Of a DNA stretch of 64,000 nt, positions 1-64,000 are shown one piece after another. The notes beneath the pieces are model-generated. The model did no database searches and was not told the origin of the DNA. It saw only the letters and a list, made by a program, of their open reading frames with translations. The position numbers and the translations under genes are program-made. Each line of letters opens with the position of its first letter. Position 1 is the stretch's first letter. Origin of the DNA: an uncultured Saprospiraceae bacterium (GTDB taxonomy: Bacteria; Bacteroidota; Bacteroidia; Chitinophagales; Saprospiraceae); contig CALGNN010000027.1 of NCBI GenBank assembly GCA_937961455.1, forward strand, positions 1 through 64,000, read 5' to 3'.

Positions 1-1
1 T

Positions 2-1039
2 TTCTTAATCTTGCTATTAGCGAGCATTTCAATCTTTCTGTTTTCACAATGGTCTTTTATTAACACGAATTTTTCTCCCAGCAAGTCTCAGGAGACTTTT
101 GAAAAACAAAAAGGGGTACATATTTTTGGTGCAGAAGACTCGAGCAGTTTTTATGATTTAAAGGAGCAAAATATTGAATGGATCACAATCGTCCCTTGGG
201 GATTTCAAGTGGATTATAAAGATGCTGATGTCTCCTTTTATGATGGAGATAGCACGCAATTATTCGATCGAATCTCTTTGGTTCGGGATGCTGGTTTTAA
301 AGTATTCCTAAAGCCCCATGTATGGGTAGACACCACTATTGAGGGCAAATGGCGCTCTGAGATTTTTCCGTTACATGATGAAAATTGGAAACTGTGGCAG
401 GACAGTTACAAAGATTTTATTTTTCACTATGCAAAAATAGCCGAACAAGCTGGTGCAGAAATGTTTTGTGTTGGGACAGAATTCACACGTTTAGCACTTG
501 AAAAGCCTCAGTTTTGGCTAGAGCTAATTCAGGAGCTTAGGGGCATCTATTCCGGGAAGCTTATCTATGCTGCCAATTGGTATCGAGAATATGAAGAAAT
601 TACCTTTTGGGATAAGTTGGACTACATTGGCATCCAAGCCTATTTTCCATTAGTGGATATAAAACATCCGACTGTAGATGATCTTACTAAAGCTTGGAAG
701 AAATATTTACCTAGTATTTCCTCCCTTTCTAAAAAACACCAAAGAAAAGTGCTTTTTACTGAAATGGGTTATAAAAGCACCGCTAGTGCAGCTATTGAAC
801 CTTGGCTATGGGCAGAAAATCTCAAATCAGAAAACATTATATTTTCAGAGCAGACACAGGCAAATTGTTACAAAGCTTTTTTCAAAAATGTGTGGCCAAA
901 AAAATGGTTTGCTGGAGTTCATATTTGGCAGATGAGAATGGACTATAAAAAAGACCATATGAAGGAATGGGCAAAACTTAATTTTACTCCACAAGGAAAA
1001 ATTGCTGAAAAAATAATCGCTGAAGGATTTAAAAAATAA
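2..1039 (+). CDS. GH113-type glycoside hydrolase, 5' end cut by window
   Basis: This resembles glycoside hydrolase family 113, (beta/alpha)8-barrel enzymes that include beta-mannanases. Visible family features are the K-P-H-V-W strand motif, the acid/base Glu in VGTEF (about residue 157 counted from base 11) and the nucleophile Glu in FTEMGY (about residue 251). The hydrophobic start followed by a Ser/Lys-rich stretch looks like a signal peptide or anchor, so the protein should act outside the cytoplasm. The frame is open to base 2 with no clear ATG, so the true start probably lies upstream. A paralogue with the same motifs lies at 8998-10047. The substrate is inferred only from the family. 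Confidence 0.8.
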   Translation, partial: FLILLLASISIFLFSQWSFINTNFSPSKSQETFEKQKGVHIFGAEDSSSFYDLKEQNIEWITIVPWGFQVDYKDADVSFYDGDSTQLFDRISLVRDAGFKVFLKPHVWVDTTIEGKWRSEIFPLHDENWKLWQDSYKDFIFHYAKIAEQAGAEMFCVGTEFTRLALEKPQFWLELIQELRGIYSGKLIYAANWYREYEEITFWDKLDYIGIQAYFPLVDIKHPTVDDLTKAWKKYLPSISSLSKKHQRKVLFTEMGYKSTASAAIEPWLWAENLKSENIIFSEQTQANCYKAFFKNVWPKKWFAGVHIWQMRMDYKKDHMKEWAKLNFTPQGKIAEKIIAEGFKK

Positions 1040-1047
1040 TAATTGAA

Positions 1048-1872
1048 ATGAACGTAAGCACCTTAGTTAATAGCTCGTTTGACAACATTGTAGACTGCTT
1101 CCTTTCTTCTTTCGAGAATTATTATGTCAAAATGCCAACAGAGAAAAGCTACTATGAAAAAAGATGGAAAGCAGCTAAAGTGCAATTCGATTTATCCTAT
1201 GGAATGTATGACCAAGGAGTTTTAGTAGGATTTATCATACACGGTATAGATACGCGCAATGGAATATATACTGCATTTAATACTGGCACAGGTGTATTAC
1301 CTGCTTATCGAGGTAGAAAAATTGTAAAAGCCATTTATGACTTTGCTTTGAAAGATTTAAAAAGTCATGGCATTCAAAAAACTTCCTTAGAAGTCATCAC
1401 TAAAAATGCCATTGCCATTAGAGCTTATAAAGGTGTAGGCTTCAATATCTGTAAAGATTTTTATTGTTATGCAGGAACTATAAATATTCTAGAAGCCCAA
1501 GCTCCCGAAATACAAGAAATCACTCCAAGTGCATTTAATTGGGATGAATTAATTAATCAAGAATATTATTCTTGGGATTTTCAAAAAGAAAGTATTGTTG
1601 AAGGCCCCAATAAGTACTATCAAGTTTTTCATAATCAAGTTTTAGAATCCTATTTTATCATCAATCCAGAAAATAATTATCTCGCACAATGTGATGTATT
1701 AAAAAATGACATGAATGCATGGAAAAGACTTTTCGCAGCTATTAAAATTATATCAGAAGAAGTAAAAATTATTAATGTTGATGGTCGATTAAAAAATAAA
1801 ATTGAAACCATCAATTTAGTAGGACTTCAGAATACCGTAAACCAATTTGAAATGGAGTTGTTTTTGGATTAA
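1048..1872 (+). CDS. GNAT-family N-acetyltransferase
   Basis: The N-terminal half (about residues 1-145) is a GNAT acyltransferase fold. The acetyl-CoA pyrophosphate loop appears as V-L-P-A-Y-R-G-R-K followed by a helix, and the later A-I-R-A-Y-K-G-V-G-F segment is the usual GNAT beta-bulge region. The C-terminal half (about 150-274) looks like a second, degenerate GNAT-like lobe without an obvious CoA loop. GNAT enzymes move an acetyl group from acetyl-CoA to an amine; the acceptor here is unknown. There is no signal peptide, so it is cytoplasmic. It starts 8 bases after the GH113 gene and may be cotranscribed with it. Confidence 0.85.
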   Translation: MNVSTLVNSSFDNIVDCFLSSFENYYVKMPTEKSYYEKRWKAAKVQFDLSYGMYDQGVLVGFIIHGIDTRNGIYTAFNTGTGVLPAYRGRKIVKAIYDFALKDLKSHGIQKTSLEVITKNAIAIRAYKGVGFNICKDFYCYAGTINILEAQAPEIQEITPSAFNWDELINQEYYSWDFQKESIVEGPNKYYQVFHNQVLESYFIINPENNYLAQCDVLKNDMNAWKRLFAAIKIISEEVKIINVDGRLKNKIETINLVGLQNTVNQFEMELFLD

Positions 1873-1908
1873 TCCCTTTATTTTCGATCATTTATATTCA
1901 ATTATAAT

Positions 1909-3072
1909 ATGCCAATAAAAAGCATTTTATTTATTTCTTTTTTCTTTGTTGCATCAATCACTAATGCACAGATAAATAGTTTTTATGTCGCCCCTATTGA
2001 TACGGATACAGGCTATGAAGCATCCCAAGATTCGCACCTAGTCGTGAGAAATAATATGTCTACCATCGACAAGCTTGTTCTTTTTTTAGGAGGCACAGAT
2101 ACGAGACCAAGAACTTATAGAAATTTTTCAGATTCCATTGCGACAATTGGTTTTAATGTAATCAACCTTTCTTATGTTAATGATGTCGCTGCCGCTGCCT
2201 TGACAAACAGCACGGATCCTTTGGTGTTTGATAAATATAGACAAGAAATTTGTTATGGTACGCCTGAAAGTATTTTTCTTCAAGTAGATTCTTTAAATGC
2301 GATTTACACAAGAACTTTAAGGCTTATACAATTTTTGGATACGACATTTCCAAGCGAAAATTGGGGACAATATTTATTAAATAATCATGAAATAGATTGG
2401 TCAAAAATCATCGTTACTGGACACTCACAGGGAAGTGGCCATGCAGCATATATTGCCAAGGATCATTTAGTAAATCGTGTGCTTATGTTTTCAGGACCAA
2501 ATGATTACAGCAATCATTTTTCGGATGCTGCTAATTGGTTAAAAGTCGCTGGGCAAACACCGGTGGATAGACACTACGCCTATTTAAGCTTATTGGATGA
2601 ATTTGTTGATTTCGAAAAACAACTAAGCAGCTTAGAAAGCTTACAGATGTATCCAACATATGATACGGTTTATGTTGATAACATAAGCGAACCTTATGAT
2701 TATTCCCATTGCCTATACACGACGCAATCTCCGGGGTTTAGTTTATTTCATCATAGTAGTCCTATTAAGTCAAGCAGTATCAATACTGCTGTTTGGACAT
2801 ATATGCTAGAGTCTATTGTTTCTACTACAGAAGATAATGTAAGCAAAAAAAGTATGCAGGTTTTTCCAAATCCCACATCATCAATAATTCATATTCTAGC
2901 CTCGGATGAATTTAAATCGCAACAATTGCATATTTATAATACAAAGGGTCGCTTGGTTAAAAGCGGCTATCTCAGTTGTACGAATCAATGTAGTATTGAC
3001 TTATCTGATCTTCCAAATGGCATGTATTTTTTGCATTTAGAAAATCAAATAATTAAACTTTTAAAAATCTAA
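1909..3072 (+). CDS. Secreted alpha/beta hydrolase-like protein with T9SS sorting domain
   Basis: An N-terminal signal peptide ends near residue 20 (Ala-rich, T-N-A-Q). The central part is alpha/beta-hydrolase-like with the nucleophile elbow G-H-S-Q-G near residues 171-175, resembling the BPSS1187 group of uncharacterised esterase-like proteins. Residues about 315-387 are a type A T9SS sorting domain: M-Q-V-F-P-N-P-T, then a Y-N-T-K-G-R strand, then L-P-N-G-M-Y-F-L and a short basic tail. Export across the outer membrane by T9SS, with surface attachment or release, follows from that tail. Substrate unknown. A TATTTTCG element about 25 bases upstream is a weak promoter candidate. Confidence 0.85.
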   Translation: MPIKSILFISFFFVASITNAQINSFYVAPIDTDTGYEASQDSHLVVRNNMSTIDKLVLFLGGTDTRPRTYRNFSDSIATIGFNVINLSYVNDVAAAALTNSTDPLVFDKYRQEICYGTPESIFLQVDSLNAIYTRTLRLIQFLDTTFPSENWGQYLLNNHEIDWSKIIVTGHSQGSGHAAYIAKDHLVNRVLMFSGPNDYSNHFSDAANWLKVAGQTPVDRHYAYLSLLDEFVDFEKQLSSLESLQMYPTYDTVYVDNISEPYDYSHCLYTTQSPGFSLFHHSSPIKSSSINTAVWTYMLESIVSTTEDNVSKKSMQVFPNPTSSIIHILASDEFKSQQLHIYNTKGRLVKSGYLSCTNQCSIDLSDLPNGMYFLHLENQIIKLLKI

Positions 3073-3084
3073 GTCCTATTGTAG

Positions 3085-4137
3085 ATGAAGAATTTTTTAG
3101 CCCAATTTGGTGGCAGACCGAGTAAGAAGTGGATTGAGATTTACCAAAAGTCTGAAAACTGGAAAAACGGTAGTTTTCAAAATTTAGAGACTACAAGTCT
3201 CGCTGGTAATTTGTTAGACCTCCCCAGGATCATTTATAAACAGCTTAGCAGCGCTGCAGATGGTGAGCCTAATCAGAACCTTGATATACTCCCTTTTAAT
3301 AAAGACATCTTTTTAGCACCTTCCGAAAAAAGTAAATTTATCTGGTATGGTCATTCCGTTGTTTTAATGCGCATGGCAAATAAAACCTTATTAATTGATC
3401 CCATGCTGGGACCAAACACCACCCCCATTGCTCCTTTGCCGACAAGGCGTTTTTCAAAAAATACTTTAGACTTAATTGATGATTTTCCTGAGATTGATGT
3501 ACTCTTAATGACACATGATCATTATGATCATTTAGATTATAGCAGTATTCAAAAGTTGAAACATAAAACGCGCAGGTATTTTGTTTCCCTCGGAGTAAAA
3601 AGACACTTAATAGCATGGGGCGTCCAAGCGGATTTAATTACAGAGTTTGACTGGTGGGACTCTCATGAATTCGAAAACATTAATGTAAGTTTTACACCTA
3701 CAAGACATTTTTCAGGGAGGGGACTACAGGATCGAAGAAAAACGCTCTGGGGAGGGTGGAGCTTTAAATCCATCAATGAAAATATTTGGTTTAGCGGGGA
3801 TGGGGGCTATGGCAAACACTTTAAAGAGATTGGAAAAAGATTGGGTCCTTTCGATTTTGGTTTTATGGAGTGTGGACAATACAATCTTGACTGGCATGAC
3901 ATCCATTTGTTTCCACAAGAATCTGTGCAAGCTGCAATGGATGCTAAAGCACAAAAAATAATGCCAGTACATTGGGGTGGATTTAAGTTATCCTATCAAC
4001 ACACCTGGAAACAACCTGCTGTAGAATTTGCTGCATCTGCAAAAGAACTGCAAATGAATTTTGTCTTACCAAAGCTTGGAGAACTTTTCAATGTAGATTC
4101 CCATATTCAAGATTGCTGGTGGGAAAAGTACGTTTGA
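3085..4137 (+). CDS. Metallo-beta-lactamase-fold hydrolase (NAPE-PLD/UlaG-like)
   Basis: A complete MBL-fold metal hydrolase. The T-H-D-H-Y-D-H-L motif (about residues 143-150) supplies the HxHxDH ligands. Further ligands are the His of T-R-H-F-S-G (about 206), the Asp of S-G-D-G-G-Y (about 238) and the His of P-V-H-W-G-G (about 295). The D-R-R-K-T-L-W-G-G-W segment is typical of the NAPE-hydrolysing phospholipase D-like branch. About 80 residues precede the MBL core, as in that group. There is no signal peptide. The Bacteroidota substrate is not known. It follows the T9SS hydrolase by 12 bases and ends 5 bases from the convergent regulator gene. Confidence 0.85.
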   Translation: MKNFLAQFGGRPSKKWIEIYQKSENWKNGSFQNLETTSLAGNLLDLPRIIYKQLSSAADGEPNQNLDILPFNKDIFLAPSEKSKFIWYGHSVVLMRMANKTLLIDPMLGPNTTPIAPLPTRRFSKNTLDLIDDFPEIDVLLMTHDHYDHLDYSSIQKLKHKTRRYFVSLGVKRHLIAWGVQADLITEFDWWDSHEFENINVSFTPTRHFSGRGLQDRRKTLWGGWSFKSINENIWFSGDGGYGKHFKEIGKRLGPFDFGFMECGQYNLDWHDIHLFPQESVQAAMDAKAQKIMPVHWGGFKLSYQHTWKQPAVEFAASAKELQMNFVLPKLGELFNVDSHIQDCWWEKYV

Positions 4138-4142
4138 CAAAA

Positions 4143-5561
4143 TCAGTCAGCTGATTCATTACTCCTTTTTATTTGCAATTTTTCCAATTTTGAATATAGA
4201 GTTGTTGGGGGCATATCTAAAATATTCGCTGCACCATTTGCGCCACTCACTTTCCAATTACAATGTTTCATAACTTCCGTGATGTACTTGCGCTGGTGCA
4301 TTTCAAGCGTTAAGAAATTATCCGCTTTTACGATTTTTTTATTGGTATTAAACCAATCTCCTATACTCAGTTTTTTCGTTCTGGAAGTAATGATGGCTCG
4401 TTCGATCAGGTTTTCTAACTCTCTAATGTTTCCTGGAAAATCATAATCCATTAAACGATCGATAAGCTTCTGAGGAATGTCTGTTATTTTCTTGCCGAGC
4501 TTTGATCCAATCTTTTCACAAAAAAATCTAATCAATAATGGAATATCTTCTTTGCGTTCTCTCAATGGCATGCTGTGAATGGGAAATACATTTAAACGAT
4601 AAAAAAGATCCTCGCGAAAATTTCCTTTCGCTATCTCTTTCTGTAAATCACGATTCGTTGCGGCTATAATCCTTACATCAACTATTTTCAATTCGTGTCC
4701 TCCGACACTTTCAATTTCTCCTTCTTGAATGGCTCTCAATATTTTCGCTTGGAGATCCATGGGTAACTCTCCTATCTCATCTAAAAATAAGGTCCCTCCA
4801 TCTGCTAGTTCAAATTTTCCAAGTTTCTTGCTGAGGGCACCGGTAAAGGCCCCCTTCTCATGACCAAATAATTCACTCTCAATTAAATTCGCTGGTAAGG
4901 CAGCACAATTAACCTTGATCATAGGTCGATTAGATCTTCTACTTAATTGATGAAGCGCTCTTGCGATTAATTCTTTTCCTGTGCCGCTTTCTCCTGTAAC
5001 CAAAACGGTAGAAGCTGTATCTGCAACTTGCTCAATTTGTTTAAGAGTCTGTTTGAATTTTTTACTGTTACTAATTATCTCTCCAAAATTGTTTTGCACT
5101 TCAATCTCTTCTTGCAAATAATTATTCTCTGCTTCCAATTTTTCTTTGAGCTCTTTTATTTCCAAGAGCGCTCCTCTTAATGCAGCTTCTTTTTGTTTGC
5201 GTTCAGAAATATCTCTTACAATGGCGCAACTATAAGTCTCTCCTTTAAGCTTCACAAAAATATCTGTGATGTCAACGGGAAATTCTGAGCCATCTTTTCT
5301 TACATGAGAACTTTCAAAGGTCGATCGATCCATCTGCTTGGTCTCCCAATGTGCTGCCCAAATGTCATGACTCATATTGGGGTTAATATCAAAAATGCTT
5401 AACCGCAATAGTTCTTCTCTACTGTATAGCCATTTTTTACAAGCGACATTATTTACTTCAAAAAGTTTCGCATCCTTATCAAACCAAAAGACCGCTTCAG
5501 GCAATTCCATCAATGCGGTGTAGGATAAATTCTGTAAATCTTGTTTCGAAAAAAGCTTCAT
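4143..5561 (-). CDS. PAS-containing sigma-54-dependent transcriptional activator
   Basis: A bacterial enhancer-binding protein. Order: PAS sensor with PAC tail (about 130 residues), coiled coil, AAA+ domain, Fis-type HTH. The AAA+ part has Walker A G-E-S-G-T-G-K-E, the sigma-54 contact loop G-A-F-T-G-A, Walker B G-T-L-F-L-D-E and the R-finger region. The HTH ends with P-P-T-T-L-Y-S-K-L. The frame extends to 5663, but the extra 34 residues are low-complexity and would overlap a perfect palindrome at 5611-5624, so the ATG at 5561 is preferred. There is no receiver domain, so the input is probably a PAS ligand or redox signal. It is divergent from the 5754 gene, which has a sigma-54-like promoter. 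Confidence 0.9.
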
Positions 5562-5610
5562 ATTCTTTGCATATCTAATCCCATATAAGATAACCATGTT
5601 TTCGTAAAAA

Positions 5611-5624
5611 TACGATATATCGTA
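5611..5624. promoter_or_regulatory. 14-bp perfect palindrome, candidate activator binding site
   Basis: TACGATATATCGTA equals its own reverse complement. It lies about 50 bases upstream of the preferred start of the sigma-54 activator and about 120 bases upstream of the inferred transcription start of the divergent 5754 gene. That is the usual distance for an upstream activating sequence bound by a Fis-type HTH dimer. Binding is inferred. Confidence 0.45.
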
Positions 5625-5712
5625 ATTATTTTCTGTTTTATTCTTCTTAAAAACAAACATCAAAAATCATATTTATTTGATTATCAGTGGCTTGCATAGT
5701 AAAGAATAAACT

Positions 5713-5728
5713 TGGCACAGCCATTGAA
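5713..5728 (+). promoter_or_regulatory. Sigma-54-like -24/-12 promoter
   Basis: TGGCACA-GCCA-TTGAA matches the sigma-54 consensus TGGCACG-N4-TTGCW except for G to A after the -24 box and C to A in the -12 box. Spacing is exact. The predicted start would be near 5738, about 16 bases before the ATG at 5754. The adjacent divergent gene encodes a sigma-54 activator, which raises the likelihood that this is real. The changed -12 GC is the main reason for caution. Confidence 0.5.
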
Positions 5729-5753
5729 TTACTATAAATCAAATTAGGTATTT

Positions 5754-6101
5754 ATGAATCATTCTATGAAAATTTCAAAACTAACGGACTTGCTAAAAGC
5801 GCAAAGTCAATCAGAGCTTCCAATGTTTGTAAGTCTGTGTGCAAGATGCGGGACAGACAACAACCTTCTTGACAATATTATAAATAAGATGGTGGTTTCA
5901 AGTGCTAGTAAGCTTCAGTATGTAAAATTAACAGGGCAAGATGCTCAGCAAATTAAAGAGGAGCTTAAGCAAACCAAAAATCCTGTTACGCTCTTATTAT
6001 ATCAAGAAGAAATTCAAGCCATTTTCACAGGCATGGTTGCACAATATAGATTGGAAGAAGCTTTGAATGTCTTAAATACCCAAACACAAAACCATATTTA
6101 A
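5754..6101 (+). CDS. Small thioredoxin-like protein with C-A-R-C motif
   Basis: No confident family match. The layout suggests a reduced thioredoxin fold: strand P-M-F-V-S-L, then C-A-R-C at the position of the CxxC active site, a helix, strand L-Q-Y-V-K-L, a helix, then N-P-V-T-L-L-L-Y and I-F-T-G-M-V like the cis-Pro hairpin of thioredoxins, and a last helix. It has no signal peptide, so it is probably cytoplasmic. It is first in a possible operon with the DUF547-barrel gene (18-base gap) and sits behind a sigma-54-like promoter. A thiol-redox or sensing role is inferred. A second ATG five codons in (5766) is possible. Confidence 0.55.
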   Translation: MNHSMKISKLTDLLKAQSQSELPMFVSLCARCGTDNNLLDNIINKMVVSSASKLQYVKLTGQDAQQIKEELKQTKNPVTLLLYQEEIQAIFTGMVAQYRLEEALNVLNTQTQNHI

Positions 6102-6119
6102 TCTATTAAAAATTTAATC

Positions 6120-7673
6120 ATGAAACATTTATTTCAATTAATCATCATCTCCATATTTTCGATAGCTTCCATCTCTGGGCAAGAGATCGATCAAGCCTTT
6201 TTTGATCAAGCACATAGCTTCTTCTCAAAAGAAGTAAGCAATGGTTTATTAGATTATGCTGAACTTAAAAATAATAAGAGCTTAAAAAGTTTAATATCTC
6301 ACATTGAAAATGCTGATTTAAGTACCGCTGATATGGATACCAAAAAAGCATTTTACATCAATGCCTATAATTTGCATGTGATAAGTGCTGCTGCTAAAGC
6401 TTTCCCCATTAATTCTGTGATGGACTTAAATGGTTTTTTCGACAATAGAAAAATTACTGTTGCAGGTGAGCATATGACTTTAAATGCATTAGAAAAAAAT
6501 CAATTGCTTAAAGTATACAATGATGCAAGATTGCATTTCGTGTTAGTGTGTGGTGCTATTGGTTGTCCTCCGATTACCAACTTTGCCTACCGCCCATCTT
6601 TAGTTGAAAAGCAATTAGAGCAGCAAACAAAAATAGCCTTAAACAATCCTAAGTTTTTAAAGATAAGCGCTGACAAAACTGAGTTGTCACAAATATTCAA
6701 TTGGTACGCCAATGATTTTGGATCCAACAAAGCTGCCATCATTGAATTTATCAACGCTTATAGAACAAATGCGATTTCTAATGATTCAAAAATTTCATAC
6801 TATCCCTATAATTGGGATTTGAATGATGCAAGCAATAGTTCTTCTGAAATTATACCAAATGTATCTGGTGCAAATAATGCATCTAGATACATTGTGTCAT
6901 CTACGATTCCGAAGGGCTCTTCAGAAGTGAAAATTTTCAATAATCTATATTCACAGCAAACTGGAAATGCAGAGCAATTAACGGATCGTTCTACTTTCTT
7001 TACCACATCTGTGAGTTATTTATATGGTTTGAACAACCGATTCAATATTGGTTTAAACACTAGATACCGCAGAGTGAGAAATTCCTCTTTGCCTGATTCT
7101 CCTTTCGCAGTGTTGGGATCTTCTGAATCATCGAGTGCTCGACAGGGTCTTACGGCATTGGGGCCTCAGATCAGATATGCTCCTGTGGAAAAGTGGACCA
7201 ATTTTTCCATTCAAAGTTCATTCGTCTTTCCTATTGGTCAAGACTTAGCAGGCAATGATGCTCAACCATACATCGATTGGAATGGAGCGACTTGGAACAC
7301 ACAATTTTTTAATGATTTTTCTATTGGTAGACAATTCTCATTATTCACAGAAATAGATCTATTGTGGGAAGACATTGGAGGTGTAGAAGGAGGGCATGCT
7401 AACCGTGTTTCTACACCGGCTACTCTAATTCTTAGTTATAACCCTACGCCCAAGGCGACGATCTATACTATTGGCGGTTTTTCTCCTTACTGGCAGAGTA
7501 CCTTTGACTATTTTATTCAAGGAGGTGTAGGAGCAAAATATCAATTCAATCCTAACTTTGAATTGGAATTATTAGTCACAGAGTTTTCAAATAAATTTTT
7601 GAAGCAATCTGGCGGACAAGCAGCTACATATAATGTAGGCTTAAGATATAATATTCAGAAAAGAACAAAATAA
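6120..7673 (+). CDS. DUF547 domain fused to an outer-membrane beta-barrel-like domain
   Basis: A signal peptide (residues 1-20, ending I-S-G-Q) leads into a DUF547 domain (about 25-215). It has the family signature A-F-Y-I-N-A-Y-N and the Cys-containing V-C-G-A-I-G-C-P-P motif near residue 144. DUF547 is of unknown function, with a papain/transglutaminase-like fold suggested. From about residue 245 the sequence changes to alternating amphipathic strands rich in aromatic and polar residues, ending N-V-G-L-R-Y-N, as in porin-like barrels. DUF547 proteins are usually about 250 residues and end before this, so the 270-residue extension is a fusion. It probably sits in the outer membrane with DUF547 in the periplasm. 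Confidence 0.75.
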   Translation: MKHLFQLIIISIFSIASISGQEIDQAFFDQAHSFFSKEVSNGLLDYAELKNNKSLKSLISHIENADLSTADMDTKKAFYINAYNLHVISAAAKAFPINSVMDLNGFFDNRKITVAGEHMTLNALEKNQLLKVYNDARLHFVLVCGAIGCPPITNFAYRPSLVEKQLEQQTKIALNNPKFLKISADKTELSQIFNWYANDFGSNKAAIIEFINAYRTNAISNDSKISYYPYNWDLNDASNSSSEIIPNVSGANNASRYIVSSTIPKGSSEVKIFNNLYSQQTGNAEQLTDRSTFFTTSVSYLYGLNNRFNIGLNTRYRRVRNSSLPDSPFAVLGSSESSSARQGLTALGPQIRYAPVEKWTNFSIQSSFVFPIGQDLAGNDAQPYIDWNGATWNTQFFNDFSIGRQFSLFTEIDLLWEDIGGVEGGHANRVSTPATLILSYNPTPKATIYTIGGFSPYWQSTFDYFIQGGVGAKYQFNPNFELELLVTEFSNKFLKQSGGQAATYNVGLRYNIQKRTK

Positions 7674-7715
7674 AATTGAACAAAGAACGTCAATTTAGCT
7701 AGACAAAATCACAAA

Positions 7716-8987
7716 ATGTTTTTTAAGACAACAATCAAAATCACTTTTCTAACAATGATTCTATCATTGTTGTCGAGCTCTTATATCCAAGCACAAAACA
7801 CAATTATTTTTAAAGGACTAAAACGAACTAAAGAAAAAAACATACTCCCTTTTATTGAATCAAATAAAACGGAAACCATTTCTGACAGCTTATTAATTGA
7901 AGATGTTCAGAGACTTAAAAATATGGCCAGTATAGGAATGGCATCTTATTCCTTAGACAGCCTCAATGAACCAGTTGTAATTACATTCCACATAGAAGAA
8001 ATAAAGACCCTATTACCCATTCTAAATTTTGGAGGCATTAAGGGGAATATCTGGTTTCAGGCTGGATTTTCAGATATCAACTGGCTAGGAAGAGGGCAAC
8101 ATTTAAGTGCCCTATACCAAAATAGTGATCAACGGCACGGAGGACACATCTACTATAAAAATCCAAGAATCAAAAATTCAACTTGGGGCTATACCAGCAA
8201 TCTTTATAGGTGGGCCTCAATGGAGCCTTTGTATTTCGCTGAAGGGACGGTCAACTATGATTATGACAATAACGGCATTGGCGCCACCATTATTCGAAAC
8301 TTTGGATTCCATCGTTTAGTAGAATTTGGAGGCACCTATTTTATAGAAAAATATACTAAGAGTGATCGTCAATTTTTTGATAACACTCCTGGACCTGATG
8401 GTTTAACACAAACCAAGTGGCTGAGCAAATTATCGTACGCAGAAAGTTTTTTAAACTATCATTCTTTTTACTTACATGGATTAGATTGGCAGGTTCTTTT
8501 TCAAAATGTATACAATACAACGGACCAAAGTTTATTCAATACCTTTCAACTAAATGCCAGATACTTCCATCGTGTAAAAGAAAAAGCTAATATCGCCACA
8601 AGATTGAGATTGGGCATTGCTAGCAATAATGACACCCCTTTCGCGCCCTTCGTTGCAGATAGTCATATGAACATTAGAGGGATTGGAAATAGAATTGATC
8701 GTGGGACCGCACAATTTGTTTTAAATATAGAATATAGACAAAGCATATTAGAAACTGGGACTTGGGGTGCACAAGTTGTGGCCTTCGCCGATTCTGGAAC
8801 TTGGCGTAACCCTGGAGGAAGTCTAGAGGATTTAGTAGATAGAGAAAACTTCAAACAGTTTGTTGGAGGAGGTGTCCGAATTATATATAAAAAGATATAC
8901 GGTTCTGTTCTTAGAATCGATTATGGGATTGGACTATTTGACAAATCACAGAAAGGTTTTGTCATAGGTCTTGGTCAATATTTTTAA
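7716..8987 (+). CDS. Single-POTRA Omp85/BamA-like outer-membrane protein
   Basis: A signal peptide (residues 1-26, ending Y-I-Q-A-Q) is followed by one POTRA-like unit (about 28-105, beginning I-I-F-K-G-L-K-R-T-K) and a 16-strand-type barrel. R-G-I-G-N-R near residue 325 stands where Omp85 proteins carry the VRGF/Y loop motif. The last residue is Phe, the usual outer-membrane signal. With one POTRA it is too short for BamA (several POTRA) and fits a TamA-like or patatin-barrel-like accessory class. It may insert or export an envelope substrate. It lies 42 bases after the DUF547-barrel gene. A second such protein is encoded at 46936-48369. Confidence 0.75.
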   Translation: MFFKTTIKITFLTMILSLLSSSYIQAQNTIIFKGLKRTKEKNILPFIESNKTETISDSLLIEDVQRLKNMASIGMASYSLDSLNEPVVITFHIEEIKTLLPILNFGGIKGNIWFQAGFSDINWLGRGQHLSALYQNSDQRHGGHIYYKNPRIKNSTWGYTSNLYRWASMEPLYFAEGTVNYDYDNNGIGATIIRNFGFHRLVEFGGTYFIEKYTKSDRQFFDNTPGPDGLTQTKWLSKLSYAESFLNYHSFYLHGLDWQVLFQNVYNTTDQSLFNTFQLNARYFHRVKEKANIATRLRLGIASNNDTPFAPFVADSHMNIRGIGNRIDRGTAQFVLNIEYRQSILETGTWGAQVVAFADSGTWRNPGGSLEDLVDRENFKQFVGGGVRIIYKKIYGSVLRIDYGIGLFDKSQKGFVIGLGQYF

Positions 8988-8997
8988 TTAGTATGCC

Positions 8998-10047
8998 ATG
9001 AAATTTATTAAAGACATAAAAAAGCTAGAGCGCGTTTTATGCGTCATTATAAGTATTACAATAATTTTTCAAGTTCAACTCCACGGACAAAAAATTAATG
9101 GGATGAGTTATTTTGGTCCTGATATGCCTATACAAACAGTTGAGATGTTTGAAGATATAAAAGCTACAAATGCCAACTGGGTAGGGTTGATTCCCGAAGC
9201 TACCATAAACCGAAAAAACTTAGCTTTCATTCCTGATGAACAAAACCATCATTGGGGTGAAACCATTGAAGCTAATATTGAGGCCATCCAATTAGCCAAA
9301 CAAGCTGGGCTAAAAGTCTTCCTAAAGCCTCATGTAGTGCTAGCTAAAGAACAAAGCCATTCAGATAAAATCATTGAAGCTAGCTGGCGTGGAGAAATTC
9401 AATTTAACAATGAAGGAGATTGGTTGACCTTTGAAGATAACTATAAAAACTACATCATCGGTTTAGCAAAAATCGCACATCAGTATGAAGTAGATTTATT
9501 TGCCATTGGCACAGAGCTTAAAAGTTTTGCTTTATCTAGACCTCAGTTTTGGAATACACTCATACAAGAAGTTAGAAACCTTTACAAAGGCCCTATTACC
9601 TATGCTGCCAATTGGGATGAATATCAAGATATTACTTTCTGGGGTGCATTAGACTTTATTGGAGTTGATACTTATTTTCCTATTAATAAAATGGAAACGC
9701 CAAAGATTAAAAAAACCATACGAAACTGGAAAAGCATTCAGAGAGATCTTAAAACTAAGAGCATCGAAGAAAATCGTCAAATCCTATTGACCGAGTTTGG
9801 TTATCGAAATGTATCCTATGCTGGTAAAGAACCATGGATTCATGATAAAGGGAATATTGCCTCTTTAAATAATGAAACACAAGCAAATTTATACCAAGCC
9901 TTTTTCCAAACCTTTTGGAACGAGCCTTGGGTGGCAGGTGGCTTTTCATGGAAATGGTTTGCCCAAGAAAACCAAGGCTTGGATACCAGCTTTTCCATTC
10001 AGGGAAAGCCTGCCCTTGATGTTTTACAAAAATGGTATAGCCAATAA
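8998..10047 (+). CDS. GH113-type glycoside hydrolase
   Basis: A full-length paralogue of the gene at the left window edge. It has a signal peptide (about 1-30, ending V-Q-L-H-G-Q) and a barrel with K-P-H-V-V, the acid/base Glu of I-G-T-E-L (residue 173) and the nucleophile Glu of L-T-E-F-G-Y (residue 266). C-terminal W-K-W-F-A-Q aromatics would line the sugar cleft. GH113 members cleave beta-mannan-type glycans; specificity here is not shown. It starts 10 bases after the Omp85-like gene, so it is probably the last gene of the 5754-10047 unit. Confidence 0.82.
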   Translation: MKFIKDIKKLERVLCVIISITIIFQVQLHGQKINGMSYFGPDMPIQTVEMFEDIKATNANWVGLIPEATINRKNLAFIPDEQNHHWGETIEANIEAIQLAKQAGLKVFLKPHVVLAKEQSHSDKIIEASWRGEIQFNNEGDWLTFEDNYKNYIIGLAKIAHQYEVDLFAIGTELKSFALSRPQFWNTLIQEVRNLYKGPITYAANWDEYQDITFWGALDFIGVDTYFPINKMETPKIKKTIRNWKSIQRDLKTKSIEENRQILLTEFGYRNVSYAGKEPWIHDKGNIASLNNETQANLYQAFFQTFWNEPWVAGGFSWKWFAQENQGLDTSFSIQGKPALDVLQKWYSQ

Positions 10048-10175
10048 TATTATAGTACTTTGTATGATCTTGAAACTTTAAGCTAAGGCAACTAACTAAT
10101 TATCAGAGCTCCTCTAGATAATAATCCATTATAATGGAAAAACACTTGATGATTTTTTTATATATGTAATTTCTC

Positions 10176-10183
10176 TATATTTG
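10176..10183 (+). promoter_or_regulatory. Bacteroidota -7 element (TATATTTG)
   Basis: An exact match to the Bacteroidota -7 consensus TAnnTTTG. No -33 TTTG is at the ideal spacing; the nearest TTG is about 27 bases upstream. It would start a transcript near 10190 with an 85-90 base leader carrying the two hairpins listed next, before the ATG at 10278. Confidence 0.5.
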
Positions 10184-10213
10184 CATGTTCTGTATTTAGG
10201 TGCAGAAATAGCA

Positions 10214-10265
10214 ACGGCTCGTACTTAGACGAGCCGTGTAAATATTTTTAAACCACCTTTGTGGT
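10214..10265 (+). promoter_or_regulatory. Two tandem hairpins in the leader of the 10278 gene
   Basis: Hairpin 1 (10214-10237) pairs ACGGCTCGT with ACGAGCCGT, nine perfect pairs around a 6-base loop. Hairpin 2 (10252-10265) pairs ACCAC with GTGGT around CTTT, 12 bases before the start codon. The U-rich stretch after hairpin 1 is broken, so a terminator is less likely than a structured 5' leader or small RNA element. No known riboswitch was recognised. Confidence 0.4.
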
Positions 10266-10277
10266 AATGGGACGTTT

Positions 10278-10559
10278 ATGTTTGGAAACATCCTAGAACA
10301 AAGGTATAAAACTTTTTATCAAATGATAAAAATTATTAACAATGTTCGCCTAAAAAAGGCAAATAATTTAACAGAAGAAGTATTAAATGCCTCTTGTTCG
10401 GCATTGGTTGACGAAATTAAAAAAACTCTGGTGGTGCTGCCTTGGCATAAGGAGGATATCGTAAGAATCGAGTTCGATGGAAAAAGAATTGACATTGAAA
10501 TAGATAACGATGACCCTGAGTTTATTAAGTTAATTCAAAGCGCTTTTAATTCTGTTTAA
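10278..10559 (+). CDS. Small uncharacterised acidic protein
   Basis: Not recognised. The 93-residue protein has an N-terminal helix rich in Lys/Arg (about 1-35), a central helix with one Cys, and a C-terminal alternating segment I-E-F-D-G-K-R-I-D-I-E followed by an acidic turn and a final helix. It has no signal peptide or membrane segment. It stands alone: own -7 element and structured leader upstream, strong terminator downstream (10590-10628). That monocistronic setting supports a real gene. An internal ATG at 10323 is an alternative start. Confidence 0.55.
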   Translation: MFGNILEQRYKTFYQMIKIINNVRLKKANNLTEEVLNASCSALVDEIKKTLVVLPWHKEDIVRIEFDGKRIDIEIDNDDPEFIKLIQSAFNSV

Positions 10560-10589
10560 TAAATAAGGAATTAAGTAATTTTTTTCGTT

Positions 10590-10628
10590 CACCCCGATAG
10601 ACCATTTTTAGTTTGTTCTATCGAGGTG
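10590..10628 (+). terminator. Intrinsic terminator after the 10278 gene
   Basis: CACCCCGATAGA pairs with TCTATCGAGGTG over 12 positions with one C-A mismatch and a 15-base loop. It is followed by T-rich ATTTTCATTTTAT. It isolates the small 10278 gene from the 10659 gene. Confidence 0.75.
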
Positions 10629-10658
10629 ATTTTCATTTTATAAAACTAAAACTCTTAT

Positions 10659-11225
10659 ATGAGAACTTTGATTAAGAAATATAATATTCAAATTAATTTT
10701 TGGTTAACTTTTATAGCTGTATTAGTTTCAATATTTGCATGCTATAAGACAATTGAACTAACTGGAGAAGATACAAGGATAAGCAATAGACCATATTTTT
10801 TTATGGTTAACCACGAAGATTTTATAGACGAAGAAACGAAAATACCAAGACCTGATATGCTTATTTTCAAATCATTAAATGCACCTTCGTTAATACAAGA
10901 AATGAATGTTAATGTTTTAGATGAAAACAATAATATTGTCGATCATATTGGATTAGATGAGTCAAAAAAAACAATTGTTTATCATATAGGAGAAAAAATA
11001 CAGTATCAAAGATTAAATCAATTAAATAAAATTCTATTTAAAGACAGCGCTGTTCCCGACTCATCATTAATACATTTTTATAAAAACTTAAGTAAATTAA
11101 AAGGATACCAACTCAATTGCTACTTCTCATATTCTGATATGGAAGAAAAAAACTTTTATGAGCACTATTCGTTTTATAAATTTATGGGCAATAACTGGGA
11201 GGTTATTTCTACTAGACCCAGATGA
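10659..11225 (+). CDS. Orphan membrane-anchored protein, AT-rich
   Basis: Not recognised. One N-terminal membrane segment (about residues 12-32) with basic residues before it suggests type II anchoring, with about 150 residues outside the cytoplasm, or an uncleaved signal. The soluble part has a strand-rich acidic first half and a Tyr/Phe-rich end. Base composition is odd: about 25% G+C over 420 hand-counted bases, against about 35% in neighbours. Together with its lack of operon partners, this suggests acquired DNA. It begins 30 bases after the terminator of the previous gene. Confidence 0.55.
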   Translation: MRTLIKKYNIQINFWLTFIAVLVSIFACYKTIELTGEDTRISNRPYFFMVNHEDFIDEETKIPRPDMLIFKSLNAPSLIQEMNVNVLDENNNIVDHIGLDESKKTIVYHIGEKIQYQRLNQLNKILFKDSAVPDSSLIHFYKNLSKLKGYQLNCYFSYSDMEEKNFYEHYSFYKFMGNNWEVISTRPR

Positions 11226-11253
11226 CAACTCTAATAAACTTTAATCTAAAATC

Positions 11254-11892
11254 ATGAAGATCGCAGGAAGAGCTATTGACCATATTGTTTATGCTGTCCC
11301 AAATTTGGAAGAGGCGATCTATTTTTTTGAAAAAGAACATGGCCTTAGTCCTACTATTGGAGGCAGGCATATTACAAAAGGAACTAAAAATGCACTTCTA
11401 AATTTAGGAATGGGCTGTTACTTAGAAATATTAGCTATTGATTCAGACAATCAAAATGTAATTGCTCCTAGGTGGATGGGTATTGATTTAATAAAAGAAG
11501 CAAAGGTGACAAGATGGTCTCTAAAGTCTGATCATTTAGAGAAAGACCAAGCGATTCTTCGGGCATATCAAAAAGATATGGGAGTTATAGAACAAGGCGA
11601 AAGAGAAACACCTGAGGGTTCTTTTTTAAGGTGGAAAATGATATTACCCTTAGCAGAACCTGAAATCGAACTTATTCCTTTTATGACAGATTGGTCTTTG
11701 AGTAGCTTTCATCCGACTGAAAAATTAAGTCAAAATTGTAGCCTTGAAAAAATAATGTTTCATTCATCTAATAATGAATTCAAGGCACAAAATTGCTTTA
11801 ATAATTTATTCGAAAATCTTCTTATCTCCAATCGAGAACCATCAGCCATTAAAATTGAAATCTCTGGGCCGAACGGAATTTTTATTTTATAA
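11254..11892 (+). CDS. Glyoxalase/VOC-fold protein
   Basis: The N-terminus (I-D-H-I-V-Y-A-V-P-N-L-E-E-A) is the first beta-alpha unit of the vicinal-oxygen-chelate fold. It is followed by the G-G-R-H-I-T-K-G-T-K-N-A-L-L-N-L-G segment and C-Y-L-E-I-L-A characteristic of the glyoxalase-like domain family PF13468. The His after the Asp in the first strand and the Glu of Y-L-E are candidate metal or substrate contacts. At 212 residues it has the usual size. It is cytoplasmic with substrate unknown. It lies 28 bases after the 10659 gene but has normal base composition. Confidence 0.75.
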   Translation: MKIAGRAIDHIVYAVPNLEEAIYFFEKEHGLSPTIGGRHITKGTKNALLNLGMGCYLEILAIDSDNQNVIAPRWMGIDLIKEAKVTRWSLKSDHLEKDQAILRAYQKDMGVIEQGERETPEGSFLRWKMILPLAEPEIELIPFMTDWSLSSFHPTEKLSQNCSLEKIMFHSSNNEFKAQNCFNNLFENLLISNREPSAIKIEISGPNGIFIL

Positions 11893-12051
11893 AATAATTA
11901 GTCCTTTCATCTTTTTACCCTTTCTCCTTAATTAGTAAAGGTAAATTTTCTCCATTCTGGTTTTTTTGCTCCTTCAAAACTTTACTTCGGCTGTAAATGT
12001 CCATAGTTTATCCTTCGACAATCATTATTAAATATTAATCCTAAATAAATT

Positions 12052-12249
12052 ATGACGCCTCAACTAAGTCAACAAAGTTTTTCAACAAAAAAAATAATGG
12101 AATTATTTCCATCATTTTCATTTTCCCTTATCCTGACAGAAATGCTATTTCATCTTGGAAGTTTTACGCTAGAATTAATAGTCTTTTTTTTTATGTGGCT
12201 TTGTAGTCACTTTCTCATAAAGGGAATCAGATCATTTTACAAAAAATAA
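12052..12249 (+). CDS. Small single-pass membrane protein
   Basis: A 65-residue protein with a polar N-terminus, one or two hydrophobic stretches (about residues 20-55, rich in Phe and Leu) and a basic C-terminal end. No family is recognised. It is supported mainly by context: the ATG follows a 159-base gap and the stop is 5 bases before the 12255 gene, which in turn is 5 bases before the 13463 gene. The three form a tight operon, so this is probably a real small subunit or helper. Confidence 0.5.
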   Translation: MTPQLSQQSFSTKKIMELFPSFSFSLILTEMLFHLGSFTLELIVFFFMWLCSHFLIKGIRSFYKK

Positions 12250-12254
12250 TTGCC

Positions 12255-13457
12255 ATGCCTTCAATTAATAATTTAGTGAAATCTCTATTTGTAAAAGGCC
12301 TAGGATCTTCCTTGTTTTCGTTTGTTCAGTTATTATTCTTACTAATAACTTTACTGCCTTTCTTTTTCTTGAAGCTTTGGGATATTATTTGTGCCTTATT
12401 AAAGAAGAAGAATTTTAAAGAAGACAGTGATAATGACCTTTGTTATTCTCCTTTCCCTGAAGAAGTATTTCGAAGACCAGATCCTTGTATTTATAGTCAA
12501 AGTTATTTACAAAGTCAAGGTTTGCCCGTTACTTGGAATAATCCAGATATATTCATGGCTAAGAAAATCACACCTGCGGTCATCGAAGCAGATTCTTATC
12601 ATTTAGAATCAGATACAGATTACATTGTTTTTGTAAAAGTCCATAATGCTTCTACTGATCTTGCCTTAGGTGTAAAACTTCGGCTACTTTATAGGGAGTG
12701 GAGTTTCAATGATCCTGTTTTCCATCCCCTTGCAATAGATGCTCATGGAAATGAAATAATAAAATACATCAATGTAGAAGGAATGAAACACCGTATTGCC
12801 ACTTTTAATTGGCGTACACCAAAAGTTCCTCCAGGCGAAAACAAACACTATTGTTTACAAGCCCAAGTAAGCCATCCTCTTGATACAAACCCCTCTAATA
12901 ATGTAGGGCAGGAAAATACAAGAGTGTATGGTTCAACTACCAGTTCTTCGTTACCATTAAATCTTCTTGAAGAAGAAATTACGCTATTCAATCACAGCAA
13001 AAAAAATCAGACTTTTACATTTTATGCTGATGCTTATCAAATAATTGATGACCATAAAATTGCTTTAAATTTAACGAGGACAGAGGGTCATGAACGATGG
13101 CCTTTACACAAACGTATTGGTAATTTCATGCCTACAGCTTTTCCCGTAAAGGGACGCTCTTACAAATATCGAATGCAAAAAAATATTCCTCGAAAATTAA
13201 TTCGCAAAAGATATTCAGGGTACCAATCTTATAAAACACAATTACTAGAATCCGATTTTAGCTTGCCTCCTTCCATAAGTATAAGCATGGGAGACGCGAA
13301 AAATTCTGTAAGGCTTGGTCCTGGGCAAACTGCTAAAATTCCTGTTAGCATTCAGCTTCCAATAGAAAGTATAAAGAAGCATAAAAAGGCCATCAATATT
13401 CAAGCGCTTACTGCATCTGGAAAACTCGTTGGAGGTGTTACCTATCTTTTAAACTAA
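12255..13457 (+). CDS. Membrane-anchored protein with CARDB-like domain, unknown function
   Basis: Residues about 18-48 form an N-terminal hydrophobic anchor ending in K-K-K. A segment at about 60-95 contains W-N-N-P-D-I. Residues about 100-230 look like a CARDB/Ig-type adhesion domain: Y-I-V-F-V-K-V-H-N, then N-W-R-T-P, then H-P-L-D-T-N-P-S-N-N-V-G-Q-E-N, the usual N-N-x-G strand of such domains. The rest is beta-rich with a last strand near 370-395. No catalytic motif was seen. It is the middle gene of the 12052-14983 operon. A scaffold or surface-binding role is inferred from the fold. Confidence 0.6.
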   Translation: MPSINNLVKSLFVKGLGSSLFSFVQLLFLLITLLPFFFLKLWDIICALLKKKNFKEDSDNDLCYSPFPEEVFRRPDPCIYSQSYLQSQGLPVTWNNPDIFMAKKITPAVIEADSYHLESDTDYIVFVKVHNASTDLALGVKLRLLYREWSFNDPVFHPLAIDAHGNEIIKYINVEGMKHRIATFNWRTPKVPPGENKHYCLQAQVSHPLDTNPSNNVGQENTRVYGSTTSSSLPLNLLEEEITLFNHSKKNQTFTFYADAYQIIDDHKIALNLTRTEGHERWPLHKRIGNFMPTAFPVKGRSYKYRMQKNIPRKLIRKRYSGYQSYKTQLLESDFSLPPSISISMGDAKNSVRLGPGQTAKIPVSIQLPIESIKKHKKAINIQALTASGKLVGGVTYLLN

Positions 13458-13462
13458 TTATT

Positions 13463-14983
13463 ATGCCTGACAATTTAACTCAATATACCTATTGCGCAGA
13501 ACCTGGAGTCGCAAGATCTCACAAAACCATGGGAGGCCTTCTTGGTTTTTTAATCAGTTCGTATTTTAAGAATGGTTTCATAACCGTAAGTACAACTGTG
13601 TTGGTTTTATTAACCCCTTTTTTATTTATTCCTTGTTTTGGTGTTTGGCCCGCCGTTATTACAATTATTGCTTTACTGAAAGATTTTTTAGACTGGTATT
13701 ATCATGAACGACTACTTTGCATTAAAGAAAATTCTTGTGTTGTAGGTACCGTAGTTAGAAATCTTGAACCTCATGGAGATGGTGATAGAAAGTTAGATTT
13801 GTTGCTTGCTCCTTTCACAGAAAATGAATGCTATCAAAAAATGTGTATTCATATTAATGAAAACAATTCATTGTTGAGTCAGCCAGCCTTATTTGAAGAT
13901 TTGCCTTTTCATGATGGAGTTCCTATTCAGCCAATTAATTGCGACCCTGATATATTAACAGATGTAGATAAAACCCCCTCCGATAGAAGGGCTGAAAGAA
14001 AAAATATTGCTGATTATTTATTAAGATTAAAATCAAAAGACCCAGAAGATAAGGATGCCACATCCAATGTTTTTAATAATCTCATGGTGGGTTTTATGGC
14101 TCGATTATTAGATCCTTCTAACCTTAATGAAAACGGAGAAAGCAAAAATTTTCAAGGCCACTTTTATCGAAAAGATGCTACACAAATCACACAAGGATCT
14201 GCACTATGGGATGCCATTCCTCCAGATTTTGACCCATCAACAAATTGGTTAAATCCTAATGAAGCCTTTACCAATTCCATTATTTATCAAAATCCTTATG
14301 AGACAGCATACCAGCCAAGAGGAGTCAATCAACTATTTCGATTAGATAGAAAAAAACTAATGCCCTTCTTGCATTGTGAAATAGATGGGAAGCGACTAAA
14401 GCTTTTAATTAATCAACTCATGTTGAGCTTGATGGCATTTGCCACAAGTTATACCATGGCCTGTATGCTCCTTTCGTTTTTGGGGCCTTTAGGGTTTATA
14501 TTATCTGCTGGTATTGCAGCGATAATAGCTTTACTTATTGGACTTGTTCAGCACCTTCAAGATGGTGGTTCAGAAGGAGGCGTCGCTGAAGAACCAGATA
14601 TAGAATATGATAATACGGATAATTTTGGAGATGAAAATTATCAAATGGATGGTGATTTAGTAGCGCTATATGGAAACTGGATTATGGATACAGAGCACAC
14701 ACAAAAATTCGAAATTCATCCAGTTAAAGCATACTATCTCATGGGTAGAAATGCCAACTCGCAGGCCTTTGAAACCTTTGATGGAAATGATGAGTTCGAT
14801 GAAGGCAGCTATCATAAGCTTACGAATGATATGATCGATCGTGCTGCTAGAGATGAAATTTGCAGGTTGATAAATACTGCCGAAGAGGAGGAGCCTCCAG
14901 TTGTAATAGAATTTGCGCCTTCCCAACTACTATCTCATGGTCTAAATAGTTTTTATGCTGGAGGACGACTCATGACAACTTAA
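13463..14983 (+). CDS. Polytopic membrane protein with E-I-H-P-V motif, unknown function
   Basis: Hydrophobic pairs at about residues 24-75 and 325-370 give roughly four membrane segments. Between them are about 250 polar residues; after them an acidic linker (about 380-400). A C-terminal domain carries G-N-W-I-M-D-T-E-H and then F-E-I-H-P-V-K-A-Y-Y-L. The D-x-E-H / E-I-H-P combination recurs in uncharacterised proteins from several phyla and could bind metal (inference). This is the last gene of the operon with 12052 and 12255, followed by a strong bidirectional terminator. Confidence 0.6.
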   Translation: MPDNLTQYTYCAEPGVARSHKTMGGLLGFLISSYFKNGFITVSTTVLVLLTPFLFIPCFGVWPAVITIIALLKDFLDWYYHERLLCIKENSCVVGTVVRNLEPHGDGDRKLDLLLAPFTENECYQKMCIHINENNSLLSQPALFEDLPFHDGVPIQPINCDPDILTDVDKTPSDRRAERKNIADYLLRLKSKDPEDKDATSNVFNNLMVGFMARLLDPSNLNENGESKNFQGHFYRKDATQITQGSALWDAIPPDFDPSTNWLNPNEAFTNSIIYQNPYETAYQPRGVNQLFRLDRKKLMPFLHCEIDGKRLKLLINQLMLSLMAFATSYTMACMLLSFLGPLGFILSAGIAAIIALLIGLVQHLQDGGSEGGVAEEPDIEYDNTDNFGDENYQMDGDLVALYGNWIMDTEHTQKFEIHPVKAYYLMGRNANSQAFETFDGNDEFDEGSYHKLTNDMIDRAARDEICRLINTAEEEEPPVVIEFAPSQLLSHGLNSFYAGGRLMTT

Positions 14984-15032
14984 TCTTTTTAGTACAATAG
15001 TCTTAGATAATTTTTTGCATCATTTAAGAATA

Positions 15033-15069
15033 AAGAAAGGCATTAGGTCAATGACCTAATGCCTTTCTT
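15033..15069. terminator. Bidirectional terminator between convergent genes
   Basis: An 18-base perfect inverted repeat (AAGAAAGGCATTAGGTCA and its complement, with one central base). It ends in T-rich sequence on both strands and lies between the 13463 gene and the DUF937-OmpA gene. Confidence 0.85.
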
Positions 15070-15087
15070 ATTAATATTCTATTAAGA

Positions 15088-16404
15088 TTACTTCACAAGT
15101 ACCACCTCAATTCTTCTATTTTCTGCTCTTCCTTCAGCTGTTTCATTATCTGCTATGGGATTAGCAGCACCAAAGCCTTCTGTAGACATTCTTGCTGCAT
15201 CAATTCCTGTAGCAAGCAAACGATCTCTTACTGCATCTGCTCGAGCTTGAGATAAAGTAAGATTGGAATCCGCATTTCCTCTACTATCGGTGTACCCTTC
15301 AATTTTAACTTTTACATCACCATAGGCTTTCATGATGGCTGCGATATTGTCTACTTCCAATCCAGAAGCTCCGTCGATCACTGATGAGCCAGAAGCAAAA
15401 TTTAAATTCTTAAATCTAAATCGTCCATCTCCTTTTGCTCCCCCTTTTATGAAATCCATCATTTGAGAACCTGCAGAACCAACTGCAAAGCTAATATCAT
15501 CTAATGCTGTCAACGCTGCTTCATTTACTTTTCCTAATACGTTTTGGACTTTCTTGACAGGCTCCTTTGCAACTTCCGTGATTTGTTCAGTTGTGGTTTT
15601 CACAGATCTAACCTTGCTTTCATCAGCACATCCTGTTCTTGTCGCCAAAAACCAAATTAATGCAATGGCAGCTAATAATGGAAGTAACCATTTGAATATA
15701 CCTAGACCTGCTCCTGTGGCTTTAGCTCCTGCTAAGGCTCCAGCCGCGGCTTTTGAATTACTTTCTTCAACGACTTCTTGAACTACCGGAGCAGCCTTGA
15801 CCTCTTTTACTACTTTGGCTTTTTTCTTAGGTGCAACAACTGCTTGCTTCTCTTTCTTAGTCCATCCAAATGCAGATAATTCTGCCTTATCAGCAAAGTC
15901 ATCAGGAAGGAATGCGCCAATACTTGATTTTTGTCCGTTTAGCAAACTTTTCAAGCCAGACTCATCTAAGCTGTTGCCTTGCACCTGCTTACCAAGCGTA
16001 TTAAGTAAAAGTGGTGCACATACTTTCATCATTTTAGATGAACTAAATTTTTTCACACCACTGTGTGCAGCAACTGCATTTGTAGCTTCTCTTAATCTTC
16101 CAGGATAAATACTTGGAAGAAAATGTGTTCCTTTATTTACTAAGCCATTTACTGTTTGCGGGCTTCTTGTAAAAATATTTTCAATATCAAACTCCCTAGT
16201 TTCTTCTGACTTTAAAAGTCTATGAAGATCTCTTGATCCTTTCTCATGTGAGACCTTTTGGATCATGCCAGCTAAGATGGCAGCAAATGTCCCCTTAATT
16301 GCTGTGGAAGTGTTTTCTTTTTCTTCACCAAAAAACGTCGAACTGTGCTCGGTTAATTGATCAATGACTCCTGATTGTAACTGTTCTATTAAATTGATTG
16401 ACAT
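15088..16404 (-). CDS. DUF937 protein with membrane segment and OmpA C-terminal domain
   Basis: Residues about 1-150 match DUF937, helical and of unknown function, with A-A-I-L-A-G-M-I near residue 40. A Lys/Ala/Val-rich linker follows, then one membrane segment (about 232-252, W-L-L-P-L-L-A-A-I-A-L). Residues about 330-438 are an OmpA/MotB peptidoglycan-binding domain with E-G-Y-T-D-S-R-G, Q-A-R-A-D-A-V and R-R-I-E-V. No signal peptide is present, so DUF937 should be cytoplasmic and OmpA periplasmic. The protein could link an internal assembly to the cell wall, which is inferred. It ends at a strong shared terminator. Confidence 0.88.
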   Translation of the reverse strand: MSINLIEQLQSGVIDQLTEHSSTFFGEEKENTSTAIKGTFAAILAGMIQKVSHEKGSRDLHRLLKSEETREFDIENIFTRSPQTVNGLVNKGTHFLPSIYPGRLREATNAVAAHSGVKKFSSSKMMKVCAPLLLNTLGKQVQGNSLDESGLKSLLNGQKSSIGAFLPDDFADKAELSAFGWTKKEKQAVVAPKKKAKVVKEVKAAPVVQEVVEESNSKAAAGALAGAKATGAGLGIFKWLLPLLAAIALIWFLATRTGCADESKVRSVKTTTEQITEVAKEPVKKVQNVLGKVNEAALTALDDISFAVGSAGSQMMDFIKGGAKGDGRFRFKNLNFASGSSVIDGASGLEVDNIAAIMKAYGDVKVKIEGYTDSRGNADSNLTLSQARADAVRDRLLATGIDAARMSTEGFGAANPIADNETAEGRAENRRIEVVLVK

Positions 16405-16643
16405 GAATTGTGTTTTAAATATTAGTTGGTCTTATATAGACGTAAGAATAAGGCGAAAGTATAAGTATTTGTTTGGCAATTATACTCTTTATTAAAATTT
16501 ATTAAAATATTTAAACAAGATTTGAAACATGATAATATCCTTCCGAAGAGATTAAAAATATAATAATTTTCAAACGAACGAATTCTTATGATTCGCTGTT
16601 AAGTTCTTTGTTTGGTGTACCTTTAATTCAAGAAATATAAAAA

Positions 16644-17444
16644 ATGAATAAATTCCTCTTCTTCCTTTTAGTCTTTCTCCAATTTAGCCTTTTAACTGCT
16701 CAAGAAGAAAGTTGGGAAAGTTACATGACAAATTTAGAAAAGGGGCCCGCAAACATCAGTGTAAGAATGGATTTATCTGCCCACGCACCTGAAGCCAATT
16801 TTTCATATGTACTCATGACTGGATTTTTTTATGATGAGATAAGTACGGATGGTCTACCTGCCCAAGGAAATTTTAAGGAAATCTATACCTTGACAGATTC
16901 TCTTGATTTGAGATTAAATAGGCTTGCTGAAACAAAATATGTTGGAAGTTTGAATTATAACTTTCAAAGAATACAATACTATTATATTTCTAGTTATGAA
17001 GGTGTTCATGATTTATTAAAAGAATTCTATAAAGAGTTTTATCCTAATAAAGAGCCTTACATAGAAATTAAAGAAGACGAGAATTGGGCTTATTATTTTG
17101 AGTTTTTATATCCAAAGGATCGCGCCATTGATAATATGAATGATCAAAATATGATCAAGCTCCTTCAAGATGCTGGTGATAATTTAACAAGCCCGAGAGA
17201 GGTTAAACATAGAATTGCATTTTTTACAGATGCAGAAAAACAAGCCTTCTTATCTGAGCTAAAGGCAGAAGGGTTTTCTGAAAAGGTAGACCCAAATGCA
17301 GCTACAGATTATTTTCCACTTGTCTTAATTAAGGATCATGCTGTAGACATGAATACCATTCGAAGTATAACAACCAGACTAAGAGCTGCAGCAAAGTCTC
17401 ATAATGGTCAATACGAAAGTTGGGAAACTTTCATCGTCAACTAA
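16644..17444 (+). CDS. Exported DUF695-RraB-like protein
   Basis: A signal peptide (about residues 1-19, ending L-L-T-A-Q) precedes a DUF695 domain (about 20-160, starting E-S-W-E-S-Y). The C-terminal domain (about 170-266) resembles RraB, the regulator of RNase E activity: R-I-A-F-F-T-D-A-E-K-Q-A-F, F-P-L-V-L-I-K-D-H-A-V-D and the ending Y-E-S-W-E-T-F. RraB itself acts on a cytoplasmic RNase, so an exported version cannot have that role and the domain must be used differently. A 239-base gap precedes it. The amidohydrolase gene follows after 34 bases. Confidence 0.7.
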   Translation: MNKFLFFLLVFLQFSLLTAQEESWESYMTNLEKGPANISVRMDLSAHAPEANFSYVLMTGFFYDEISTDGLPAQGNFKEIYTLTDSLDLRLNRLAETKYVGSLNYNFQRIQYYYISSYEGVHDLLKEFYKEFYPNKEPYIEIKEDENWAYYFEFLYPKDRAIDNMNDQNMIKLLQDAGDNLTSPREVKHRIAFFTDAEKQAFLSELKAEGFSEKVDPNAATDYFPLVLIKDHAVDMNTIRSITTRLRAAAKSHNGQYESWETFIVN

Positions 17445-17478
17445 TTTTCTTCTGCATGCTTTTCAGTAAATTAATGCA

Positions 17479-19185
17479 ATGAAAACCATTGTATTAATTA
17501 TTAGTTTATGTGCTTCCCTTTTTCTAACAGGGCAAAACAGAACTACCATTATCAAAGATGTCCATGTTGTCGATGTTAAAACAGGCAAATCAAAACAAGC
17601 TTCTGTTTTTATAAAGGATAAAAAAATCATAAAAATTGCACGATCGATTAAGGAGGATGCTTCACAAATTATCGATGGCAGTGGAAAATATTTGATTCCG
17701 GGCTTGGTAGATGCGCATATTCATTTATTTCAGTCCGGTGGCTTGTATACCCGTCCAGATGTAATCAATCTACAAAAGCATCACAGCTATGAAAAAGAAA
17801 GAACTTGGCTCAAAGAAAATGCAGCTGCCATTCTAAAAAGATATTTAAGAAGTGGCATTACCACGGTCATTGATGTAGGAGGTCCTATGTATCAATTTGA
17901 GATTAGAGATCGCTTTAAAGACTCATTGGCTTTCCCAAATCTCTATATGACTGGTCCTTTAATTTCTACCTATCAGCCCCCAGAATTTAATCTTGATGAT
18001 CCTCCCATTATTAAAGTTGATAATTCAGAAGAAGCAAGAAATTTAGTCAGAGCACAACTTCCTCATAATCCCGACTTTATTAAAATTTGGTATATCACCC
18101 TACCTAACAGATCAGCTGAGTCTAGCTATGATATCGTAAAAGCAACGATTGAAGAAAGCCATAAAAACAATTTGCCCGTTGCTGTCCATGCAACAGAATT
18201 AAATACTGCCAAGCTTGCCATTAAAGCTGGCGCTGATATCTTGGTGCATAGTGTGGCTAGCCCTATTGATGAAGATTTTAAAAAGATGCTCTTGGAAAAT
18301 GATGTAGTATATATTCCTACTTTAATTGTTCATGGTAAATATTCTCAAGTCCTCGCTCAAACTTTTTCTCCGACGGAATATGACTTCCTCTTGGCAGACC
18401 CTATTCCTCTGGGATCTTTATCAGATTACAAACATTTGAATGATCCAATCTTTGATGACTACAAACAATATGGAGAAACTTGGTTAAAGGAAGATGCTGT
18501 ATCAGATGCAATCCGTTCAAAAAACTTAGCCTCATTAAATGCATCAGGAGCCATAATTTCTACAGGCACAGATGCGGGAAACATTGGGACACAGCATGTC
18601 TCATCCTACTTTGAAGAACTTGAAAGAATGCAATCCTCTGGGATGAGCTCTGCTGACATATTGAAAGCATCCACTTACAACGGCGCAAAGGTGCTGTCAA
18701 AGGAAAATGAGCTTGGGTCTGTAGAAGAAGGCAAAATAGCTGACCTAATTTTACTTTCAGAAAACCCTTTAGAAAATATCATGGCTGTTTTGAATCCTGA
18801 GCTTATTATAAAATCTGGTTTGGTATTAAAACCTGAAACTATATTTACAGAATCTCCAGAAGGTTTAGCTCAGCAGCAATTGAATGCTTACAATTATTTA
18901 AACCTAGAACACTTCCTCAGCCCATATAGTGATAGTGTTGTCGTAAGGGTCTTTCCTGGTGAAATGCTCTATAAAGGTAAATCGCAAATGATTAATACCT
19001 ATGGGCAAATGTTTGAACAAATGCCCAAATTGCACGCTGAATTGAAAGCTCGAATGTCTATTGGCAATATTGTTATTGATGAAGAATGGGTAACTGGAAT
19101 TGATGGTTACAATGGAATAAAAGCCATAGTCGTTTATACCATCGAAAATGGTAAGATAGTAGAAATTCAATTTTTACAACAATAG
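17479..19185 (+). CDS. Exported amidohydrolase with C-terminal NTF2-like domain
   Basis: Signal peptide (1-19, L-F-L-T-G-Q). The amidohydrolase barrel of the imidazolonepropionase/prolidase-like type has V-D-A-H-I-H (H80, H82), a candidate carbamylated Lys in F-I-K-I-W (about 201), His in A-V-H-A-T-E and L-V-H-S-V, and Asp in T-G-T-D-A-G (about 362). It should hydrolyse a C-N or similar bond with a bound metal pair. Residues about 470-568 form a separate alpha+beta domain resembling SnoaL/NTF2, ending G-K-I-V-E-I-Q-F. That extension is unusual for the family. It is probably periplasmic and cotranscribed with the DUF695 gene. Confidence 0.82.
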   Translation: MKTIVLIISLCASLFLTGQNRTTIIKDVHVVDVKTGKSKQASVFIKDKKIIKIARSIKEDASQIIDGSGKYLIPGLVDAHIHLFQSGGLYTRPDVINLQKHHSYEKERTWLKENAAAILKRYLRSGITTVIDVGGPMYQFEIRDRFKDSLAFPNLYMTGPLISTYQPPEFNLDDPPIIKVDNSEEARNLVRAQLPHNPDFIKIWYITLPNRSAESSYDIVKATIEESHKNNLPVAVHATELNTAKLAIKAGADILVHSVASPIDEDFKKMLLENDVVYIPTLIVHGKYSQVLAQTFSPTEYDFLLADPIPLGSLSDYKHLNDPIFDDYKQYGETWLKEDAVSDAIRSKNLASLNASGAIISTGTDAGNIGTQHVSSYFEELERMQSSGMSSADILKASTYNGAKVLSKENELGSVEEGKIADLILLSENPLENIMAVLNPELIIKSGLVLKPETIFTESPEGLAQQQLNAYNYLNLEHFLSPYSDSVVVRVFPGEMLYKGKSQMINTYGQMFEQMPKLHAELKARMSIGNIVIDEEWVTGIDGYNGIKAIVVYTIENGKIVEIQFLQQ

Positions 19186-19221
19186 CTCTTGGTCTTTTAA
19201 AGCAAATAAATAGTAAAAACT

Positions 19222-19259
19222 AAAAGGGGCTATCATTTTGATTAGCCCCTTTTGTTTTT
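19222..19259. terminator. Bidirectional terminator
   Basis: AAAAGGGGCTA pairs perfectly with TAGCCCCTTTT around a 10-base loop, followed by GTTTTT on the plus strand and a T-rich run on the minus strand. It serves the convergent amidohydrolase and sortilin-like genes. Confidence 0.88.
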
Positions 19260-22200
19260 AATTGTTTTGCATCATCTTCAATGCCCTACCTGGTGTGTAG
19301 GGTGCATCTGCTTCTTCCAACATTTTTTCTAAACGCTCTACATCTTCAGAAGCCAACTTTTGCAAGGCTTTTAGAATGGGTTCAAATTCTTCTTTTGCAA
19401 TGGCAAAGCTCATCCTGTGTGTTTCAGTAGGTGTCGAGCTTGAATATTTTTGTTCATAACCAATCCACCCCATCCTCTGTGTAGGACTTGGAATGGCATC
19501 TAAATCTAATAGGGAATTTAAAGGGTCACCGTATAAACTTTTACGAATATTTTTTAGTTCGTTTTCGATTTTTACATACTGGGCATAAAAGTTTTCCATC
19601 GGCTCCTCTACTTCTTTAATAGCTTCTTTCATATGACGCATCTTGGTATTTACCTCATTCATTAAATGTCCTGCCCCTTCCATAGATCTGCTTAATTCTG
19701 CAACTTCTCTTTGAAAAGCAATTCTTGCATTATCGTCTTTCGCTGGCATGACTCTGTCCTCCAAATTTTTAAGTGTAAAACTTACAGCTTCACCTATTTC
19801 GCTTATTTCATCGTCCTTAATTAGAGCTAAGCTTATGGTATAACTTCCTGGTCCCACTAGACTCCCTTCTCTCTTTCCTGCCCAAGGATTATAAAATGAA
19901 GGACTTTGCAAATTGATCGGTTCCTTTGAAGCAAACCGCATATCCCACTTTAGTCTTTGCAGGCCTTGAGCATGAGGCTTTAGGATTTTTCTTACTACCT
20001 TCCCTGATGCATCTTTTATCGTAAATAAAAGTTGGGCAGACTTCTCATTTCTTTCTTTCGCTAAAGCTTCATAAGTAGGATATTTATTACCCCGCCCTTC
20101 TTTAGCATCTTTTTTCTCTTGTTTACGCCTATCATCTTTGGCTGTGGTAAACTTATCTTTTATGTAATAATCAATAATAGCAACCGGCCCAAGGTCTGTT
20201 CCTGAATAATAGGAATCTCCAACCATCGCTTTTCCTGGAAGACCTAGCGGAGTAGACTTTTCATACATCCAAGTTTCTCTAACTTCAGTGATTCCCTCTT
20301 TCTCCATCGTACCCGTTGTAGAAATATTTCGCAAGGCACTGTAATCATCTAATACATAAAAGCCTCTACCGAAGGTGCCAAGTACTAAGTCATGTTCTCT
20401 CTTTTGAATAGCCAAATCTCTGACGGCAATAATAGGGACGCCTCCTTTTAATTGCTTCCATCTTCCTCCACCATTTGGACTGAAGAACACACCAAACTCC
20501 GTCCCACAAAAAATCAAATCTTTGTTTACATGATCTTCTTCAATAGAATAAACCGATCCTCTCTCTGGTAGATTATTTGAAATTTTTTGCCAACTCACAC
20601 CTTTATTCGTGCTTTTGTAAATATACGGTTTGAAGTCCCCATACTTGTGATGGTTGAAGGCTGCATAAATGACATTTTCATCATGCTGAGAACAGTAGAC
20701 TGCATTCACATAAGTATTGGGAGGCACTCCTGAAATATTTTCAACTTTCCTCCACGTCTCTCCTCCATTTTCAGTTATTTGAATTAATCCGTCGTCTGTC
20801 CCAGCAACTAGTAAATTTTCATTCACTAAAGATTCTGAAAAAGCAACGATGGTCCCATATTGTGAAGTCGAACGATTTTTTGCAACGGCTTCAAAACTCC
20901 AAACACGATCCATGATCTTCAAATCATTCCTTTGTATTTGCTTTGTTAAATCATCACTGATCACCTCCCAACTGTTTCCATAATCATCTGATCTAAAAAC
21001 TTTATTTGCTGCAAAATAAATTCTTCCTGAATGATTCGGACTAGCAACCAATGGCGCATCCCAATTCCATCTGTAAGCATTTTCTCCTTTTCTTTCTTTT
21101 GGTTGAATCCCGATTTCTTCACCACTCTTTCTATCGTAACGGACCAATACTCCATACTGAGATTGGGAATATACAATGTCTGGGTTGCTTGGGTCTACCT
21201 GTGTTTCAAAGCCATCTCCTCCATGAGTTATATACCAATCATAATTGCCAATTCCATGATCTGTTATCGTTCTACTCGGTCCTCCAATACTAGAGTTGTC
21301 TTGTGTACCTCCATAAATATTATAGAAGGGACGGTCATTATCAACTGATACTTTATAAAATTGGGTGACAGGCAAATTGGCTTTGAAGTCCCATGTTTTT
21401 GCTGCATCCCATGTTTCATAAATACCACCATCGCAACCTACTAACCAATGCTTATTGTTTTCTGGATTAATCCACATACAATGATTGTCAACATGTTTAG
21501 TGACTTCCCCAACAGGAGCAAAACTTTTACCTCCATTATGACTAACGTTCAACCACGTGTTCATGGAATAAATGGTGTTTGGGTCAACCGGATCTGTAAC
21601 AATCTCTTGATAGTAATTTCCGCTCGTTACATAAGAGCTTTGTTTCTGCCAAGAGGCTGCTCTATTTGTTGATTTATAAAACCCACTTTTTCCTTGCGCT
21701 GCCTCTACAATTGCATATAGAATTTCTGGATCAGCTTCTGAGATCGCAAGACCAATTCTACCAAGGTCAATTCCTGGAAGTCCTTTGTTGGCTTTTTCCC
21801 AGGTTTCACCTCCATCAACAGACTTGTAAATACCAGATCCTGGACCACCTCCTAAGTACGTAAATACATGTCTTGCTCTTTGGTGTGCAGCCGCATATAA
21901 CACATCAGGATTTCTAGGATCAATGATAAGATCTGATACGCCTGTGTGCTTGTCAATATTCAAAACATTTTTCCAATTTTCTCCACCATCTGTTGATTTG
22001 TATACGCCTCTTTCTCCTCCTGAGTTCCAAAGTGGGCCAATGGCAGCTACCCAAATAACATCTGAATTTTCAGGGTGAATTATTATTTTACCAATGTGCT
22101 CTGAAGTCTTTAGGCCCATATTCTTCCAGCTGGCTCCACCATCTATTGATTTGTATACGCCGTCTCCATAAGCAACAGACCTTTGATTATTGTTTTCTCC

Positions 22201-22566
22201 GGTTCCAACCCAAATGGTATTAGAATTATTTGGGTCCATTGAGACACATCCTATTGAATACGATCCTTCATTATCAAAAATAGGTTCATAGGTTGTTCCA
22301 TTGTTTAGCGTTTTCCAAACACCTCCAGAAGAAACTGCAACATAGTATTCATGTGGCTTTTCCGGGTTTAATACAAAATCAGAAATTCTTCCTGAAGTTA
22401 ATGCTGGACCAACACATCTAAATGACATTGCAGGAATCGAAAGGTCATCTAATTTATTGCTGGTTGTTACCGTAGAGTTTTTCTTTTTATTTCTTTGTGC
22501 ATCTAGATTTGTAACACACAATATCATTACTGCTATGGCGAATAGAGCGGTATATTTAATTTTCAT
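19258..22566 (-). CDS. Exported BNR/sortilin-type beta-propeller protein
   Basis: A signal peptide (about 1-23) is followed by a very long repeat region (about 45-760) of Asp-box/BNR units. Examples are S-I-D-G-G-A-S-W, S-T-D-G-G-E-N-W, S-V-D-G-G-E-T-W, S-D-D-Y-G-N-S-W and T-E-N-G-G-E-T-W. They predict one or two sortilin (VPS10)-type propellers. A C-terminal region has an Ig-like FlgD-type strand set (about 880-970) and a helical tail. Databases often call this family 'glycosyl hydrolase', but no catalytic residues can be shown. It has no T9SS tail, so it is periplasmic or outer-membrane associated. Role unknown, perhaps binding of peptides or glycans. Confidence 0.85.
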   Translation of the reverse strand: MKIKYTALFAIAVMILCVTNLDAQRNKKKNSTVTTSNKLDDLSIPAMSFRCVGPALTSGRISDFVLNPEKPHEYYVAVSSGGVWKTLNNGTTYEPIFDNEGSYSIGCVSMDPNNSNTIWVGTGENNNQRSVAYGDGVYKSIDGGASWKNMGLKTSEHIGKIIIHPENSDVIWVAAIGPLWNSGGERGVYKSTDGGENWKNVLNIDKHTGVSDLIIDPRNPDVLYAAAHQRARHVFTYLGGGPGSGIYKSVDGGETWEKANKGLPGIDLGRIGLAISEADPEILYAIVEAAQGKSGFYKSTNRAASWQKQSSYVTSGNYYQEIVTDPVDPNTIYSMNTWLNVSHNGGKSFAPVGEVTKHVDNHCMWINPENNKHWLVGCDGGIYETWDAAKTWDFKANLPVTQFYKVSVDNDRPFYNIYGGTQDNSSIGGPSRTITDHGIGNYDWYITHGGDGFETQVDPSNPDIVYSQSQYGVLVRYDRKSGEEIGIQPKERKGENAYRWNWDAPLVASPNHSGRIYFAANKVFRSDDYGNSWEVISDDLTKQIQRNDLKIMDRVWSFEAVAKNRSTSQYGTIVAFSESLVNENLLVAGTDDGLIQITENGGETWRKVENISGVPPNTYVNAVYCSQHDENVIYAAFNHHKYGDFKPYIYKSTNKGVSWQKISNNLPERGSVYSIEEDHVNKDLIFCGTEFGVFFSPNGGGRWKQLKGGVPIIAVRDLAIQKREHDLVLGTFGRGFYVLDDYSALRNISTTGTMEKEGITEVRETWMYEKSTPLGLPGKAMVGDSYYSGTDLGPVAIIDYYIKDKFTTAKDDRRKQEKKDAKEGRGNKYPTYEALAKERNEKSAQLLFTIKDASGKVVRKILKPHAQGLQRLKWDMRFASKEPINLQSPSFYNPWAGKREGSLVGPGSYTISLALIKDDEISEIGEAVSFTLKNLEDRVMPAKDDNARIAFQREVAELSRSMEGAGHLMNEVNTKMRHMKEAIKEVEEPMENFYAQYVKIENELKNIRKSLYGDPLNSLLDLDAIPSPTQRMGWIGYEQKYSSSTPTETHRMSFAIAKEEFEPILKALQKLASEDVERLEKMLEEADAPYTPGRALKMMQNN

Positions 22567-22690
22567 TTAGATTTAATTTATGATAATACTAATATAAGAT
22601 GCTCCTACTAATTTCTTGCATAAGCCAGACTTTGTTAGATGAAATATTCCATTAAAAACATCTACGAAATATGTGTATTTTGGCGTGCTT

Positions 22691-23776
22691 ATGACAAGTC
22701 CTGTTCAATCAAAGAGAATAGAATATTTAGATTCAATTAGAGGAATTGCAGCTATGATGGTTGTAATTTATCATTTCATTGGATGGCATTGGGGAGAAAA
22801 TATTGAATACAAATTGGCTTCATTTATTTTTAATGGCTCAGATGCTGTCTCCTTTTTCTTTGTGCTAAGTGGGTTTGTCTTGTCATACAAATATCTTCAC
22901 TCTGATAAAGAAATTCAGATTAAGAAATTCACCTTTAATCGAATATTCAGATTATATCCAGCGTTTGTCTTGACCGTACTTTTTAATTATCTGTATTGGA
23001 ATAGGCAGGACCTTGGGTTCGGAATTCTAAAAGATATCTTCTTGGACTTTAACAGACCGTTATGGACGGAGTTTGCCATGGTCCGCAATCATCATAAGTT
23101 TTATATTCCGGGCTGGACCTTGGGCGTGGAAATGGCCCTCTCCCTGTTGATGCCTTTCTTGACTATTGTAGCAAAGAAAAATATAAAATTAATTGTTTGG
23201 TTTATTCCTTTATCAATGATGATGGGTCCTGGGTACATCAATACTTTCACCATGCATTTTTGTTTAGGAATCATACTTTCTTATTACTATCCTCAAATCA
23301 GAGATTTCAATTTTAGGGAATCAAAGTATTATGCTTATCGTTGGCTTATCGCTATCGGAACATTTATTTTATTTTCTATTAGACACATTGAACGCATTGT
23401 TGACTTTGGCAGCTTGTATGATAAGATCGCAGACTTTTTAAAATTAGATCTGTTTCATTTTACCGGTTTTGCTTCGTTTTTAATTCTTCTTTGGATCATC
23501 AATAGTAAAAAAATACAAGACTTTCTTCAGTCAAAGTTTTTCATTTTTATCGGTAAGATTTCTTATTCTGTTTATCTCATGCACTGGCTCATTGTTGTGG
23601 CCATTATGGAGCATTGGGATATTTTCATCAATTTCTTTGGTACAGAACCTATAGCATTTGTTGTCATGCTTTTAGTTACAATTCTTGCTACGATTGCATC
23701 GGCAACTATTATGTACTATGGTGTAGAAGAGCCTTTTATAAAATGGTCTAAAAAGCGTTCTGCAAAAATGTCTTAA
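22691..23776 (+). CDS. Acyltransferase 3 (OafA/YrhL-like) membrane protein
   Basis: About ten membrane segments with the acyltransferase-3 signature. R-I-E-Y-L-D-S-I-R-G-I-A-A is at the N-terminus and V-I-Y-H-F supplies the family His. F-F-F-V-L-S-G-F-V-L-S and F-N-R-I-F-R-L-Y-P follow, and Y-S-V-Y-L-M-H-W is near the end. Such enzymes O-acylate extracellular sugars or lipids; the acceptor here is unknown. A GTG at 22673 would add six residues, but the ATG at 22691 fits the usual start of the family better and has a TATTTTG element 8-10 bases before it. A stem-loop follows the stop. Confidence 0.88.
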   Translation: MTSPVQSKRIEYLDSIRGIAAMMVVIYHFIGWHWGENIEYKLASFIFNGSDAVSFFFVLSGFVLSYKYLHSDKEIQIKKFTFNRIFRLYPAFVLTVLFNYLYWNRQDLGFGILKDIFLDFNRPLWTEFAMVRNHHKFYIPGWTLGVEMALSLLMPFLTIVAKKNIKLIVWFIPLSMMMGPGYINTFTMHFCLGIILSYYYPQIRDFNFRESKYYAYRWLIAIGTFILFSIRHIERIVDFGSLYDKIADFLKLDLFHFTGFASFLILLWIINSKKIQDFLQSKFFIFIGKISYSVYLMHWLIVVAIMEHWDIFINFFGTEPIAFVVMLLVTILATIASATIMYYGVEEPFIKWSKKRSAKMS

Positions 23777-23790
23777 ACCTTTCCTATTCA

Positions 23791-23830
23791 TCTAAAAATA
23801 AAAAAGGGAGCTCTTTACAGAACTCCCCTT
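23791..23830 (-). terminator. Terminator of the sigma/anti-sigma operon
   Basis: Nine or more pairs between AAGGGAGCTCT and AGAACTCCCC with one internal mismatch and a 4-base loop. On the minus strand it is followed by TTTTTTATTTTTA. It lies 28 bases beyond the stop of the cohesin-like gene and may also stop transcription of the acyltransferase gene. Confidence 0.75.
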
Positions 23831-23857
23831 AGACATGATTCTAAAAATTTATAGGAA

Positions 23858-25972
23858 TCATTTGATGGTTTTAGAAATGAGCTTGATGGTTTCGTTTGAT
23901 GTGCTATTTGTTACTCTCACATAATAAATCGCATCAGGACCAAGTACACTTCTATCTAGCATTATCTCATTTGATACAATCTCTCTAGAAAGTATCTCTT
24001 TTCCTTCTGTACTATAGATGTATAACTGTCCATCCATATACGCTGTTGGAATTTTAATTCTAAGGTTTTCAAAAAATGGGTTTGGCATTACCTCAAGCTT
24101 TACTTGTTCTTGTGTATTTGTAGTTTTTCCTTCGAGTTCTACAGCAACCATCGAGTGGTCTTCATAAACAAGCTCGCTCTCTAAATAAGATGCCTGCTTA
24201 ATGAGATTCGCTGCATGACCACTTGAATTAGTTTCTACAATTATCTTAATACTAAAGTCATCCGATGCGACTGTTGAGGCATGCAAAAAATGTAATTTTT
24301 CATCAGAAGGCTGATAATAACTTAATTCGTTAGTAATGCTTTCTGGGTGAATGGAAATTTTTCCTCCTTCTAAAACTAAACCCACTTTTAGGGCATGAAA
24401 GTTTTGACTTCCTTCTTCCAAGGTCAATTCAATTATGCTTGGTGTTCCTTTTTCTATATACACATCATCAAAGCTTAGGACTGCAGGTGCCCGGTCTTCA
24501 ATATCATTAGATTGAAATAAATAAGAGGAAGCTTGACCTTTATTATATGCTGTAAAATTTAAATGATAATCCGAAAGTGCATCTCCATCAAAGATGTATT
24601 CGTGAAAGTTGCCAAAGTCATAAATATCAATTGATGCAGGAAATGTCAGCTTTTCTTCTACATAAAAATAAGGTTGAATTTGAATACCCGGCTCTTGGAG
24701 TATAGCCTTTCTCATGATACTAAAATCATTCAAATTAATTCCTCCGCTTTCATCTATATCTAAACTTATTGCTGCTAGAGGGTCAAAGCTTATTTGATTT
24801 AAAATCATCTTTAATCCTAGGACCAAATCCAGTGTAGAAAAATTATTATAACTATCACCAAAAGCCACTGCCTGATAGAAGGTCAATATATTTGATCCAC
24901 TTTCAACTGCATTAACTGCGCTTATATATTGTTGATTCGATTCTTGAATTAACTCCTCGCCATTCAAACTAATTGATAACTCATCTTCATTATGCGAGAA
25001 ACCATTTTCACTAAAAACATTGACTTTTAAAATATCGCTTATTCCAGAAGAAGGATCAATGCTAATTGATCCTGGTGTAAGTAGCGGATTTAAGCTATTA
25101 AGATTGGCGTCACCTATTTCAACTTGATTAGTCGAATAATCAAATTCTAAAGGAGCTGTTTCTCCTTCATTTCCAACTAGATCAAAACACAATTGATACA
25201 TCATCTCGTTGGGTTCTAAAAACAATGGAATCAAATTCATATCATTCCAAGCAATTGTAATCAGTCCTGATCCAATGCTTCCATTATACATACTCGGGGG
25301 TATTTCCATGGCACCACTGTTGATATTTGTAAATGATATAATATCTGGGTCATACAATATTGAATACTGCTGAGAAATAACATTTAATACTTCCTCTGCG
25401 ATAACATCAACACATACATTTGACCCCGCGAAACCTGATCTATGATCTATTCGTATGGCAAAATTTGGCGTGTTCCCGTTATTGATAATAATCTTTCCAC
25501 TTTCTATGTTTACTTCTTCTAAAGTAAATATGTCAAAAGCACTCGATACGATTTCTATTTCTAATACATCTTGAATTTCAGCAAACCACACGTTTGCTGT
25601 TGTTAATTCTGTGCTTACAATTTCATAACAAACTTCAAAAAGAGCATCGCTCCCTAATATAGGCGTGCCAAAAGTTGAAGGGTCGACCCAAGCGAATCTC
25701 AATATTCCTGGAGCAGATTCATGAAAGTTATCTTCGCTCAGTCCCGGTAGGTTGAAATTTTGAACTGCTCTAAATGCTAATAAATTAGTGTCTGTTTCTA
25801 ATACAAATTGTGCCGAAATCAATTCAGAAATTCCATCCATATTTATTTTAACACAGACGGTCTCTCCCGGCGCACCTGTTTCCACAGATCCTTTTAACAA
25901 GACTTGTGATTGCAACCCATGAGCACTTACTATTAGAAAAATTATGCTTATCAGTATGTTTTTAATTTTCAT
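23858..25972 (-). CDS. T9SS-exported protein with cohesin-like and dockerin-like segments
   Basis: Signal peptide (about 1-22). Two cohesin-like beta-sandwiches follow, at about 24-165 (G-A-P-G-E-T-V-C-V-K-I ... L-L-A-F) and 172-305 (G-F-A-G-S-N-V-C-V-D-V ... I-I-S-F). About 375-430 is a dockerin-like calcium segment: S-T-L-D-L-V-L-G-L-K, then D-I-D-E-S-G-G-I-N-L-N-D-F. Residues about 625-704 are a T9SS type A sorting domain (V-M-P-N-P-F ... I-Y-S-T-E-G-K). Function is unknown; cohesin-type domains bind partners. It is the last gene of the 29641-23858 operon, 10 bases after the anti-sigma gene, so it may be an effector or a partner of the signalling pair. Confidence 0.85.
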   Translation of the reverse strand: MKIKNILISIIFLIVSAHGLQSQVLLKGSVETGAPGETVCVKINMDGISELISAQFVLETDTNLLAFRAVQNFNLPGLSEDNFHESAPGILRFAWVDPSTFGTPILGSDALFEVCYEIVSTELTTANVWFAEIQDVLEIEIVSSAFDIFTLEEVNIESGKIIINNGNTPNFAIRIDHRSGFAGSNVCVDVIAEEVLNVISQQYSILYDPDIISFTNINSGAMEIPPSMYNGSIGSGLITIAWNDMNLIPLFLEPNEMMYQLCFDLVGNEGETAPLEFDYSTNQVEIGDANLNSLNPLLTPGSISIDPSSGISDILKVNVFSENGFSHNEDELSISLNGEELIQESNQQYISAVNAVESGSNILTFYQAVAFGDSYNNFSTLDLVLGLKMILNQISFDPLAAISLDIDESGGINLNDFSIMRKAILQEPGIQIQPYFYVEEKLTFPASIDIYDFGNFHEYIFDGDALSDYHLNFTAYNKGQASSYLFQSNDIEDRAPAVLSFDDVYIEKGTPSIIELTLEEGSQNFHALKVGLVLEGGKISIHPESITNELSYYQPSDEKLHFLHASTVASDDFSIKIIVETNSSGHAANLIKQASYLESELVYEDHSMVAVELEGKTTNTQEQVKLEVMPNPFFENLRIKIPTAYMDGQLYIYSTEGKEILSREIVSNEIMLDRSVLGPDAIYYVRVTNSTSNETIKLISKTIK

Positions 25973-25982
25973 TTTATGCTAA

Positions 25983-27428
25983 TTAAAATGCCAATTGGGC
26001 ACCAACGCTGATTCCCAATAATTGATATTTTTGAATGATTTCATATTCCATAGACAACAGGCTATTGAAGTCTTTAATGAATCTTGCCTTTGCATGGAAG
26101 CTCCATTTATTATCAATGGGGATTAATACTCCAAGGCCTGTCCTTAAGGAAAGACCTCCATTATTTGCCAATTTATTTTCACTGTCTTCTGTAAGATCGT
26201 AGAAGGCTGCTTCGCCATCTATTATATGTCCTCTTGCACCTAACCAGACGCTTTGTTGCAAGCCTAATTCTGCCTGCCAATTTATTTTCTTTGTTTGGAA
26301 GCGATAAAATAGATCTGCAAATGCAGATACACTTTGGTATTTAGTATATCGTCCTTCCTGTGAAATGATGGTTTGCGGGACTTGAGCTGAACCATAAATT
26401 TCTTCTTGCATGCCATTTGGCATGTTTCTAATCTCAATTAAAATATCATCTTTAAGAACCGTATCAAGTGTTTGGATCGCATTTTTTGAAAGCTCATTAG
26501 ACTCTCGATAATTCAAGCCAAAAGATGCTCCCCACTTATCATTTATTTTTCGTCCTATAGCTAATTCAGCAATCGCACTTTCTAGTTGACTTTCTTTTTC
26601 GTTCCTTTCAGCAATTTTTAAAGCAGTAATTTCTGAGCTGTTTGCTACATTACTCTGCAATTTTCTGCTCGTTAAAAACAAGCCAAAGGAGGGGTTTATA
26701 AACCAATCTGCCCTAGCCTCTTCAACAGATACCTCTGGAATGTTTTCCCATAAAGTGCTTTCGAATACGACACTTTTGTTTTCCTTTTGTAGTTGCGGAC
26801 TCTTGAAGTTTTGGCGCGGTTGATTTTTTGTTTTCGCCTGTTTTAATGACGCTACTATTGTTTCGGCTTTAAGAGCTTCAATGATTGGCTTGTTTGGGAT
26901 GACCTCTTCTCTTTCTCTTTTCTTTGTTAATCTATTGTTCGTCGTTGGAGCCGAATATTTTGAAAAGCTTTTATGATCTTTTTCTTCCTCCTTGCTATAG
27001 ACTTGTTCTTTTATTACTTCTGTTCTTTGTACATGCTTCTTGAGGATATTGTCTCTAGTTTTTTGTTGTTGTAATGAAGTTGTTTCTATGGTTTTTTCAA
27101 GTTTCGTTTCCTCTACCTGGCCTTGAACTTCTTCTTTTTCATTCTTATTCGTTTCAAAAATTTGAGCTGTTGGTTCCTCAATCAAATTATTTGATGCTTG
27201 AGTATTTTGTTGAATAATATCCTTCGAACTGTGGGCATCAATATTGGTATTTATATACCATATGAAGCTTGTTGCTGATATTGACAAAACAGCGATAAGC
27301 AAAAAACCTAAATAAGGTTTTCTTTTCTTTTTTATCGAAGGATAAACTTCCTTCCACAAGGCGTCCGTGTCAACAGTCGTCTGATGGTTTTGAAACTTTT
27401 CTCTTATTTTTTTATCGATCGGATTCAT
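25983..27428 (-). CDS. Predicted double-membrane-spanning anti-sigma factor (Dma-like)
   Basis: Residues 1-37 are a short cytoplasmic, basic segment with a predicted helix (T-D-A-L-W-K-E-V-Y) in the place of an anti-sigma domain. Residues about 39-60 are one membrane helix. About 60-235 is a Gln/Lys/Glu-rich linker long enough to cross the periplasm. About 238-481 is a beta-barrel-like domain starting W-F-I-N-P-S-F-G and ending in Phe, the outer-membrane signature. The start codon overlaps the sigma gene stop as TAATG, showing translational coupling. The layout matches the dual membrane-spanning anti-sigma (Dma) proteins reported in Bacteroides, linked there to vesicle control. Function here is inferred by architecture. 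Confidence 0.75.
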   Translation of the reverse strand: MNPIDKKIREKFQNHQTTVDTDALWKEVYPSIKKKRKPYLGFLLIAVLSISATSFIWYINTNIDAHSSKDIIQQNTQASNNLIEEPTAQIFETNKNEKEEVQGQVEETKLEKTIETTSLQQQKTRDNILKKHVQRTEVIKEQVYSKEEEKDHKSFSKYSAPTTNNRLTKKREREEVIPNKPIIEALKAETIVASLKQAKTKNQPRQNFKSPQLQKENKSVVFESTLWENIPEVSVEEARADWFINPSFGLFLTSRKLQSNVANSSEITALKIAERNEKESQLESAIAELAIGRKINDKWGASFGLNYRESNELSKNAIQTLDTVLKDDILIEIRNMPNGMQEEIYGSAQVPQTIISQEGRYTKYQSVSAFADLFYRFQTKKINWQAELGLQQSVWLGARGHIIDGEAAFYDLTEDSENKLANNGGLSLRTGLGVLIPIDNKWSFHAKARFIKDFNSLLSMEYEIIQKYQLLGISVGAQLAF

Positions 27429-27976
27429 TATTTATAATTTATAAGTTCTTTGAACTCAGGGAAATATTTTTTCATTTTTGCTCTGGCATTAGTAAGGTGC
27501 ACACGTGATGTGCTTTCTGCCATACCAAGCATTTCGCTTATTTCTTTGTGCTTGTATCCTTCTATCACGGATAGCTTGAATACTACATTGCTAGGGTAAG
27601 GGAGTCTTTCAATTAATTTTAAAATTTCATCAACTGTCATTTGATCCAATACCGTTGTTTTTACTACGGTATCAATGGGGATGATGTTTGCAGACAGATT
27701 TTGCCTTCGCTTATTTTTTTGATATTTTTTTAAGCAAATATTTACTACAATCTTTCTCATCCAGCCTCGCAATAAAGGCTCAGAATGATATTCATAATTA
27801 TCTAAAGCCTTAAATATTCTAATCCAAGCTTCTTGCAAATGGTCTTTTGCATCTTCTTCACACTGACTATATCTTCTCGCAACTGACATCAAGGAAGCGG
27901 CATGCTTTTCCAAAAGCATCTTTTGATACTTGGCTTTTCCTTGTTGACATCCCTTTATCAGTTGCTGGTCCGTCAT
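27428..27976 (-). CDS. ECF RNA polymerase sigma factor
   Basis: A standard two-domain ECF sigma factor. Region 2 (about 15-90) has D-H-L-Q-E-A-W-I-R-I-F and W-M-R-K-I-V-V-N. Region 4 (about 115-175) has the HTH H-K-E-I-S-E-M-L-G-M-A-E-S-T-S-R-V-H-L. Its stop overlaps the ATG of the double-membrane anti-sigma gene, so that protein is the predicted partner. It begins 3 bases after the lipoprotein gene. Targets are unknown; ECF operons commonly include their own genes. Promoter search near 29650 gave no clear TAnnTTTG, which would fit an ECF-dependent promoter but does not prove it. Confidence 0.92.
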   Translation of the reverse strand: MTDQQLIKGCQQGKAKYQKMLLEKHAASLMSVARRYSQCEEDAKDHLQEAWIRIFKALDNYEYHSEPLLRGWMRKIVVNICLKKYQKNKRRQNLSANIIPIDTVVKTTVLDQMTVDEILKLIERLPYPSNVVFKLSVIEGYKHKEISEMLGMAESTSRVHLTNARAKMKKYFPEFKELINYK

Positions 27977-27979
27977 TAC

Positions 27980-29641
27980 TTACTTGATTCTTTTCGCTGC
28001 AAAATTTCCAGAAATATTTTTTCCTTCAATTAGCCCTTCTATGGTTCCTTCCATGATTTTATCAATCTCTGGGTAATTATCTATCGTGATTATTACTTCT
28101 CCATTATCAGCAATGCCTTCAGACGAAAAAACTGTTGCGGGAAAAGTACCTGTGGTAAACTCAGGAAACCCTATAATGAAATATTCTTCATCTGTAGCTT
28201 TTGCGATAATCAGTGTCTCTTCTGGGTTTTGTAATACCTTACAATCTGAGAAACCCATCGTTGTGTTGTTTTCTATGTTGAACAACATAAATTCAGCATC
28301 AGAGCCACAGAGATAAAAATTATTTTCTCCCTGATTCTGTTGGTCTATAGACATATCAAAACTCCTATAAAAGCCAGACTCACTGTCTACTACTTTTGCT
28401 TCTAAAATATCTTGGCTTGAACAATAATTACTGTATTCATAAGCACCATTTAAAATAGGAATGTAGGTGGGTGTGTTATTTTGCGTAAATATGATATATC
28501 CTTTATTAAGCGATTGTGCAGCACAATTAAAAACCATCCCCTGGATCAGTGTCTGGTTAATGAAATTCGAGAATGTATAATCTAGATCAAGTTCTTCGTT
28601 AACAGGATCTATTTCGCTTTCTTCAAAATTAATTTTACAATGATCATAAACCTTAAGGAGAAGCGTTTCATTCCTTGGTACGAAATCACAAATCGTCCCT
28701 TCTTCGTCTGAATAATCAGCCCAAATAACATTGTCATTTAAGTCTTTAATTTCCACATAGCTAAAAGCTGCTGCCTCACCATTCGTTCCTTTTACATGTA
28801 GACAAAGTTTTTCTTTGTCTCTTTTAGATCCCAAGACCCACCATCCTAAATTAAAAATTTCTATTTCGTTTTGGATGTCAATATTACTTGAAACCTCTCT
28901 CCAGAAGCCTTGTGTCTGATCCAAATGTGAGGCGTTTTCAATAAGTAAGCTTTGAAAATCTTGAAAACTATTTATAAGGACCTTAATTGATTTCCCTTCT
29001 TTCAAAAAAAGTCTATTGTTGAATTCATCAAATAATTCTATAGCTAGAATTCCCTGTGCTTCTTGCAAATATAAATCACTTGCATCCTCTTTGTATGACA
29101 ATAAACTTGAAGGAAATAATTGCCCAAAGCCTTCTTCGTCTTTTTTAATTAAAATAGTTTGTGCATAAACTAATCCATTGTAATCATTAACACCACCAGT
29201 AAAAGCATCAGGAGGAATATTTAGTTGAACACCATTTTCAAACAGTACAATTGCTCCTGTAGATGAAGGAATTATTTTTTGTTGCTTATTACTCGCCAAG
29301 CTGATCTTAATATAATCTTGGTTTTTTGATTCCAAGTTAATTAAATGGCCTCCTTTGAAATATCCATTTTTCGTGGCCTCTATATATGCTCCGTTTGAGG
29401 GAATCACGATTCTTTCAAAAGAGAAATAGCCGTTTTGGTCTGTTTCTATTTCGACTCCACCCACTCTTAATATGACTTCACTTAAGGCTAAATCATTTTC
29501 ATCCGTTACAAATCCATGACCATTTCTCTCATAGGTATTAACAGGTATAAACTGGTCTTCTATGGTGGTTTGCTCTACGAAATCTTTTCTACAAGCACTT
29601 AAACTTAGAAGGATGAATAAATAAAATAAAGTTTTTCTCAT
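27980..29641 (-). CDS. Surface-type lipoprotein with carboxypeptidase-regulatory-like domain
   Basis: A lipobox (L-S-L-S-A-C, Cys about residue 17 from the preferred ATG at 29641) marks a lipoprotein. A preceding ATG at 29650 would add three residues. Residues about 40-120 form a CarboxypepD_reg-like Ig fold (G-F-V-T-D-E-N-D-L-A-L, then T-D-Q-N-G-Y-F-S-F). This is followed by a domain with L-N-I-P-P-D-A-F-T-G-G and further beta-rich modules with Cys residues. Such lipoproteins in Bacteroidota often sit at the surface. As first gene of the sigma/anti-sigma operon it may bind or sense an outside ligand, which is inference. The ligand is unknown. Confidence 0.8.
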   Translation of the reverse strand: MRKTLFYLFILLSLSACRKDFVEQTTIEDQFIPVNTYERNGHGFVTDENDLALSEVILRVGGVEIETDQNGYFSFERIVIPSNGAYIEATKNGYFKGGHLINLESKNQDYIKISLASNKQQKIIPSSTGAIVLFENGVQLNIPPDAFTGGVNDYNGLVYAQTILIKKDEEGFGQLFPSSLLSYKEDASDLYLQEAQGILAIELFDEFNNRLFLKEGKSIKVLINSFQDFQSLLIENASHLDQTQGFWREVSSNIDIQNEIEIFNLGWWVLGSKRDKEKLCLHVKGTNGEAAAFSYVEIKDLNDNVIWADYSDEEGTICDFVPRNETLLLKVYDHCKINFEESEIDPVNEELDLDYTFSNFINQTLIQGMVFNCAAQSLNKGYIIFTQNNTPTYIPILNGAYEYSNYCSSQDILEAKVVDSESGFYRSFDMSIDQQNQGENNFYLCGSDAEFMLFNIENNTTMGFSDCKVLQNPEETLIIAKATDEEYFIIGFPEFTTGTFPATVFSSEGIADNGEVIITIDNYPEIDKIMEGTIEGLIEGKNISGNFAAKRIK

Positions 29642-29818
29642 TGTAACCATGTGTCTTGCTTATAAAATGCATTTAATGCCCTTTTCGCTTACTATTTGAA
29701 AGTTTTTCTTCTTTTTTAGATAGAATTAAGCGATTCTCTTATAAAATCACCCTTTTTCCCTATGTTTTTAAGGAAAATTCAAATTAATTTAATAAATCAT
29801 TAGTCCCGATTCAAAACC

Positions 29819-30073
29819 ATGATAATCCAGTTAACTCGTATGCCAAATAATGAAACCCCTAATTTCACAGAAAGACAATTAGATGTTATGAAATTAATTG
29901 TTGAAGGGTTTTCTTCTGCGGAAATTGCAGATAAGCTTGAAATAAGTGAAAACACTGTGATTACACATCGAAAAAAAATCCTGATTAAATTTAAAGTTAA
30001 GAATACTGCAGGCTTGGTAAGGGAAGCGATTCGCTACAAAATTTACAAATTCAATAATCTGTCTTTGGAATAG
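29819..30073 (+). CDS. Stand-alone LuxR/GerE-type HTH protein
   Basis: At 84 residues this is only a GerE helix-turn-helix: F-T-E-R-Q-L-D-V-M-K-L, then S-S-A-E-I-A-D-K-L-E-I-S-E-N-T-V and H-R-K-K-I-L. LuxR-type regulators normally carry a receiver or ligand domain before this, absent here. It is not visibly a fragment, because upstream sequence has no open frame with such a domain. It is divergent from the sigma/anti-sigma operon across about 170 bases and could regulate it. The last 23 bases overlap the convergent PqiA-like gene. An ATG at 29840 is an alternative start. Confidence 0.8.
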   Translation: MIIQLTRMPNNETPNFTERQLDVMKLIVEGFSSAEIADKLEISENTVITHRKKILIKFKVKNTAGLVREAIRYKIYKFNNLSLE

Positions 30074-30545
30074 TTTCTTTACTCAGGTAAGAACAAATCA
30101 TAAGTAATAGTATGGAAATGGCAAAGTAGCTTGCCCCTGTCATGACATAGTTGCTAATAAAGCTAGACTCAAATTTGAATGTCATAATCAATAAAGCAAC
30201 AATAAAAACATCTAGCATCGCCCATTTATTTATAATTTCTAAAAGGTGATGCATGCTTCTTGATTTATAAATTTTAAACCCGAAAAACTTTAGCCCAATA
30301 AAAAGGTATTTTAAAGTCGGTAAAATTAAAGTGAATATTAAGAGGATCACTCCAAGTACATATTCTCTCTTTTTAAAGAAATACTCAAAGGAATCATATA
30401 AATATATCTCTGTTTGTTTCAACCCTAATACGACTTCTGCTCCCATTATTGGGTGTGTTAATCCTAAAATGAAGAAGATCACGGAGCATAAATAGATGAG
30501 TACGGCGATAATATGTTTGGGTTTATCGAATTTTTTGATCCTCAT
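30051..30545 (-). CDS. PqiA-like membrane protein
   Basis: Four membrane segments in 164 residues. The I-L-P-T-L-K-Y-L-F motif after the second pair and the K-W-A-M-L-D-V-F-I-V-A-L-L stretch are hallmarks of the paraquat-inducible protein A family. Enterobacterial PqiA has two such modules and works with an MCE protein in lipid transport between membranes. This single-module version has no MCE gene beside it, so its role is open. Its 3' end overlaps the HTH gene by 23 bases. Confidence 0.75.
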   Translation of the reverse strand: MRIKKFDKPKHIIAVLIYLCSVIFFILGLTHPIMGAEVVLGLKQTEIYLYDSFEYFFKKREYVLGVILLIFTLILPTLKYLFIGLKFFGFKIYKSRSMHHLLEIINKWAMLDVFIVALLIMTFKFESSFISNYVMTGASYFAISILLLMICSYLSKETIPKTDY

Positions 30546-30583
30546 ATGCGTTTTGCACGTAGCTTGATTAAAAATTACAAATT

Positions 30584-31099
30584 ATGGTTTCTAATATAAA
30601 ACAATCCTTTTATCTGCTTTCGTTCCTCTCTCTAGTAATACTTTCATCGTGTAGTATAGATCCTTGTGGAAACAATACAGATACCTTTTTGAAAAATTTT
30701 GATGCCTTTGTCTCTGAAGTAGAAGATAAAAAACTAGAATTCGAGGATGATAGCTGGGAAGATCTTGATATCCAATTTCAAAGATTTACCAAGGAGTGTT
30801 ATGAGCAATTTGAAGATGACATGGACAATGATGACAAAGGAGAGCTCTATGCGACGGTTTCTAGATATTATATTTCCAAGTATGGAAATGGAATATTGTC
30901 TCAACTAAAAAATGATAATCTAGAAATTTGGAATGAATTCAAAAGAAACATCCAAGAAAATGTTGAAATTGAAGGAGAGGGTCTAGAAGAGTTTCTACTC
31001 TCTTTAGAAGAGTCTATTGATAAAGAAAAAGTAAAGAGCTTCCTCGATAAGATTGGAAATACACTAAAAGAGATTGCAGAAGATATTGAGATAGAATAA
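30584..31099 (+). CDS. Acidic helical lipoprotein, unknown function
   Basis: Lipobox V-I-L-S-S-C at about residues 18-23, followed by a short linker and about 140 residues of very acidic predicted helices (many E-D runs) ending E-D-I-E-I-E. This resembles small Bacteroidota lipoproteins of the DUF6565 kind, without assigned function. It should be anchored in the periplasmic leaflet or on the surface. It is divergent from the PqiA-like gene by 38 bases and followed after 39 bases by terC. Confidence 0.65.
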   Translation: MVSNIKQSFYLLSFLSLVILSSCSIDPCGNNTDTFLKNFDAFVSEVEDKKLEFEDDSWEDLDIQFQRFTKECYEQFEDDMDNDDKGELYATVSRYYISKYGNGILSQLKNDNLEIWNEFKRNIQENVEIEGEGLEEFLLSLEESIDKEKVKSFLDKIGNTLKEIAEDIEIE

Positions 31100-31138
31100 C
31101 AAGTAATTGCTATTTTCGCATGCTAAACTTTTTAAGCT

Positions 31139-31912
31139 GTGATAGAAAATATCTTTACACTACTTATGCTTGTTCTTTTGCAAGCCGTACTTGGATTTGA
31201 TAATCTTTTATATATATCGATAGAATCAAAAAATGCTCCTGTTGAAAAACAGAGTTATGTTAGGAAGATCGGAATCATCCTCGCCGTTTTTCTACGTATT
31301 GCATTATTATTTTTAATAATCAGGCTCATTAGTATTTTTCAAAACACCATTTTCGAAACCCATGGTTCTTGGGTCGAAATGAATTTGAATGTCCACGCGC
31401 TGATTGTATTGCTTGGAGGGATCTTTATCATGTATACTGCCATTAAAGAGATTTGGCATATGATTTCCCTAGAAGAGCATGAAGGAACTCATGAAGTAAA
31501 AAAGAAATCTACCGCTTCCGTAATTGCCATGATCGTCATCATGAATCTTGTATTTTCATTTGACTCCATCTTATCTGCCATAGCTTTGACTGATGTTTTT
31601 TGGGTAATGGCTACAGCTATTATTATAGGTGGTTTGTTAATGATTTTTCTTGCTGATACCATCTCCACTTTTTTAGCTAAAAATAGAATGTATGAGGTTC
31701 TAGGATTATTCATTTTATTCTTGGTAGGAATCATGTTAATATCTGAAGGAGGGCATCTTGCTCACTTGAAGTTCTTTGGATATGAGATTACAGCCATGAG
31801 TAAAGCAACTTTTTACTTTGTCATTGTTATACTAGTAATAACAGATATTGTCCAAGGGAGGTATCAGAAAAAATTAACGCTAGAAAAGCTTAAGCCCAAA
31901 GAAAAAACTTAA
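31139..31912 (+). CDS. TerC-family membrane protein
   Basis: Seven or so membrane segments with the TerC hallmarks: L-G-F-D-N-L-L-Y-I-S near the N-terminus and V-F-S-F-D-S-I-L-S-A-I-A near the middle, giving paired acidic residues in the membrane. A His-rich loop (E-E-H-E-G-T-H-E) lies between. TerC-type proteins are linked to tellurite resistance, and in several bacteria to manganese export and metal loading of exported proteins. The start is GTG. Its stop overlaps the next ATG as TAATG, coupling it to the PnuC-like gene. Confidence 0.85.
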   Translation: MIENIFTLLMLVLLQAVLGFDNLLYISIESKNAPVEKQSYVRKIGIILAVFLRIALLFLIIRLISIFQNTIFETHGSWVEMNLNVHALIVLLGGIFIMYTAIKEIWHMISLEEHEGTHEVKKKSTASVIAMIVIMNLVFSFDSILSAIALTDVFWVMATAIIIGGLLMIFLADTISTFLAKNRMYEVLGLFILFLVGIMLISEGGHLAHLKFFGYEITAMSKATFYFVIVILVITDIVQGRYQKKLTLEKLKPKEKT

Positions 31913-32673
31913 TGACTCAAAAAGTTCCTAAGCCGATCATTCGGAAAATTGTCAACTCCCCTTATCTGGATTTGTTTGGAGCTTTGTTGGTTTTCTCAGC
32001 ATGTATTTTTCGAGACTTTCACCAGACCATTTACTTTAATGGGGCAATTCAATTTAACATTCCTAATGAAGCCTTGTTAGATCACTTTGCAAAAGGTGCC
32101 TTTCCTTTAGGAATACTCTCTACCATTGGTGCGGTTTTCTCTTTATTATCTACAAGGCTTATTGGCAAACAGAAAAACTCAGGAAATTTTATTGGTATTC
32201 TAACTACAATAAACTCTGGAGTTATTGATTTTATGTTTGGAAATGCTTCTGCAATTATCACCTATCCTATTACCTTCATCATTCACAATTTTACATTTTT
32301 CAAATGGGCAAAAGGGACCAAAATTAGAGAAAGGGATAATTTCTATTATTTGATATTAGTCGTTGGTTTAATCTTAGGTTTCATCCTTGTCTTTCTTGGT
32401 GCAAACATTTTTGGTGGCAGGACCGATATCGTCTTTTTAATATCTGTATCTATAATCTTTGGCCTTTCTTTAGGGGCTAATTTTTCTACAGCATTCAAGT
32501 ATGAAGAGACTTGGTTTAGCTGGGTGATATACAACATTGTGCAATTATTTAAAAACACGCTTCAAATGAATATTGCCAATATCGCTAAATACATCTTTTA
32601 TCTTTTTAATGCCGCTGTAACCTTAGTTGATTGGAAGGTTAATAGAGATGCTCCTATACCCGCAAGAGCATAA
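31912..32673 (+). CDS. PnuC-like membrane transporter
   Basis: About seven membrane segments in 253 residues. The arrangement of short helices, the F-K-W-A-K-G-T-K loop and the ending Q-L-F-K-N-T-L-Q-M-N-I-A-N-I-A-K-Y-I-F-Y resemble PnuC vitamin transporters, which carry nicotinamide riboside. The match is by pattern only, and the usual NAD-salvage partners (NadR, a kinase) are not adjacent. It is translationally coupled to terC. It ends 3 bases from the convergent gldD gene. Confidence 0.55.
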   Translation: MTQKVPKPIIRKIVNSPYLDLFGALLVFSACIFRDFHQTIYFNGAIQFNIPNEALLDHFAKGAFPLGILSTIGAVFSLLSTRLIGKQKNSGNFIGILTTINSGVIDFMFGNASAIITYPITFIIHNFTFFKWAKGTKIRERDNFYYLILVVGLILGFILVFLGANIFGGRTDIVFLISVSIIFGLSLGANFSTAFKYEETWFSWVIYNIVQLFKNTLQMNIANIAKYIFYLFNAAVTLVDWKVNRDAPIPARA

Positions 32674-32676
32674 AGT

Positions 32677-33270
32677 TTATTCTTTCCACTTAGCTGTATT
32701 GATAATATGAGCAACATCCACTTTGAGAAAATCTGCAATAGGTGCAATGGAGTCCAGCACAATTTCTGTATTAAAATAAAGAGCGCCTTTTAAGAAATGT
32801 TGGGTTGAATCCGTAAGGAAAAAATGCATAGGAGAAGCGGCAGGTCCTTCAAAGTGCATAATTAAGCCTCCAACACCGTTTGGATTTATCGTTCTTAGAT
32901 CTTCTTGGAAGCTGCTTCTTTTGTTGATATTATCTGCAATTCTAAAGGCATCTTTAATAAGCTTATCTAGATTATTATCTTCATCAATTGGATAATAACT
33001 AAAATGAATCTTACCATTAAAATCAAAGAAGTCTATATCAAACCAACAAGGATTAAGTGGTTTTTGGTTAAAGAAGCTCTTTTCAAATGCAATCTTTGAA
33101 TAGGCAGGATACTCAAAACTGAAGGGACAATTTTCCGAATCAAAGTTAATATATTCCCTCTCCGGATAAACTACCTTTGGATAAGATCTAGGTTTCGGAA
33201 TAGCATCCGGTCCTCGATTACAAGAAATGAAGCAAAGCAGGAATGTAAGGATTAAGAAATTTTTCATCAA
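32677..33270 (-). CDS. gldD: Gliding motility lipoprotein GldD
   Basis: Lipobox (L-C-F-I-S-C) near residue 17. The GldD pattern follows: P-K-P-R-S-Y-P-K-V-V-Y-P-E-R-E-Y, then C-P-F-S-F-E-Y-P-A-Y and N-P-C-W-F-D-I. GldD is required for gliding and T9SS function in Flavobacterium, with molecular role unsettled. In that genus it follows gldE, as here, 22 bases downstream. Its presence supports an active T9SS, in line with the two secreted proteins with T9SS tails in this window. Confidence 0.93.
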   Translation of the reverse strand: MMKNFLILTFLLCFISCNRGPDAIPKPRSYPKVVYPEREYINFDSENCPFSFEYPAYSKIAFEKSFFNQKPLNPCWFDIDFFDFNGKIHFSYYPIDEDNNLDKLIKDAFRIADNINKRSSFQEDLRTINPNGVGGLIMHFEGPAASPMHFFLTDSTQHFLKGALYFNTEIVLDSIAPIADFLKVDVAHIINTAKWKE

Positions 33271-33292
33271 TGAATTTATCCGTGCTATTATT

Positions 33293-34711
33293 TTAAGTAT
33301 CTGACTTAGGTAAAGTAATCTTTACTTTTTCAACTCGTTTTTTATTTACTGCAATGACCTTTAACAAAAATGGGCCTGCATAAATTTCTTCGTTTTTATT
33401 AGGAATCGTTCCATAGTGTTCTAAAAATAACCCTGCTACAGAGTCAGCGTCTCCTCTCACATCATCAAACGAATTGGTATCCATTCCAGATATTCTGCAA
33501 ACGTCATTTAACAATGTTTTTCCTTCAAAAATGTAGTTATACATATCGATTTTGGTGAAATCTGAGTCGTCTTCACCATCAAATTCATCTTTGATCTCGC
33601 CTACGACTTCCTCCATGACATCCTCAAGCGTAACTACTCCAGAACTACCCCCATATTCATCAACCACAATTCCCATATGCATGCGTTCCTTTTGAAACTC
33701 CTTCATTAAATCATTAATCTTTTTACTTTCAGGGATATATAAAACATTGGCCCGAACCAAGTCTTGCCATTCTTGATTTTCATTCTCACTGAGGACCAGA
33801 TCTTTTACATAAAGAATCCCTTTCACATTGTCAAAGTCTTCTTCATAAACAGGTATTCTTGAAAATCCAGATTTCTTAATCAGATTTAAAACATCATTTT
33901 GATCCATTTCCAAATCAATGCCTACAACATCTGTACGGTTCGTCATAACTTGTTTGACTGGTACATCACTAAATTTTATTATGGATTTAAGAATGTCCGC
34001 TTCTTCAGCAGAATCAGGAGCATCTTCGAGTGCAAGATCAATCGCTGTATCAATTTCATCTTTTTGAATGTCACTTAGACTGTTTCCAGAGCTGTTTAAT
34101 CTTCTTTCAAGTCCATTAGACCAGCTTACCAAAAGCCTGCTTAGCGGGTAAAAGACCCCAGAAAGAAAAGTCAATGGTCCAGCCATCATTTTAGCCAGTT
34201 TTATATTATTCAGCTTAGCATATATCTTTGGAGCGATCTCACCAAAAAGAACCAGTAAAAATGTGACCACAACAACCGTGATGAGAAAATTTATCGCTCC
34301 ACCAAGTTCAAGTAAGGTGCTGGATGAAAAAAGACCCAGGTCTTGAATTTTTGAAGCTATATTCTCAAAAGCTGTCTCAGGGATGGTCTTTTTTAAAATG
34401 AAATCTGAAAGTATAACTATGCCAATATTGATGAAATTATTACTTATCAAAATGGTGGCTAATAGATTTCTCGGTTGATCCTTTAATGAAAGGAGTCGTT
34501 TTGATTTAGGACTGTTTTCTTCTCTGATGCTTTCTGTTTCACCAGGGGATAGTGAAAAATAAGCGATCTCTGAACCACTGACTAAAGCTGAGGATAGCAA
34601 GAGCAGTAATAAAAGAAAAATAGCTGCAGCTATGCCTGGTGTAAAGACAAGTAAAAATAAGGGTAATATAAATGCTTGTAATCCTTCCGGATAAGGGTCG
34701 TCAGCTTCCAA
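33293..34711 (-). CDS. gldE: Gliding motility-associated protein GldE (CNNM/CorC type)
   Basis: N-terminal DUF21/CNNM membrane domain (about residues 15-200, with G-S-E-I-A-Y-F-S). A CBS pair follows (about 220-345; V-M-T-N-R-T-D-V, then R-I-P-V-Y-E). The C-terminal CorC_HlyC domain (about 385-470) has D-S-V-A-G-L-F-L-E. CNNM/CorC proteins bind Mg-ATP and affect metal transport. In Flavobacterium, gldE improves rescue of gldD mutants. The order mutY-ssb-gldE-gldD is a conserved Bacteroidota cluster, which makes the gldE assignment firm. Confidence 0.93.
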   Translation of the reverse strand: MEADDPYPEGLQAFILPLFLLVFTPGIAAAIFLLLLLLLSSALVSGSEIAYFSLSPGETESIREENSPKSKRLLSLKDQPRNLLATILISNNFINIGIVILSDFILKKTIPETAFENIASKIQDLGLFSSSTLLELGGAINFLITVVVVTFLLVLFGEIAPKIYAKLNNIKLAKMMAGPLTFLSGVFYPLSRLLVSWSNGLERRLNSSGNSLSDIQKDEIDTAIDLALEDAPDSAEEADILKSIIKFSDVPVKQVMTNRTDVVGIDLEMDQNDVLNLIKKSGFSRIPVYEEDFDNVKGILYVKDLVLSENENQEWQDLVRANVLYIPESKKINDLMKEFQKERMHMGIVVDEYGGSSGVVTLEDVMEEVVGEIKDEFDGEDDSDFTKIDMYNYIFEGKTLLNDVCRISGMDTNSFDDVRGDADSVAGLFLEHYGTIPNKNEEIYAGPFLLKVIAVNKKRVEKVKITLPKSDT

Positions 34712-34747
34712 AATATTGGTATTCGTTAAACGATCAGTCTTTAATTT

Positions 34748-35203
34748 TCAAAATGGTAAATCGTCATCCTCACTTTGAATATTTGTACTAGTTGTCTGTG
34801 TTGTTGTGCTTGTGTTTGTCATTGCTGGTTCATCACTAGCCGTTGGAAAATTGCTTGCGTTATTGTTTCCTGATGATTCTCTCCTTTCTAAGGTTTTAAT
34901 ATTATTGGCTAAAACCTCTGTAGTGTAGCGATCATTTCCATCTTTATCTTGCCACTTTCTATGCGTCAGTTTTCCTTCTATGAAGGCAAGGCCTCCTTTT
35001 TTCAAATGCCTTTCTGCATATTCCGCTTGATATCTCCAAGCAACCACATCATGCCATTCTGTATTCGTCTGCCATTCTCCACTTTTATCTTTATAATTTT
35101 CATTAGTGGCAATCGAAAATTTTGCAACAACTGCGCCACTTTCAAGATGTCTCAATTCTGGATCTTTTCCCAGGTTGCCAATTAAGGTTACTTTATTTAT
35201 CAT
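34748..35203 (-). CDS. ssb: Single-stranded DNA-binding protein
   Basis: OB-fold domain (about 1-105) with the SSB start M-I-N-K-V-T-L-I-G-N-L-G-K-D-P-E and W-H-D-V-V-A-W. A Ser/Thr/Asn-rich tail follows, with the acidic tip D-D-D-L-P-F that docks repair and replication proteins. At 151 residues it has normal length. It binds exposed single strands in replication and repair. It lies between mutY (23-base gap) and gldE (36-base gap), the standard order in this phylum. Confidence 0.97.
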   Translation of the reverse strand: MINKVTLIGNLGKDPELRHLESGAVVAKFSIATNENYKDKSGEWQTNTEWHDVVAWRYQAEYAERHLKKGGLAFIEGKLTHRKWQDKDGNDRYTTEVLANNIKTLERRESSGNNNASNFPTASDEPAMTNTSTTTQTTSTNIQSEDDDLPF

Positions 35204-35226
35204 GCTATTTTTTAATAATCTTTAAT

Positions 35227-36294
35227 TTATTCAATATTATTCAAATACTCATCGAAAAATTTAGGAAATGCAAAATTACGAAGCTCTTTTAGAGAAACCA
35301 TCTTATGGGCTTGTTTATTTTGCCATTGAATTTTTTCTTTAATTTCAATCTTATAGAAGTTTCCATGAATTTTCTGGTGGGTCAATTTCCAAATATTAGT
35401 TTTTGAAAATGCCTTTAATTTAAAACTAGCTGAAATTCCATTTTCTAATAATGCTTTATTAATAGCACTTTTAGATAATTTAAGATCGTTATTTTTCTCG
35501 ATTAAAATAAATTCAAACAAGCCTTCCCAAATGTCTGATGTTCTTTTTCTAATCAAATGTTTACCTGAATGGTTCACATCTAAATAGTGAAAATACCTTT
35601 CTCTTACTTTAAGCTTTTTATTTTTTACCGGAAGGCTTTTTACCTTTTCCTCTTTGAAAGCATAGCAGGATCCACTCAAAACACATTGTTTACATTTCGG
35701 CGCTTTGGAACATTGTTTAGCTCCAAAATCCATAATGGCTTGATTATAAGAATCTGGCTGCTTTCGGTCAATGAGTTTTTGAGCAAGCTCTTGAATGAGC
35801 TTCTTCGTTTTCAATTCATCAATAGCGTTTACGATTCCAAAGTATCTACATAATACCCTATTGACATTTCCATCAACCACTGCACAAACTTCTTTATAAG
35901 CAAAGGAGGCAATTGCTGCTGCTGAATACGGTCCGATTCCTTTGAGTTTTATTAGGCCTTTATAATTTTCTGGAAATGACCCATCCAGTTCACCACAAAT
36001 ATACTTTGCCGTTTCATGTAAGTGTTTGGCTCTTCTATAATATCCCAAGCCTTCCCACATTTTCATTAGTTCATCTTCAGAAGCCTTAGCTAAAGAACAG
36101 ACAGTGGGGTATTTTTTCACAAATTTTACATAATAGGGCGTGCCTTGAGCAATTCTTGTTTGCTGCATGATAATTTCTGATAACCAAATCTTGTAAGGAT
36201 CATTGGTTTTCTTCCAAGGATAATCAGGCAGATTTTGATGATGCCAGCTCATCAATTTATTCCTAAAATTTTTCTCTTGTTTTGTTAACTGCAT
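35227..36294 (-). CDS. mutY: A/G-specific adenine DNA glycosylase
   Basis: HhH-GPD domain (about 25-210) with E-I-M-L/I-Q-Q-T-R, G-L-G-Y-Y-R-R-A, the hairpin L-K-G-I-G-P-Y-S-A-A-A-I and the catalytic Asp in V-V-D-G-N-V-N-R-V. The Fe-S cysteines are C-x5-C-x2-C-x5-C, one residue shorter in the first gap than the usual C-x6-C. The C-terminal NUDIX-like domain (about 235-350) recognises 8-oxo-guanine. MutY removes adenine opposite 8-oxoG. Its ATG directly follows the T-run of a terminator (36295-36331), so it probably has its own promoter or depends on readthrough. Confidence 0.96.
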   Translation of the reverse strand: MQLTKQEKNFRNKLMSWHHQNLPDYPWKKTNDPYKIWLSEIIMQQTRIAQGTPYYVKFVKKYPTVCSLAKASEDELMKMWEGLGYYRRAKHLHETAKYICGELDGSFPENYKGLIKLKGIGPYSAAAIASFAYKEVCAVVDGNVNRVLCRYFGIVNAIDELKTKKLIQELAQKLIDRKQPDSYNQAIMDFGAKQCSKAPKCKQCVLSGSCYAFKEEKVKSLPVKNKKLKVRERYFHYLDVNHSGKHLIRKRTSDIWEGLFEFILIEKNNDLKLSKSAINKALLENGISASFKLKAFSKTNIWKLTHQKIHGNFYKIEIKEKIQWQNKQAHKMVSLKELRNFAFPKFFDEYLNNIE

Positions 36295-36331
36295 AAAAAA
36301 AGCGAAGACAAAATATCAATTCATCTTCGCT
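36295..36331 (-). terminator. Intrinsic terminator between the ECF sigma gene and mutY
   Basis: Read on the minus strand, AGCGAAGA pairs with TCTTCGCT around a 15-base loop, followed at once by six or more T and then the mutY ATG. The position makes it either the end of the sigma gene transcript or an attenuator for mutY. Confidence 0.8.
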
Positions 36332-36354
36332 ATTTAAAATTTGGTTTCTATTAG

Positions 36355-36870
36355 TTAGACCGCTTTATTATATCTCTTTGTTACAAGATTTTTCAATTCC
36401 TTTCGTGCGAAGAAAATTCTACTCTTCACCGTTCCCAAAGGAAGCTCTAATTCATCTGCTATTTCCTGATATTTATACCCTACATAATGCATTTCAAAAG
36501 GAATACGTAAACCTTCATCTAGGTTTTTCACCATATAATTCAGTTCATCCATCAATATGTTGGACTCTGCTTTATTGTCTACTATAGTCTTCCCTGAATT
36601 TATGTAATACATATTGTCAGTAGAATCTAGAATGGTATTTTTCTTTACCTTCTTTCTATAGTTGTTAATAAATATGTTTTTCATTATGGTAAAAAGCCAA
36701 GCTTTAAAATTAGTGCCCGTTCTAAACTTATCTCGGTTGGTCAATGCTCTAAAAGCTGTTTCTTGATATAAGTCTTTTGCTTCCTCTTTGTTCTTAGTCA
36801 AATTATACGCGAATGCATTTAGCATTTGAGTTAAATCGGCAAACTTTGTATTAAATTCAATGGTCGACAT
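36355..36870 (-). CDS. ECF-type RNA polymerase sigma factor, no anti-sigma gene
   Basis: Region 2 (about 10-80) has K-D-L-Y-Q-E-T-A-F-R-A and F-K-A-W-L-F-T-I-M-K-N. Region 4 (about 110-165) has Y-K-Y-Q-E-I-A-D-E-L-E-L-P-L-G-T-V-K-S-R-I. The short linker and lack of a neighbouring anti-sigma gene match a conserved Bacteroidota ECF group rather than the FecI type. It has a strong TTTG-N20-TATCTTTG promoter and two 14-base direct repeats upstream, suggesting control at transcription. A terminator lies 24 bases after the stop. Confidence 0.92.
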   Translation of the reverse strand: MSTIEFNTKFADLTQMLNAFAYNLTKNKEEAKDLYQETAFRALTNRDKFRTGTNFKAWLFTIMKNIFINNYRKKVKKNTILDSTDNMYYINSGKTIVDNKAESNILMDELNYMVKNLDEGLRIPFEMHYVGYKYQEIADELELPLGTVKSRIFFARKELKNLVTKRYNKAV

Positions 36871-36892
36871 GGCTTAACAATTTGGTACAACA

Positions 36893-36924
36893 CAAAGATA
36901 TGCAAAGGTTAAACAAAAAGCAAA
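36893..36924 (-). promoter_or_regulatory. Housekeeping promoter of the ECF sigma gene
   Basis: On the minus strand a -33 TTTG (36924-36921), 20-base spacer and -7 TATCTTTG (36900-36893) match the Bacteroidota TTTG/TAnnTTTG consensus. The start would lie near 36887, about 17 bases before the ATG at 36870. Confidence 0.7.
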
Positions 36925-36942
36925 TAAAGTTAAACAAAAAGC
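36908..36942. repeat. Two 14-bp direct repeats, 21-bp period, over a promoter
   Basis: GTTAAACAAAAAGC occurs at 36908-36921 and again at 36929-36942. The 21-base period equals two helical turns, so both copies face the same side of the DNA. They flank and touch the -33 element of the sigma gene promoter. A tandem operator is inferred. Confidence 0.6.
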
Positions 36943-37070
36943 TAATTTTGGGTGTCTTTTTATCTCTTTTTGCAAAATTACATGTGTATTTAGCTGTTTA
37001 TCAACCACTTCTATGGATTCATTTCTTTCAATAAAAACTGAAAGTTAATGCATTGTTTACCATGTTTTAG

Positions 37071-38159
37071 CTATTTTTGGGCCTTAAGCACCAAGATAAT
37101 TGAAGCAATTCCGAATAAGATGTTAGGAATCCAGACCGCAAAGCTTGAAGACACATTCAAATTATTGGCAAAGGTCAATGAAAATTGAGACATCACGATA
37201 AACAGCGCTCCTATCGCAATTCCCATGGCAAGGTGTAAGCCCATGCCTCCTCTAATTTTCCTAGCGGCAATCGCCGCACCGATAATTGTTAAAATAATAA
37301 TAGTGATTGGGTCAGCAGTCCGTCGATGCATTTCGACTTGCATTTTTCGTGTGGCACCAAGGCCTCTTCTTTTTTCATTGGCAATAAATTCTTGAAGCTC
37401 TGGTGTCGTCATCATCTCTTTTTGATTAGAGTACCTTTCCAGATCCCAAGGTGTAAATGCAAAGCTTGTGTCTAAAGGCGTTTTTTCATTCAAGATTAAA
37501 GACTCTTTATCACCATCAAACTCCTGAATAGCGTAATTTCTAATCTCCCATTTGTTTGGCTTTCCTTTCCATTTAATTGTTGAGGCTTCTAATAAATAAA
37601 CAATCTCGTTATTATGAAATTTCTCTAATCTAAAATCTCTACCTATGGTATCTCCTTTTCGAAAATTCTTTAAATAAATCTTTGACTCAGCATCCAAAAA
37701 CATATGTATGTTGTGTCGCTTTGTTTCATCATTATTAGGATAGAAGTATTTGTTCTCGAAGGTTAGCATGGTTTTATTTCCTTTCGGAATAATAAAATGA
37801 TTAGCTACAAAATGCACTGTGGCTAAAAACAATGCCGCGATAAAGTAGGGTCTTAAAAATCTAGTAAAACTCATTCCTGCATTAAGTGCAGATATTACTT
37901 CTGAATTTCTTGCTAATCTGGAAGTAAAAAAGACAACAGCGATTAGACTAAAAAGAGGCCACAACAAAGCATTTATATAAGGGATGAAATGAATATAGTA
38001 CTCTTTCAATACGACCTCTGCTGTTAGATTATGGTCCAAAAATTTATTGACCTTTTCACTAAAACTCATGACAACAGATATCAATGAAAAAAGTAGCACG
38101 GAGAAGAAAAAAGTCCCCAAGTATTTTTTGATGATATATTTATCTAAAGTTTTAAACAT
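37071..38159 (-). CDS. LptF/LptG-family permease
   Basis: YjgP/YjgQ family: membrane segments near residues 12-35, 55-80 and 100-120, a periplasmic beta-jellyroll-like region (about 130-255), then three C-terminal segments (about 285-360). The N-terminal D-K-Y-I-I-K-K-Y-L-G-T-F is typical. LptF and LptG form the inner-membrane channel that lifts lipopolysaccharide with the ATPase LptB. Which of the two this is cannot be told from one copy. It sits 5 bases after tgt, a common pairing in Bacteroidota. Confidence 0.92.
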   Translation of the reverse strand: MFKTLDKYIIKKYLGTFFFSVLLFSLISVVMSFSEKVNKFLDHNLTAEVVLKEYYIHFIPYINALLWPLFSLIAVVFFTSRLARNSEVISALNAGMSFTRFLRPYFIAALFLATVHFVANHFIIPKGNKTMLTFENKYFYPNNDETKRHNIHMFLDAESKIYLKNFRKGDTIGRDFRLEKFHNNEIVYLLEASTIKWKGKPNKWEIRNYAIQEFDGDKESLILNEKTPLDTSFAFTPWDLERYSNQKEMMTTPELQEFIANEKRRGLGATRKMQVEMHRRTADPITIIILTIIGAAIAARKIRGGMGLHLAMGIAIGALFIVMSQFSLTFANNLNVSSSFAVWIPNILFGIASIILVLKAQK

Positions 38160-38164
38160 AAATA

Positions 38165-39295
38165 TTAAAGCCGCTTAGAAAGTATTTTTACATAATCACT
38201 TTTCCATGAAGTAAAGCTTCCCTCAATTATTTTTTCTCTTGCTGTTTTAACTAATGATAAGTAAAACGATAAATTTTGCAAACTTGCTATCTGTCCTCCC
38301 AAAATTTCTTGACTTCTTATCAAATGATGAAGGTAGGCTTTTGTGTGTGTCCGGCTTTCCGCTGAAGTGCTATTCGCATCAATGGGACTAAAATCATTTT
38401 TCCATTTTGCATTTTTTATGTTGATACTTCCTTCAGAAGTATAAATTAATCCGTGGCGTGCATTCCTAGTTGGAAGCACACAGTCAAACATGTCAATTCC
38501 CCTTGAAATGCATTCTAATAAATTTTCTGGAGTGCCGACTCCCATCAAATATCGTGGCTTACTTTCAGGTAGTTCTTCACAAACCAAAGCTGTCATTTCA
38601 TATAGATCTTCTGCGGGTTCTCCAACAGAAAGTCCTCCAATTGCATTGATCGGCATATCTTTAGATGCAATGTATTGTGCCGATGCTTGGCGAAGATCTT
38701 TATAAACACTTCCTTGTACAATGGGTGCAAATATTTGATCATAACCATAATGCCCCTCCGTCTCTTGAAATCTTTTTATGCATCGGTCCAACCAACGGTG
38801 TGTCAATTCCATAGAGTTTTTGGCATAATTATATTCACATGGATAAGGTGTACACTCATCAAATGCCATTATAATATCGGCACCTATCGTTCTTTGTGTG
38901 TCTGTCACATTCTCAGGAGTAAAAAACAATTTCGAGCCATCAATGTGTGAACGAAAATTAACACCTTCTTCTTTTATTTTTCTCATACTACTAAGAGAAT
39001 AAACCTGATATCCTCCGCTGTCTGTTAGCATAGGTTTTTCCCAGTTTATAAACTTGTGCACACCTCCCGCCTCTTTAATAATATCAAGTCCTGGCCTTAA
39101 ATATAAATGATAGGTATTAGCTAAAATTATTTGCGCTTGAATGACCTCATCAATTTCTTTCTGATGGATTCCTTTAACGGTGCCAACTGTTCCGACTGGC
39201 ATAAAAATAGGCGTCTCAATTTCACCATGTCCCGTCGTGAGTAAGCCTGCTCTTGCAGAAGAGTTTTTGTCCGTATGTAGTAAATTAAAAGACAT
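38165..39295 (-). CDS. tgt: tRNA-guanine transglycosylase
   Basis: Exchanges guanine 34 for a queuine precursor in tRNAs for Asp, Asn, His and Tyr. The TIM-barrel landmarks are present: T-D-S-G-G-Y-Q-V (catalytic Asp), G-G-L-S-V-G-E and F-D-C-V-L-P-T-R-N-A-R-H-G (nucleophile Asp). In the zinc site, where other bacteria have C-x-C-x2-C before R-A-Y-x-H-H-L, this protein has S-T-S-A-E-S: all three Cys positions are Ser. As I recall, Bacteroidota Tgt proteins generally lack these Cys, so this is a lineage trait rather than damage. Length is normal (376). Confidence 0.95.
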   Translation of the reverse strand: MSFNLLHTDKNSSARAGLLTTGHGEIETPIFMPVGTVGTVKGIHQKEIDEVIQAQIILANTYHLYLRPGLDIIKEAGGVHKFINWEKPMLTDSGGYQVYSLSSMRKIKEEGVNFRSHIDGSKLFFTPENVTDTQRTIGADIIMAFDECTPYPCEYNYAKNSMELTHRWLDRCIKRFQETEGHYGYDQIFAPIVQGSVYKDLRQASAQYIASKDMPINAIGGLSVGEPAEDLYEMTALVCEELPESKPRYLMGVGTPENLLECISRGIDMFDCVLPTRNARHGLIYTSEGSINIKNAKWKNDFSPIDANSTSAESRTHTKAYLHHLIRSQEILGGQIASLQNLSFYLSLVKTAREKIIEGSFTSWKSDYVKILSKRL

Positions 39296-39307
39296 GTTTT
39301 TCCTGTG

Positions 39308-40696
39308 TTACTTTTGATGTGTCATTTTTACCATGATTCCCAACATGAATGTAAAGCCCAATAAAGAAGATCCTCCTGCGCTAATGAATGGAAGAGGAAT
39401 TCCAATCACAGGAACAAGATTCATGGTCATACCAATGTTAATAAAAAAGTGAATAAAGATAATTCCAGCAACTCCATATGCATAATTTCGAGCAAATGCA
39501 GATTTCATATATTCTGCATTTCGCAATATTCTAATCAGAAGCATGGTAAATAATAAAATGACTCCTAGACACCCGATAAACCCTTGTTCTTCTCCTATAG
39601 TGCTGAATATAAAATCTGTTGTCTGTTCTGGCACATAATTTAGCTGGGTCATGTCTCCTTGAAGAAAACCCTTTCCTTTAATACCTCCACTTCCTATGGC
39701 CATTTTAGAATATATGATATTATACAATGAGCCTTTAGGGTCACAGAGTTCTGGGCGTAGCCATACATTGACCCTATCTTGTTGGTGAGGTTTCAATAAG
39801 TTATTGAAAGCAAAAGAAGAAAAATAGCTAAAGCCCATTGACAAAATCATTATGGGCCAGATAATAGCAGCTAATTTTGCTCTACGCTTTTTCCAAAGGA
39901 AAAAACTTAAAACGATCATACACAGTGCATGCAATACCGCCGTTTGCCAATAGAGTCCAAGAAAAACCCCTAATGCCGTAATTAATATAAGAGCAACTAT
40001 AGAATAGCTCTGTTTCTTAAACTGAAACAAAAAGATACCTAGCCCTATCGAGCTAAGCCCTAAGATTACAAACCAATAAAATGATACAAGTGAAAGCGCA
40101 AACAGCAATATTAAACTCGCTGCAAGAATGAATATCAATGGAGAAAGTCCATTTCGATATAAGACTACAGAAAATGCTATAAAAGAAATCGCAGAACCTG
40201 CATCTGGTTGCAGTAAGATTAATAAGAGTGGCAAAAAGATGATCCCAGAAGCCAGCATCAAGTGCCTGATATTTTTCAAATTCACTTTGAAAGAAGAGAG
40301 ATAATTTGAAAGCGCTAAGCAGGTTCCAAGTTTGGCAAACTCCGAGGGTTGAAATGAAAAACCCGCTATCTGAAACCAAGAGGTTGATCCTTTAATGGTA
40401 CTTCCAAACAGCAAAACTAAAATTAAAAGAAGGGTTGTAAGGAAAAATATCGGAAATGAAAAGTTACGCCAAAACTCCCAAGGAATTAACTGTGTGCCCA
40501 CAAACACTGCAATGGCAATTATTAAAAAAATAGATTGTTTGCTAAAGGGATTTTGAAAAGAAAAATAAGAAAAGCTATCTGAGCCATCATATACCGAAGC
40601 ATAAATCATCAACCACCCTATCAGCACCAAGCTCGCATATAGCGCGATGATGACCCAATCTACTTTTGTTGTGTTATTACTTACGTATCGGCTCAT
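39308..40696 (-). CDS. rodA: Rod-shape-determining SEDS protein RodA
   Basis: SEDS-family peptidoglycan glycosyltransferase with about ten membrane segments. Family motifs are Q-P-S-E-F-A-K-L, L-Q-P-D-A-G-S-A-I, D-F-I-F-S-T-I-G-E-E-Q-G-F-I-G and the end L-P-F-I-S-A-G-G-S-S-L. The extra hydrophobic block in the middle (about 180-270) makes it longer (462) than E. coli RodA (370), as in other Bacteroidota. RodA polymerises glycan strands in elongation with a class B PBP, which is not in the window. Its ATG overlaps the preceding gene by 4 bases (ATGA). Confidence 0.94.
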   Translation of the reverse strand: MSRYVSNNTTKVDWVIIALYASLVLIGWLMIYASVYDGSDSFSYFSFQNPFSKQSIFLIIAIAVFVGTQLIPWEFWRNFSFPIFFLTTLLLILVLLFGSTIKGSTSWFQIAGFSFQPSEFAKLGTCLALSNYLSSFKVNLKNIRHLMLASGIIFLPLLLILLQPDAGSAISFIAFSVVLYRNGLSPLIFILAASLILLFALSLVSFYWFVILGLSSIGLGIFLFQFKKQSYSIVALILITALGVFLGLYWQTAVLHALCMIVLSFFLWKKRRAKLAAIIWPIMILSMGFSYFSSFAFNNLLKPHQQDRVNVWLRPELCDPKGSLYNIIYSKMAIGSGGIKGKGFLQGDMTQLNYVPEQTTDFIFSTIGEEQGFIGCLGVILLFTMLLIRILRNAEYMKSAFARNYAYGVAGIIFIHFFINIGMTMNLVPVIGIPLPFISAGGSSLLGFTFMLGIMVKMTHQK

Positions 40697-41097
40697 TTAA
40701 ATGATAGAATCTCAGAGAATTCTACCTCATCTCTCACAAGAATTGCACCACTAAAATCCTTTTTAAGTTTATTTAAAAATGGATAAGCATCTTCTTGTGT
40801 CATAAACGCACCTGTCTTTAGAAAATAATATGGGTTTTGGTGGTTGCCGATTAACTTATATTCTGGATAAGTGTTTTGAAAACTGATTTTAGCACTGTCC
40901 CATTTCCTTCGGTCGGTCGTAGTTAATATTTGAACTCTCCATCCGTAAACTATTCTTTGCTGGCTATTTATCTGGCTAAATTTAGCCATTAGCGCAGAGA
41001 TCTGGGGATCTTCCGTCACGATAATACTTTGACTATAAAGTTCATTGCTGCAAATGCTACAAATGCAAATCCATAATATAGTTATGTGCTTCATCAT
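40693..41097 (-). CDS. Exported SPOR-like domain protein
   Basis: Signal peptide (about 1-22, ending L-Y-S-Q). The remaining 110 residues contain G-W-R-V-Q-I-L, then Y-Y-F-L-K-T-G-A-F and a helix-strand end. This is the layout of a SPOR peptidoglycan-binding domain (about 75 residues), which binds glycan strands stripped of stem peptides. The 4-base overlap with rodA suggests coupled production of a cell-wall accessory protein. It lies 29 bases after secA. Confidence 0.72.
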   Translation of the reverse strand: MMKHITILWICICSICSNELYSQSIIVTEDPQISALMAKFSQINSQQRIVYGWRVQILTTTDRRKWDSAKISFQNTYPEYKLIGNHQNPYYFLKTGAFMTQEDAYPFLNKLKKDFSGAILVRDEVEFSEILSFK

Positions 41098-41126
41098 ATA
41101 TTACAAACTTAATATAATTCCTAATA

Positions 41127-44100
41127 TTATACTTTGCCGTGGCACTGCTTATATTTCTTTCCACTTCCACAAGGACAAGGGTCGTTTCGTCCTACTTTTT
41201 GTTCCTGTCTTTTAACCGTTTCTGGTTTGCGTCTATTGCGACTGACTCCCTCAGCAGCCGCTCTTGCTGCCTCAGCAGATTTGTTCGTTTGTGTTTTACT
41301 CAAATCTGTTTTTCGTTCTCTCGCTTCTTTCAGTCCGCCTTCTTCTCTTACGATCATTTTTCCCTTAAGCAAATAGGAACTTACTTTTTCATTAATGCTA
41401 TAAATGAGTTCTTCAAACAGATTATAGGCTTCCATTTTATAAATGACCAATGGATCTTTTTGCTCAAAAGATGCTCCTTGTGATGAATCTTTCAACTCGT
41501 CCATGCTTCTTAAGTGCTCTTTCCAGTTTCCATCAATTAAGGACAGCGTAACTGTTTTTTCGATATCCTTGATGATGGATGCTCCATTGGTGTCAATAGC
41601 TTCTTGCATATCTGCAGCAATTGGAAGTGGGTTTTTACTTCCGTCTGTATATGGAATGGCAATTCGTTTGTATTTATGTCCCTCGTTTTCATGAACTCTT
41701 TGAATAACTGGAAGTAAGACTTGCGAAATCTGCTCTGCTTTTCTATTGTAAGCTTCACTCAATTGCTTATAAAAAGTGTTGCTTACTTCTTCTATTGATC
41801 CTTCATTAAAATCTACTTGATCCATCTGCACATCCAATCCTAATAATCTCATAGAATCTGTTCGGAAGCTTTCGAAATCTCCTCCTTGTTTATGATCCGC
41901 TACTAAGCTTTCACAAAGTCCCGTAAACATCGTGTTTAAATCAACTGACAATCGCTCTCCAGAAAGTGCATTGTTTCTCTTTTTATAAATCGCTTCCCTT
42001 TGGATGTTCATAACATCATCATATTCCAACAATCGCTTTCTTGTTCCAAAGTTATTTTCTTCCACTTTTTTCTGTGCACGCTCAATACTCTTCGAAACCA
42101 TAGAATGTTGAATGACTTCTCCCTCGGAGTGACCCATCTTATCCATTAATTTGGAAATACGCTCTGAGTTAAACAAACGCATCAACTTATCCTCCAAAGA
42201 AATATAAAACTGAGAAGACCCAGGATCTCCTTGTCTTCCGGCCCTACCTCTAAGCTGTCTATCTACTCTTCGAGAATCATGGCGTTCTGTGCCAATAATG
42301 GCTAATCCACCGGCATCTTTAACTCCTTGTCCCAATTTAATATCGGTTCCTCTACCTGCCATGTTTGTGGCAATAGTTACTTGCCCTGGTTGGCCGGCAA
42401 GAGAAACAATCTCTGCTTCTCTTTGGTGTTGCTTTGCATTTAGAACATTGTGTCCGATGTTTCGCAAGTTCAATATTCTACTAAGTTTTTCTGAGATGTC
42501 AACCGTAGTGGTACCAACCAATACAGGACGTCCTTCCTTACTCAATTTTACAATCTCTTCTACAACCGCATTGAATTTTTCTTTATCCGTTTTGAATACT
42601 AAATCTTCACGATCATCTCTTGCAATGGGTTTGTTTGTTGGAATAACAACCACATCCAATTTATATATTTCCCAAAACTCACTTGCTTCTGTTTCTGCTG
42701 TTCCCGTCATTCCAGCCAACTTGTGAAACATTCTAAAGTAGTTTTGCAAGGTTACTGTTGCGTAGGTCTGCGTAATGTCACCAACTTTTACATTTTCTTT
42801 TGCCTCAAGTGCTTGGTGAAGTCCGTCAGAATATCTTCTTCCTTCCATCATCCTACCCGTTTGCTCATCAACAATCTTCACTTGATTTTCAACAACTACA
42901 TATTCCTCCTCTTTTTCAAAAAGGGTATAAGCTTTTAGTAATTGGTTAATTGAGTGAAGCCTTCTAGATTTAATGGCAAACTCGTTGATGATCTCATCTT
43001 TAATTTTGGCCTTCTCTTTTATATCTAAATTTTCAGCTACTTCAAGTTGTGACAACTCTGTAGCGATGTCGTTCATGATAAAGAAGTTGGGGTTTTCTTC
43101 TCCACGCGCCAAATACTCCGCACCTTTCTCTGTTAATTCAACTTGTCTGTTTTTTTCGTCGATAGTGAATAATAACTCATCATCTACCAGATGCATGTTT
43201 TTAGATTGCTCTTGCATGTAAAAGTTTTCCGCTTTCTGCAATAACACTTTTATTCCTTCTTCACTCAAAAATTTAATTAAAGGTCTTGACTTTGGGAATG
43301 ATCTGTAAGATCTTAAAAGCGCCATTCCTCCTTCGCCCTCTTCATATCCCGATAGTCCTTCATCAATCAATTTTTTGGCCTCTGCCAAATATTTTGTTGC
43401 CGCCTTTCTTTGTTCTCCTATCAGTCTTTCAACCTTTGGCTTTAATTCAATGTACTCTTGCTCTTCTGTGCCTTTGGGAACTGGACCAGATATAATTAAA
43501 GGCGTTCTAGCATCATCAATTAAAACAGAATCCACCTCATCGATCATGGCAAAATGGTGTTTCCTCTGAACAAGCTCTGTTGTAGAGAGTACCATATTAT
43601 CTCTTAAGTAGTCGAAGCCATACTCATTATTGGTTCCATAGGTGATATCTGCATTGTAAGCATTCTTTCTTCCTTCGGAGTGCGGTTTGTATTTATCAAT
43701 ACAATCAACTGTAAGAAAAAGGAAATTAAAAATTGGTCCTACCCACTCACAATCTCTTCTTGCCAAATAATCATTTACTGTGATAAGGTGAACTCCTTCT
43801 CCTGATAATCCATTTAAATATGCAGGTAGTGTAGCAACAAGTGTTTTACCTTCTCCTGTTTGCATCTCTGCAATTTTACCATCGTGCAGCACCATTCCAC
43901 CAATTAACTGAACATCATAGTGGATCATATTCCAAGTTATTTCACCGCCAGCTGCTAACCAAGTGTTTGACCACACCGCTTTATCTCCTTGTATTTCTAC
44001 AAAAGAATTTGTCGCTGCTAAATCTCTATCGAACTGTGTCGCTGAAACTTCGAGCGTACTATTCTGTGTAAATCTTCTTGAGACTTCTTTTACTACAGCA

Positions 44101-44441
44101 AAGGCTTCAGGAAGAATTTCTTTTAAGATCTCTTCAAGGTGTTTGTCTTTTTCTTTTTTCAGCTCATCCATCTCTTTGAAGAGCTGTTCTTTTACTTCAA
44201 AGTCTGGCTCAGAAACAGCTTCTTGCTCTAACTGTCCAATATCAGCATTAATCCCTTCTAAATGTGTGCTAATTCTCTTCTTGAAATCATGTGTCTTATT
44301 CCTCAAGTCATCATTCGATAAAGACTGATACTGTTCAAAATAATCATTGATTTCTTCCACATATGGTGAATACTGTTTGACGTCCTTGTCATACTTTGTC
44401 CCAAATACTTTCTTAACACTGTCTCCTAAAAATTTAAACAT
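41127..44441 (-). CDS. secA: Protein translocase ATPase SecA
   Basis: Drives export of preproteins through SecYEG with ATP. Walker [10 protein letters not shown] is near residue 195, [16 protein letters not shown] near 300, and motif [13 protein letters not shown] follows. The C-terminal zinc finger [14 protein letters not shown] binds SecB or lipids. At 1104 residues it is about 200 longer than E. coli SecA. The extra sequence is a helical insert after residue 320 typical of Bacteroidota, plus a longer middle. A TATCTTTG -7 element lies 29-36 bases upstream of the start. Confidence 0.98.
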
Positions 44442-44469
44442 CTTGTTTTATTTTCTATTAGTGGAAAAT

Positions 44470-44477
44470 CAAAGATA
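44470..44477 (-). promoter_or_regulatory. -7 element of the secA promoter
   Basis: TATCTTTG on the minus strand matches TAnnTTTG exactly and would start transcription about 20-25 bases before the secA ATG. No TTTG at the best -33 spacing was found. Confidence 0.5.
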
Positions 44478-44585
44478 ATGATATCTTGAACCGAAGTGTT
44501 CATTTACAAATCAAATTCAAGTGTAATACTTTAAAAAGAGTCATATTTTATACCAATCCTGTTTTAATCAAAAAGTTTAGACAAT

Positions 44586-45341
44586 TTGGCAGAACAAACC
44601 AAAAAATCGGAAAATATTTCAGCTTTATTAGCAAGAACAGCTTTATACTTAATTAGCTCAATGCTGATACTAGTAGCTTGCCAGACTGAAAATTCAGAAT
44701 CAAAGAACCTTAAATCCTACTACTTCCCATTAGAAGAACTTAAAAACGGTTTAGTTTATGAATACCAATCTCTAATTGATAGCACGAGTGAATATTGGTT
44801 TTACAAACAATTTATTTCTGGTGATAGTGTGATGCTTTTGGGTCAAAACTACGATAGGCATTTACAAGTCCGTCAGTTTCAGTCTGAATTAATTACAGAG
44901 TCCGGAGCTAGATTATTAGAATTAGATCTATTTGATGAAGGACCAAATGGGAGTATTAATACACAAGTAAACATTACCAGTGCTGATCTTTTTTCATTTA
45001 ATAAAATGGATAGCACAGAAAAGCTTATTTATCATGTAAACTGGGAAGATCCTGTGCAGAAAATGGGCGTGGAAATTATAAAGAACCGATTTCAAAATAA
45101 TATCTATCAAATGGATTTTGAAGGTAAACGAATCAACTATCTAAAAGTCTTGCTTAGCGAACTTGTTTCTATTAGACAAGATGGACATTTAGATCTTGAA
45201 TGGTACGGCGAAGAATGGTATGCTGAAAATATCGGCTTAGTCTTTTATTCCAAAGAAACTAAGGAGGGAGAGAAGTTTGCTTATAAATTGATTAAAAGAA
45301 CTGGGATAGAGGCTTTTTTAGAAGCTCAAAACTTCAATTGA
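44586..45341 (+). CDS. Putative lipoprotein, unknown function
   Basis: The start appears to be TTG at 44586, since the frame is closed 20 bases upstream and no ATG precedes the hydrophobic segment. The start could alternatively be the ATG at 44664, but that would leave too short a signal. The segment A-L-Y-L-I-S-S-M-L-I-L-V-A-C ends in a lipobox Cys at about residue 32. The mature part (about 215 residues) is beta-rich with Trp and Tyr, and no family is recognised. It is the only plus-strand gene between 32.7 and 52.7 kb, divergent from secA. It ends 12 bases from the convergent 45353 gene. Confidence 0.6.
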   Translation: MAEQTKKSENISALLARTALYLISSMLILVACQTENSESKNLKSYYFPLEELKNGLVYEYQSLIDSTSEYWFYKQFISGDSVMLLGQNYDRHLQVRQFQSELITESGARLLELDLFDEGPNGSINTQVNITSADLFSFNKMDSTEKLIYHVNWEDPVQKMGVEIIKNRFQNNIYQMDFEGKRINYLKVLLSELVSIRQDGHLDLEWYGEEWYAENIGLVFYSKETKEGEKFAYKLIKRTGIEAFLEAQNFN

Positions 45342-45352
45342 TTGGGCTTAAG

Positions 45353-46009
45353 TTATTTTTGAGACTTTAGAAATTTTTTCACTTTTCTATCACATTTATA
45401 GAAGTGTAGTATTTCTGAACCTGCCAGAAAAGCAATACCTGAACAGAAAATTATGGTCCTTAACACCTCAACTTTATCTACACTTTCTGGGTAAAATGGG
45501 CTTATTACAAGTAATTCAAGCATGATGACAGCTGCTGCAATAAAAAACAAGACTAAGCTTATTGCTCTCATGTTTAAAAGCAACTTGGATTTTCTTTGAA
45601 TTAAGGTTTTTCTTAAGTAGTGGTGTAGATCTGTTCGGCTCTTGTCCATCTTAATGAGCTCTTTAAATGTGTGCTCAGCTGCTTCAAATTCCATTAAATT
45701 ATAATGGCTTGCAGCTTTTCTAAAGATGGTTTCCTGGTAAACATCTACTCCTTTGAAGCTGGCAATGTTGTCTGTAATGCATACTTCTATTATTTCAACA
45801 CACAACTTATTATGCTTCTCATATTTGCCAATTTGAAAAAGGGCATCTAAATAATTGATATGCATCTCAAAGTATTCCTCAAATTCTGACTGAAGAATAT
45901 TTCTTTTGTTTTCTTCATAATATCTTACTTTCTGACGAAAGTCAAGCTCCTCAATTTCCTTGAATTGATGGAAAATTTCAGAATCATATGTAGAAAAATA
46001 ATTTGACAT
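45353..46009 (-). CDS. TPR-like helical protein with two C-terminal membrane segments
   Basis: Residues about 1-135 are amphipathic helices in pairs, with F-R-K-A-A-S-H-Y-N-L-M-E-F-E-A-A-E-H-T-F-K resembling one tetratricopeptide repeat. Two membrane segments follow at about 147-168 and 185-205, and a basic C-terminal tail stays inside. It has no signal peptide, so the helical domain is cytoplasmic and tethered. No family name can be given. It stands downstream of nadK with a 45-base gap. Confidence 0.6.
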   Translation of the reverse strand: MSNYFSTYDSEIFHQFKEIEELDFRQKVRYYEENKRNILQSEFEEYFEMHINYLDALFQIGKYEKHNKLCVEIIEVCITDNIASFKGVDVYQETIFRKAASHYNLMEFEAAEHTFKELIKMDKSRTDLHHYLRKTLIQRKSKLLLNMRAISLVLFFIAAAVIMLELLVISPFYPESVDKVEVLRTIIFCSGIAFLAGSEILHFYKCDRKVKKFLKSQK

Positions 46010-46054
46010 TCATTAAATATAATAATGCTTAAGCTATTCTTATATAAGACGATT

Positions 46055-46936
46055 CTAATTTCTTGTGTCTCGTCCCCAATTTAACTTATTATGAATTGTT
46101 TTCATAAAACTAAATTCTTCTAGTTGAATCATCCTTATTGTAAACGATCCTTTGCTCACTTCAATTTTGTGCTCCGCAGTAATTGTGGCAAATCTGGAAT
46201 CAATTGTCGCCAAGTAATTATCGGATCTACCTTCGATACTAAAACTAACTTTTGAACTATCAGGAATTATTATGGGTCTCGCAGTCAAGGCATGTGGAGC
46301 TACGGGAGTAATTACAAAGTTGTTAGACTTTGGAAAAACTATTGGTCCTCCACAGCTCAATGAATAAGCTGTCGATCCTGCTGGAGTTGCAAGAATAATT
46401 CCATCTGCCCAATAAGAATTTAAAAAATCATTGTCTATGTACACATGAATAATCACCATGGATGAGGTGTCTCTTTTGTGTAGCGTAAAATCATTTAAGC
46501 CATAAGGATAATCTGCAAAAATACCTGGGTCAGAATTCACTTTTAATAATATCCGATCTTCAATTTTGTAAGATTTTTCTTCTATGCTTTGCAGAGCTTC
46601 TTCTATATAGCTTTTTTCAATACTTGATAAAAACCCTAGGCGCCCCATATTGATTCCTAGTAAAGCTATTCCACTGTCGCGAATAAAACTAGCGGCATTT
46701 AGAATTGTTCCATCGCCACCAAGGCTAATTACAAAGTCAGGCTTAAGTGCTACTAGATCCTTGTGATTATTTATGGTTTGAAATTCTTCATCAACTTGTA
46801 AGCTTGATTTTATCAGTTTATAAAAGTCAGCGTAAAAAGTGATTTCTGCTTTCCGTTCTTTTAAAAGCAAAATAAGGTCTAATATAAATTGACCATCTTC
46901 TTTCTGTAACCTTTGACCAAATAGCAATATTCTCAT
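46055..46936 (-). CDS. nadK: NAD kinase
   Basis: Phosphorylates NAD to NADP. The ATP-NAD kinase motifs are in order: S-L-G-G-D-G-T-I-L near residue 72 (catalytic Asp), L-G-I-N-M-G-R-L-G-F-L near 98, N-D-F-T-L-H near 149 and T-P-A-G-S-T-A-Y-S-L-S-C-G-G-P near 185. Length (293) is normal. Its ATG overlaps the stop of the POTRA-barrel gene as TAATG. In other Bacteroidota nadK commonly sits beside a CBS-domain gene, as it nearly does here. Confidence 0.97.
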   Translation of the reverse strand: MRILLFGQRLQKEDGQFILDLILLLKERKAEITFYADFYKLIKSSLQVDEEFQTINNHKDLVALKPDFVISLGGDGTILNAASFIRDSGIALLGINMGRLGFLSSIEKSYIEEALQSIEEKSYKIEDRILLKVNSDPGIFADYPYGLNDFTLHKRDTSSMVIIHVYIDNDFLNSYWADGIILATPAGSTAYSLSCGGPIVFPKSNNFVITPVAPHALTARPIIIPDSSKVSFSIEGRSDNYLATIDSRFATITAEHKIEVSKGSFTIRMIQLEEFSFMKTIHNKLNWGRDTRN

Positions 46937-48369
46937 TAAAATGAAAGCTTGTTATGTAAAAATATGCCTTTTTCTCCTAAATCATTGATGCTGTATTCTA
47001 TTTTAATAGCGGAGTTATTATACAATACAATATCTAGAGATGGACCAAATCCATAAAGCCATTTATTGCTTAAGCTATTGTTCGTTCTATAATAAGGATT
47101 ATTTACATAGCCTATGTCAAAATTGGCACTTATAAATAATTTAAGAGGTATTTTGCTAATTTGAGCAATGGGTAAAATTTGTGTGAAATCAATTTGCGTG
47201 TCTAAAAATTTTTGGTGGACCATTAGTTTTGTAAACCCATAGTCTAATGCGTCGTGAACATATAGTTCATAGCCTCTTATATAATCTGGATCAAAGCCTA
47301 AACCTCTTGAATTATAATAAGGTTGTTTTTGTCTTAAGAAAGCGACCCTTCCTCGAAGATCTGATTGAATACTCAGTGACTCATTAATTGGAAAAAGTTT
47401 TTGCAAACTCAACCTCATTGTAAGGCTATTAATATCATTAAAAATACCAAAGCCTCTTTTTTCAAATTTTGCTGCTATTAAAAATCCTTCCATGGGATAA
47501 ACCCTGCTATCTAGTTCATCATATCTGAAATCATAACTTGCTAAAAAATACTCTTGGGTCGTTTTTCCATCCAAAAAATAATCCGGGTTAAAAAAGAATG
47601 CTGTGCTGTCCTCTATGCTGTTATTTTGATATTCTAATTTAAACTCGTGAAAAACATAAAGGTTTGGTCGGTATTTAAATTTAGCATGAACCCTAAATCT
47701 TTTTAACATATTTTCAAGCTCATTCTTTCGAAAAATCAGCTTGTTCTCAAAGGTGTTAATAGAGGTTTCTTTATTGAGCGAATAAAAAATATTGAAGCCT
47801 AGTCCCCAAGTTTTTGCTTTGTTGAGGAATGGAATATCATACTTAAATTCGAATTTTTTTGTATAGCCAAATTGTGCTAATGCTTCTATCGGATCATTAT
47901 TCCCCGTAAAGTTGACATACTTCATGCGCATGCCATAATTGGTTCTTTTGAGTGACCTTCCTTGTTCCTGCCACCAAACATTAAAGTTTCTATCTGCCAG
48001 CTCAAAAATCGGGGAAGGAAAAATATACCAGCTTTCTTGAACGATGATCTTTAAAATATTTATTTGTCCTTCTTCAACTGATAAACTTGCTTCGTTGAAA
48101 ATGCCAAGCTTAAGAATGTTTTCTCTCGTTTTTTCTAAAGTTTCTACTTGATCCTTTTTATTGATTCCTTGGTCAGGATCAAAACTGAGCTCTCTTAAAA
48201 TAATATAATCTCTTGTTCGATTATTGCCTTCGATAATAATACTATCAATCGAAATCGTTTGTGCATTTAAAAAATTAGTAAAGGGAAAGGAAAAACATAA
48301 AATGACAATGAAGGGAAGCCTTTTGGTCCAACACATTTTTATGCCTTTCAATTTAGATAGGCTTATCAA
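46936..48369 (-). CDS. Single-POTRA Omp85/BamA-like outer-membrane protein
   Basis: Signal peptide ending L-N-A-Q. One POTRA-like unit follows (about 38-112: I-I-I-E-G-N-N-R-T-R-D-Y-I-I-L-R-E-L), then a barrel of about 16 strands. R-G-Y-E in the later barrel matches the Omp85 VRGY loop motif, and the last residue is Phe. A start at 48336 would give a more usual signal peptide, while the start at 48369 overlaps the CBS gene stop by 4 bases. It is too short for BamA. It may be a TamA-like insertion factor, which is inference. It shares its layout with the 7716 gene. Confidence 0.78.
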   Translation of the reverse strand: MISLSKLKGIKMCWTKRLPFIVILCFSFPFTNFLNAQTISIDSIIIEGNNRTRDYIILRELSFDPDQGINKKDQVETLEKTRENILKLGIFNEASLSVEEGQINILKIIVQESWYIFPSPIFELADRNFNVWWQEQGRSLKRTNYGMRMKYVNFTGNNDPIEALAQFGYTKKFEFKYDIPFLNKAKTWGLGFNIFYSLNKETSINTFENKLIFRKNELENMLKRFRVHAKFKYRPNLYVFHEFKLEYQNNSIEDSTAFFFNPDYFLDGKTTQEYFLASYDFRYDELDSRVYPMEGFLIAAKFEKRGFGIFNDINSLTMRLSLQKLFPINESLSIQSDLRGRVAFLRQKQPYYNSRGLGFDPDYIRGYELYVHDALDYGFTKLMVHQKFLDTQIDFTQILPIAQISKIPLKLFISANFDIGYVNNPYYRTNNSLSNKWLYGFGPSLDIVLYNNSAIKIEYSINDLGEKGIFLHNKLSF

Positions 48370-49025
48370 ACATTTAAATAATTCATTAAAGCCTCATATC
48401 TGTCCTTGATTCCATCAATGTAATCAGATTCAGAAAAGCTAGCTTTAATTTTATACTCAAATCTTTCTAGTGTTGCCAAAATATTTTGAATTTCCAGTTT
48501 GCTGATCTTGAGCGTCAACCAAACCTTATTGGAATTTGGGTCTTGTGATAAAAACGAACTAAGAATACTCGCGTTTTCTGCCTCTACTAGTCTTGATATT
48601 TCTGCTAGCGAATAATCATTGTGTGGCATTTCTAAAACAATAATGCCTCCTGGCTCTGCAAATGAAAAACTCTTCGCGTAATATTGAATCAGATGCTCTT
48701 GAGTAATAAGTCCTAGGTAATTTTCTTCTTCATCTACAACAGGAATAACGGTGAGGTTAAACTCAGCCATTTTTGCTAATACCTCAAAAAGATGATCATC
48801 ATGCTTTGAAAATGCTTCAACTAAAGACAATTCATAAGTGCCAATAGGCTCTTCAATCGCGCTGTGGATAATGTCCTCTTCTGAAATGACGCCCAGCAGC
48901 AACTCTTTGTTAACGATCGGCAAGTGTTTAACATGATAAATGTTCATGATACTCAAAGCTGCTTCACCTGTGTCCGATGTCATCAGTGGAGCAAGTATGT
49001 CTGATATGAGTTCTGAAGCAATCAT
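48366..49025 (-). CDS. CBS-domain protein
   Basis: Two CBS motifs fill residues about 10-125: H-V-K-H-L-P-I-V-N, then L-T-V-I-P-V-V-D-E-E-E-N-Y-L-G-L. A C-terminal ACT-like regulatory segment follows (about 130-215; G-G-I-I-V-L-E-M, then R-F-E-Y-K-I). CBS pairs bind adenosyl nucleotides. This family is encoded beside nadK in many Bacteroidota, hinting at energy or NAD sensing, which is inference. It is cytoplasmic and overlaps the next gene by 4 bases. Confidence 0.88.
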   Translation of the reverse strand: MIASELISDILAPLMTSDTGEAALSIMNIYHVKHLPIVNKELLLGVISEEDIIHSAIEEPIGTYELSLVEAFSKHDDHLFEVLAKMAEFNLTVIPVVDEEENYLGLITQEHLIQYYAKSFSFAEPGGIIVLEMPHNDYSLAEISRLVEAENASILSSFLSQDPNSNKVWLTLKISKLEIQNILATLERFEYKIKASFSESDYIDGIKDRYEALMNYLNV

Positions 49026-49092
49026 TAATTAAATTGTACTTTAATTTATAACGTTTTTAAATTCTTTTTTCTCTTATTGATAAGTTAATTTT

Positions 49093-49905
49093 TTAATCCA
49101 TCAATTTTCTTCTCGCCTCTGCATATTCCTTCTCTGTAATTAAGCCTTTCTCTCTTAAAGCTACTAATCGCTTTAATTGTTCTAATAATACATCATCTTG
49201 TTTTTCTACCTCCTCTTCTACTTTCTTTGTTTTAGTTTCAGCAATTCTAAATCCATTCTCTTCAAAAGCTTCAAATTCTTCTTGAATTCTCACATATGCT
49301 AAGTCATCGTGGGTTTTAATTTTTTCAAAATCCTTAAAGCCAAATGCTACAGCTTTGCTTAGATGATATAAAGATTTATCTGTTTGTTCTGTCTGGCTAT
49401 ATGCACATGCTAAATTAAAATGTAAACTAACATCCCTGGGTGACATTTCTAATGCCTTTGTAAAATCCTCAATAGCCTCATCAAACTCGTACTCTTTATA
49501 TTTTTTTATGCCTGTGATTTTAAAAGGATTTTTCTTAGCAGCTTTAGGAACAGATACATTTCTAGGCATTCTTTGATAAGGAGCTTTTTTTGGTCTTCTC
49601 GTCTCATAGCGCTGCTCTCTTTGATTAGTCCTGCTTGATCTTGTTGTTCTGGTTCTTCTGGTTTGTGTTTGTCTTTGTGCGCCTTTATTATATTTTGCAT
49701 CAAATTTTTTTTGATCCATTAACAAAAACATAATGGCATCAATAAAACCTAGAGCTGCGGCTGCAGGTAAGCCAAACAAACCTACTGAAGAGAAGGTTAA
49801 AAATAAATAGAAGAAGCCGTGCATTGGCTGCTTAAGATAAAAGCGATGCAAGCCTAGTGAACCTCCAAAAACTGCGATTATAGCTGCAAAAGTCTTATTT
49901 CTCAT
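49093..49905 (-). CDS. TM2-TPR-SHOCT protein
   Basis: TM2 domain (about 1-65): two membrane helices with G-G-S-L-G-L-H-R-F-Y-L and G-F-I-D-A-I. A Thr/Arg-rich basic linker follows (about 75-125). A TPR pair lies at about 130-205 (Y-E-F-D-E-A-I-E-D-F-T-K-A-L-E). A Glu/Lys region leads to a SHOCT helix pair at the end (L-K-R-L-V-A-L-R-E-K-G-L-I-T-E-K-E-Y). SHOCT occurs at the termini of many unrelated proteins and may assist oligomerisation. Function unknown, probably an inner-membrane scaffold. Confidence 0.85.
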   Translation of the reverse strand: MRNKTFAAIIAVFGGSLGLHRFYLKQPMHGFFYLFLTFSSVGLFGLPAAAALGFIDAIMFLLMDQKKFDAKYNKGAQRQTQTRRTRTTRSSRTNQREQRYETRRPKKAPYQRMPRNVSVPKAAKKNPFKITGIKKYKEYEFDEAIEDFTKALEMSPRDVSLHFNLACAYSQTEQTDKSLYHLSKAVAFGFKDFEKIKTHDDLAYVRIQEEFEAFEENGFRIAETKTKKVEEEVEKQDDVLLEQLKRLVALREKGLITEKEYAEARRKLMD

Positions 49906-49959
49906 AAATCCATAAAATCATACGATAATAATAATGGATTTTTCTGAAGAAAGGTTGTT

Positions 49960-51192
49960 TTAATTATCATAAATCTTGCAAGTTAATATGGCGATATCGT
50001 CTGGATATTCTGAATCTCCCTTAAAAATATCCAATTCCTCCATTAATCCATTGTTAAATGCCTCTGCTGATTTATCTCGTTCTTTTGATAAGTAGTTTTT
50101 AATTCTTTCTTCATTAAATAATTCGCCATTATTATTTTTCAAATCAGTTAGGCCATCTGTAAAAGATAAAATCAGACTTTCTCCTTCTAAATTTATTTCG
50201 CCTAATTCTATATCAGGCAAAGTATCAAATGCTCCAATTATGGTAGAACCCTTTGTTAATTCATGGATTTTATTGCCTGTGTATAATAATGGAGGAAAAT
50301 GACCAGCATTAATATATTTTAACTTCCTTTGTTTCGTATCTACATCTGCTATAAATAAGGTGATGTATTTATCTGATTGTGTAATCCGGTTAACAGATTG
50401 ATTCAATGCAAAAACAAACGTTTCCAAATCCCGATATTGGTAGATCAAACTTTGAAGGACCGCTTGAAAATTGGCCATGAGTAAAGCCGCGGCTACACCT
50501 TTACCACTAACATCCGCAATACAAAAAGCAAAGCGTGTCTCGCTAAATCTAAAGTAATCGAAATAGTCACCTCCAACATTTAAGTGAGGTTTGTAAATCC
50601 CTGAAAGTTCATAACTATCTCCAGTTGGAAGATTTTCGGGAATAAGCATTTTTTGTACTTGACTGGCAAGCTCCAACTCTTTCTTATACCTTTCCTGGAT
50701 TATTTGTTTGTTGAATAGTCGTTTATTCTCAATCGCAACCGCAATAATATTAGTTATGGTAGTGATAAATTGAATTTTGTTATATATGTCTTCCTTGTCT
50801 TTAATACCTCCGATGACCGCATAAGCAATTGGAGTGTCCTTGTGATAAACAGGTATGATGATATCAAATTGCTTTATGATATCTAAATCATCATCTTTAA
50901 TTGTATGAAGTCTTTTGTACTTGAGCAGTTCTGTGATGATTTCTTCTCGCAATTGGCCTTCTTCATAGTCCACTGCAACTGTACATTTCCAGTCATCTGA
51001 TTCATTTACAAACAGTGCCATTTTTTGTACACCCATTTCCCAACTCAAAAATGATTTATACATATTAAATAATCCCTCAGCAGAAACATTGTCGTTTATA
51101 GCTTGAGTTATAGTAAGTAAACTCTTAATCTGTAACTGCTTAAGATTTAGTTCGTCTTCATACTTTTTTAATATGTCATTTTCTCTGCTCAT
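49960..51192 (-). CDS. GAF-PP2C (SpoIIE/RsbU-type) serine phosphatase
   Basis: An N-terminal coiled coil and GAF-like sensor (about 15-170) is followed by a PP2C SpoIIE domain (about 195-410). Metal-site motifs are V-G-G-D-Y-F-D-Y, I-A-D-V-S-G-K-G-V-A-A-A, F-T-D-G-L-T-D-L and D-D-I-A-I-L. RsbU-like phosphatases dephosphorylate an anti-sigma antagonist in partner-switching systems. No kinase or STAS gene lies nearby, so targets are elsewhere. The ATG at 51192 is preferred over one five codons upstream (51207). It is cytoplasmic. Confidence 0.9.
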   Translation of the reverse strand: MSRENDILKKYEDELNLKQLQIKSLLTITQAINDNVSAEGLFNMYKSFLSWEMGVQKMALFVNESDDWKCTVAVDYEEGQLREEIITELLKYKRLHTIKDDDLDIIKQFDIIIPVYHKDTPIAYAVIGGIKDKEDIYNKIQFITTITNIIAVAIENKRLFNKQIIQERYKKELELASQVQKMLIPENLPTGDSYELSGIYKPHLNVGGDYFDYFRFSETRFAFCIADVSGKGVAAALLMANFQAVLQSLIYQYRDLETFVFALNQSVNRITQSDKYITLFIADVDTKQRKLKYINAGHFPPLLYTGNKIHELTKGSTIIGAFDTLPDIELGEINLEGESLILSFTDGLTDLKNNNGELFNEERIKNYLSKERDKSAEAFNNGLMEELDIFKGDSEYPDDIAILTCKIYDN

Positions 51193-51262
51193 AGGAAGCG
51201 AACGCAAAATAGTACATTAATTAAGTATTGAAAAGATTTGAAAATATTAAAAATGTATAGAC

Positions 51263-51601
51263 TTAGGCAAGTTTGTCATTATCACGATGTCGTTGTGCAT
51301 CACGAATGGCCTTTTTATCCAGGTTTTTTATAAAAGCTTTTTGAAGATCAACACCTGTTTGGTTGGCTAAACACACCAATACAAACAATACATCCGCCAT
51401 TTCAGACGCTAAAGATTCTTTGATATTTTCTGGTTGCTTATCCTTCTTGAAAGACTGGTCTCCGTAGATGCGAGCCATGAGACTGGAGAGCTCTCCTACT
51501 TCTTCAGAGAGAATAACTGTATTTGTTAATTCAGAAAAATAACGAATACCATATTTATCAATCCACGCGTCGACAGCTTTTTGTGCTTCAAGTAAAGTCA
51601 T
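51263..51601 (-). CDS. MazG-like nucleotide pyrophosphohydrolase
   Basis: All-alpha NTP pyrophosphatase of 112 residues. E-E-V-G-E-L-S-S-L-M-A-R and E-M-A-D-V-L-F-V-L-V-C-L-A supply the E-x2-E and E-x2-D magnesium ligands. It hydrolyses nucleoside triphosphates to monophosphates, often cleaning up non-canonical forms. Its start overlaps the dtd stop by 4 bases, so the two are coupled; a dtd/MazG-like pairing occurs in other Bacteroidota. Confidence 0.9.
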   Translation of the reverse strand: MTLLEAQKAVDAWIDKYGIRYFSELTNTVILSEEVGELSSLMARIYGDQSFKKDKQPENIKESLASEMADVLFVLVCLANQTGVDLQKAFIKNLDKKAIRDAQRHRDNDKLA

Positions 51602-52050
51602 TCCTTGTTTTTGCTATCTAATATAATACTTACTGGTCCGTCATTGATTAATTGTAATTTCATGTCTGCACCAAATTTACCTCCAAATACTTCCAATCCT
51701 GAGATCTCTTTCAGTGTTTCCATAAATTGCTGATATAGTGGTTCCGCCTTTTCTGGCCTAGCTGCCTTGATATAAGAAGGACGGTTTCCTTTCTTTGTGC
51801 TTGCGTAAAGTGTAAACTGACTAATTACTAGGAATGAAGCTTTTACTTGTTGAGCGTTTAAGTTCATTTGCCCATTTTCATCTCCAAAGATTCTCAAATT
51901 TGTAAGTTTTCTACATAGCCAATCAATATCTTCTTGAGCATCTTCTTCTTCAATCCCAAGTAATATCACCTGTCCATGAGAAATCTCAGAAATAACTACA
52001 CCGTCTACCTTGACAGAAGCTGCTTGAGATCTTTGAGTAATTACTCTCAT
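51598..52050 (-). CDS. dtd: D-aminoacyl-tRNA deacylase
   Basis: Removes D-amino acids and glycine wrongly attached to tRNA. The diagnostic motifs are S-Q-F-T-L-Y-A (about residue 77) and the cross-subunit Gly-cisPro loop in N-D-G-P-V-S (about 138). Length (150) is standard. The start overlaps the SRAP gene stop as TAATG, and the end overlaps the MazG-like gene, giving a coupled run of three small genes. Confidence 0.96.
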   Translation of the reverse strand: MRVITQRSQAASVKVDGVVISEISHGQVILLGIEEEDAQEDIDWLCRKLTNLRIFGDENGQMNLNAQQVKASFLVISQFTLYASTKKGNRPSYIKAARPEKAEPLYQQFMETLKEISGLEVFGGKFGADMKLQLINDGPVSIILDSKNKE

Positions 52051-52730
52051 TAATCAAAAAGTGTAAGCGCCTCTTTTACCGGTTCATGTAATTCAGCATT
52101 ATTGTAATCATCTTCACTTAACTGATCACTTACACGATAATAACTAAAACCATCTTCTGAAGGCCTTTGTAAAATTTCGTGTGTTTCTTTTACTGAGATT
52201 CCACTCAACCATCGCGTGATATCTTTAGTATCTCTAAATACATATGGAACCTTTTGTTCAAAATGTCTAATTGAATTATTCGGTTTAGAAGTGATGACTG
52301 AAAATCTATATTCTGTCTCAGTTCCTATCTTATGAGTTGAGTATACACCAGCAACTGTCATGAGTTGTCTGGATGAATTATAAATTCTATTAGGATATTC
52401 TTGCCCTTTGCATTTCATCCATAAATAAAATGAGTCCATAAGAATTACACATCTTCTGCTTCTAATAGGTATTCTATAAGAAGTACTAGAAAATATACCT
52501 TCAATATTGGCGTAATTTAAATGGCGTACGCTTTGAGTTCTTTCATCTTTTACGATAAGACCCCAAGTTGCAGGTGTGATTACTTTAGGAGATTCGGAGC
52601 AAATAATATATGTTTGTTTCCCTGGATTAATATTATAATTATTAATCCAATTTGATTTTTGGGATACAGACAAAGTTGCTTTTGAGCTAAAGTGTTCTTT
52701 AGCCAAATTAAACGAAAGGTTGAATTTCAT
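52050..52730 (-). CDS. SRAP (YedK/HMCES)-fold protein lacking catalytic residues
   Basis: The fold is recognisable from N-I-N-P-G-K near residue 38, T-W-G-L-I, R-R-C-V-I-L-M-D-S-F-Y-L-W, V-A-G-V-Y-S and W-L-S-G. YedK/HMCES crosslinks to abasic sites in single-stranded DNA through Cys2, helped by a Glu in (D/G)-x-Y-E-W and a His. Here the residue after the initiator Met is Lys, the Glu position is Leu (F-Y-L-W), and the His (R-H-F-E-Q-K-V-P) remains. The frame opens 24 bases upstream (52754), which does not restore Cys2. It is thus likely a non-crosslinking relative. It sits next to the candidate origin. Confidence 0.8.
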   Translation of the reverse strand: MKFNLSFNLAKEHFSSKATLSVSQKSNWINNYNINPGKQTYIICSESPKVITPATWGLIVKDERTQSVRHLNYANIEGIFSSTSYRIPIRSRRCVILMDSFYLWMKCKGQEYPNRIYNSSRQLMTVAGVYSTHKIGTETEYRFSVITSKPNNSIRHFEQKVPYVFRDTKDITRWLSGISVKETHEILQRPSEDGFSYYRVSDQLSEDDYNNAELHEPVKEALTLFD

Positions 52731-52952
52731 TCTATTATCAATTATTATAAACATTACACTTTTTCGTAAAGTGTAAAAGACTGTAATTCAAATATATAAC
52801 AAATTTATTTATTAACAACTTATTAAGAAGAATGTTGGTTTGATTAATTTAAATGTGCATATCATATTACTTTTATATACACATATAATTAATTTTAATA
52901 TTAACTAATTTAATACATATCTATTTGAAAAATAATAACTAATAAATTGACT

Positions 52953-52961
52953 TTATCCACA
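52953..52961 (+). promoter_or_regulatory. DnaA box TTATCCACA
   Basis: An exact match to the strong DnaA-box consensus, in the centre of the AT-rich gap. One exact 9-mer is expected by chance in a large genome, so its weight comes from position and the neighbouring one-mismatch boxes. Confidence 0.6.
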
Positions 52962-53226
52962 AATAAAATTGCACTTATTATTAACTAACACAATTACTAA
53001 CACATGTTAATAAATTGTATAAGTAATTGATTCATATTTATTTATTTGCTTGATATGGTGTTAGTAGTTAATATTTAATTTTTAATAATATAAATTAAAA
53101 TAATATTGAATGGAAGAATTCCACAAACTAACACAACTAATAATAATAATATTTTATTTAGAATATTAAAGTTTATCATTATTAAGGGGGGCTAATTGTT
53201 AACAAAAATTTTATCCTCTGTTTGAC

Positions 53227-53234
53227 TACTTTTG
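53227..53234 (+). promoter_or_regulatory. -7 element of ctaA, implying a nearly leaderless transcript
   Basis: TACTTTTG matches TAnnTTTG and ends 7 bases before the ATG at 53242, so transcription would begin at or just before the start codon. Confidence 0.5.
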
Positions 53235-53241
53235 TTTTGCA

Positions 53242-54294
53242 ATGAGTGATTCGATAAAGAAATATTTTAAAGTTTGTATCGCAGTTAATTTGATTCTCGT
53301 GTTCATCGTGATCGCAGCTGGATCGATTGTAAGAGCTACAGGATCTGGGATGGGTTGTCCAGATTGGCCAACTTGTTTTGGAAAATTAATCCCTCCAACA
53401 AATATTTCTCAAGTTAGCTGGCATCCTAACAATTCTTTTAAGGAAGGCGAAATGATTATAAGGGATGAGCTTTTGTTAGTAGCGAATAAAGATTTTACAT
53501 CTGATGGTGATTTTAAAAAAGCTAATTGGCACAAATATGAAAAACATGATTATGCCATTTTTAATCCGCTTCATACTTGGGTAGAATTTATTAATCGTTT
53601 AGCAACGGTCGTTTTGGGCTTTCCTATAGTTCTCATGTTCCTTCTGTCTCTTTATTATATTAAAATAAATCCTTTGAATACCCTCTTTGCTTTTGGATCA
53701 CTATTTATGGTAGGTTTTCAAGCTTGGCTTGGTAAAATAGTAGTTGATAGAAATTTACAAGGAACAACGATTACTTATCATATGCTAGGTGTTTTTATTT
53801 TAATTGGATTTCTATTGATACTGTGGAATAGAAATAAAAAAGAGCTTAAAGAGCAGATAGAATCATTAGTTAATCAAAAAAATTTAATGGTATCAATAGC
53901 TACTGTTTTATTGAGTTTAATAATGATTATTTTAGGTACCCAAGTAAGAGAAGAGGTTGATGCAATTGCAAAACTTACAACAGATAGAACGACCTGGGTT
54001 AATCAACTTTCGATCATATTTATATTCCATCGAAGTTTAATTTGGCTCGTTTTAGGATTGAATGCAATTTTGATGTACCAACTTAGAAGTATACTTAAGT
54101 ATCGAATACATTTAGTATCCATTGGAATTTTAATTTTATGTGAAAGTATTATTGGTGTTATTCTTTCCTACTTTAATATGCCGGCAGCAGCTCAGCCCAT
54201 ACATTTGTTGTTTGCGGCTTTATTGATTAGTATTCAATTTGACTTATTTATTAAACTAAAGCGTTCATCAAAACTCACATTGGGTAAAGCTTAG
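53242..54294 (+). CDS. ctaA: Heme A synthase (COX15/CtaA family)
   Basis: Converts heme O to heme A for cytochrome c oxidase. There are eight membrane segments in two four-helix halves with four heme-ligand-type His: H-T-W-V-E-F-I-N-R (H111), T-Y-H-M-L-G (H180), F-H-R-S-L-I-W (H263) and P-I-H-L-L-F-A (H321). The signature R-A-T-G-S-G-M-G-C-P-D-W-P-T-C-F-G follows helix 1. A hydrophilic loop of about 60 residues between helices 1 and 2 is typical of this family. No other cox or cta genes are in the window. It is the first gene right of the candidate origin. Confidence 0.94.
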   Translation: MSDSIKKYFKVCIAVNLILVFIVIAAGSIVRATGSGMGCPDWPTCFGKLIPPTNISQVSWHPNNSFKEGEMIIRDELLLVANKDFTSDGDFKKANWHKYEKHDYAIFNPLHTWVEFINRLATVVLGFPIVLMFLLSLYYIKINPLNTLFAFGSLFMVGFQAWLGKIVVDRNLQGTTITYHMLGVFILIGFLLILWNRNKKELKEQIESLVNQKNLMVSIATVLLSLIMIILGTQVREEVDAIAKLTTDRTTWVNQLSIIFIFHRSLIWLVLGLNAILMYQLRSILKYRIHLVSIGILILCESIIGVILSYFNMPAAAQPIHLLFAALLISIQFDLFIKLKRSSKLTLGKA

Positions 54295-54302
54295 AATAAA
54301 AG

Positions 54303-54310
54303 TATATTTG
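54303..54310 (+). promoter_or_regulatory. -7 element of the 54318 gene
   Basis: TATATTTG matches TAnnTTTG exactly and ends 7 bases before the ATG at 54318, the same spacing as at ctaA. A leaderless or near-leaderless mRNA is implied. Confidence 0.5.
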
Positions 54311-54317
54311 CTGAATT

Positions 54318-55091
54318 ATGAATGTAGAAATCCAAAAGACAGATCAATTCAATTATATTGAAACAGGAGATTCTGAAGAAGTATTACTATTGCTGCATGG
54401 TCTTTTCGGAGCACTAAGTAATTTTGAGAACATCATAGAACATTTTGCTCCAAAAATGAATGTGGCTGTTCCAATACTTCCAATATTTGATATGGATCTC
54501 AGGGAATTGTCATTAGAGGCCCTCGTGAAACATGTTGAAGAATTTGTTGCCTTAAAAGGGTATAAAAAAATTCATGCTTTAGGAAATTCTCTGGGAGGAC
54601 ATATTGCCTTATTATTTTCATTTAATAATCCAGACTTATTAGCATCACTCACCTTAACAGGAAGCAGTGGATTGTTTGAAAACTCTTTTGGAAATACTTT
54701 TCCACAAAGAGAAAATTATGAGTTTATAAAAACTAAAACGGAATCAACATTTTATGATCCGAAAATAGCCACAAAGGAGTTGGTGGATGAAGTTTTTGAA
54801 ATGGTTAATAACAGAAGTAAAGCTATGGCAATTGTAGTAACTGCAAAATCAGCTTTAAAGAATAATGTTGAGGATCATTTACATAAAATAAAAGTGCCGA
54901 CTTTATTAATTTGGGGAAATGATGACACGATTACTCCCCCATTCGTCGCTGAGAAATTCGATGAATTAATAGACAATTCTTCAGTGGTTTATTATGAAAA
55001 ATGTGGACATGCACCTATGATGGAGCATCCAAACAAATTTAATAAGAACTTAGAAGACTTTCTTACTGAGATTAATGCAATTAAATCATAA
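54318..55091 (+). CDS. Alpha/beta-fold hydrolase
   Basis: A compact alpha/beta hydrolase. The oxyanion strand L-L-L-L-H-G-L-F-G, nucleophile elbow G-N-S-L-G-G-H (Ser about 92), Asp in W-G-N-D-D-T-I-T-P and His in C-G-H-A-P-M-M-E-H-P complete the triad. Families such as BioH, MhpC and haloperoxidase-like esterases share this pattern, so the substrate cannot be named. Cytoplasmic. It follows ctaA by 23 bases but has its own -7 element. A perfect stem-loop lies just before the convergent M1 peptidase gene. Confidence 0.88.
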   Translation: MNVEIQKTDQFNYIETGDSEEVLLLLHGLFGALSNFENIIEHFAPKMNVAVPILPIFDMDLRELSLEALVKHVEEFVALKGYKKIHALGNSLGGHIALLFSFNNPDLLASLTLTGSSGLFENSFGNTFPQRENYEFIKTKTESTFYDPKIATKELVDEVFEMVNNRSKAMAIVVTAKSALKNNVEDHLHKIKVPTLLIWGNDDTITPPFVAEKFDELIDNSSVVYYEKCGHAPMMEHPNKFNKNLEDFLTEINAIKS

Positions 55092-55114
55092 ATAATTGAA
55101 AATCAATTATTTAT
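55088..55114. terminator. AT-rich stem-loop between convergent genes
   Basis: ATAAATAATTGA pairs perfectly with TCAATTATTTAT over 12 bases with a 3-base loop. It lies between the stops of the alpha/beta hydrolase and the M1 peptidase and is probably a shared transcript end. AT-only pairing makes it weaker than the other terminators. Confidence 0.55.
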
Positions 55115-55115
55115 A

Positions 55116-57440
55116 CTAAGTTCCTTTTAACTTTTTAGCTCGCTCTGCTCTTTGCATAGGATTCTCACCACCAGAGCCACCTCTTCTACCTTGTGATGAT
55201 TTATATAATTCAAATTTACTTACTTCTTCTTCCGGAGGATAGTTATTATTTGAAGTATCAACATCTGCAGTTTCTAAGAAAGGATCCAACACTATTTTTT
55301 TAATTTCTTTATCAGTTTTAAAAACTTTAGTAACAGTTGATTCATCCATTTTCCAAATTTCAGCTGGAATTCTAATTACTTCTGCTGTACCATCTACATA
55401 TTGAAATTCGAAAATAACGGGCATGATTAAACCTCCTTTATTTTCTACCGTAATTTCGTAAAAATTAGCACCAGATTTTAATAGTTCTTTATCAGCTGGA
55501 GATAAATTATCGAGATATTGTTTGTACTCTTTTTGATCAATTGCGTCAACATTTAATTCATCATATGTAGAATAAAAATCTTTCAATGTTGGATCCTGTT
55601 CATCATAGGTTTGTTTAATTTCTTTATTACGCATATGAGATATTCCTTTGTTTCTATCTCTCTTTTCTTTTAGTGCGCTTTTTTCAACTGATGGATCTTT
55701 AGAATCTAAAGCAAATCTTTTTACTTCTTTTATTGCCATGTCGGTATGATCAGTCGAATAAAACCATCCTCTCCAAAACCAATCAAGATCTACGCCTGAT
55801 GCATCCTCCATCGTTCTAAAGAAATCGGCAGGATAAGGGCTTTTAAATTTCCATCGATTAGAATACTCCTTAAAAGCATAATCAAACAACTCTCTTCCCA
55901 TGATGGTTTCTCTAAGAATATTTAAACCAGTTGCAGGTTTTCCATAGGCATTAGATCCAAACTGATAAATGGATTCTGAGTTTGACATAATCGGAGATAT
56001 TCTTGATTTGTCTCCTCCCATATATCCTGTAATTTTATGCGCAGGTCCTCTTCTTGAAGGATAGTCTCTTTCCCATTGTTGTTCAGTTAAATATTGGACA
56101 AATGTAGTAAGTCCTTCATCCATCCAAGTCCACTGTCTTTCATCTGTATTCACTATCATTGGAAACCAATTATGTCCAACTTCATGAATGATTACTCCGA
56201 TGTGCCCATATTTCATTCGTTCTGAATAGGTCCCATCATCTTCGCATCTTCCATAATTAAAACATATCATTGGATACTCCATTCCCATGCTTCCATCAAT
56301 GGACCAAGCAACAGGGTAAGGATAGTCAAATGTGTAATGGGAAAACCATTTTATCGTATGCGCTACTGCTTTTGTTGAAAATTTATTCCATAGACAATCA
56401 CCTTCTTTGACATACATGGACTGCGCCATTACGGTCCTTCCGTCATCCATTTTAACACCAAGTGCGTCCCAGATAAATCTTCTAGAAGAGGCAAAAGCGA
56501 AGTCTCTTACATTATTTGCTTTAAAATGCCATGTTTGAGTACTTCTAGCTTTGTCCTTCATATTTTTGTCAGCCTCTTCTTTCGTTACAATCATTACTGG
56601 CTGAACGGTTTCGTTTTTAGCACTTTCCCATCTACGTATTTGTTCAGGTGTAAGTACTTCGTTTGCATTTTGCAATTCTCCAGAGGCGGCAACAAGGTGA
56701 TCTTTAGGCACTGTTATTTCAACATCATAGTCCCCGAAGACTAAAGCGAACTCTCCCCTACCTAAAAATTGTTTGTTTTGCCAGCCTTCTATATCGTTAT
56801 AGGCACACATCCTAGGAAAGAACTGCGCAATGCAATAGACATTGTTTCCTTCATCAAATGGCTCATAGCCAGATCTACCTCTATTAACTCTAGTGTTGTT
56901 GATATTGTACCACCATTTAATAGAAAAGGTAAATGTTTCCCCTGTACCAATAGCTTTAGGGAGATCAACTCTCATCATCGTTTTATTGATCATGTAGTTT
57001 AAGGCTGCTCCATTAGCATCTCTTACATAAGCAATTTTGAATCCTCCATCAAAACTAGGTTCCATACTAGAAATTTGATTAGAAGAAGCTCTATCTCCAA
57101 GTGTACTTTCTCTGATTTTATATGAGTCTGAGTCTTTTGCTCTTACATTTTGATCTAATTGTAGCCACAAGTAGCTCAGCTGGTCTGGTGAATTATTGTA
57201 ATACGTTATTTCTTCTTCACCGTGTAAGGTGGTTTTATCATCATCCAATCTCATTTTCATCACATAATCTGCTTGCTGCTGCCAGTATTCGTGTCCTGGA
57301 GCCCCAGAGGCAGTTCTGTAACTATTGGGAGAAGGAAGTTCAGTTCCTAATTGATTAAAACGGTTTTTAGTCGGGTCATCCTGGGCAAAAGATAAGCTAA
57401 CGACAAAACAAAGGACTAAAGAGAGTTTAATAGATTTCAT
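55116..57440 (-). CDS. Exported M1-family metallopeptidase
   Basis: A signal peptide (1-19, ending S-F-A-Q) precedes an M1 aminopeptidase-like protein. The zinc motif H-E-V-G-H-N-W is near residue 416 with the third ligand Glu in W-M-D-E-G-L-T-T (about 437). G-S-M-G-M-E-Y-P stands where M1 enzymes carry the exopeptidase G-x-M-E-N: Asn is replaced by Tyr. That change is common in this M1 subgroup and leaves substrate preference open. The C-terminus ends in a basic Gly/Arg-rich tail. It is periplasmic or outer-membrane associated. A TATATTTA near-match lies about 24 bases upstream. Confidence 0.9.
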   Translation of the reverse strand: MKSIKLSLVLCFVVSLSFAQDDPTKNRFNQLGTELPSPNSYRTASGAPGHEYWQQQADYVMKMRLDDDKTTLHGEEEITYYNNSPDQLSYLWLQLDQNVRAKDSDSYKIRESTLGDRASSNQISSMEPSFDGGFKIAYVRDANGAALNYMINKTMMRVDLPKAIGTGETFTFSIKWWYNINNTRVNRGRSGYEPFDEGNNVYCIAQFFPRMCAYNDIEGWQNKQFLGRGEFALVFGDYDVEITVPKDHLVAASGELQNANEVLTPEQIRRWESAKNETVQPVMIVTKEEADKNMKDKARSTQTWHFKANNVRDFAFASSRRFIWDALGVKMDDGRTVMAQSMYVKEGDCLWNKFSTKAVAHTIKWFSHYTFDYPYPVAWSIDGSMGMEYPMICFNYGRCEDDGTYSERMKYGHIGVIIHEVGHNWFPMIVNTDERQWTWMDEGLTTFVQYLTEQQWERDYPSRRGPAHKITGYMGGDKSRISPIMSNSESIYQFGSNAYGKPATGLNILRETIMGRELFDYAFKEYSNRWKFKSPYPADFFRTMEDASGVDLDWFWRGWFYSTDHTDMAIKEVKRFALDSKDPSVEKSALKEKRDRNKGISHMRNKEIKQTYDEQDPTLKDFYSTYDELNVDAIDQKEYKQYLDNLSPADKELLKSGANFYEITVENKGGLIMPVIFEFQYVDGTAEVIRIPAEIWKMDESTVTKVFKTDKEIKKIVLDPFLETADVDTSNNNYPPEEEVSKFELYKSSQGRRGGSGGENPMQRAERAKKLKGT

Positions 57441-57569
57441 TGATTAAATTTTGACAATTTGTAAATATAAAAACTAGCCAATAAGTTCTTCCAAATAGTC
57501 AAGCTATTTAATGGATAAATAAGATTTTTAACAAGAAAATGGTGTTAGATTGCCAAAATAGAAGTCTTT

Positions 57570-57585
57570 GGTTCCACGTGGAACA
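57570..57585. promoter_or_regulatory. parS-like site 1
   Basis: GGTTCCACGTGGAACA matches the bacterial parS consensus TGTTNCACGTGNAACA at every position but the first. The core GTTCCACGTGGAAC (57571-57584) is a perfect palindrome. It lies directly after the thrC stop codon. ParB binding is inferred. Confidence 0.75.
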
Positions 57586-58881
57586 TTAGAGGTCCATCAA
57601 AAGGGACTTAAAAGACACATAGTCCTTATTTGAGCTATAAGCTGATTTAGTCTGATCTAGAAAGTCAGCAAGCCTTGTTGGAAGCGTTATAGGCTCATTA
57701 ATAGCCTCTTCTACTACATCTTGAAACTTTCCAGGATGTGCGGTTTCTAAAAAAACATAATGTCGCTTTTCTTTCTGGAAAGCCTCCTTGCAAGCTAAAT
57801 AGCCAATTGCACCATGTGGGTCAGCGATATAAGCATATTTTTCCTTGATTTCAGCTATTGCAGCAAGGGTTTCTTGGTCTGTACTGTGAAATCCTCTCAC
57901 ATCTTGTTTTACATCGTTCCACGTGGAACCATATAAAGACATGATTCGTGTAAAGTTTGAAGGATTTCCAACATCCATAGCATTGGATATGGTTTGCATT
58001 GAGTCTTTTGGAACAAATTCTCCTGTCTTTAAGTAGTCAGGAACAATCTTATTCTTATTTGTTGCTGCAATAAATGAATGAATGGGCAAACCCATTTTTT
58101 TAGCGATAAGACCAGCACATAAATTACCAAAATTGCCTGAAGGAACCGCAAAACAAAGATCTCCTTGATCTTGTAACTGTTTATAAGCATCATGATAATA
58201 AAAGCTTTGAGGTATTAATCGTGCAATGTTTATAGAGTTTGCAGAGCTGAATTGGTATTTGTTATGCAAATCTTTGTCTAGAAAAGCTGTTTTAACCAAA
58301 TTTTGACAATCATCGAATACACCATCTATCTCTACAGCTCTTATATTTTTCCCCCATGTAGTTAATTGTTTTTCCTGGAGATCACTGACTTTACCCTTTG
58401 GATAAAGAATAATGACTTCGATTCCTTCTGTTTCATAAAAGCCAGCTGCAACCGCTCCTCCAGTATCTCCGCTAGTAGCGACGAGTATCGTGGTTTTTTG
58501 ATCTTCATTCCTAAGAAAATAAGCCATTAGTGCTGCCATAAACCGTGCACCGAAGTCTTTAAAGGCCATACTAGGGCCATGAAAAAGCTCAAGACAGGAC
58601 AGATGGTCATCTAATTGAACAATAGGGGAGGGAAAATCAAAAGCTTTTAATAAAATCGATTCTAGCTCTGGCATGGGAATATAATCTCCCATTAAAGCTT
58701 GACAAACGATAAAGGCATTTTCATTAAAACTTCTTTCTTGTATGCTTTCATAAAATGATTTAGGAAGCCTTGGTATCTTCACGGGCATGTATAAGCCTTT
58801 GTCTACCGGGAAAGCGTTAAGCACAGCCTCCTTTAAATCTACAATGTTGTTAGGGTTGTTGGTGCTGAATAATTTCATCAA
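57586..58881 (-). CDS. thrC: Threonine synthase
   Basis: PLP enzyme turning phosphohomoserine into threonine. The PLP Lys is in M-A-F-K-D-F-G-A-R (about residue 108). S-G-D-T-G-G-A-V and P-S-G-N-F-G-N bind the phosphate and cofactor. Length (431) is typical. Its start overlaps the thrB stop by 4 bases, last gene of thrA-thrB-thrC. Unusually, a parS-like palindrome is embedded in the coding sequence at 57915-57930 (encoding part of G-S-T-W-N), and another follows the stop. Confidence 0.96.
   Translation of the reverse strand: MMKLFSTNNPNNIVDLKEAVLNAFPVDKGLYMPVKIPRLPKSFYESIQERSFNENAFIVCQALMGDYIPMPELESILLKAFDFPSPIVQLDDHLSCLELFHGPSMAFKDFGARFMAALMAYFLRNEDQKTTILVATSGDTGGAVAAGFYETEGIEVIILYPKGKVSDLQEKQLTTWGKNIRAVEIDGVFDDCQNLVKTAFLDKDLHNKYQFSSANSINIARLIPQSFYYHDAYKQLQDQGDLCFAVPSGNFGNLCAGLIAKKMGLPIHSFIAATNKNKIVPDYLKTGEFVPKDSMQTISNAMDVGNPSNFTRIMSLYGSTWNDVKQDVRGFHSTDQETLAAIAEIKEKYAYIADPHGAIGYLACKEAFQKEKRHYVFLETAHPGKFQDVVEEAINEPITLPTRLADFLDQTKSAYSSNKDYVSFKSLLMDL
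57915..57930. promoter_or_regulatory. parS-like site 2, inside thrC
   Basis: CGTTCCACGTGGAACC carries the same perfect core palindrome GTTCCACGTGGAAC (57916-57929) as the first site, 345 bases away, with only the two outermost parS positions differing from consensus. It is kept inside a protein-coding region. Confidence 0.7.
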
Positions 58882-59807
58882 TAGATTTTTACGCCTTGTG
58901 TATTAATAGAAGAGACAAAACTTTCAGAATTTATATGATTTTTTCTAAATACTTCTTGCATCTCTTTTGCAATGTTTTCGGCAAAAAATGAATTTTGAGC
59001 AAAGGCAAAAATGGATGGACCAGCACCAGAAATGCTGCAAGCCAAAGCACCTTGGTCTAAAGCTGCTTGTTTAACATCATAAAAACCAGGAATCATAGAG
59101 GCCCTTTGAGGTTCAATAATAACGTCCTTTAATGATCTCTTAATTAAATTAAAATCTGAGGTATATAGTGCAGAAATGAAAGCAGCTAGATTACCACTTT
59201 GTTTTATATGGGATTTCAAACTTAGTTGTTCTGATAAAATGGATCTTGCTTCCGAAGTAAGAATTTCTAATTTCGGATGAACGACACTAATATATAAGCC
59301 TTTAGGGCAGGGTAATTTAACAATGTCTAAACTTTCATTATCTCTTATTAAAACAATACCACCAAATAGGGCAGGGGCAACATTATCTGCATGATAGGCA
59401 CCATCAGCAATTTGTTCGCCTAATACAGCAAAAGGCAATAATTCTTCTCTTGTTAATGGCTTTCCTAACATTGCATTAGTGGCAACGACTGCGCCAGCTG
59501 CACTAGCAGCGCTGGATCCCAAGCCACTACCAAAAGGCATTTTTTTGTTAATTTCTAAATCAACGCCTTTATTAGTTCCTAAATGCTCCAACAATTTTAA
59601 GGCAGCAAAGCCTGCCGTATTTTTTAGCGGGTCTCTAGGCAATTTCTTTTGATCACCTCTGATAATTGAAATATGTACCCCTGGCTTGTCAGAAGGTCTC
59701 GCAATGATTTCATCTCCTGGTCCATTAAAAGCTAAGCCTAAAATATCATAGCCACAAGCAAGATTGGCAACAGAGGCTGGGGCAAAGACTTTGATTCCTA
59801 CTGACAT
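58878..59807 (-). CDS. thrB: Homoserine kinase
   Basis: GHMP kinase that phosphorylates homoserine. The ATP loop P-F-G-S-G-L-G-S-S-A-A-S-A is near residue 93. The N-terminal P-A-S-V-A-N-L-A-C-G-Y-D and C-terminal S-I-S-G-A-G-P-S-I-F-A motifs complete the family pattern. Length (309) is normal. It is 21 bases after thrA and overlaps thrC by 4 bases, so the three are one operon. Confidence 0.97.
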   Translation of the reverse strand: MSVGIKVFAPASVANLACGYDILGLAFNGPGDEIIARPSDKPGVHISIIRGDQKKLPRDPLKNTAGFAALKLLEHLGTNKGVDLEINKKMPFGSGLGSSAASAAGAVVATNAMLGKPLTREELLPFAVLGEQIADGAYHADNVAPALFGGIVLIRDNESLDIVKLPCPKGLYISVVHPKLEILTSEARSILSEQLSLKSHIKQSGNLAAFISALYTSDFNLIKRSLKDVIIEPQRASMIPGFYDVKQAALDQGALACSISGAGPSIFAFAQNSFFAENIAKEMQEVFRKNHINSESFVSSINTQGVKIY

Positions 59808-59828
59808 AATATACTGATAATCAACGAA

Positions 59829-62285
59829 TTAAGTTATTTTATTAGCTATTTTTATTATTTCAGAGAAAATACCAGCTGCGGTAACTGTTGCGCCAGCACC
59901 AGGTCCTCGAATCACTAAGTGACGCTCATGGTATCTTTCTGTTGTAAAGACAATCATATTATCTGTTCCTTCTAAACCGAAAAATGGATTATTATGACCT
60001 ACTTCTTTTAATTCAATATTCCCTTTATTCTTTTCTATCGTCGCAATGACTCTTAATGCGGAAGACTTTTTATTAGCCTCTATTAATTTTTTATTAAATA
60101 ATTTATCTATATTTTTTAATGAGGATAAAAATTCAGCAATTGAACCACCATTAAAATATTTCTTTGGAAGTATCGATTGAATTTTAATATCTTTTTCTTC
60201 TAACATTAATCCTATTTCTCTAGCAAGAATTAGTGTTTTTCTTTTAATATCTCCACAAGCTAAATCTTCTCGAGGGTCAGGCTCTGTATAGCCCAAAGCT
60301 TTTGCTTTTTTAACTACTTCACTAAAGCTATTATTTTCATCAAGTGTATTAAATATATAGGATAAAGTACCAGATAAAACGGCTTCAATTTTTATTATTT
60401 TATCACCACTTAGTAATAAATCATTTATAGTAGAAATAATTGGCAAACCTGCACCAACATTGGTTTCGTAAGCCCAAAAAACATTTCTTTTATTAGCTGT
60501 TTCTTTTAAAGCTTTATAAGTTTTTATTCCTGATGCAGCAGCAATTTTATTAGGTGTAGAAATAGAAATACAAGAATTTAATATGCTTTTATAAAATGCT
60601 GTAATTTCTGCACTAGCCGTATTATCAACAAAAATGGAATTGGGTAAATTTAATTGAATCATTTTATTAACAAATGCCTGAGCATCCATTTTCATCTTAG
60701 ATTTTTTTAATTTATTTTCCCAGTTTTTAGTTCCAAGGCCATTTGCATTAAACTGCATTTTTTTGGAATTAGCCATTCCAACTATTCTAATATCTAATGC
60801 CTCTTCTTTAATTAAATTTTCTTTTTGTTTATTTATTTGACTAATCAATTCTGTTCCAATAAGACCCACGCCAACGATAAATAAATTAATGATTTTATTG
60901 GCTGATAAAAAGAAGGATTCATGCAAAGCATTTAATGCCTTAGATTCATTTTCTTTATTAATTACTACGGAAATATTTAATTCTGAAGATCCTTGGGCTA
61001 TCGCTACGACGTTTATACCATTTTTCCCAAGAGAATTAAATAATCTTCCAGAAATTCCTGGGTGAAAACGCATTTTTTCACCAATTATAGCAATTACCGA
61101 AAGATGGCTTTCTATCTGAATGGGATTTACGGTTTTTCTTGATATTTCGTATTCAAAGGCTTCATCAAGAAGTTTTTTCGCTGTCTTAGCCTTTGAAGGG
61201 ATTACAGCAAAGGAGATTGAAGCCTCTGAGGAGCCTTGAGTAATAAGAATTACATTAATTTTAGCTGTTGCCAATACGGAGAACACCTTTGCTGCAATTC
61301 CTGGTTGTCCAAATAGACCTGAACCAGATATGCTTAAAAGCGCTATATCACCAATTGATGATATACCCCTAACCGGATTTTCCTTAGATTTTGATTTATG
61401 ATGAATTAATGTTCCTGGGTTGCTTGGATTAAAAGTGTTTTTTATCCTCAAAGGAATCGATTCCTGCAAGGCAGGTTGTATCGTAGGAGGGTAAATTACT
61501 TTTGCGCCAAAATGTGCCATTTCCATTGCCTCTGAATAACTGAGTTCGTCTATTGAAATAGCATCTTTTACAATATTTGGATTAGCTGTTAATACTCCAT
61601 CAACGTCCGTCCATATTTCAATTATTGAAGCCTTTAAGGCGTTACCTAATATAGAAGCAGTATAGTCAGAACCACCTCTGCCAAGAGTAGTAGTTAAGCC
61701 ACCCTTGTCTTTAGATATAAAACCAGTTATAACCTGATGCTTCTTAGTATTCTTAAAGTGGCTTCTTATTTTCTTTTTAGTTACTTTAAAATCTACTCTA
61801 GCAGCTCCAAAGTTATTATCTGTAATTATTATTTTTCTAGCGTCTAAAAATTCACACGGGACCTTCCTTTCTTCTAAATATTTAGCAATAATAAAAGCAC
61901 TACTTCTTTCACCAAAACTGAAAACATAGTCCAATGTTCTAGGAGTTGCCTCTCTTACTAAGCGAATACCAGAAAGAAGCTCCTTTAGCACTTTATGTTG
62001 CTCCGTCATTTCTATACTAATGATCAAAGCTTTAGTCTTGGGAAAAAGCTCATTAATGGTCATTTGATGTCTCTCACAAAACTTTTTGTATTCTGACATG
62101 AAAGCATCATCTCCTTTGGCAGCAAGAGCAGCCATATTTTTAAGAGAATCTGTAACGCCTCCAAAGGCTGAAAAGACCACAGCAAATTTGATTTTTTTCT
62201 TGTGATATCCTTCAAGAATATCAGCTACCTTATTAATGTTAACACTATTGGCAACAGAACTGCCACCAAATTTTAATATTCTCAT
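59829..62285 (-). CDS. thrA: Bifunctional aspartokinase/homoserine dehydrogenase
   Basis: Catalyses the first and third steps from aspartate to threonine and methionine. The aspartokinase part (about 1-295) has L-K-F-G-G-S-S-V-A and G-R-G-G-S-D-Y-T. Two ACT regulatory repeats follow (about 310-455), each with an I-x-x-I/L-x-Q-G-S-S-E motif, which in relatives gives threonine inhibition. The homoserine dehydrogenase part (about 460-818) has G-V-G-L-I-G-T-E, D-N-T-A-S-A-E and G-Y-T-E-P-D-P-R-E-D-L. Length (818) equals E. coli ThrA. No leader peptide rich in Thr/Ile was found upstream, so attenuation of the enterobacterial type is unlikely. Confidence 0.97.
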   Translation of the reverse strand: MRILKFGGSSVANSVNINKVADILEGYHKKKIKFAVVFSAFGGVTDSLKNMAALAAKGDDAFMSEYKKFCERHQMTINELFPKTKALIISIEMTEQHKVLKELLSGIRLVREATPRTLDYVFSFGERSSAFIIAKYLEERKVPCEFLDARKIIITDNNFGAARVDFKVTKKKIRSHFKNTKKHQVITGFISKDKGGLTTTLGRGGSDYTASILGNALKASIIEIWTDVDGVLTANPNIVKDAISIDELSYSEAMEMAHFGAKVIYPPTIQPALQESIPLRIKNTFNPSNPGTLIHHKSKSKENPVRGISSIGDIALLSISGSGLFGQPGIAAKVFSVLATAKINVILITQGSSEASISFAVIPSKAKTAKKLLDEAFEYEISRKTVNPIQIESHLSVIAIIGEKMRFHPGISGRLFNSLGKNGINVVAIAQGSSELNISVVINKENESKALNALHESFFLSANKIINLFIVGVGLIGTELISQINKQKENLIKEEALDIRIVGMANSKKMQFNANGLGTKNWENKLKKSKMKMDAQAFVNKMIQLNLPNSIFVDNTASAEITAFYKSILNSCISISTPNKIAAASGIKTYKALKETANKRNVFWAYETNVGAGLPIISTINDLLLSGDKIIKIEAVLSGTLSYIFNTLDENNSFSEVVKKAKALGYTEPDPREDLACGDIKRKTLILAREIGLMLEEKDIKIQSILPKKYFNGGSIAEFLSSLKNIDKLFNKKLIEANKKSSALRVIATIEKNKGNIELKEVGHNNPFFGLEGTDNMIVFTTERYHERHLVIRGPGAGATVTAAGIFSEIIKIANKIT

Positions 62286-62313
62286 TGGTAATGAATTAAA
62301 AAGTATTGTTTAG

Positions 62314-62346
62314 CAAAGATTATACCCCAGTCGAAAGGAATGCAAA
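62314..62346 (-). promoter_or_regulatory. Promoter of the thrA-thrB-thrC operon
   Basis: On the minus strand TTTG (62346-62343), an 18-base spacer and TATAATCTTTG (62324-62314) resemble the Bacteroidota -33/-7 pair, with one extra base inside the -7 element (TA-nnn-TTTG). Transcription would start near 62308, about 22 bases before the ATG. Confidence 0.5.
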
Positions 62347-62399
62347 TTTATCACCCTCTTATATTTTTTTTTAGCTTATTTGGAATTAATATTGCACTT

Positions 62400-64000
62400 A
62401 TGAAAAAATCCACTTTTAACTATTCATACGCATTAATGCTCTTTTCGGTGCTAATGTTTGCTTTAGTTTCGTGCAAAAAAGCGGAAAACTCTTCTATGAG
62501 CATAGACAGTTCTTCTGTTCAAATTTTGCAAGCCCTTCCAAGCAATCAAACTAAAGTTAATTTTAATAATAAAGTTATAGAGACTCAATCTGCTAACTCC
62601 GCTAATTACGAAGGCTTTCTTCAAGGAGCAGGAGTAGCGATGCTCGACGTAAATAATGATGGTTTAGAAGACATATATTTTGCAGGAAATACAGAAGGGG
62701 ATAGACTGTATTTAAATAAGGGAAATTTCGAATTTGAAGACATTACAATTAAGTCAGGCATTCACCAAAATAAAAACTGGTCCACTGGACTCTCTGTCGT
62801 TGACATCAATGCAGATGGTTATGATGACATTTATGTATGTAAGTTTTTGTTTGATAATAAAACCGCATTGAAGAATGTATTTTATATCAACAATAAGGAT
62901 GGAAGCTTTACAGATCAGGCAGCTCAATTAGGTGTTGATGATGCTGGCTATTCTATAGCGGCTAATTTTTTCGATTATGATAGAGATGGAGATTTGGATT
63001 TATACGTAGCTAATCAGCCTCCCAACTCTCTTTCAGCGAAAGGAGCTCTGAAAGGAAAAAAAGATTTTCAATACACGGATAATCTATATAGGAATGACGG
63101 CCAAAGATTTACAAAAGTTACAGAAGTTGCCGGCATTAAAAACTATACCTATAGTCTAAGTGCCACAAGCTTTGATTATAATCAGGATGGTTGGATCGAT
63201 CTCTATGTAACAAGCGATTATGAAGAGCCAGACTTCTTGTGGAAAAACAATGGTGATGGCACATTCACAGATGTTTCGAAATCATCGATAAAACACATGT
63301 CTAATTTTAGCATGGGTGCAGACATAGCAGACATAAATAATGATGGCTATGAGGATCTCTACACTGTTGATATGGTAGGTGATGATAATTACAGACAGAA
63401 AACGAGTATGAGTGGAATGAACCCAAAGAAATTTTGGGCTTTGGTAAATGCTGGATATCATTATCAATATATGTTTAATGCGCTTCAATTAAATAATGGT
63501 GATGGTTCCTTTAGTGAAGTAGCTCAAATGGCAGGAGTATCAAATACTGACTGGAGTTGGGCGCCTTTATTTCAAGACTTGGATAATGATGGCAACAAGG
63601 ACTTGGTCGTTACGAATGGGGTTTTGAGAGATTACAGAAACAAGGATTGGGAAATATGGAAAGATAAATATATCGCACAACTCAAAGCTGATGCTGCAGC
63701 AAAAGGAACCAAGGCCAGCTTGAATATCATGGATATCGTTAACAAAGTTCCTACCTACAAGACGGCGAATCAAGTTTATAAAAATGCTGGAGATTTATCA
63801 TTTACTAAGATGAATGATAAATGGGGCTTTGATCAAATTAATGTTTCTAGTGGAGCTGCATTCGGAGATTTAGATAATGATGGAGATATGGATCTCGTCA
63901 TTAACAATATGAATCAAGTTGCAGAGATTTACCGCAACAGCTCCAATGAAAATAAATTAAATAACTATATCAGCATCAGCTTAGAAGGAATACAAAAAAA
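62400..64000 (+). CDS. FG-GAP/VCBS-repeat lipoprotein, 3' end cut by window
   Basis: The ATG at 62400 opens a frame that runs to the window edge (533 codons seen). A lipobox F-A-L-V-S-C is at about residues 20-25. Then come at least seven FG-GAP/VCBS calcium-loop repeats such as D-V-N-N-D-G-L-E-D, D-I-N-A-D-G-Y-D-D, D-Y-D-R-D-G-D-L-D and D-L-D-N-D-G-N-K-D. They predict an integrin-alpha-like beta-propeller. The pattern matches the CRTAC1/ASPIC-type lipoproteins common in Bacteroidota, which are usually over 1000 residues, so about half is missing here. Function unknown, surface binding likely. It is divergent from thrA across 114 bases. Confidence 0.88.
   Translation, partial: MKKSTFNYSYALMLFSVLMFALVSCKKAENSSMSIDSSSVQILQALPSNQTKVNFNNKVIETQSANSANYEGFLQGAGVAMLDVNNDGLEDIYFAGNTEGDRLYLNKGNFEFEDITIKSGIHQNKNWSTGLSVVDINADGYDDIYVCKFLFDNKTALKNVFYINNKDGSFTDQAAQLGVDDAGYSIAANFFDYDRDGDLDLYVANQPPNSLSAKGALKGKKDFQYTDNLYRNDGQRFTKVTEVAGIKNYTYSLSATSFDYNQDGWIDLYVTSDYEEPDFLWKNNGDGTFTDVSKSSIKHMSNFSMGADIADINNDGYEDLYTVDMVGDDNYRQKTSMSGMNPKKFWALVNAGYHYQYMFNALQLNNGDGSFSEVAQMAGVSNTDWSWAPLFQDLDNDGNKDLVVTNGVLRDYRNKDWEIWKDKYIAQLKADAAAKGTKASLNIMDIVNKVPTYKTANQVYKNAGDLSFTKMNDKWGFDQINVSSGAAFGDLDNDGDMDLVINNMNQVAEIYRNSSNENKLNNYISISLEGIQK

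Follow-up and report, generated by a model that had tools for sequence, protein, structure and literature searches.

The replication origin of Escherichia coli, oriC, is intergenic, carries an AT-rich unwinding region beside its DnaA boxes and is unlinked from dnaA, a separation also recorded in the published literature (PMC8287927). The basal unwinding system (BUS) of bacterial oriC was characterised in Bacillus subtilis and has been reported to be widespread (PMC8287927). According to its published rule, a DnaA box with at most two mismatches is joined by a spacer of at most 16 bp (peak 10-13 bp) to at least three 'DnaA-trio' trinucleotides, whose central base on the opposite strand is A; beside the box the commonest trio is GAT (PMC8287927). 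The step at which the second helicase is loaded has been called unclear (PMC10201434), and parS sites usually lie within the origin domain (PMC7022226). Within the phylum to which the locus described here belongs, oriC plasmids of Cytophaga hutchinsonii (Xu et al. 2012, cited in PMC5891637) point to an origin that supports plasmid replication; the likeness to our locus is drawn from the title of the cited paper. In the literature searched, no replication origin of a Saprospiraceae member was described.

Here, we analyzed a 64,000-nucleotide stretch of DNA from an uncultured Saprospiraceae bacterium (contig CALGNN010000027.1; hereafter the window), in which a reading of the sequence alone had proposed an AT-rich spacer as a candidate chromosomal origin. 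Our results support that proposal: positions 52755-53241 very probably constitute the chromosomal replication origin (oriC), of the DnaA type. This placement draws on four largely independent lines, namely a core profile built with the window's genome held out, a conserved synteny with enrichment of DnaA boxes, a step in strand-corrected skew, and parS sites within 2-12 kb. The elements, their conservation, the switch in strand asymmetry and the parS positions reported below were all obtained by computation.

Like E. coli oriC, the window's spacer is intergenic, has an AT-rich stretch by DnaA boxes and is unlinked from dnaA; it differs in its neighbouring genes, in a trio-type unwinding module and in the few strong boxes found in this genome. 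With the BUS (PMC8287927), the Saprospiraceae core shares tandem boxes, a short spacer, middle-A trinucleotides on the opposite strand and an AT-rich stretch, and the box 1 spacer of 11 bp in Saprospiraceae falls inside the reported 10-13 bp peak. By contrast with the BUS, the Saprospiraceae trios usually run from GAT/GAC into TAC/TAT instead of repeating GAT, the boxes are often of a divergent ACTAACA/ATTAACA type, and the locus lies away from dnaA and shows a mirrored box in some cases.

Results

The host genome is a 4.62-Mb draft in 250 contigs, the window belonging to contig C27. The candidate spacer at 52755..53241 separates two divergent genes, an SRAP-domain gene on the minus strand (52050..52754; Pfam PF02586, 1.2e-31) and the heme A synthase gene ctaA/COX15 on the plus strand (53242..54294; PF02628, 8.1e-37). 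The gene dtd, encoding D-aminoacyl-tRNA deacylase, lies further left (51598..52050, minus strand; PF02580, 1.9e-54), and synteny identifies dtd and ctaA as the conserved left and right markers of the locus. The spacer, which is conserved in Saprospiraceae, measures 487 bp with 81.3% A+T, close to the 82% originally estimated, and sits where the 82-kb contig has its AT-richest 487 bp (maximum 82.8% at 52698). Its proposed lack of genes was borne out, three chance open reading frames of at least 20 amino acids being all that it holds. No Rfam family matched the spacer, and an RNA element at 52755-53241 was rejected accordingly. The change of gene orientation that had been taken as a further sign of an origin is real at the spacer, but it is only local, with genes again on the minus strand from 55.1 kb on. 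We also observed a 9-bp perfect inverted repeat, TTACACTTT/AAAGTGTAA, at 52754-52776, exactly at the SRAP start, which is possibly an operator.

The spacer contains one perfect DnaA box, TTATCCACA, at 52953-52961 on the plus strand, as the sequence-only reading had stated. The two one-mismatch boxes it had also listed do not exist within 52755-53241, where the other near-boxes differ at two positions. Across the genome, TTATCCACA occurs 60 times compared with 59 for a reversed control pattern; because the box is no more frequent than this control, one perfect copy is weak evidence, and the original claim was weak on its own evidence. The sequence TTATTATTA (complement 3'-AAT-AAT-AAT-5') at 52975-52983 lies 13 bp downstream of the perfect box, and this combination of box, 13-bp spacer and AAT-AAT-AAT fits the BUS rule, such combinations being likely at 81% AT. 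Repeated 9-mers, another feature listed in the sequence-only reading, showed a modest excess (29 distinct, compared with 17.0 +/- 4.9 in shuffles; P 0.012). The heptamer ACTAACA, which in relatives stands where the core has its boxes, was found in four copies in the spacer versus 0.16 expected, and in eight copies in the whole 64 kb. Two of the repeats, at 52984-52990 and 52996-53002 on the plus strand, are candidate divergent DnaA sites given this excess, and another lies on the opposite strand at 53059..53065. The box content of the spacer thus comprises one perfect DnaA box and four ACTAACA repeats, and the spacers of relatives carry clear clusters.

This content could also be read as that of an ordinary long divergent promoter region, in which AT-richness and a single box are incidental, or in which DnaA merely regulates transcription. 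Such a reading is encouraged by the position of the spacer between divergent genes, whose promoters it must both hold, and by the chance frequency of perfect boxes in the genome; in view of the comparisons that follow, we nonetheless consider it highly improbable.

Relatives were retrieved by CtaA, and almost all were labelled Saprospiraceae or related names. A leftward dtd, an optional leftward SRAP gene, a long spacer and a rightward ctaA followed one another in 13 of the 21 family genomes examined around dtd, with an alpha/beta hydrolase and an M1 peptidase often downstream of ctaA in that gene order. Divergent dtd and/or SRAP genes were located upstream of ctaA in the majority of 80 named loci. 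Many relatives have an SRAP gene between dtd and the origin; where it is absent, dtd borders the spacer directly. The spacers upstream of ctaA in Saprospiraceae span 388-693 bp. In a comparison of 14 spacers, the window's own included, the 13 from relatives contained 2-9 DnaA boxes (at most one mismatch) as opposed to 0.09-0.32 in dinucleotide shuffles. Unsupervised counting in spacers from which the core had been excluded returned TTATCCACA as the top 9-mer, present at 29 of 68 loci compared with 0.4 expected.

Alignment with these relatives revealed a core of about 50 bp, laid out as tandem DnaA boxes, 3 bp, CTAATGATGATG-like 'DnaA-trio' triplets and an AT-rich stretch. In Saprospiraceae spacers this core is positioned near the ctaA end, and box 2 overlaps box 1 by one base. 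The window's core unit reads AATTCCACA-AACTAACACAA-CTAATAATAATAATA (53117-53151). Its degenerate tandem boxes, AATTCCACA at 53117-53125 (three mismatches) and AAACTAACA at 53125-53133, both on the plus strand, align with TTATCCACA-xATTAACA / xATCCACA of 69 relatives. The trio-like array CTA-ATA-ATA-ATA-ATA (other strand 3'-GAT-TAT-TAT-TAT-TAT-5'; 53137..53151, plus strand), identified by the profile described below and by a register test, begins 11 bp after box 1, within the BUS spacer limit of 16 bp, and six trios stand in register, GAT-TAT-TAT-TAT-TAT-AAA, where the BUS minimum is three with a middle A. The AT-rich stretch at 53152..53173, conserved in position among relatives, is the presumed start of unwinding. 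In layout, the conserved core matches the BUS. Two features of the window's spacer count against an origin: the spacer is poor in good boxes, and box 1, being degenerate with three mismatches, falls one mismatch beyond the strict published BUS limit of two.

The core profile (R1, from alignment A4) comprised 50 positions and drew on 52 loci, all from genomes other than the window's. Its best match in the whole 4.62-Mb genome was 53120-53165, with an E value of 1.1e-5 compared with 0.010 for the next, and the two runner-up matches lay in or across reading frames. The core was present upstream of ctaA in 69 of the 80 named loci. At least three trios at exactly 11 bp were found in 60 of 69 relatives versus 2.8% of random positions, and a box with at most two mismatches, an 11-bp spacer and at least three trios in register occurred together in 43 of the 69 versus 0.07% of random positions.

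The profile also recovered full-length cores in other Bacteroidia families (f18, f32, f34, f56 and f67); DnaA boxes frequently surround these cores. The neighbours of the core differ there, including nadA with a SurA-like gene (G161), an ABC transporter (G127) and an AMP-binding enzyme (G178). Since the flanking genes differ among families, the core has apparently been inherited while its neighbours changed; its occurrence beside unrelated genes also indicates that it is not a regulatory element of ctaA or SRAP, a point against the promoter reading. In the G161 genome, a single 5.08-Mb contig from another family of the order, the core of this locus (L281) is at 3,710,857, between the two genes named, with several DnaA boxes around it.

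The raw cumulative GC skew of the contig reached its minimum at 73 kb, was dominated by gene orientation and was discarded. Because raw skew tracks gene orientation, we measured skew at four-fold degenerate third codon positions and included gene strand as a covariate. The strand-corrected skew was -0.130 left of the core and +0.098 right of it (t=5.0), and the best break interval extended from -10.1 to +0.4 kb from the core, so that no switch far from the locus, the outcome that would have spoken against an origin here, was seen locally. When seven co-oriented genomes were superposed, the skew passed at the core from negative values on its left to positive values on its right, the sign of the step being identical in 7/7 genomes; the Stouffer combination of 14.3 across the seven is merely indicative, as the sites are not independent. 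The cumulative GC minimum lay 281 bp from the core in G046, 180 bp in G048 and 3.1 kb in G045. In the break-point test, the step at the core was weak or the best break lay elsewhere in G043, G045 and G049, and the fitted break in G046 and G048 was 4-14 kb off the core despite the cumulative minimum at the core. The sampled skew of Neolewinella xylanilytica C1/C2 gave a signal too weak to read.

The parS evidence was found last and played no part in the choice of locus or in profile building. Only two exact GTTNCACGTGNAAC sites are present in the 4.62-Mb genome, 4.4 and 4.8 kb from the core: GGTTCCACGTGGAACA at 57570..57585, which is intergenic, and CGTTCCACGTGGAACC at 57915..57930, within the coding sequence of threonine synthase. 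Tiled contigs of seven genomes, 1.67 Mb in total with about 0.08 sites expected, contained 14 exact sites, all of them at +2.3 to +11.6 kb from the core in the direction of ctaA; the tiled contigs of G046 had no exact parS. As in the described parS/ParB origin domain (PMC7022226), exact GTTNCACGTGNAAC sites are clustered near oriC, but in the tiled Saprospiraceae contigs they are very tight, always on the ctaA side and 2-12 kb away. The confinement of parS, the strand-corrected skew step and the class-wide core would all be left unexplained by a promoter region.

We also weighed the possibility that replication really starts at another place, such as next to dnaA or at a different cluster of boxes, and that the spacer is a titration or accessory site. 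The draft state of the assembly leaves some room for this, as the 250 contigs allow skew to be read only locally and the completeness estimate implies that about 4% of the genome is absent. However, the single dnaA is on contig C46, apart from C27, and a dnaA-adjacent origin was rejected, as no DnaA boxes surround dnaA there. The sequence-only reading had anticipated that dnaA need not adjoin oriC, and this holds also in Saprospirales bacterium GYS_P2D, in which a single contig carries both dnaA and the core at a separation of 0.94 Mb. No stronger box cluster emerged: the only perfect-box pair within 400 bp, on C91, sits inside a reading frame and was rejected as a candidate, and TTATNCACA pairs clustered within 30 bp were absent genome-wide. 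Skew step and parS both indicate the spacer at 52755-53241, and we accord an origin elsewhere even less credence than a promoter region.

Beyond the AT-rich stretch of the oriC candidate, an inverted trio-like run, TTA-ATA-ATG-ATA (53174..53185, minus strand), was read from the sequence and has an inverted partner in relatives. It is followed, 11 bp away, by an inverted degenerate DnaA box, TTGTTAACA (53197..53205, minus strand; three mismatches), which occupies the mirrored-box position of relatives and is weak in the window. In about a quarter of 81 loci, a minus-strand box with at least 7/9 matches lies on the far side of the AT-rich stretch at a distance of 58-63 nt from the first trio, and such boxes are nearly absent from the rest of the stretch; of the far-side boxes with at most one mismatch, 11 were on the minus strand and none on the plus strand. 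The mirrored box was present in 3/3 f32 genomes, two of them with an 11-bp spacer, a distance that recurs in several loci overall. These counts overstate independence, as the loci are related to each other. We suggest, as a speculative and rather doubtful possibility, that the origin core is two-sided, with opposite-strand box and trio modules facing each other across one AT-rich stretch, such that DnaA could open the DNA and load helicase on each strand alike. If true, the mirrored module would offer a direct test of second-helicase loading.

Discussion

From this arrangement we infer how oriC might work, from DnaA binding and melting to the loading of helicase and the action of ParB. DnaA would bind the perfect box at 52953 together with weaker sites, namely those of ACTAACA type and the degenerate tandem boxes at 53117-53133, and would extend from the tandem boxes onto the trinucleotide array at 53137-53151. 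The extended DnaA would open the AT-rich stretch at 53152-53173, where helicase would be loaded and from which forks would depart both ways. ParB at the parS sites (57.6 and 57.9 kb) would then gather and segregate the new origins.

The core signal is recognisable in many related genomes although dnaA is elsewhere, and core profile and parS taken together locate the likely origin in fragmented drafts without dnaA adjacency or a closed chromosome. An origin location of this kind could be used for read-depth growth-rate estimates, for assembly rotation and for oriC plasmids in uncultured or intractable members.

Two minor observations concern the relatives. In the window, G017 and G019, the ctaA next to the origin belongs to the CPDWPxC type, and in most relatives the ctaA at that place belongs to the TRLTGSGLSITKWEIVTG type (alignment A2). 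The two CtaA types share about 20% identity, and the heme A synthase types were apparently swapped in place beside the origin. Because relatives can have a different CtaA type at the same position, a search with a single CtaA protein is misleading. In addition, locus L065 (CALIIP010000049.1), from a metagenome-assembled genome labelled Flavobacteriaceae, has a core nearly identical to that of the Saprospiraceae locus L066 and is probably mislabelled.
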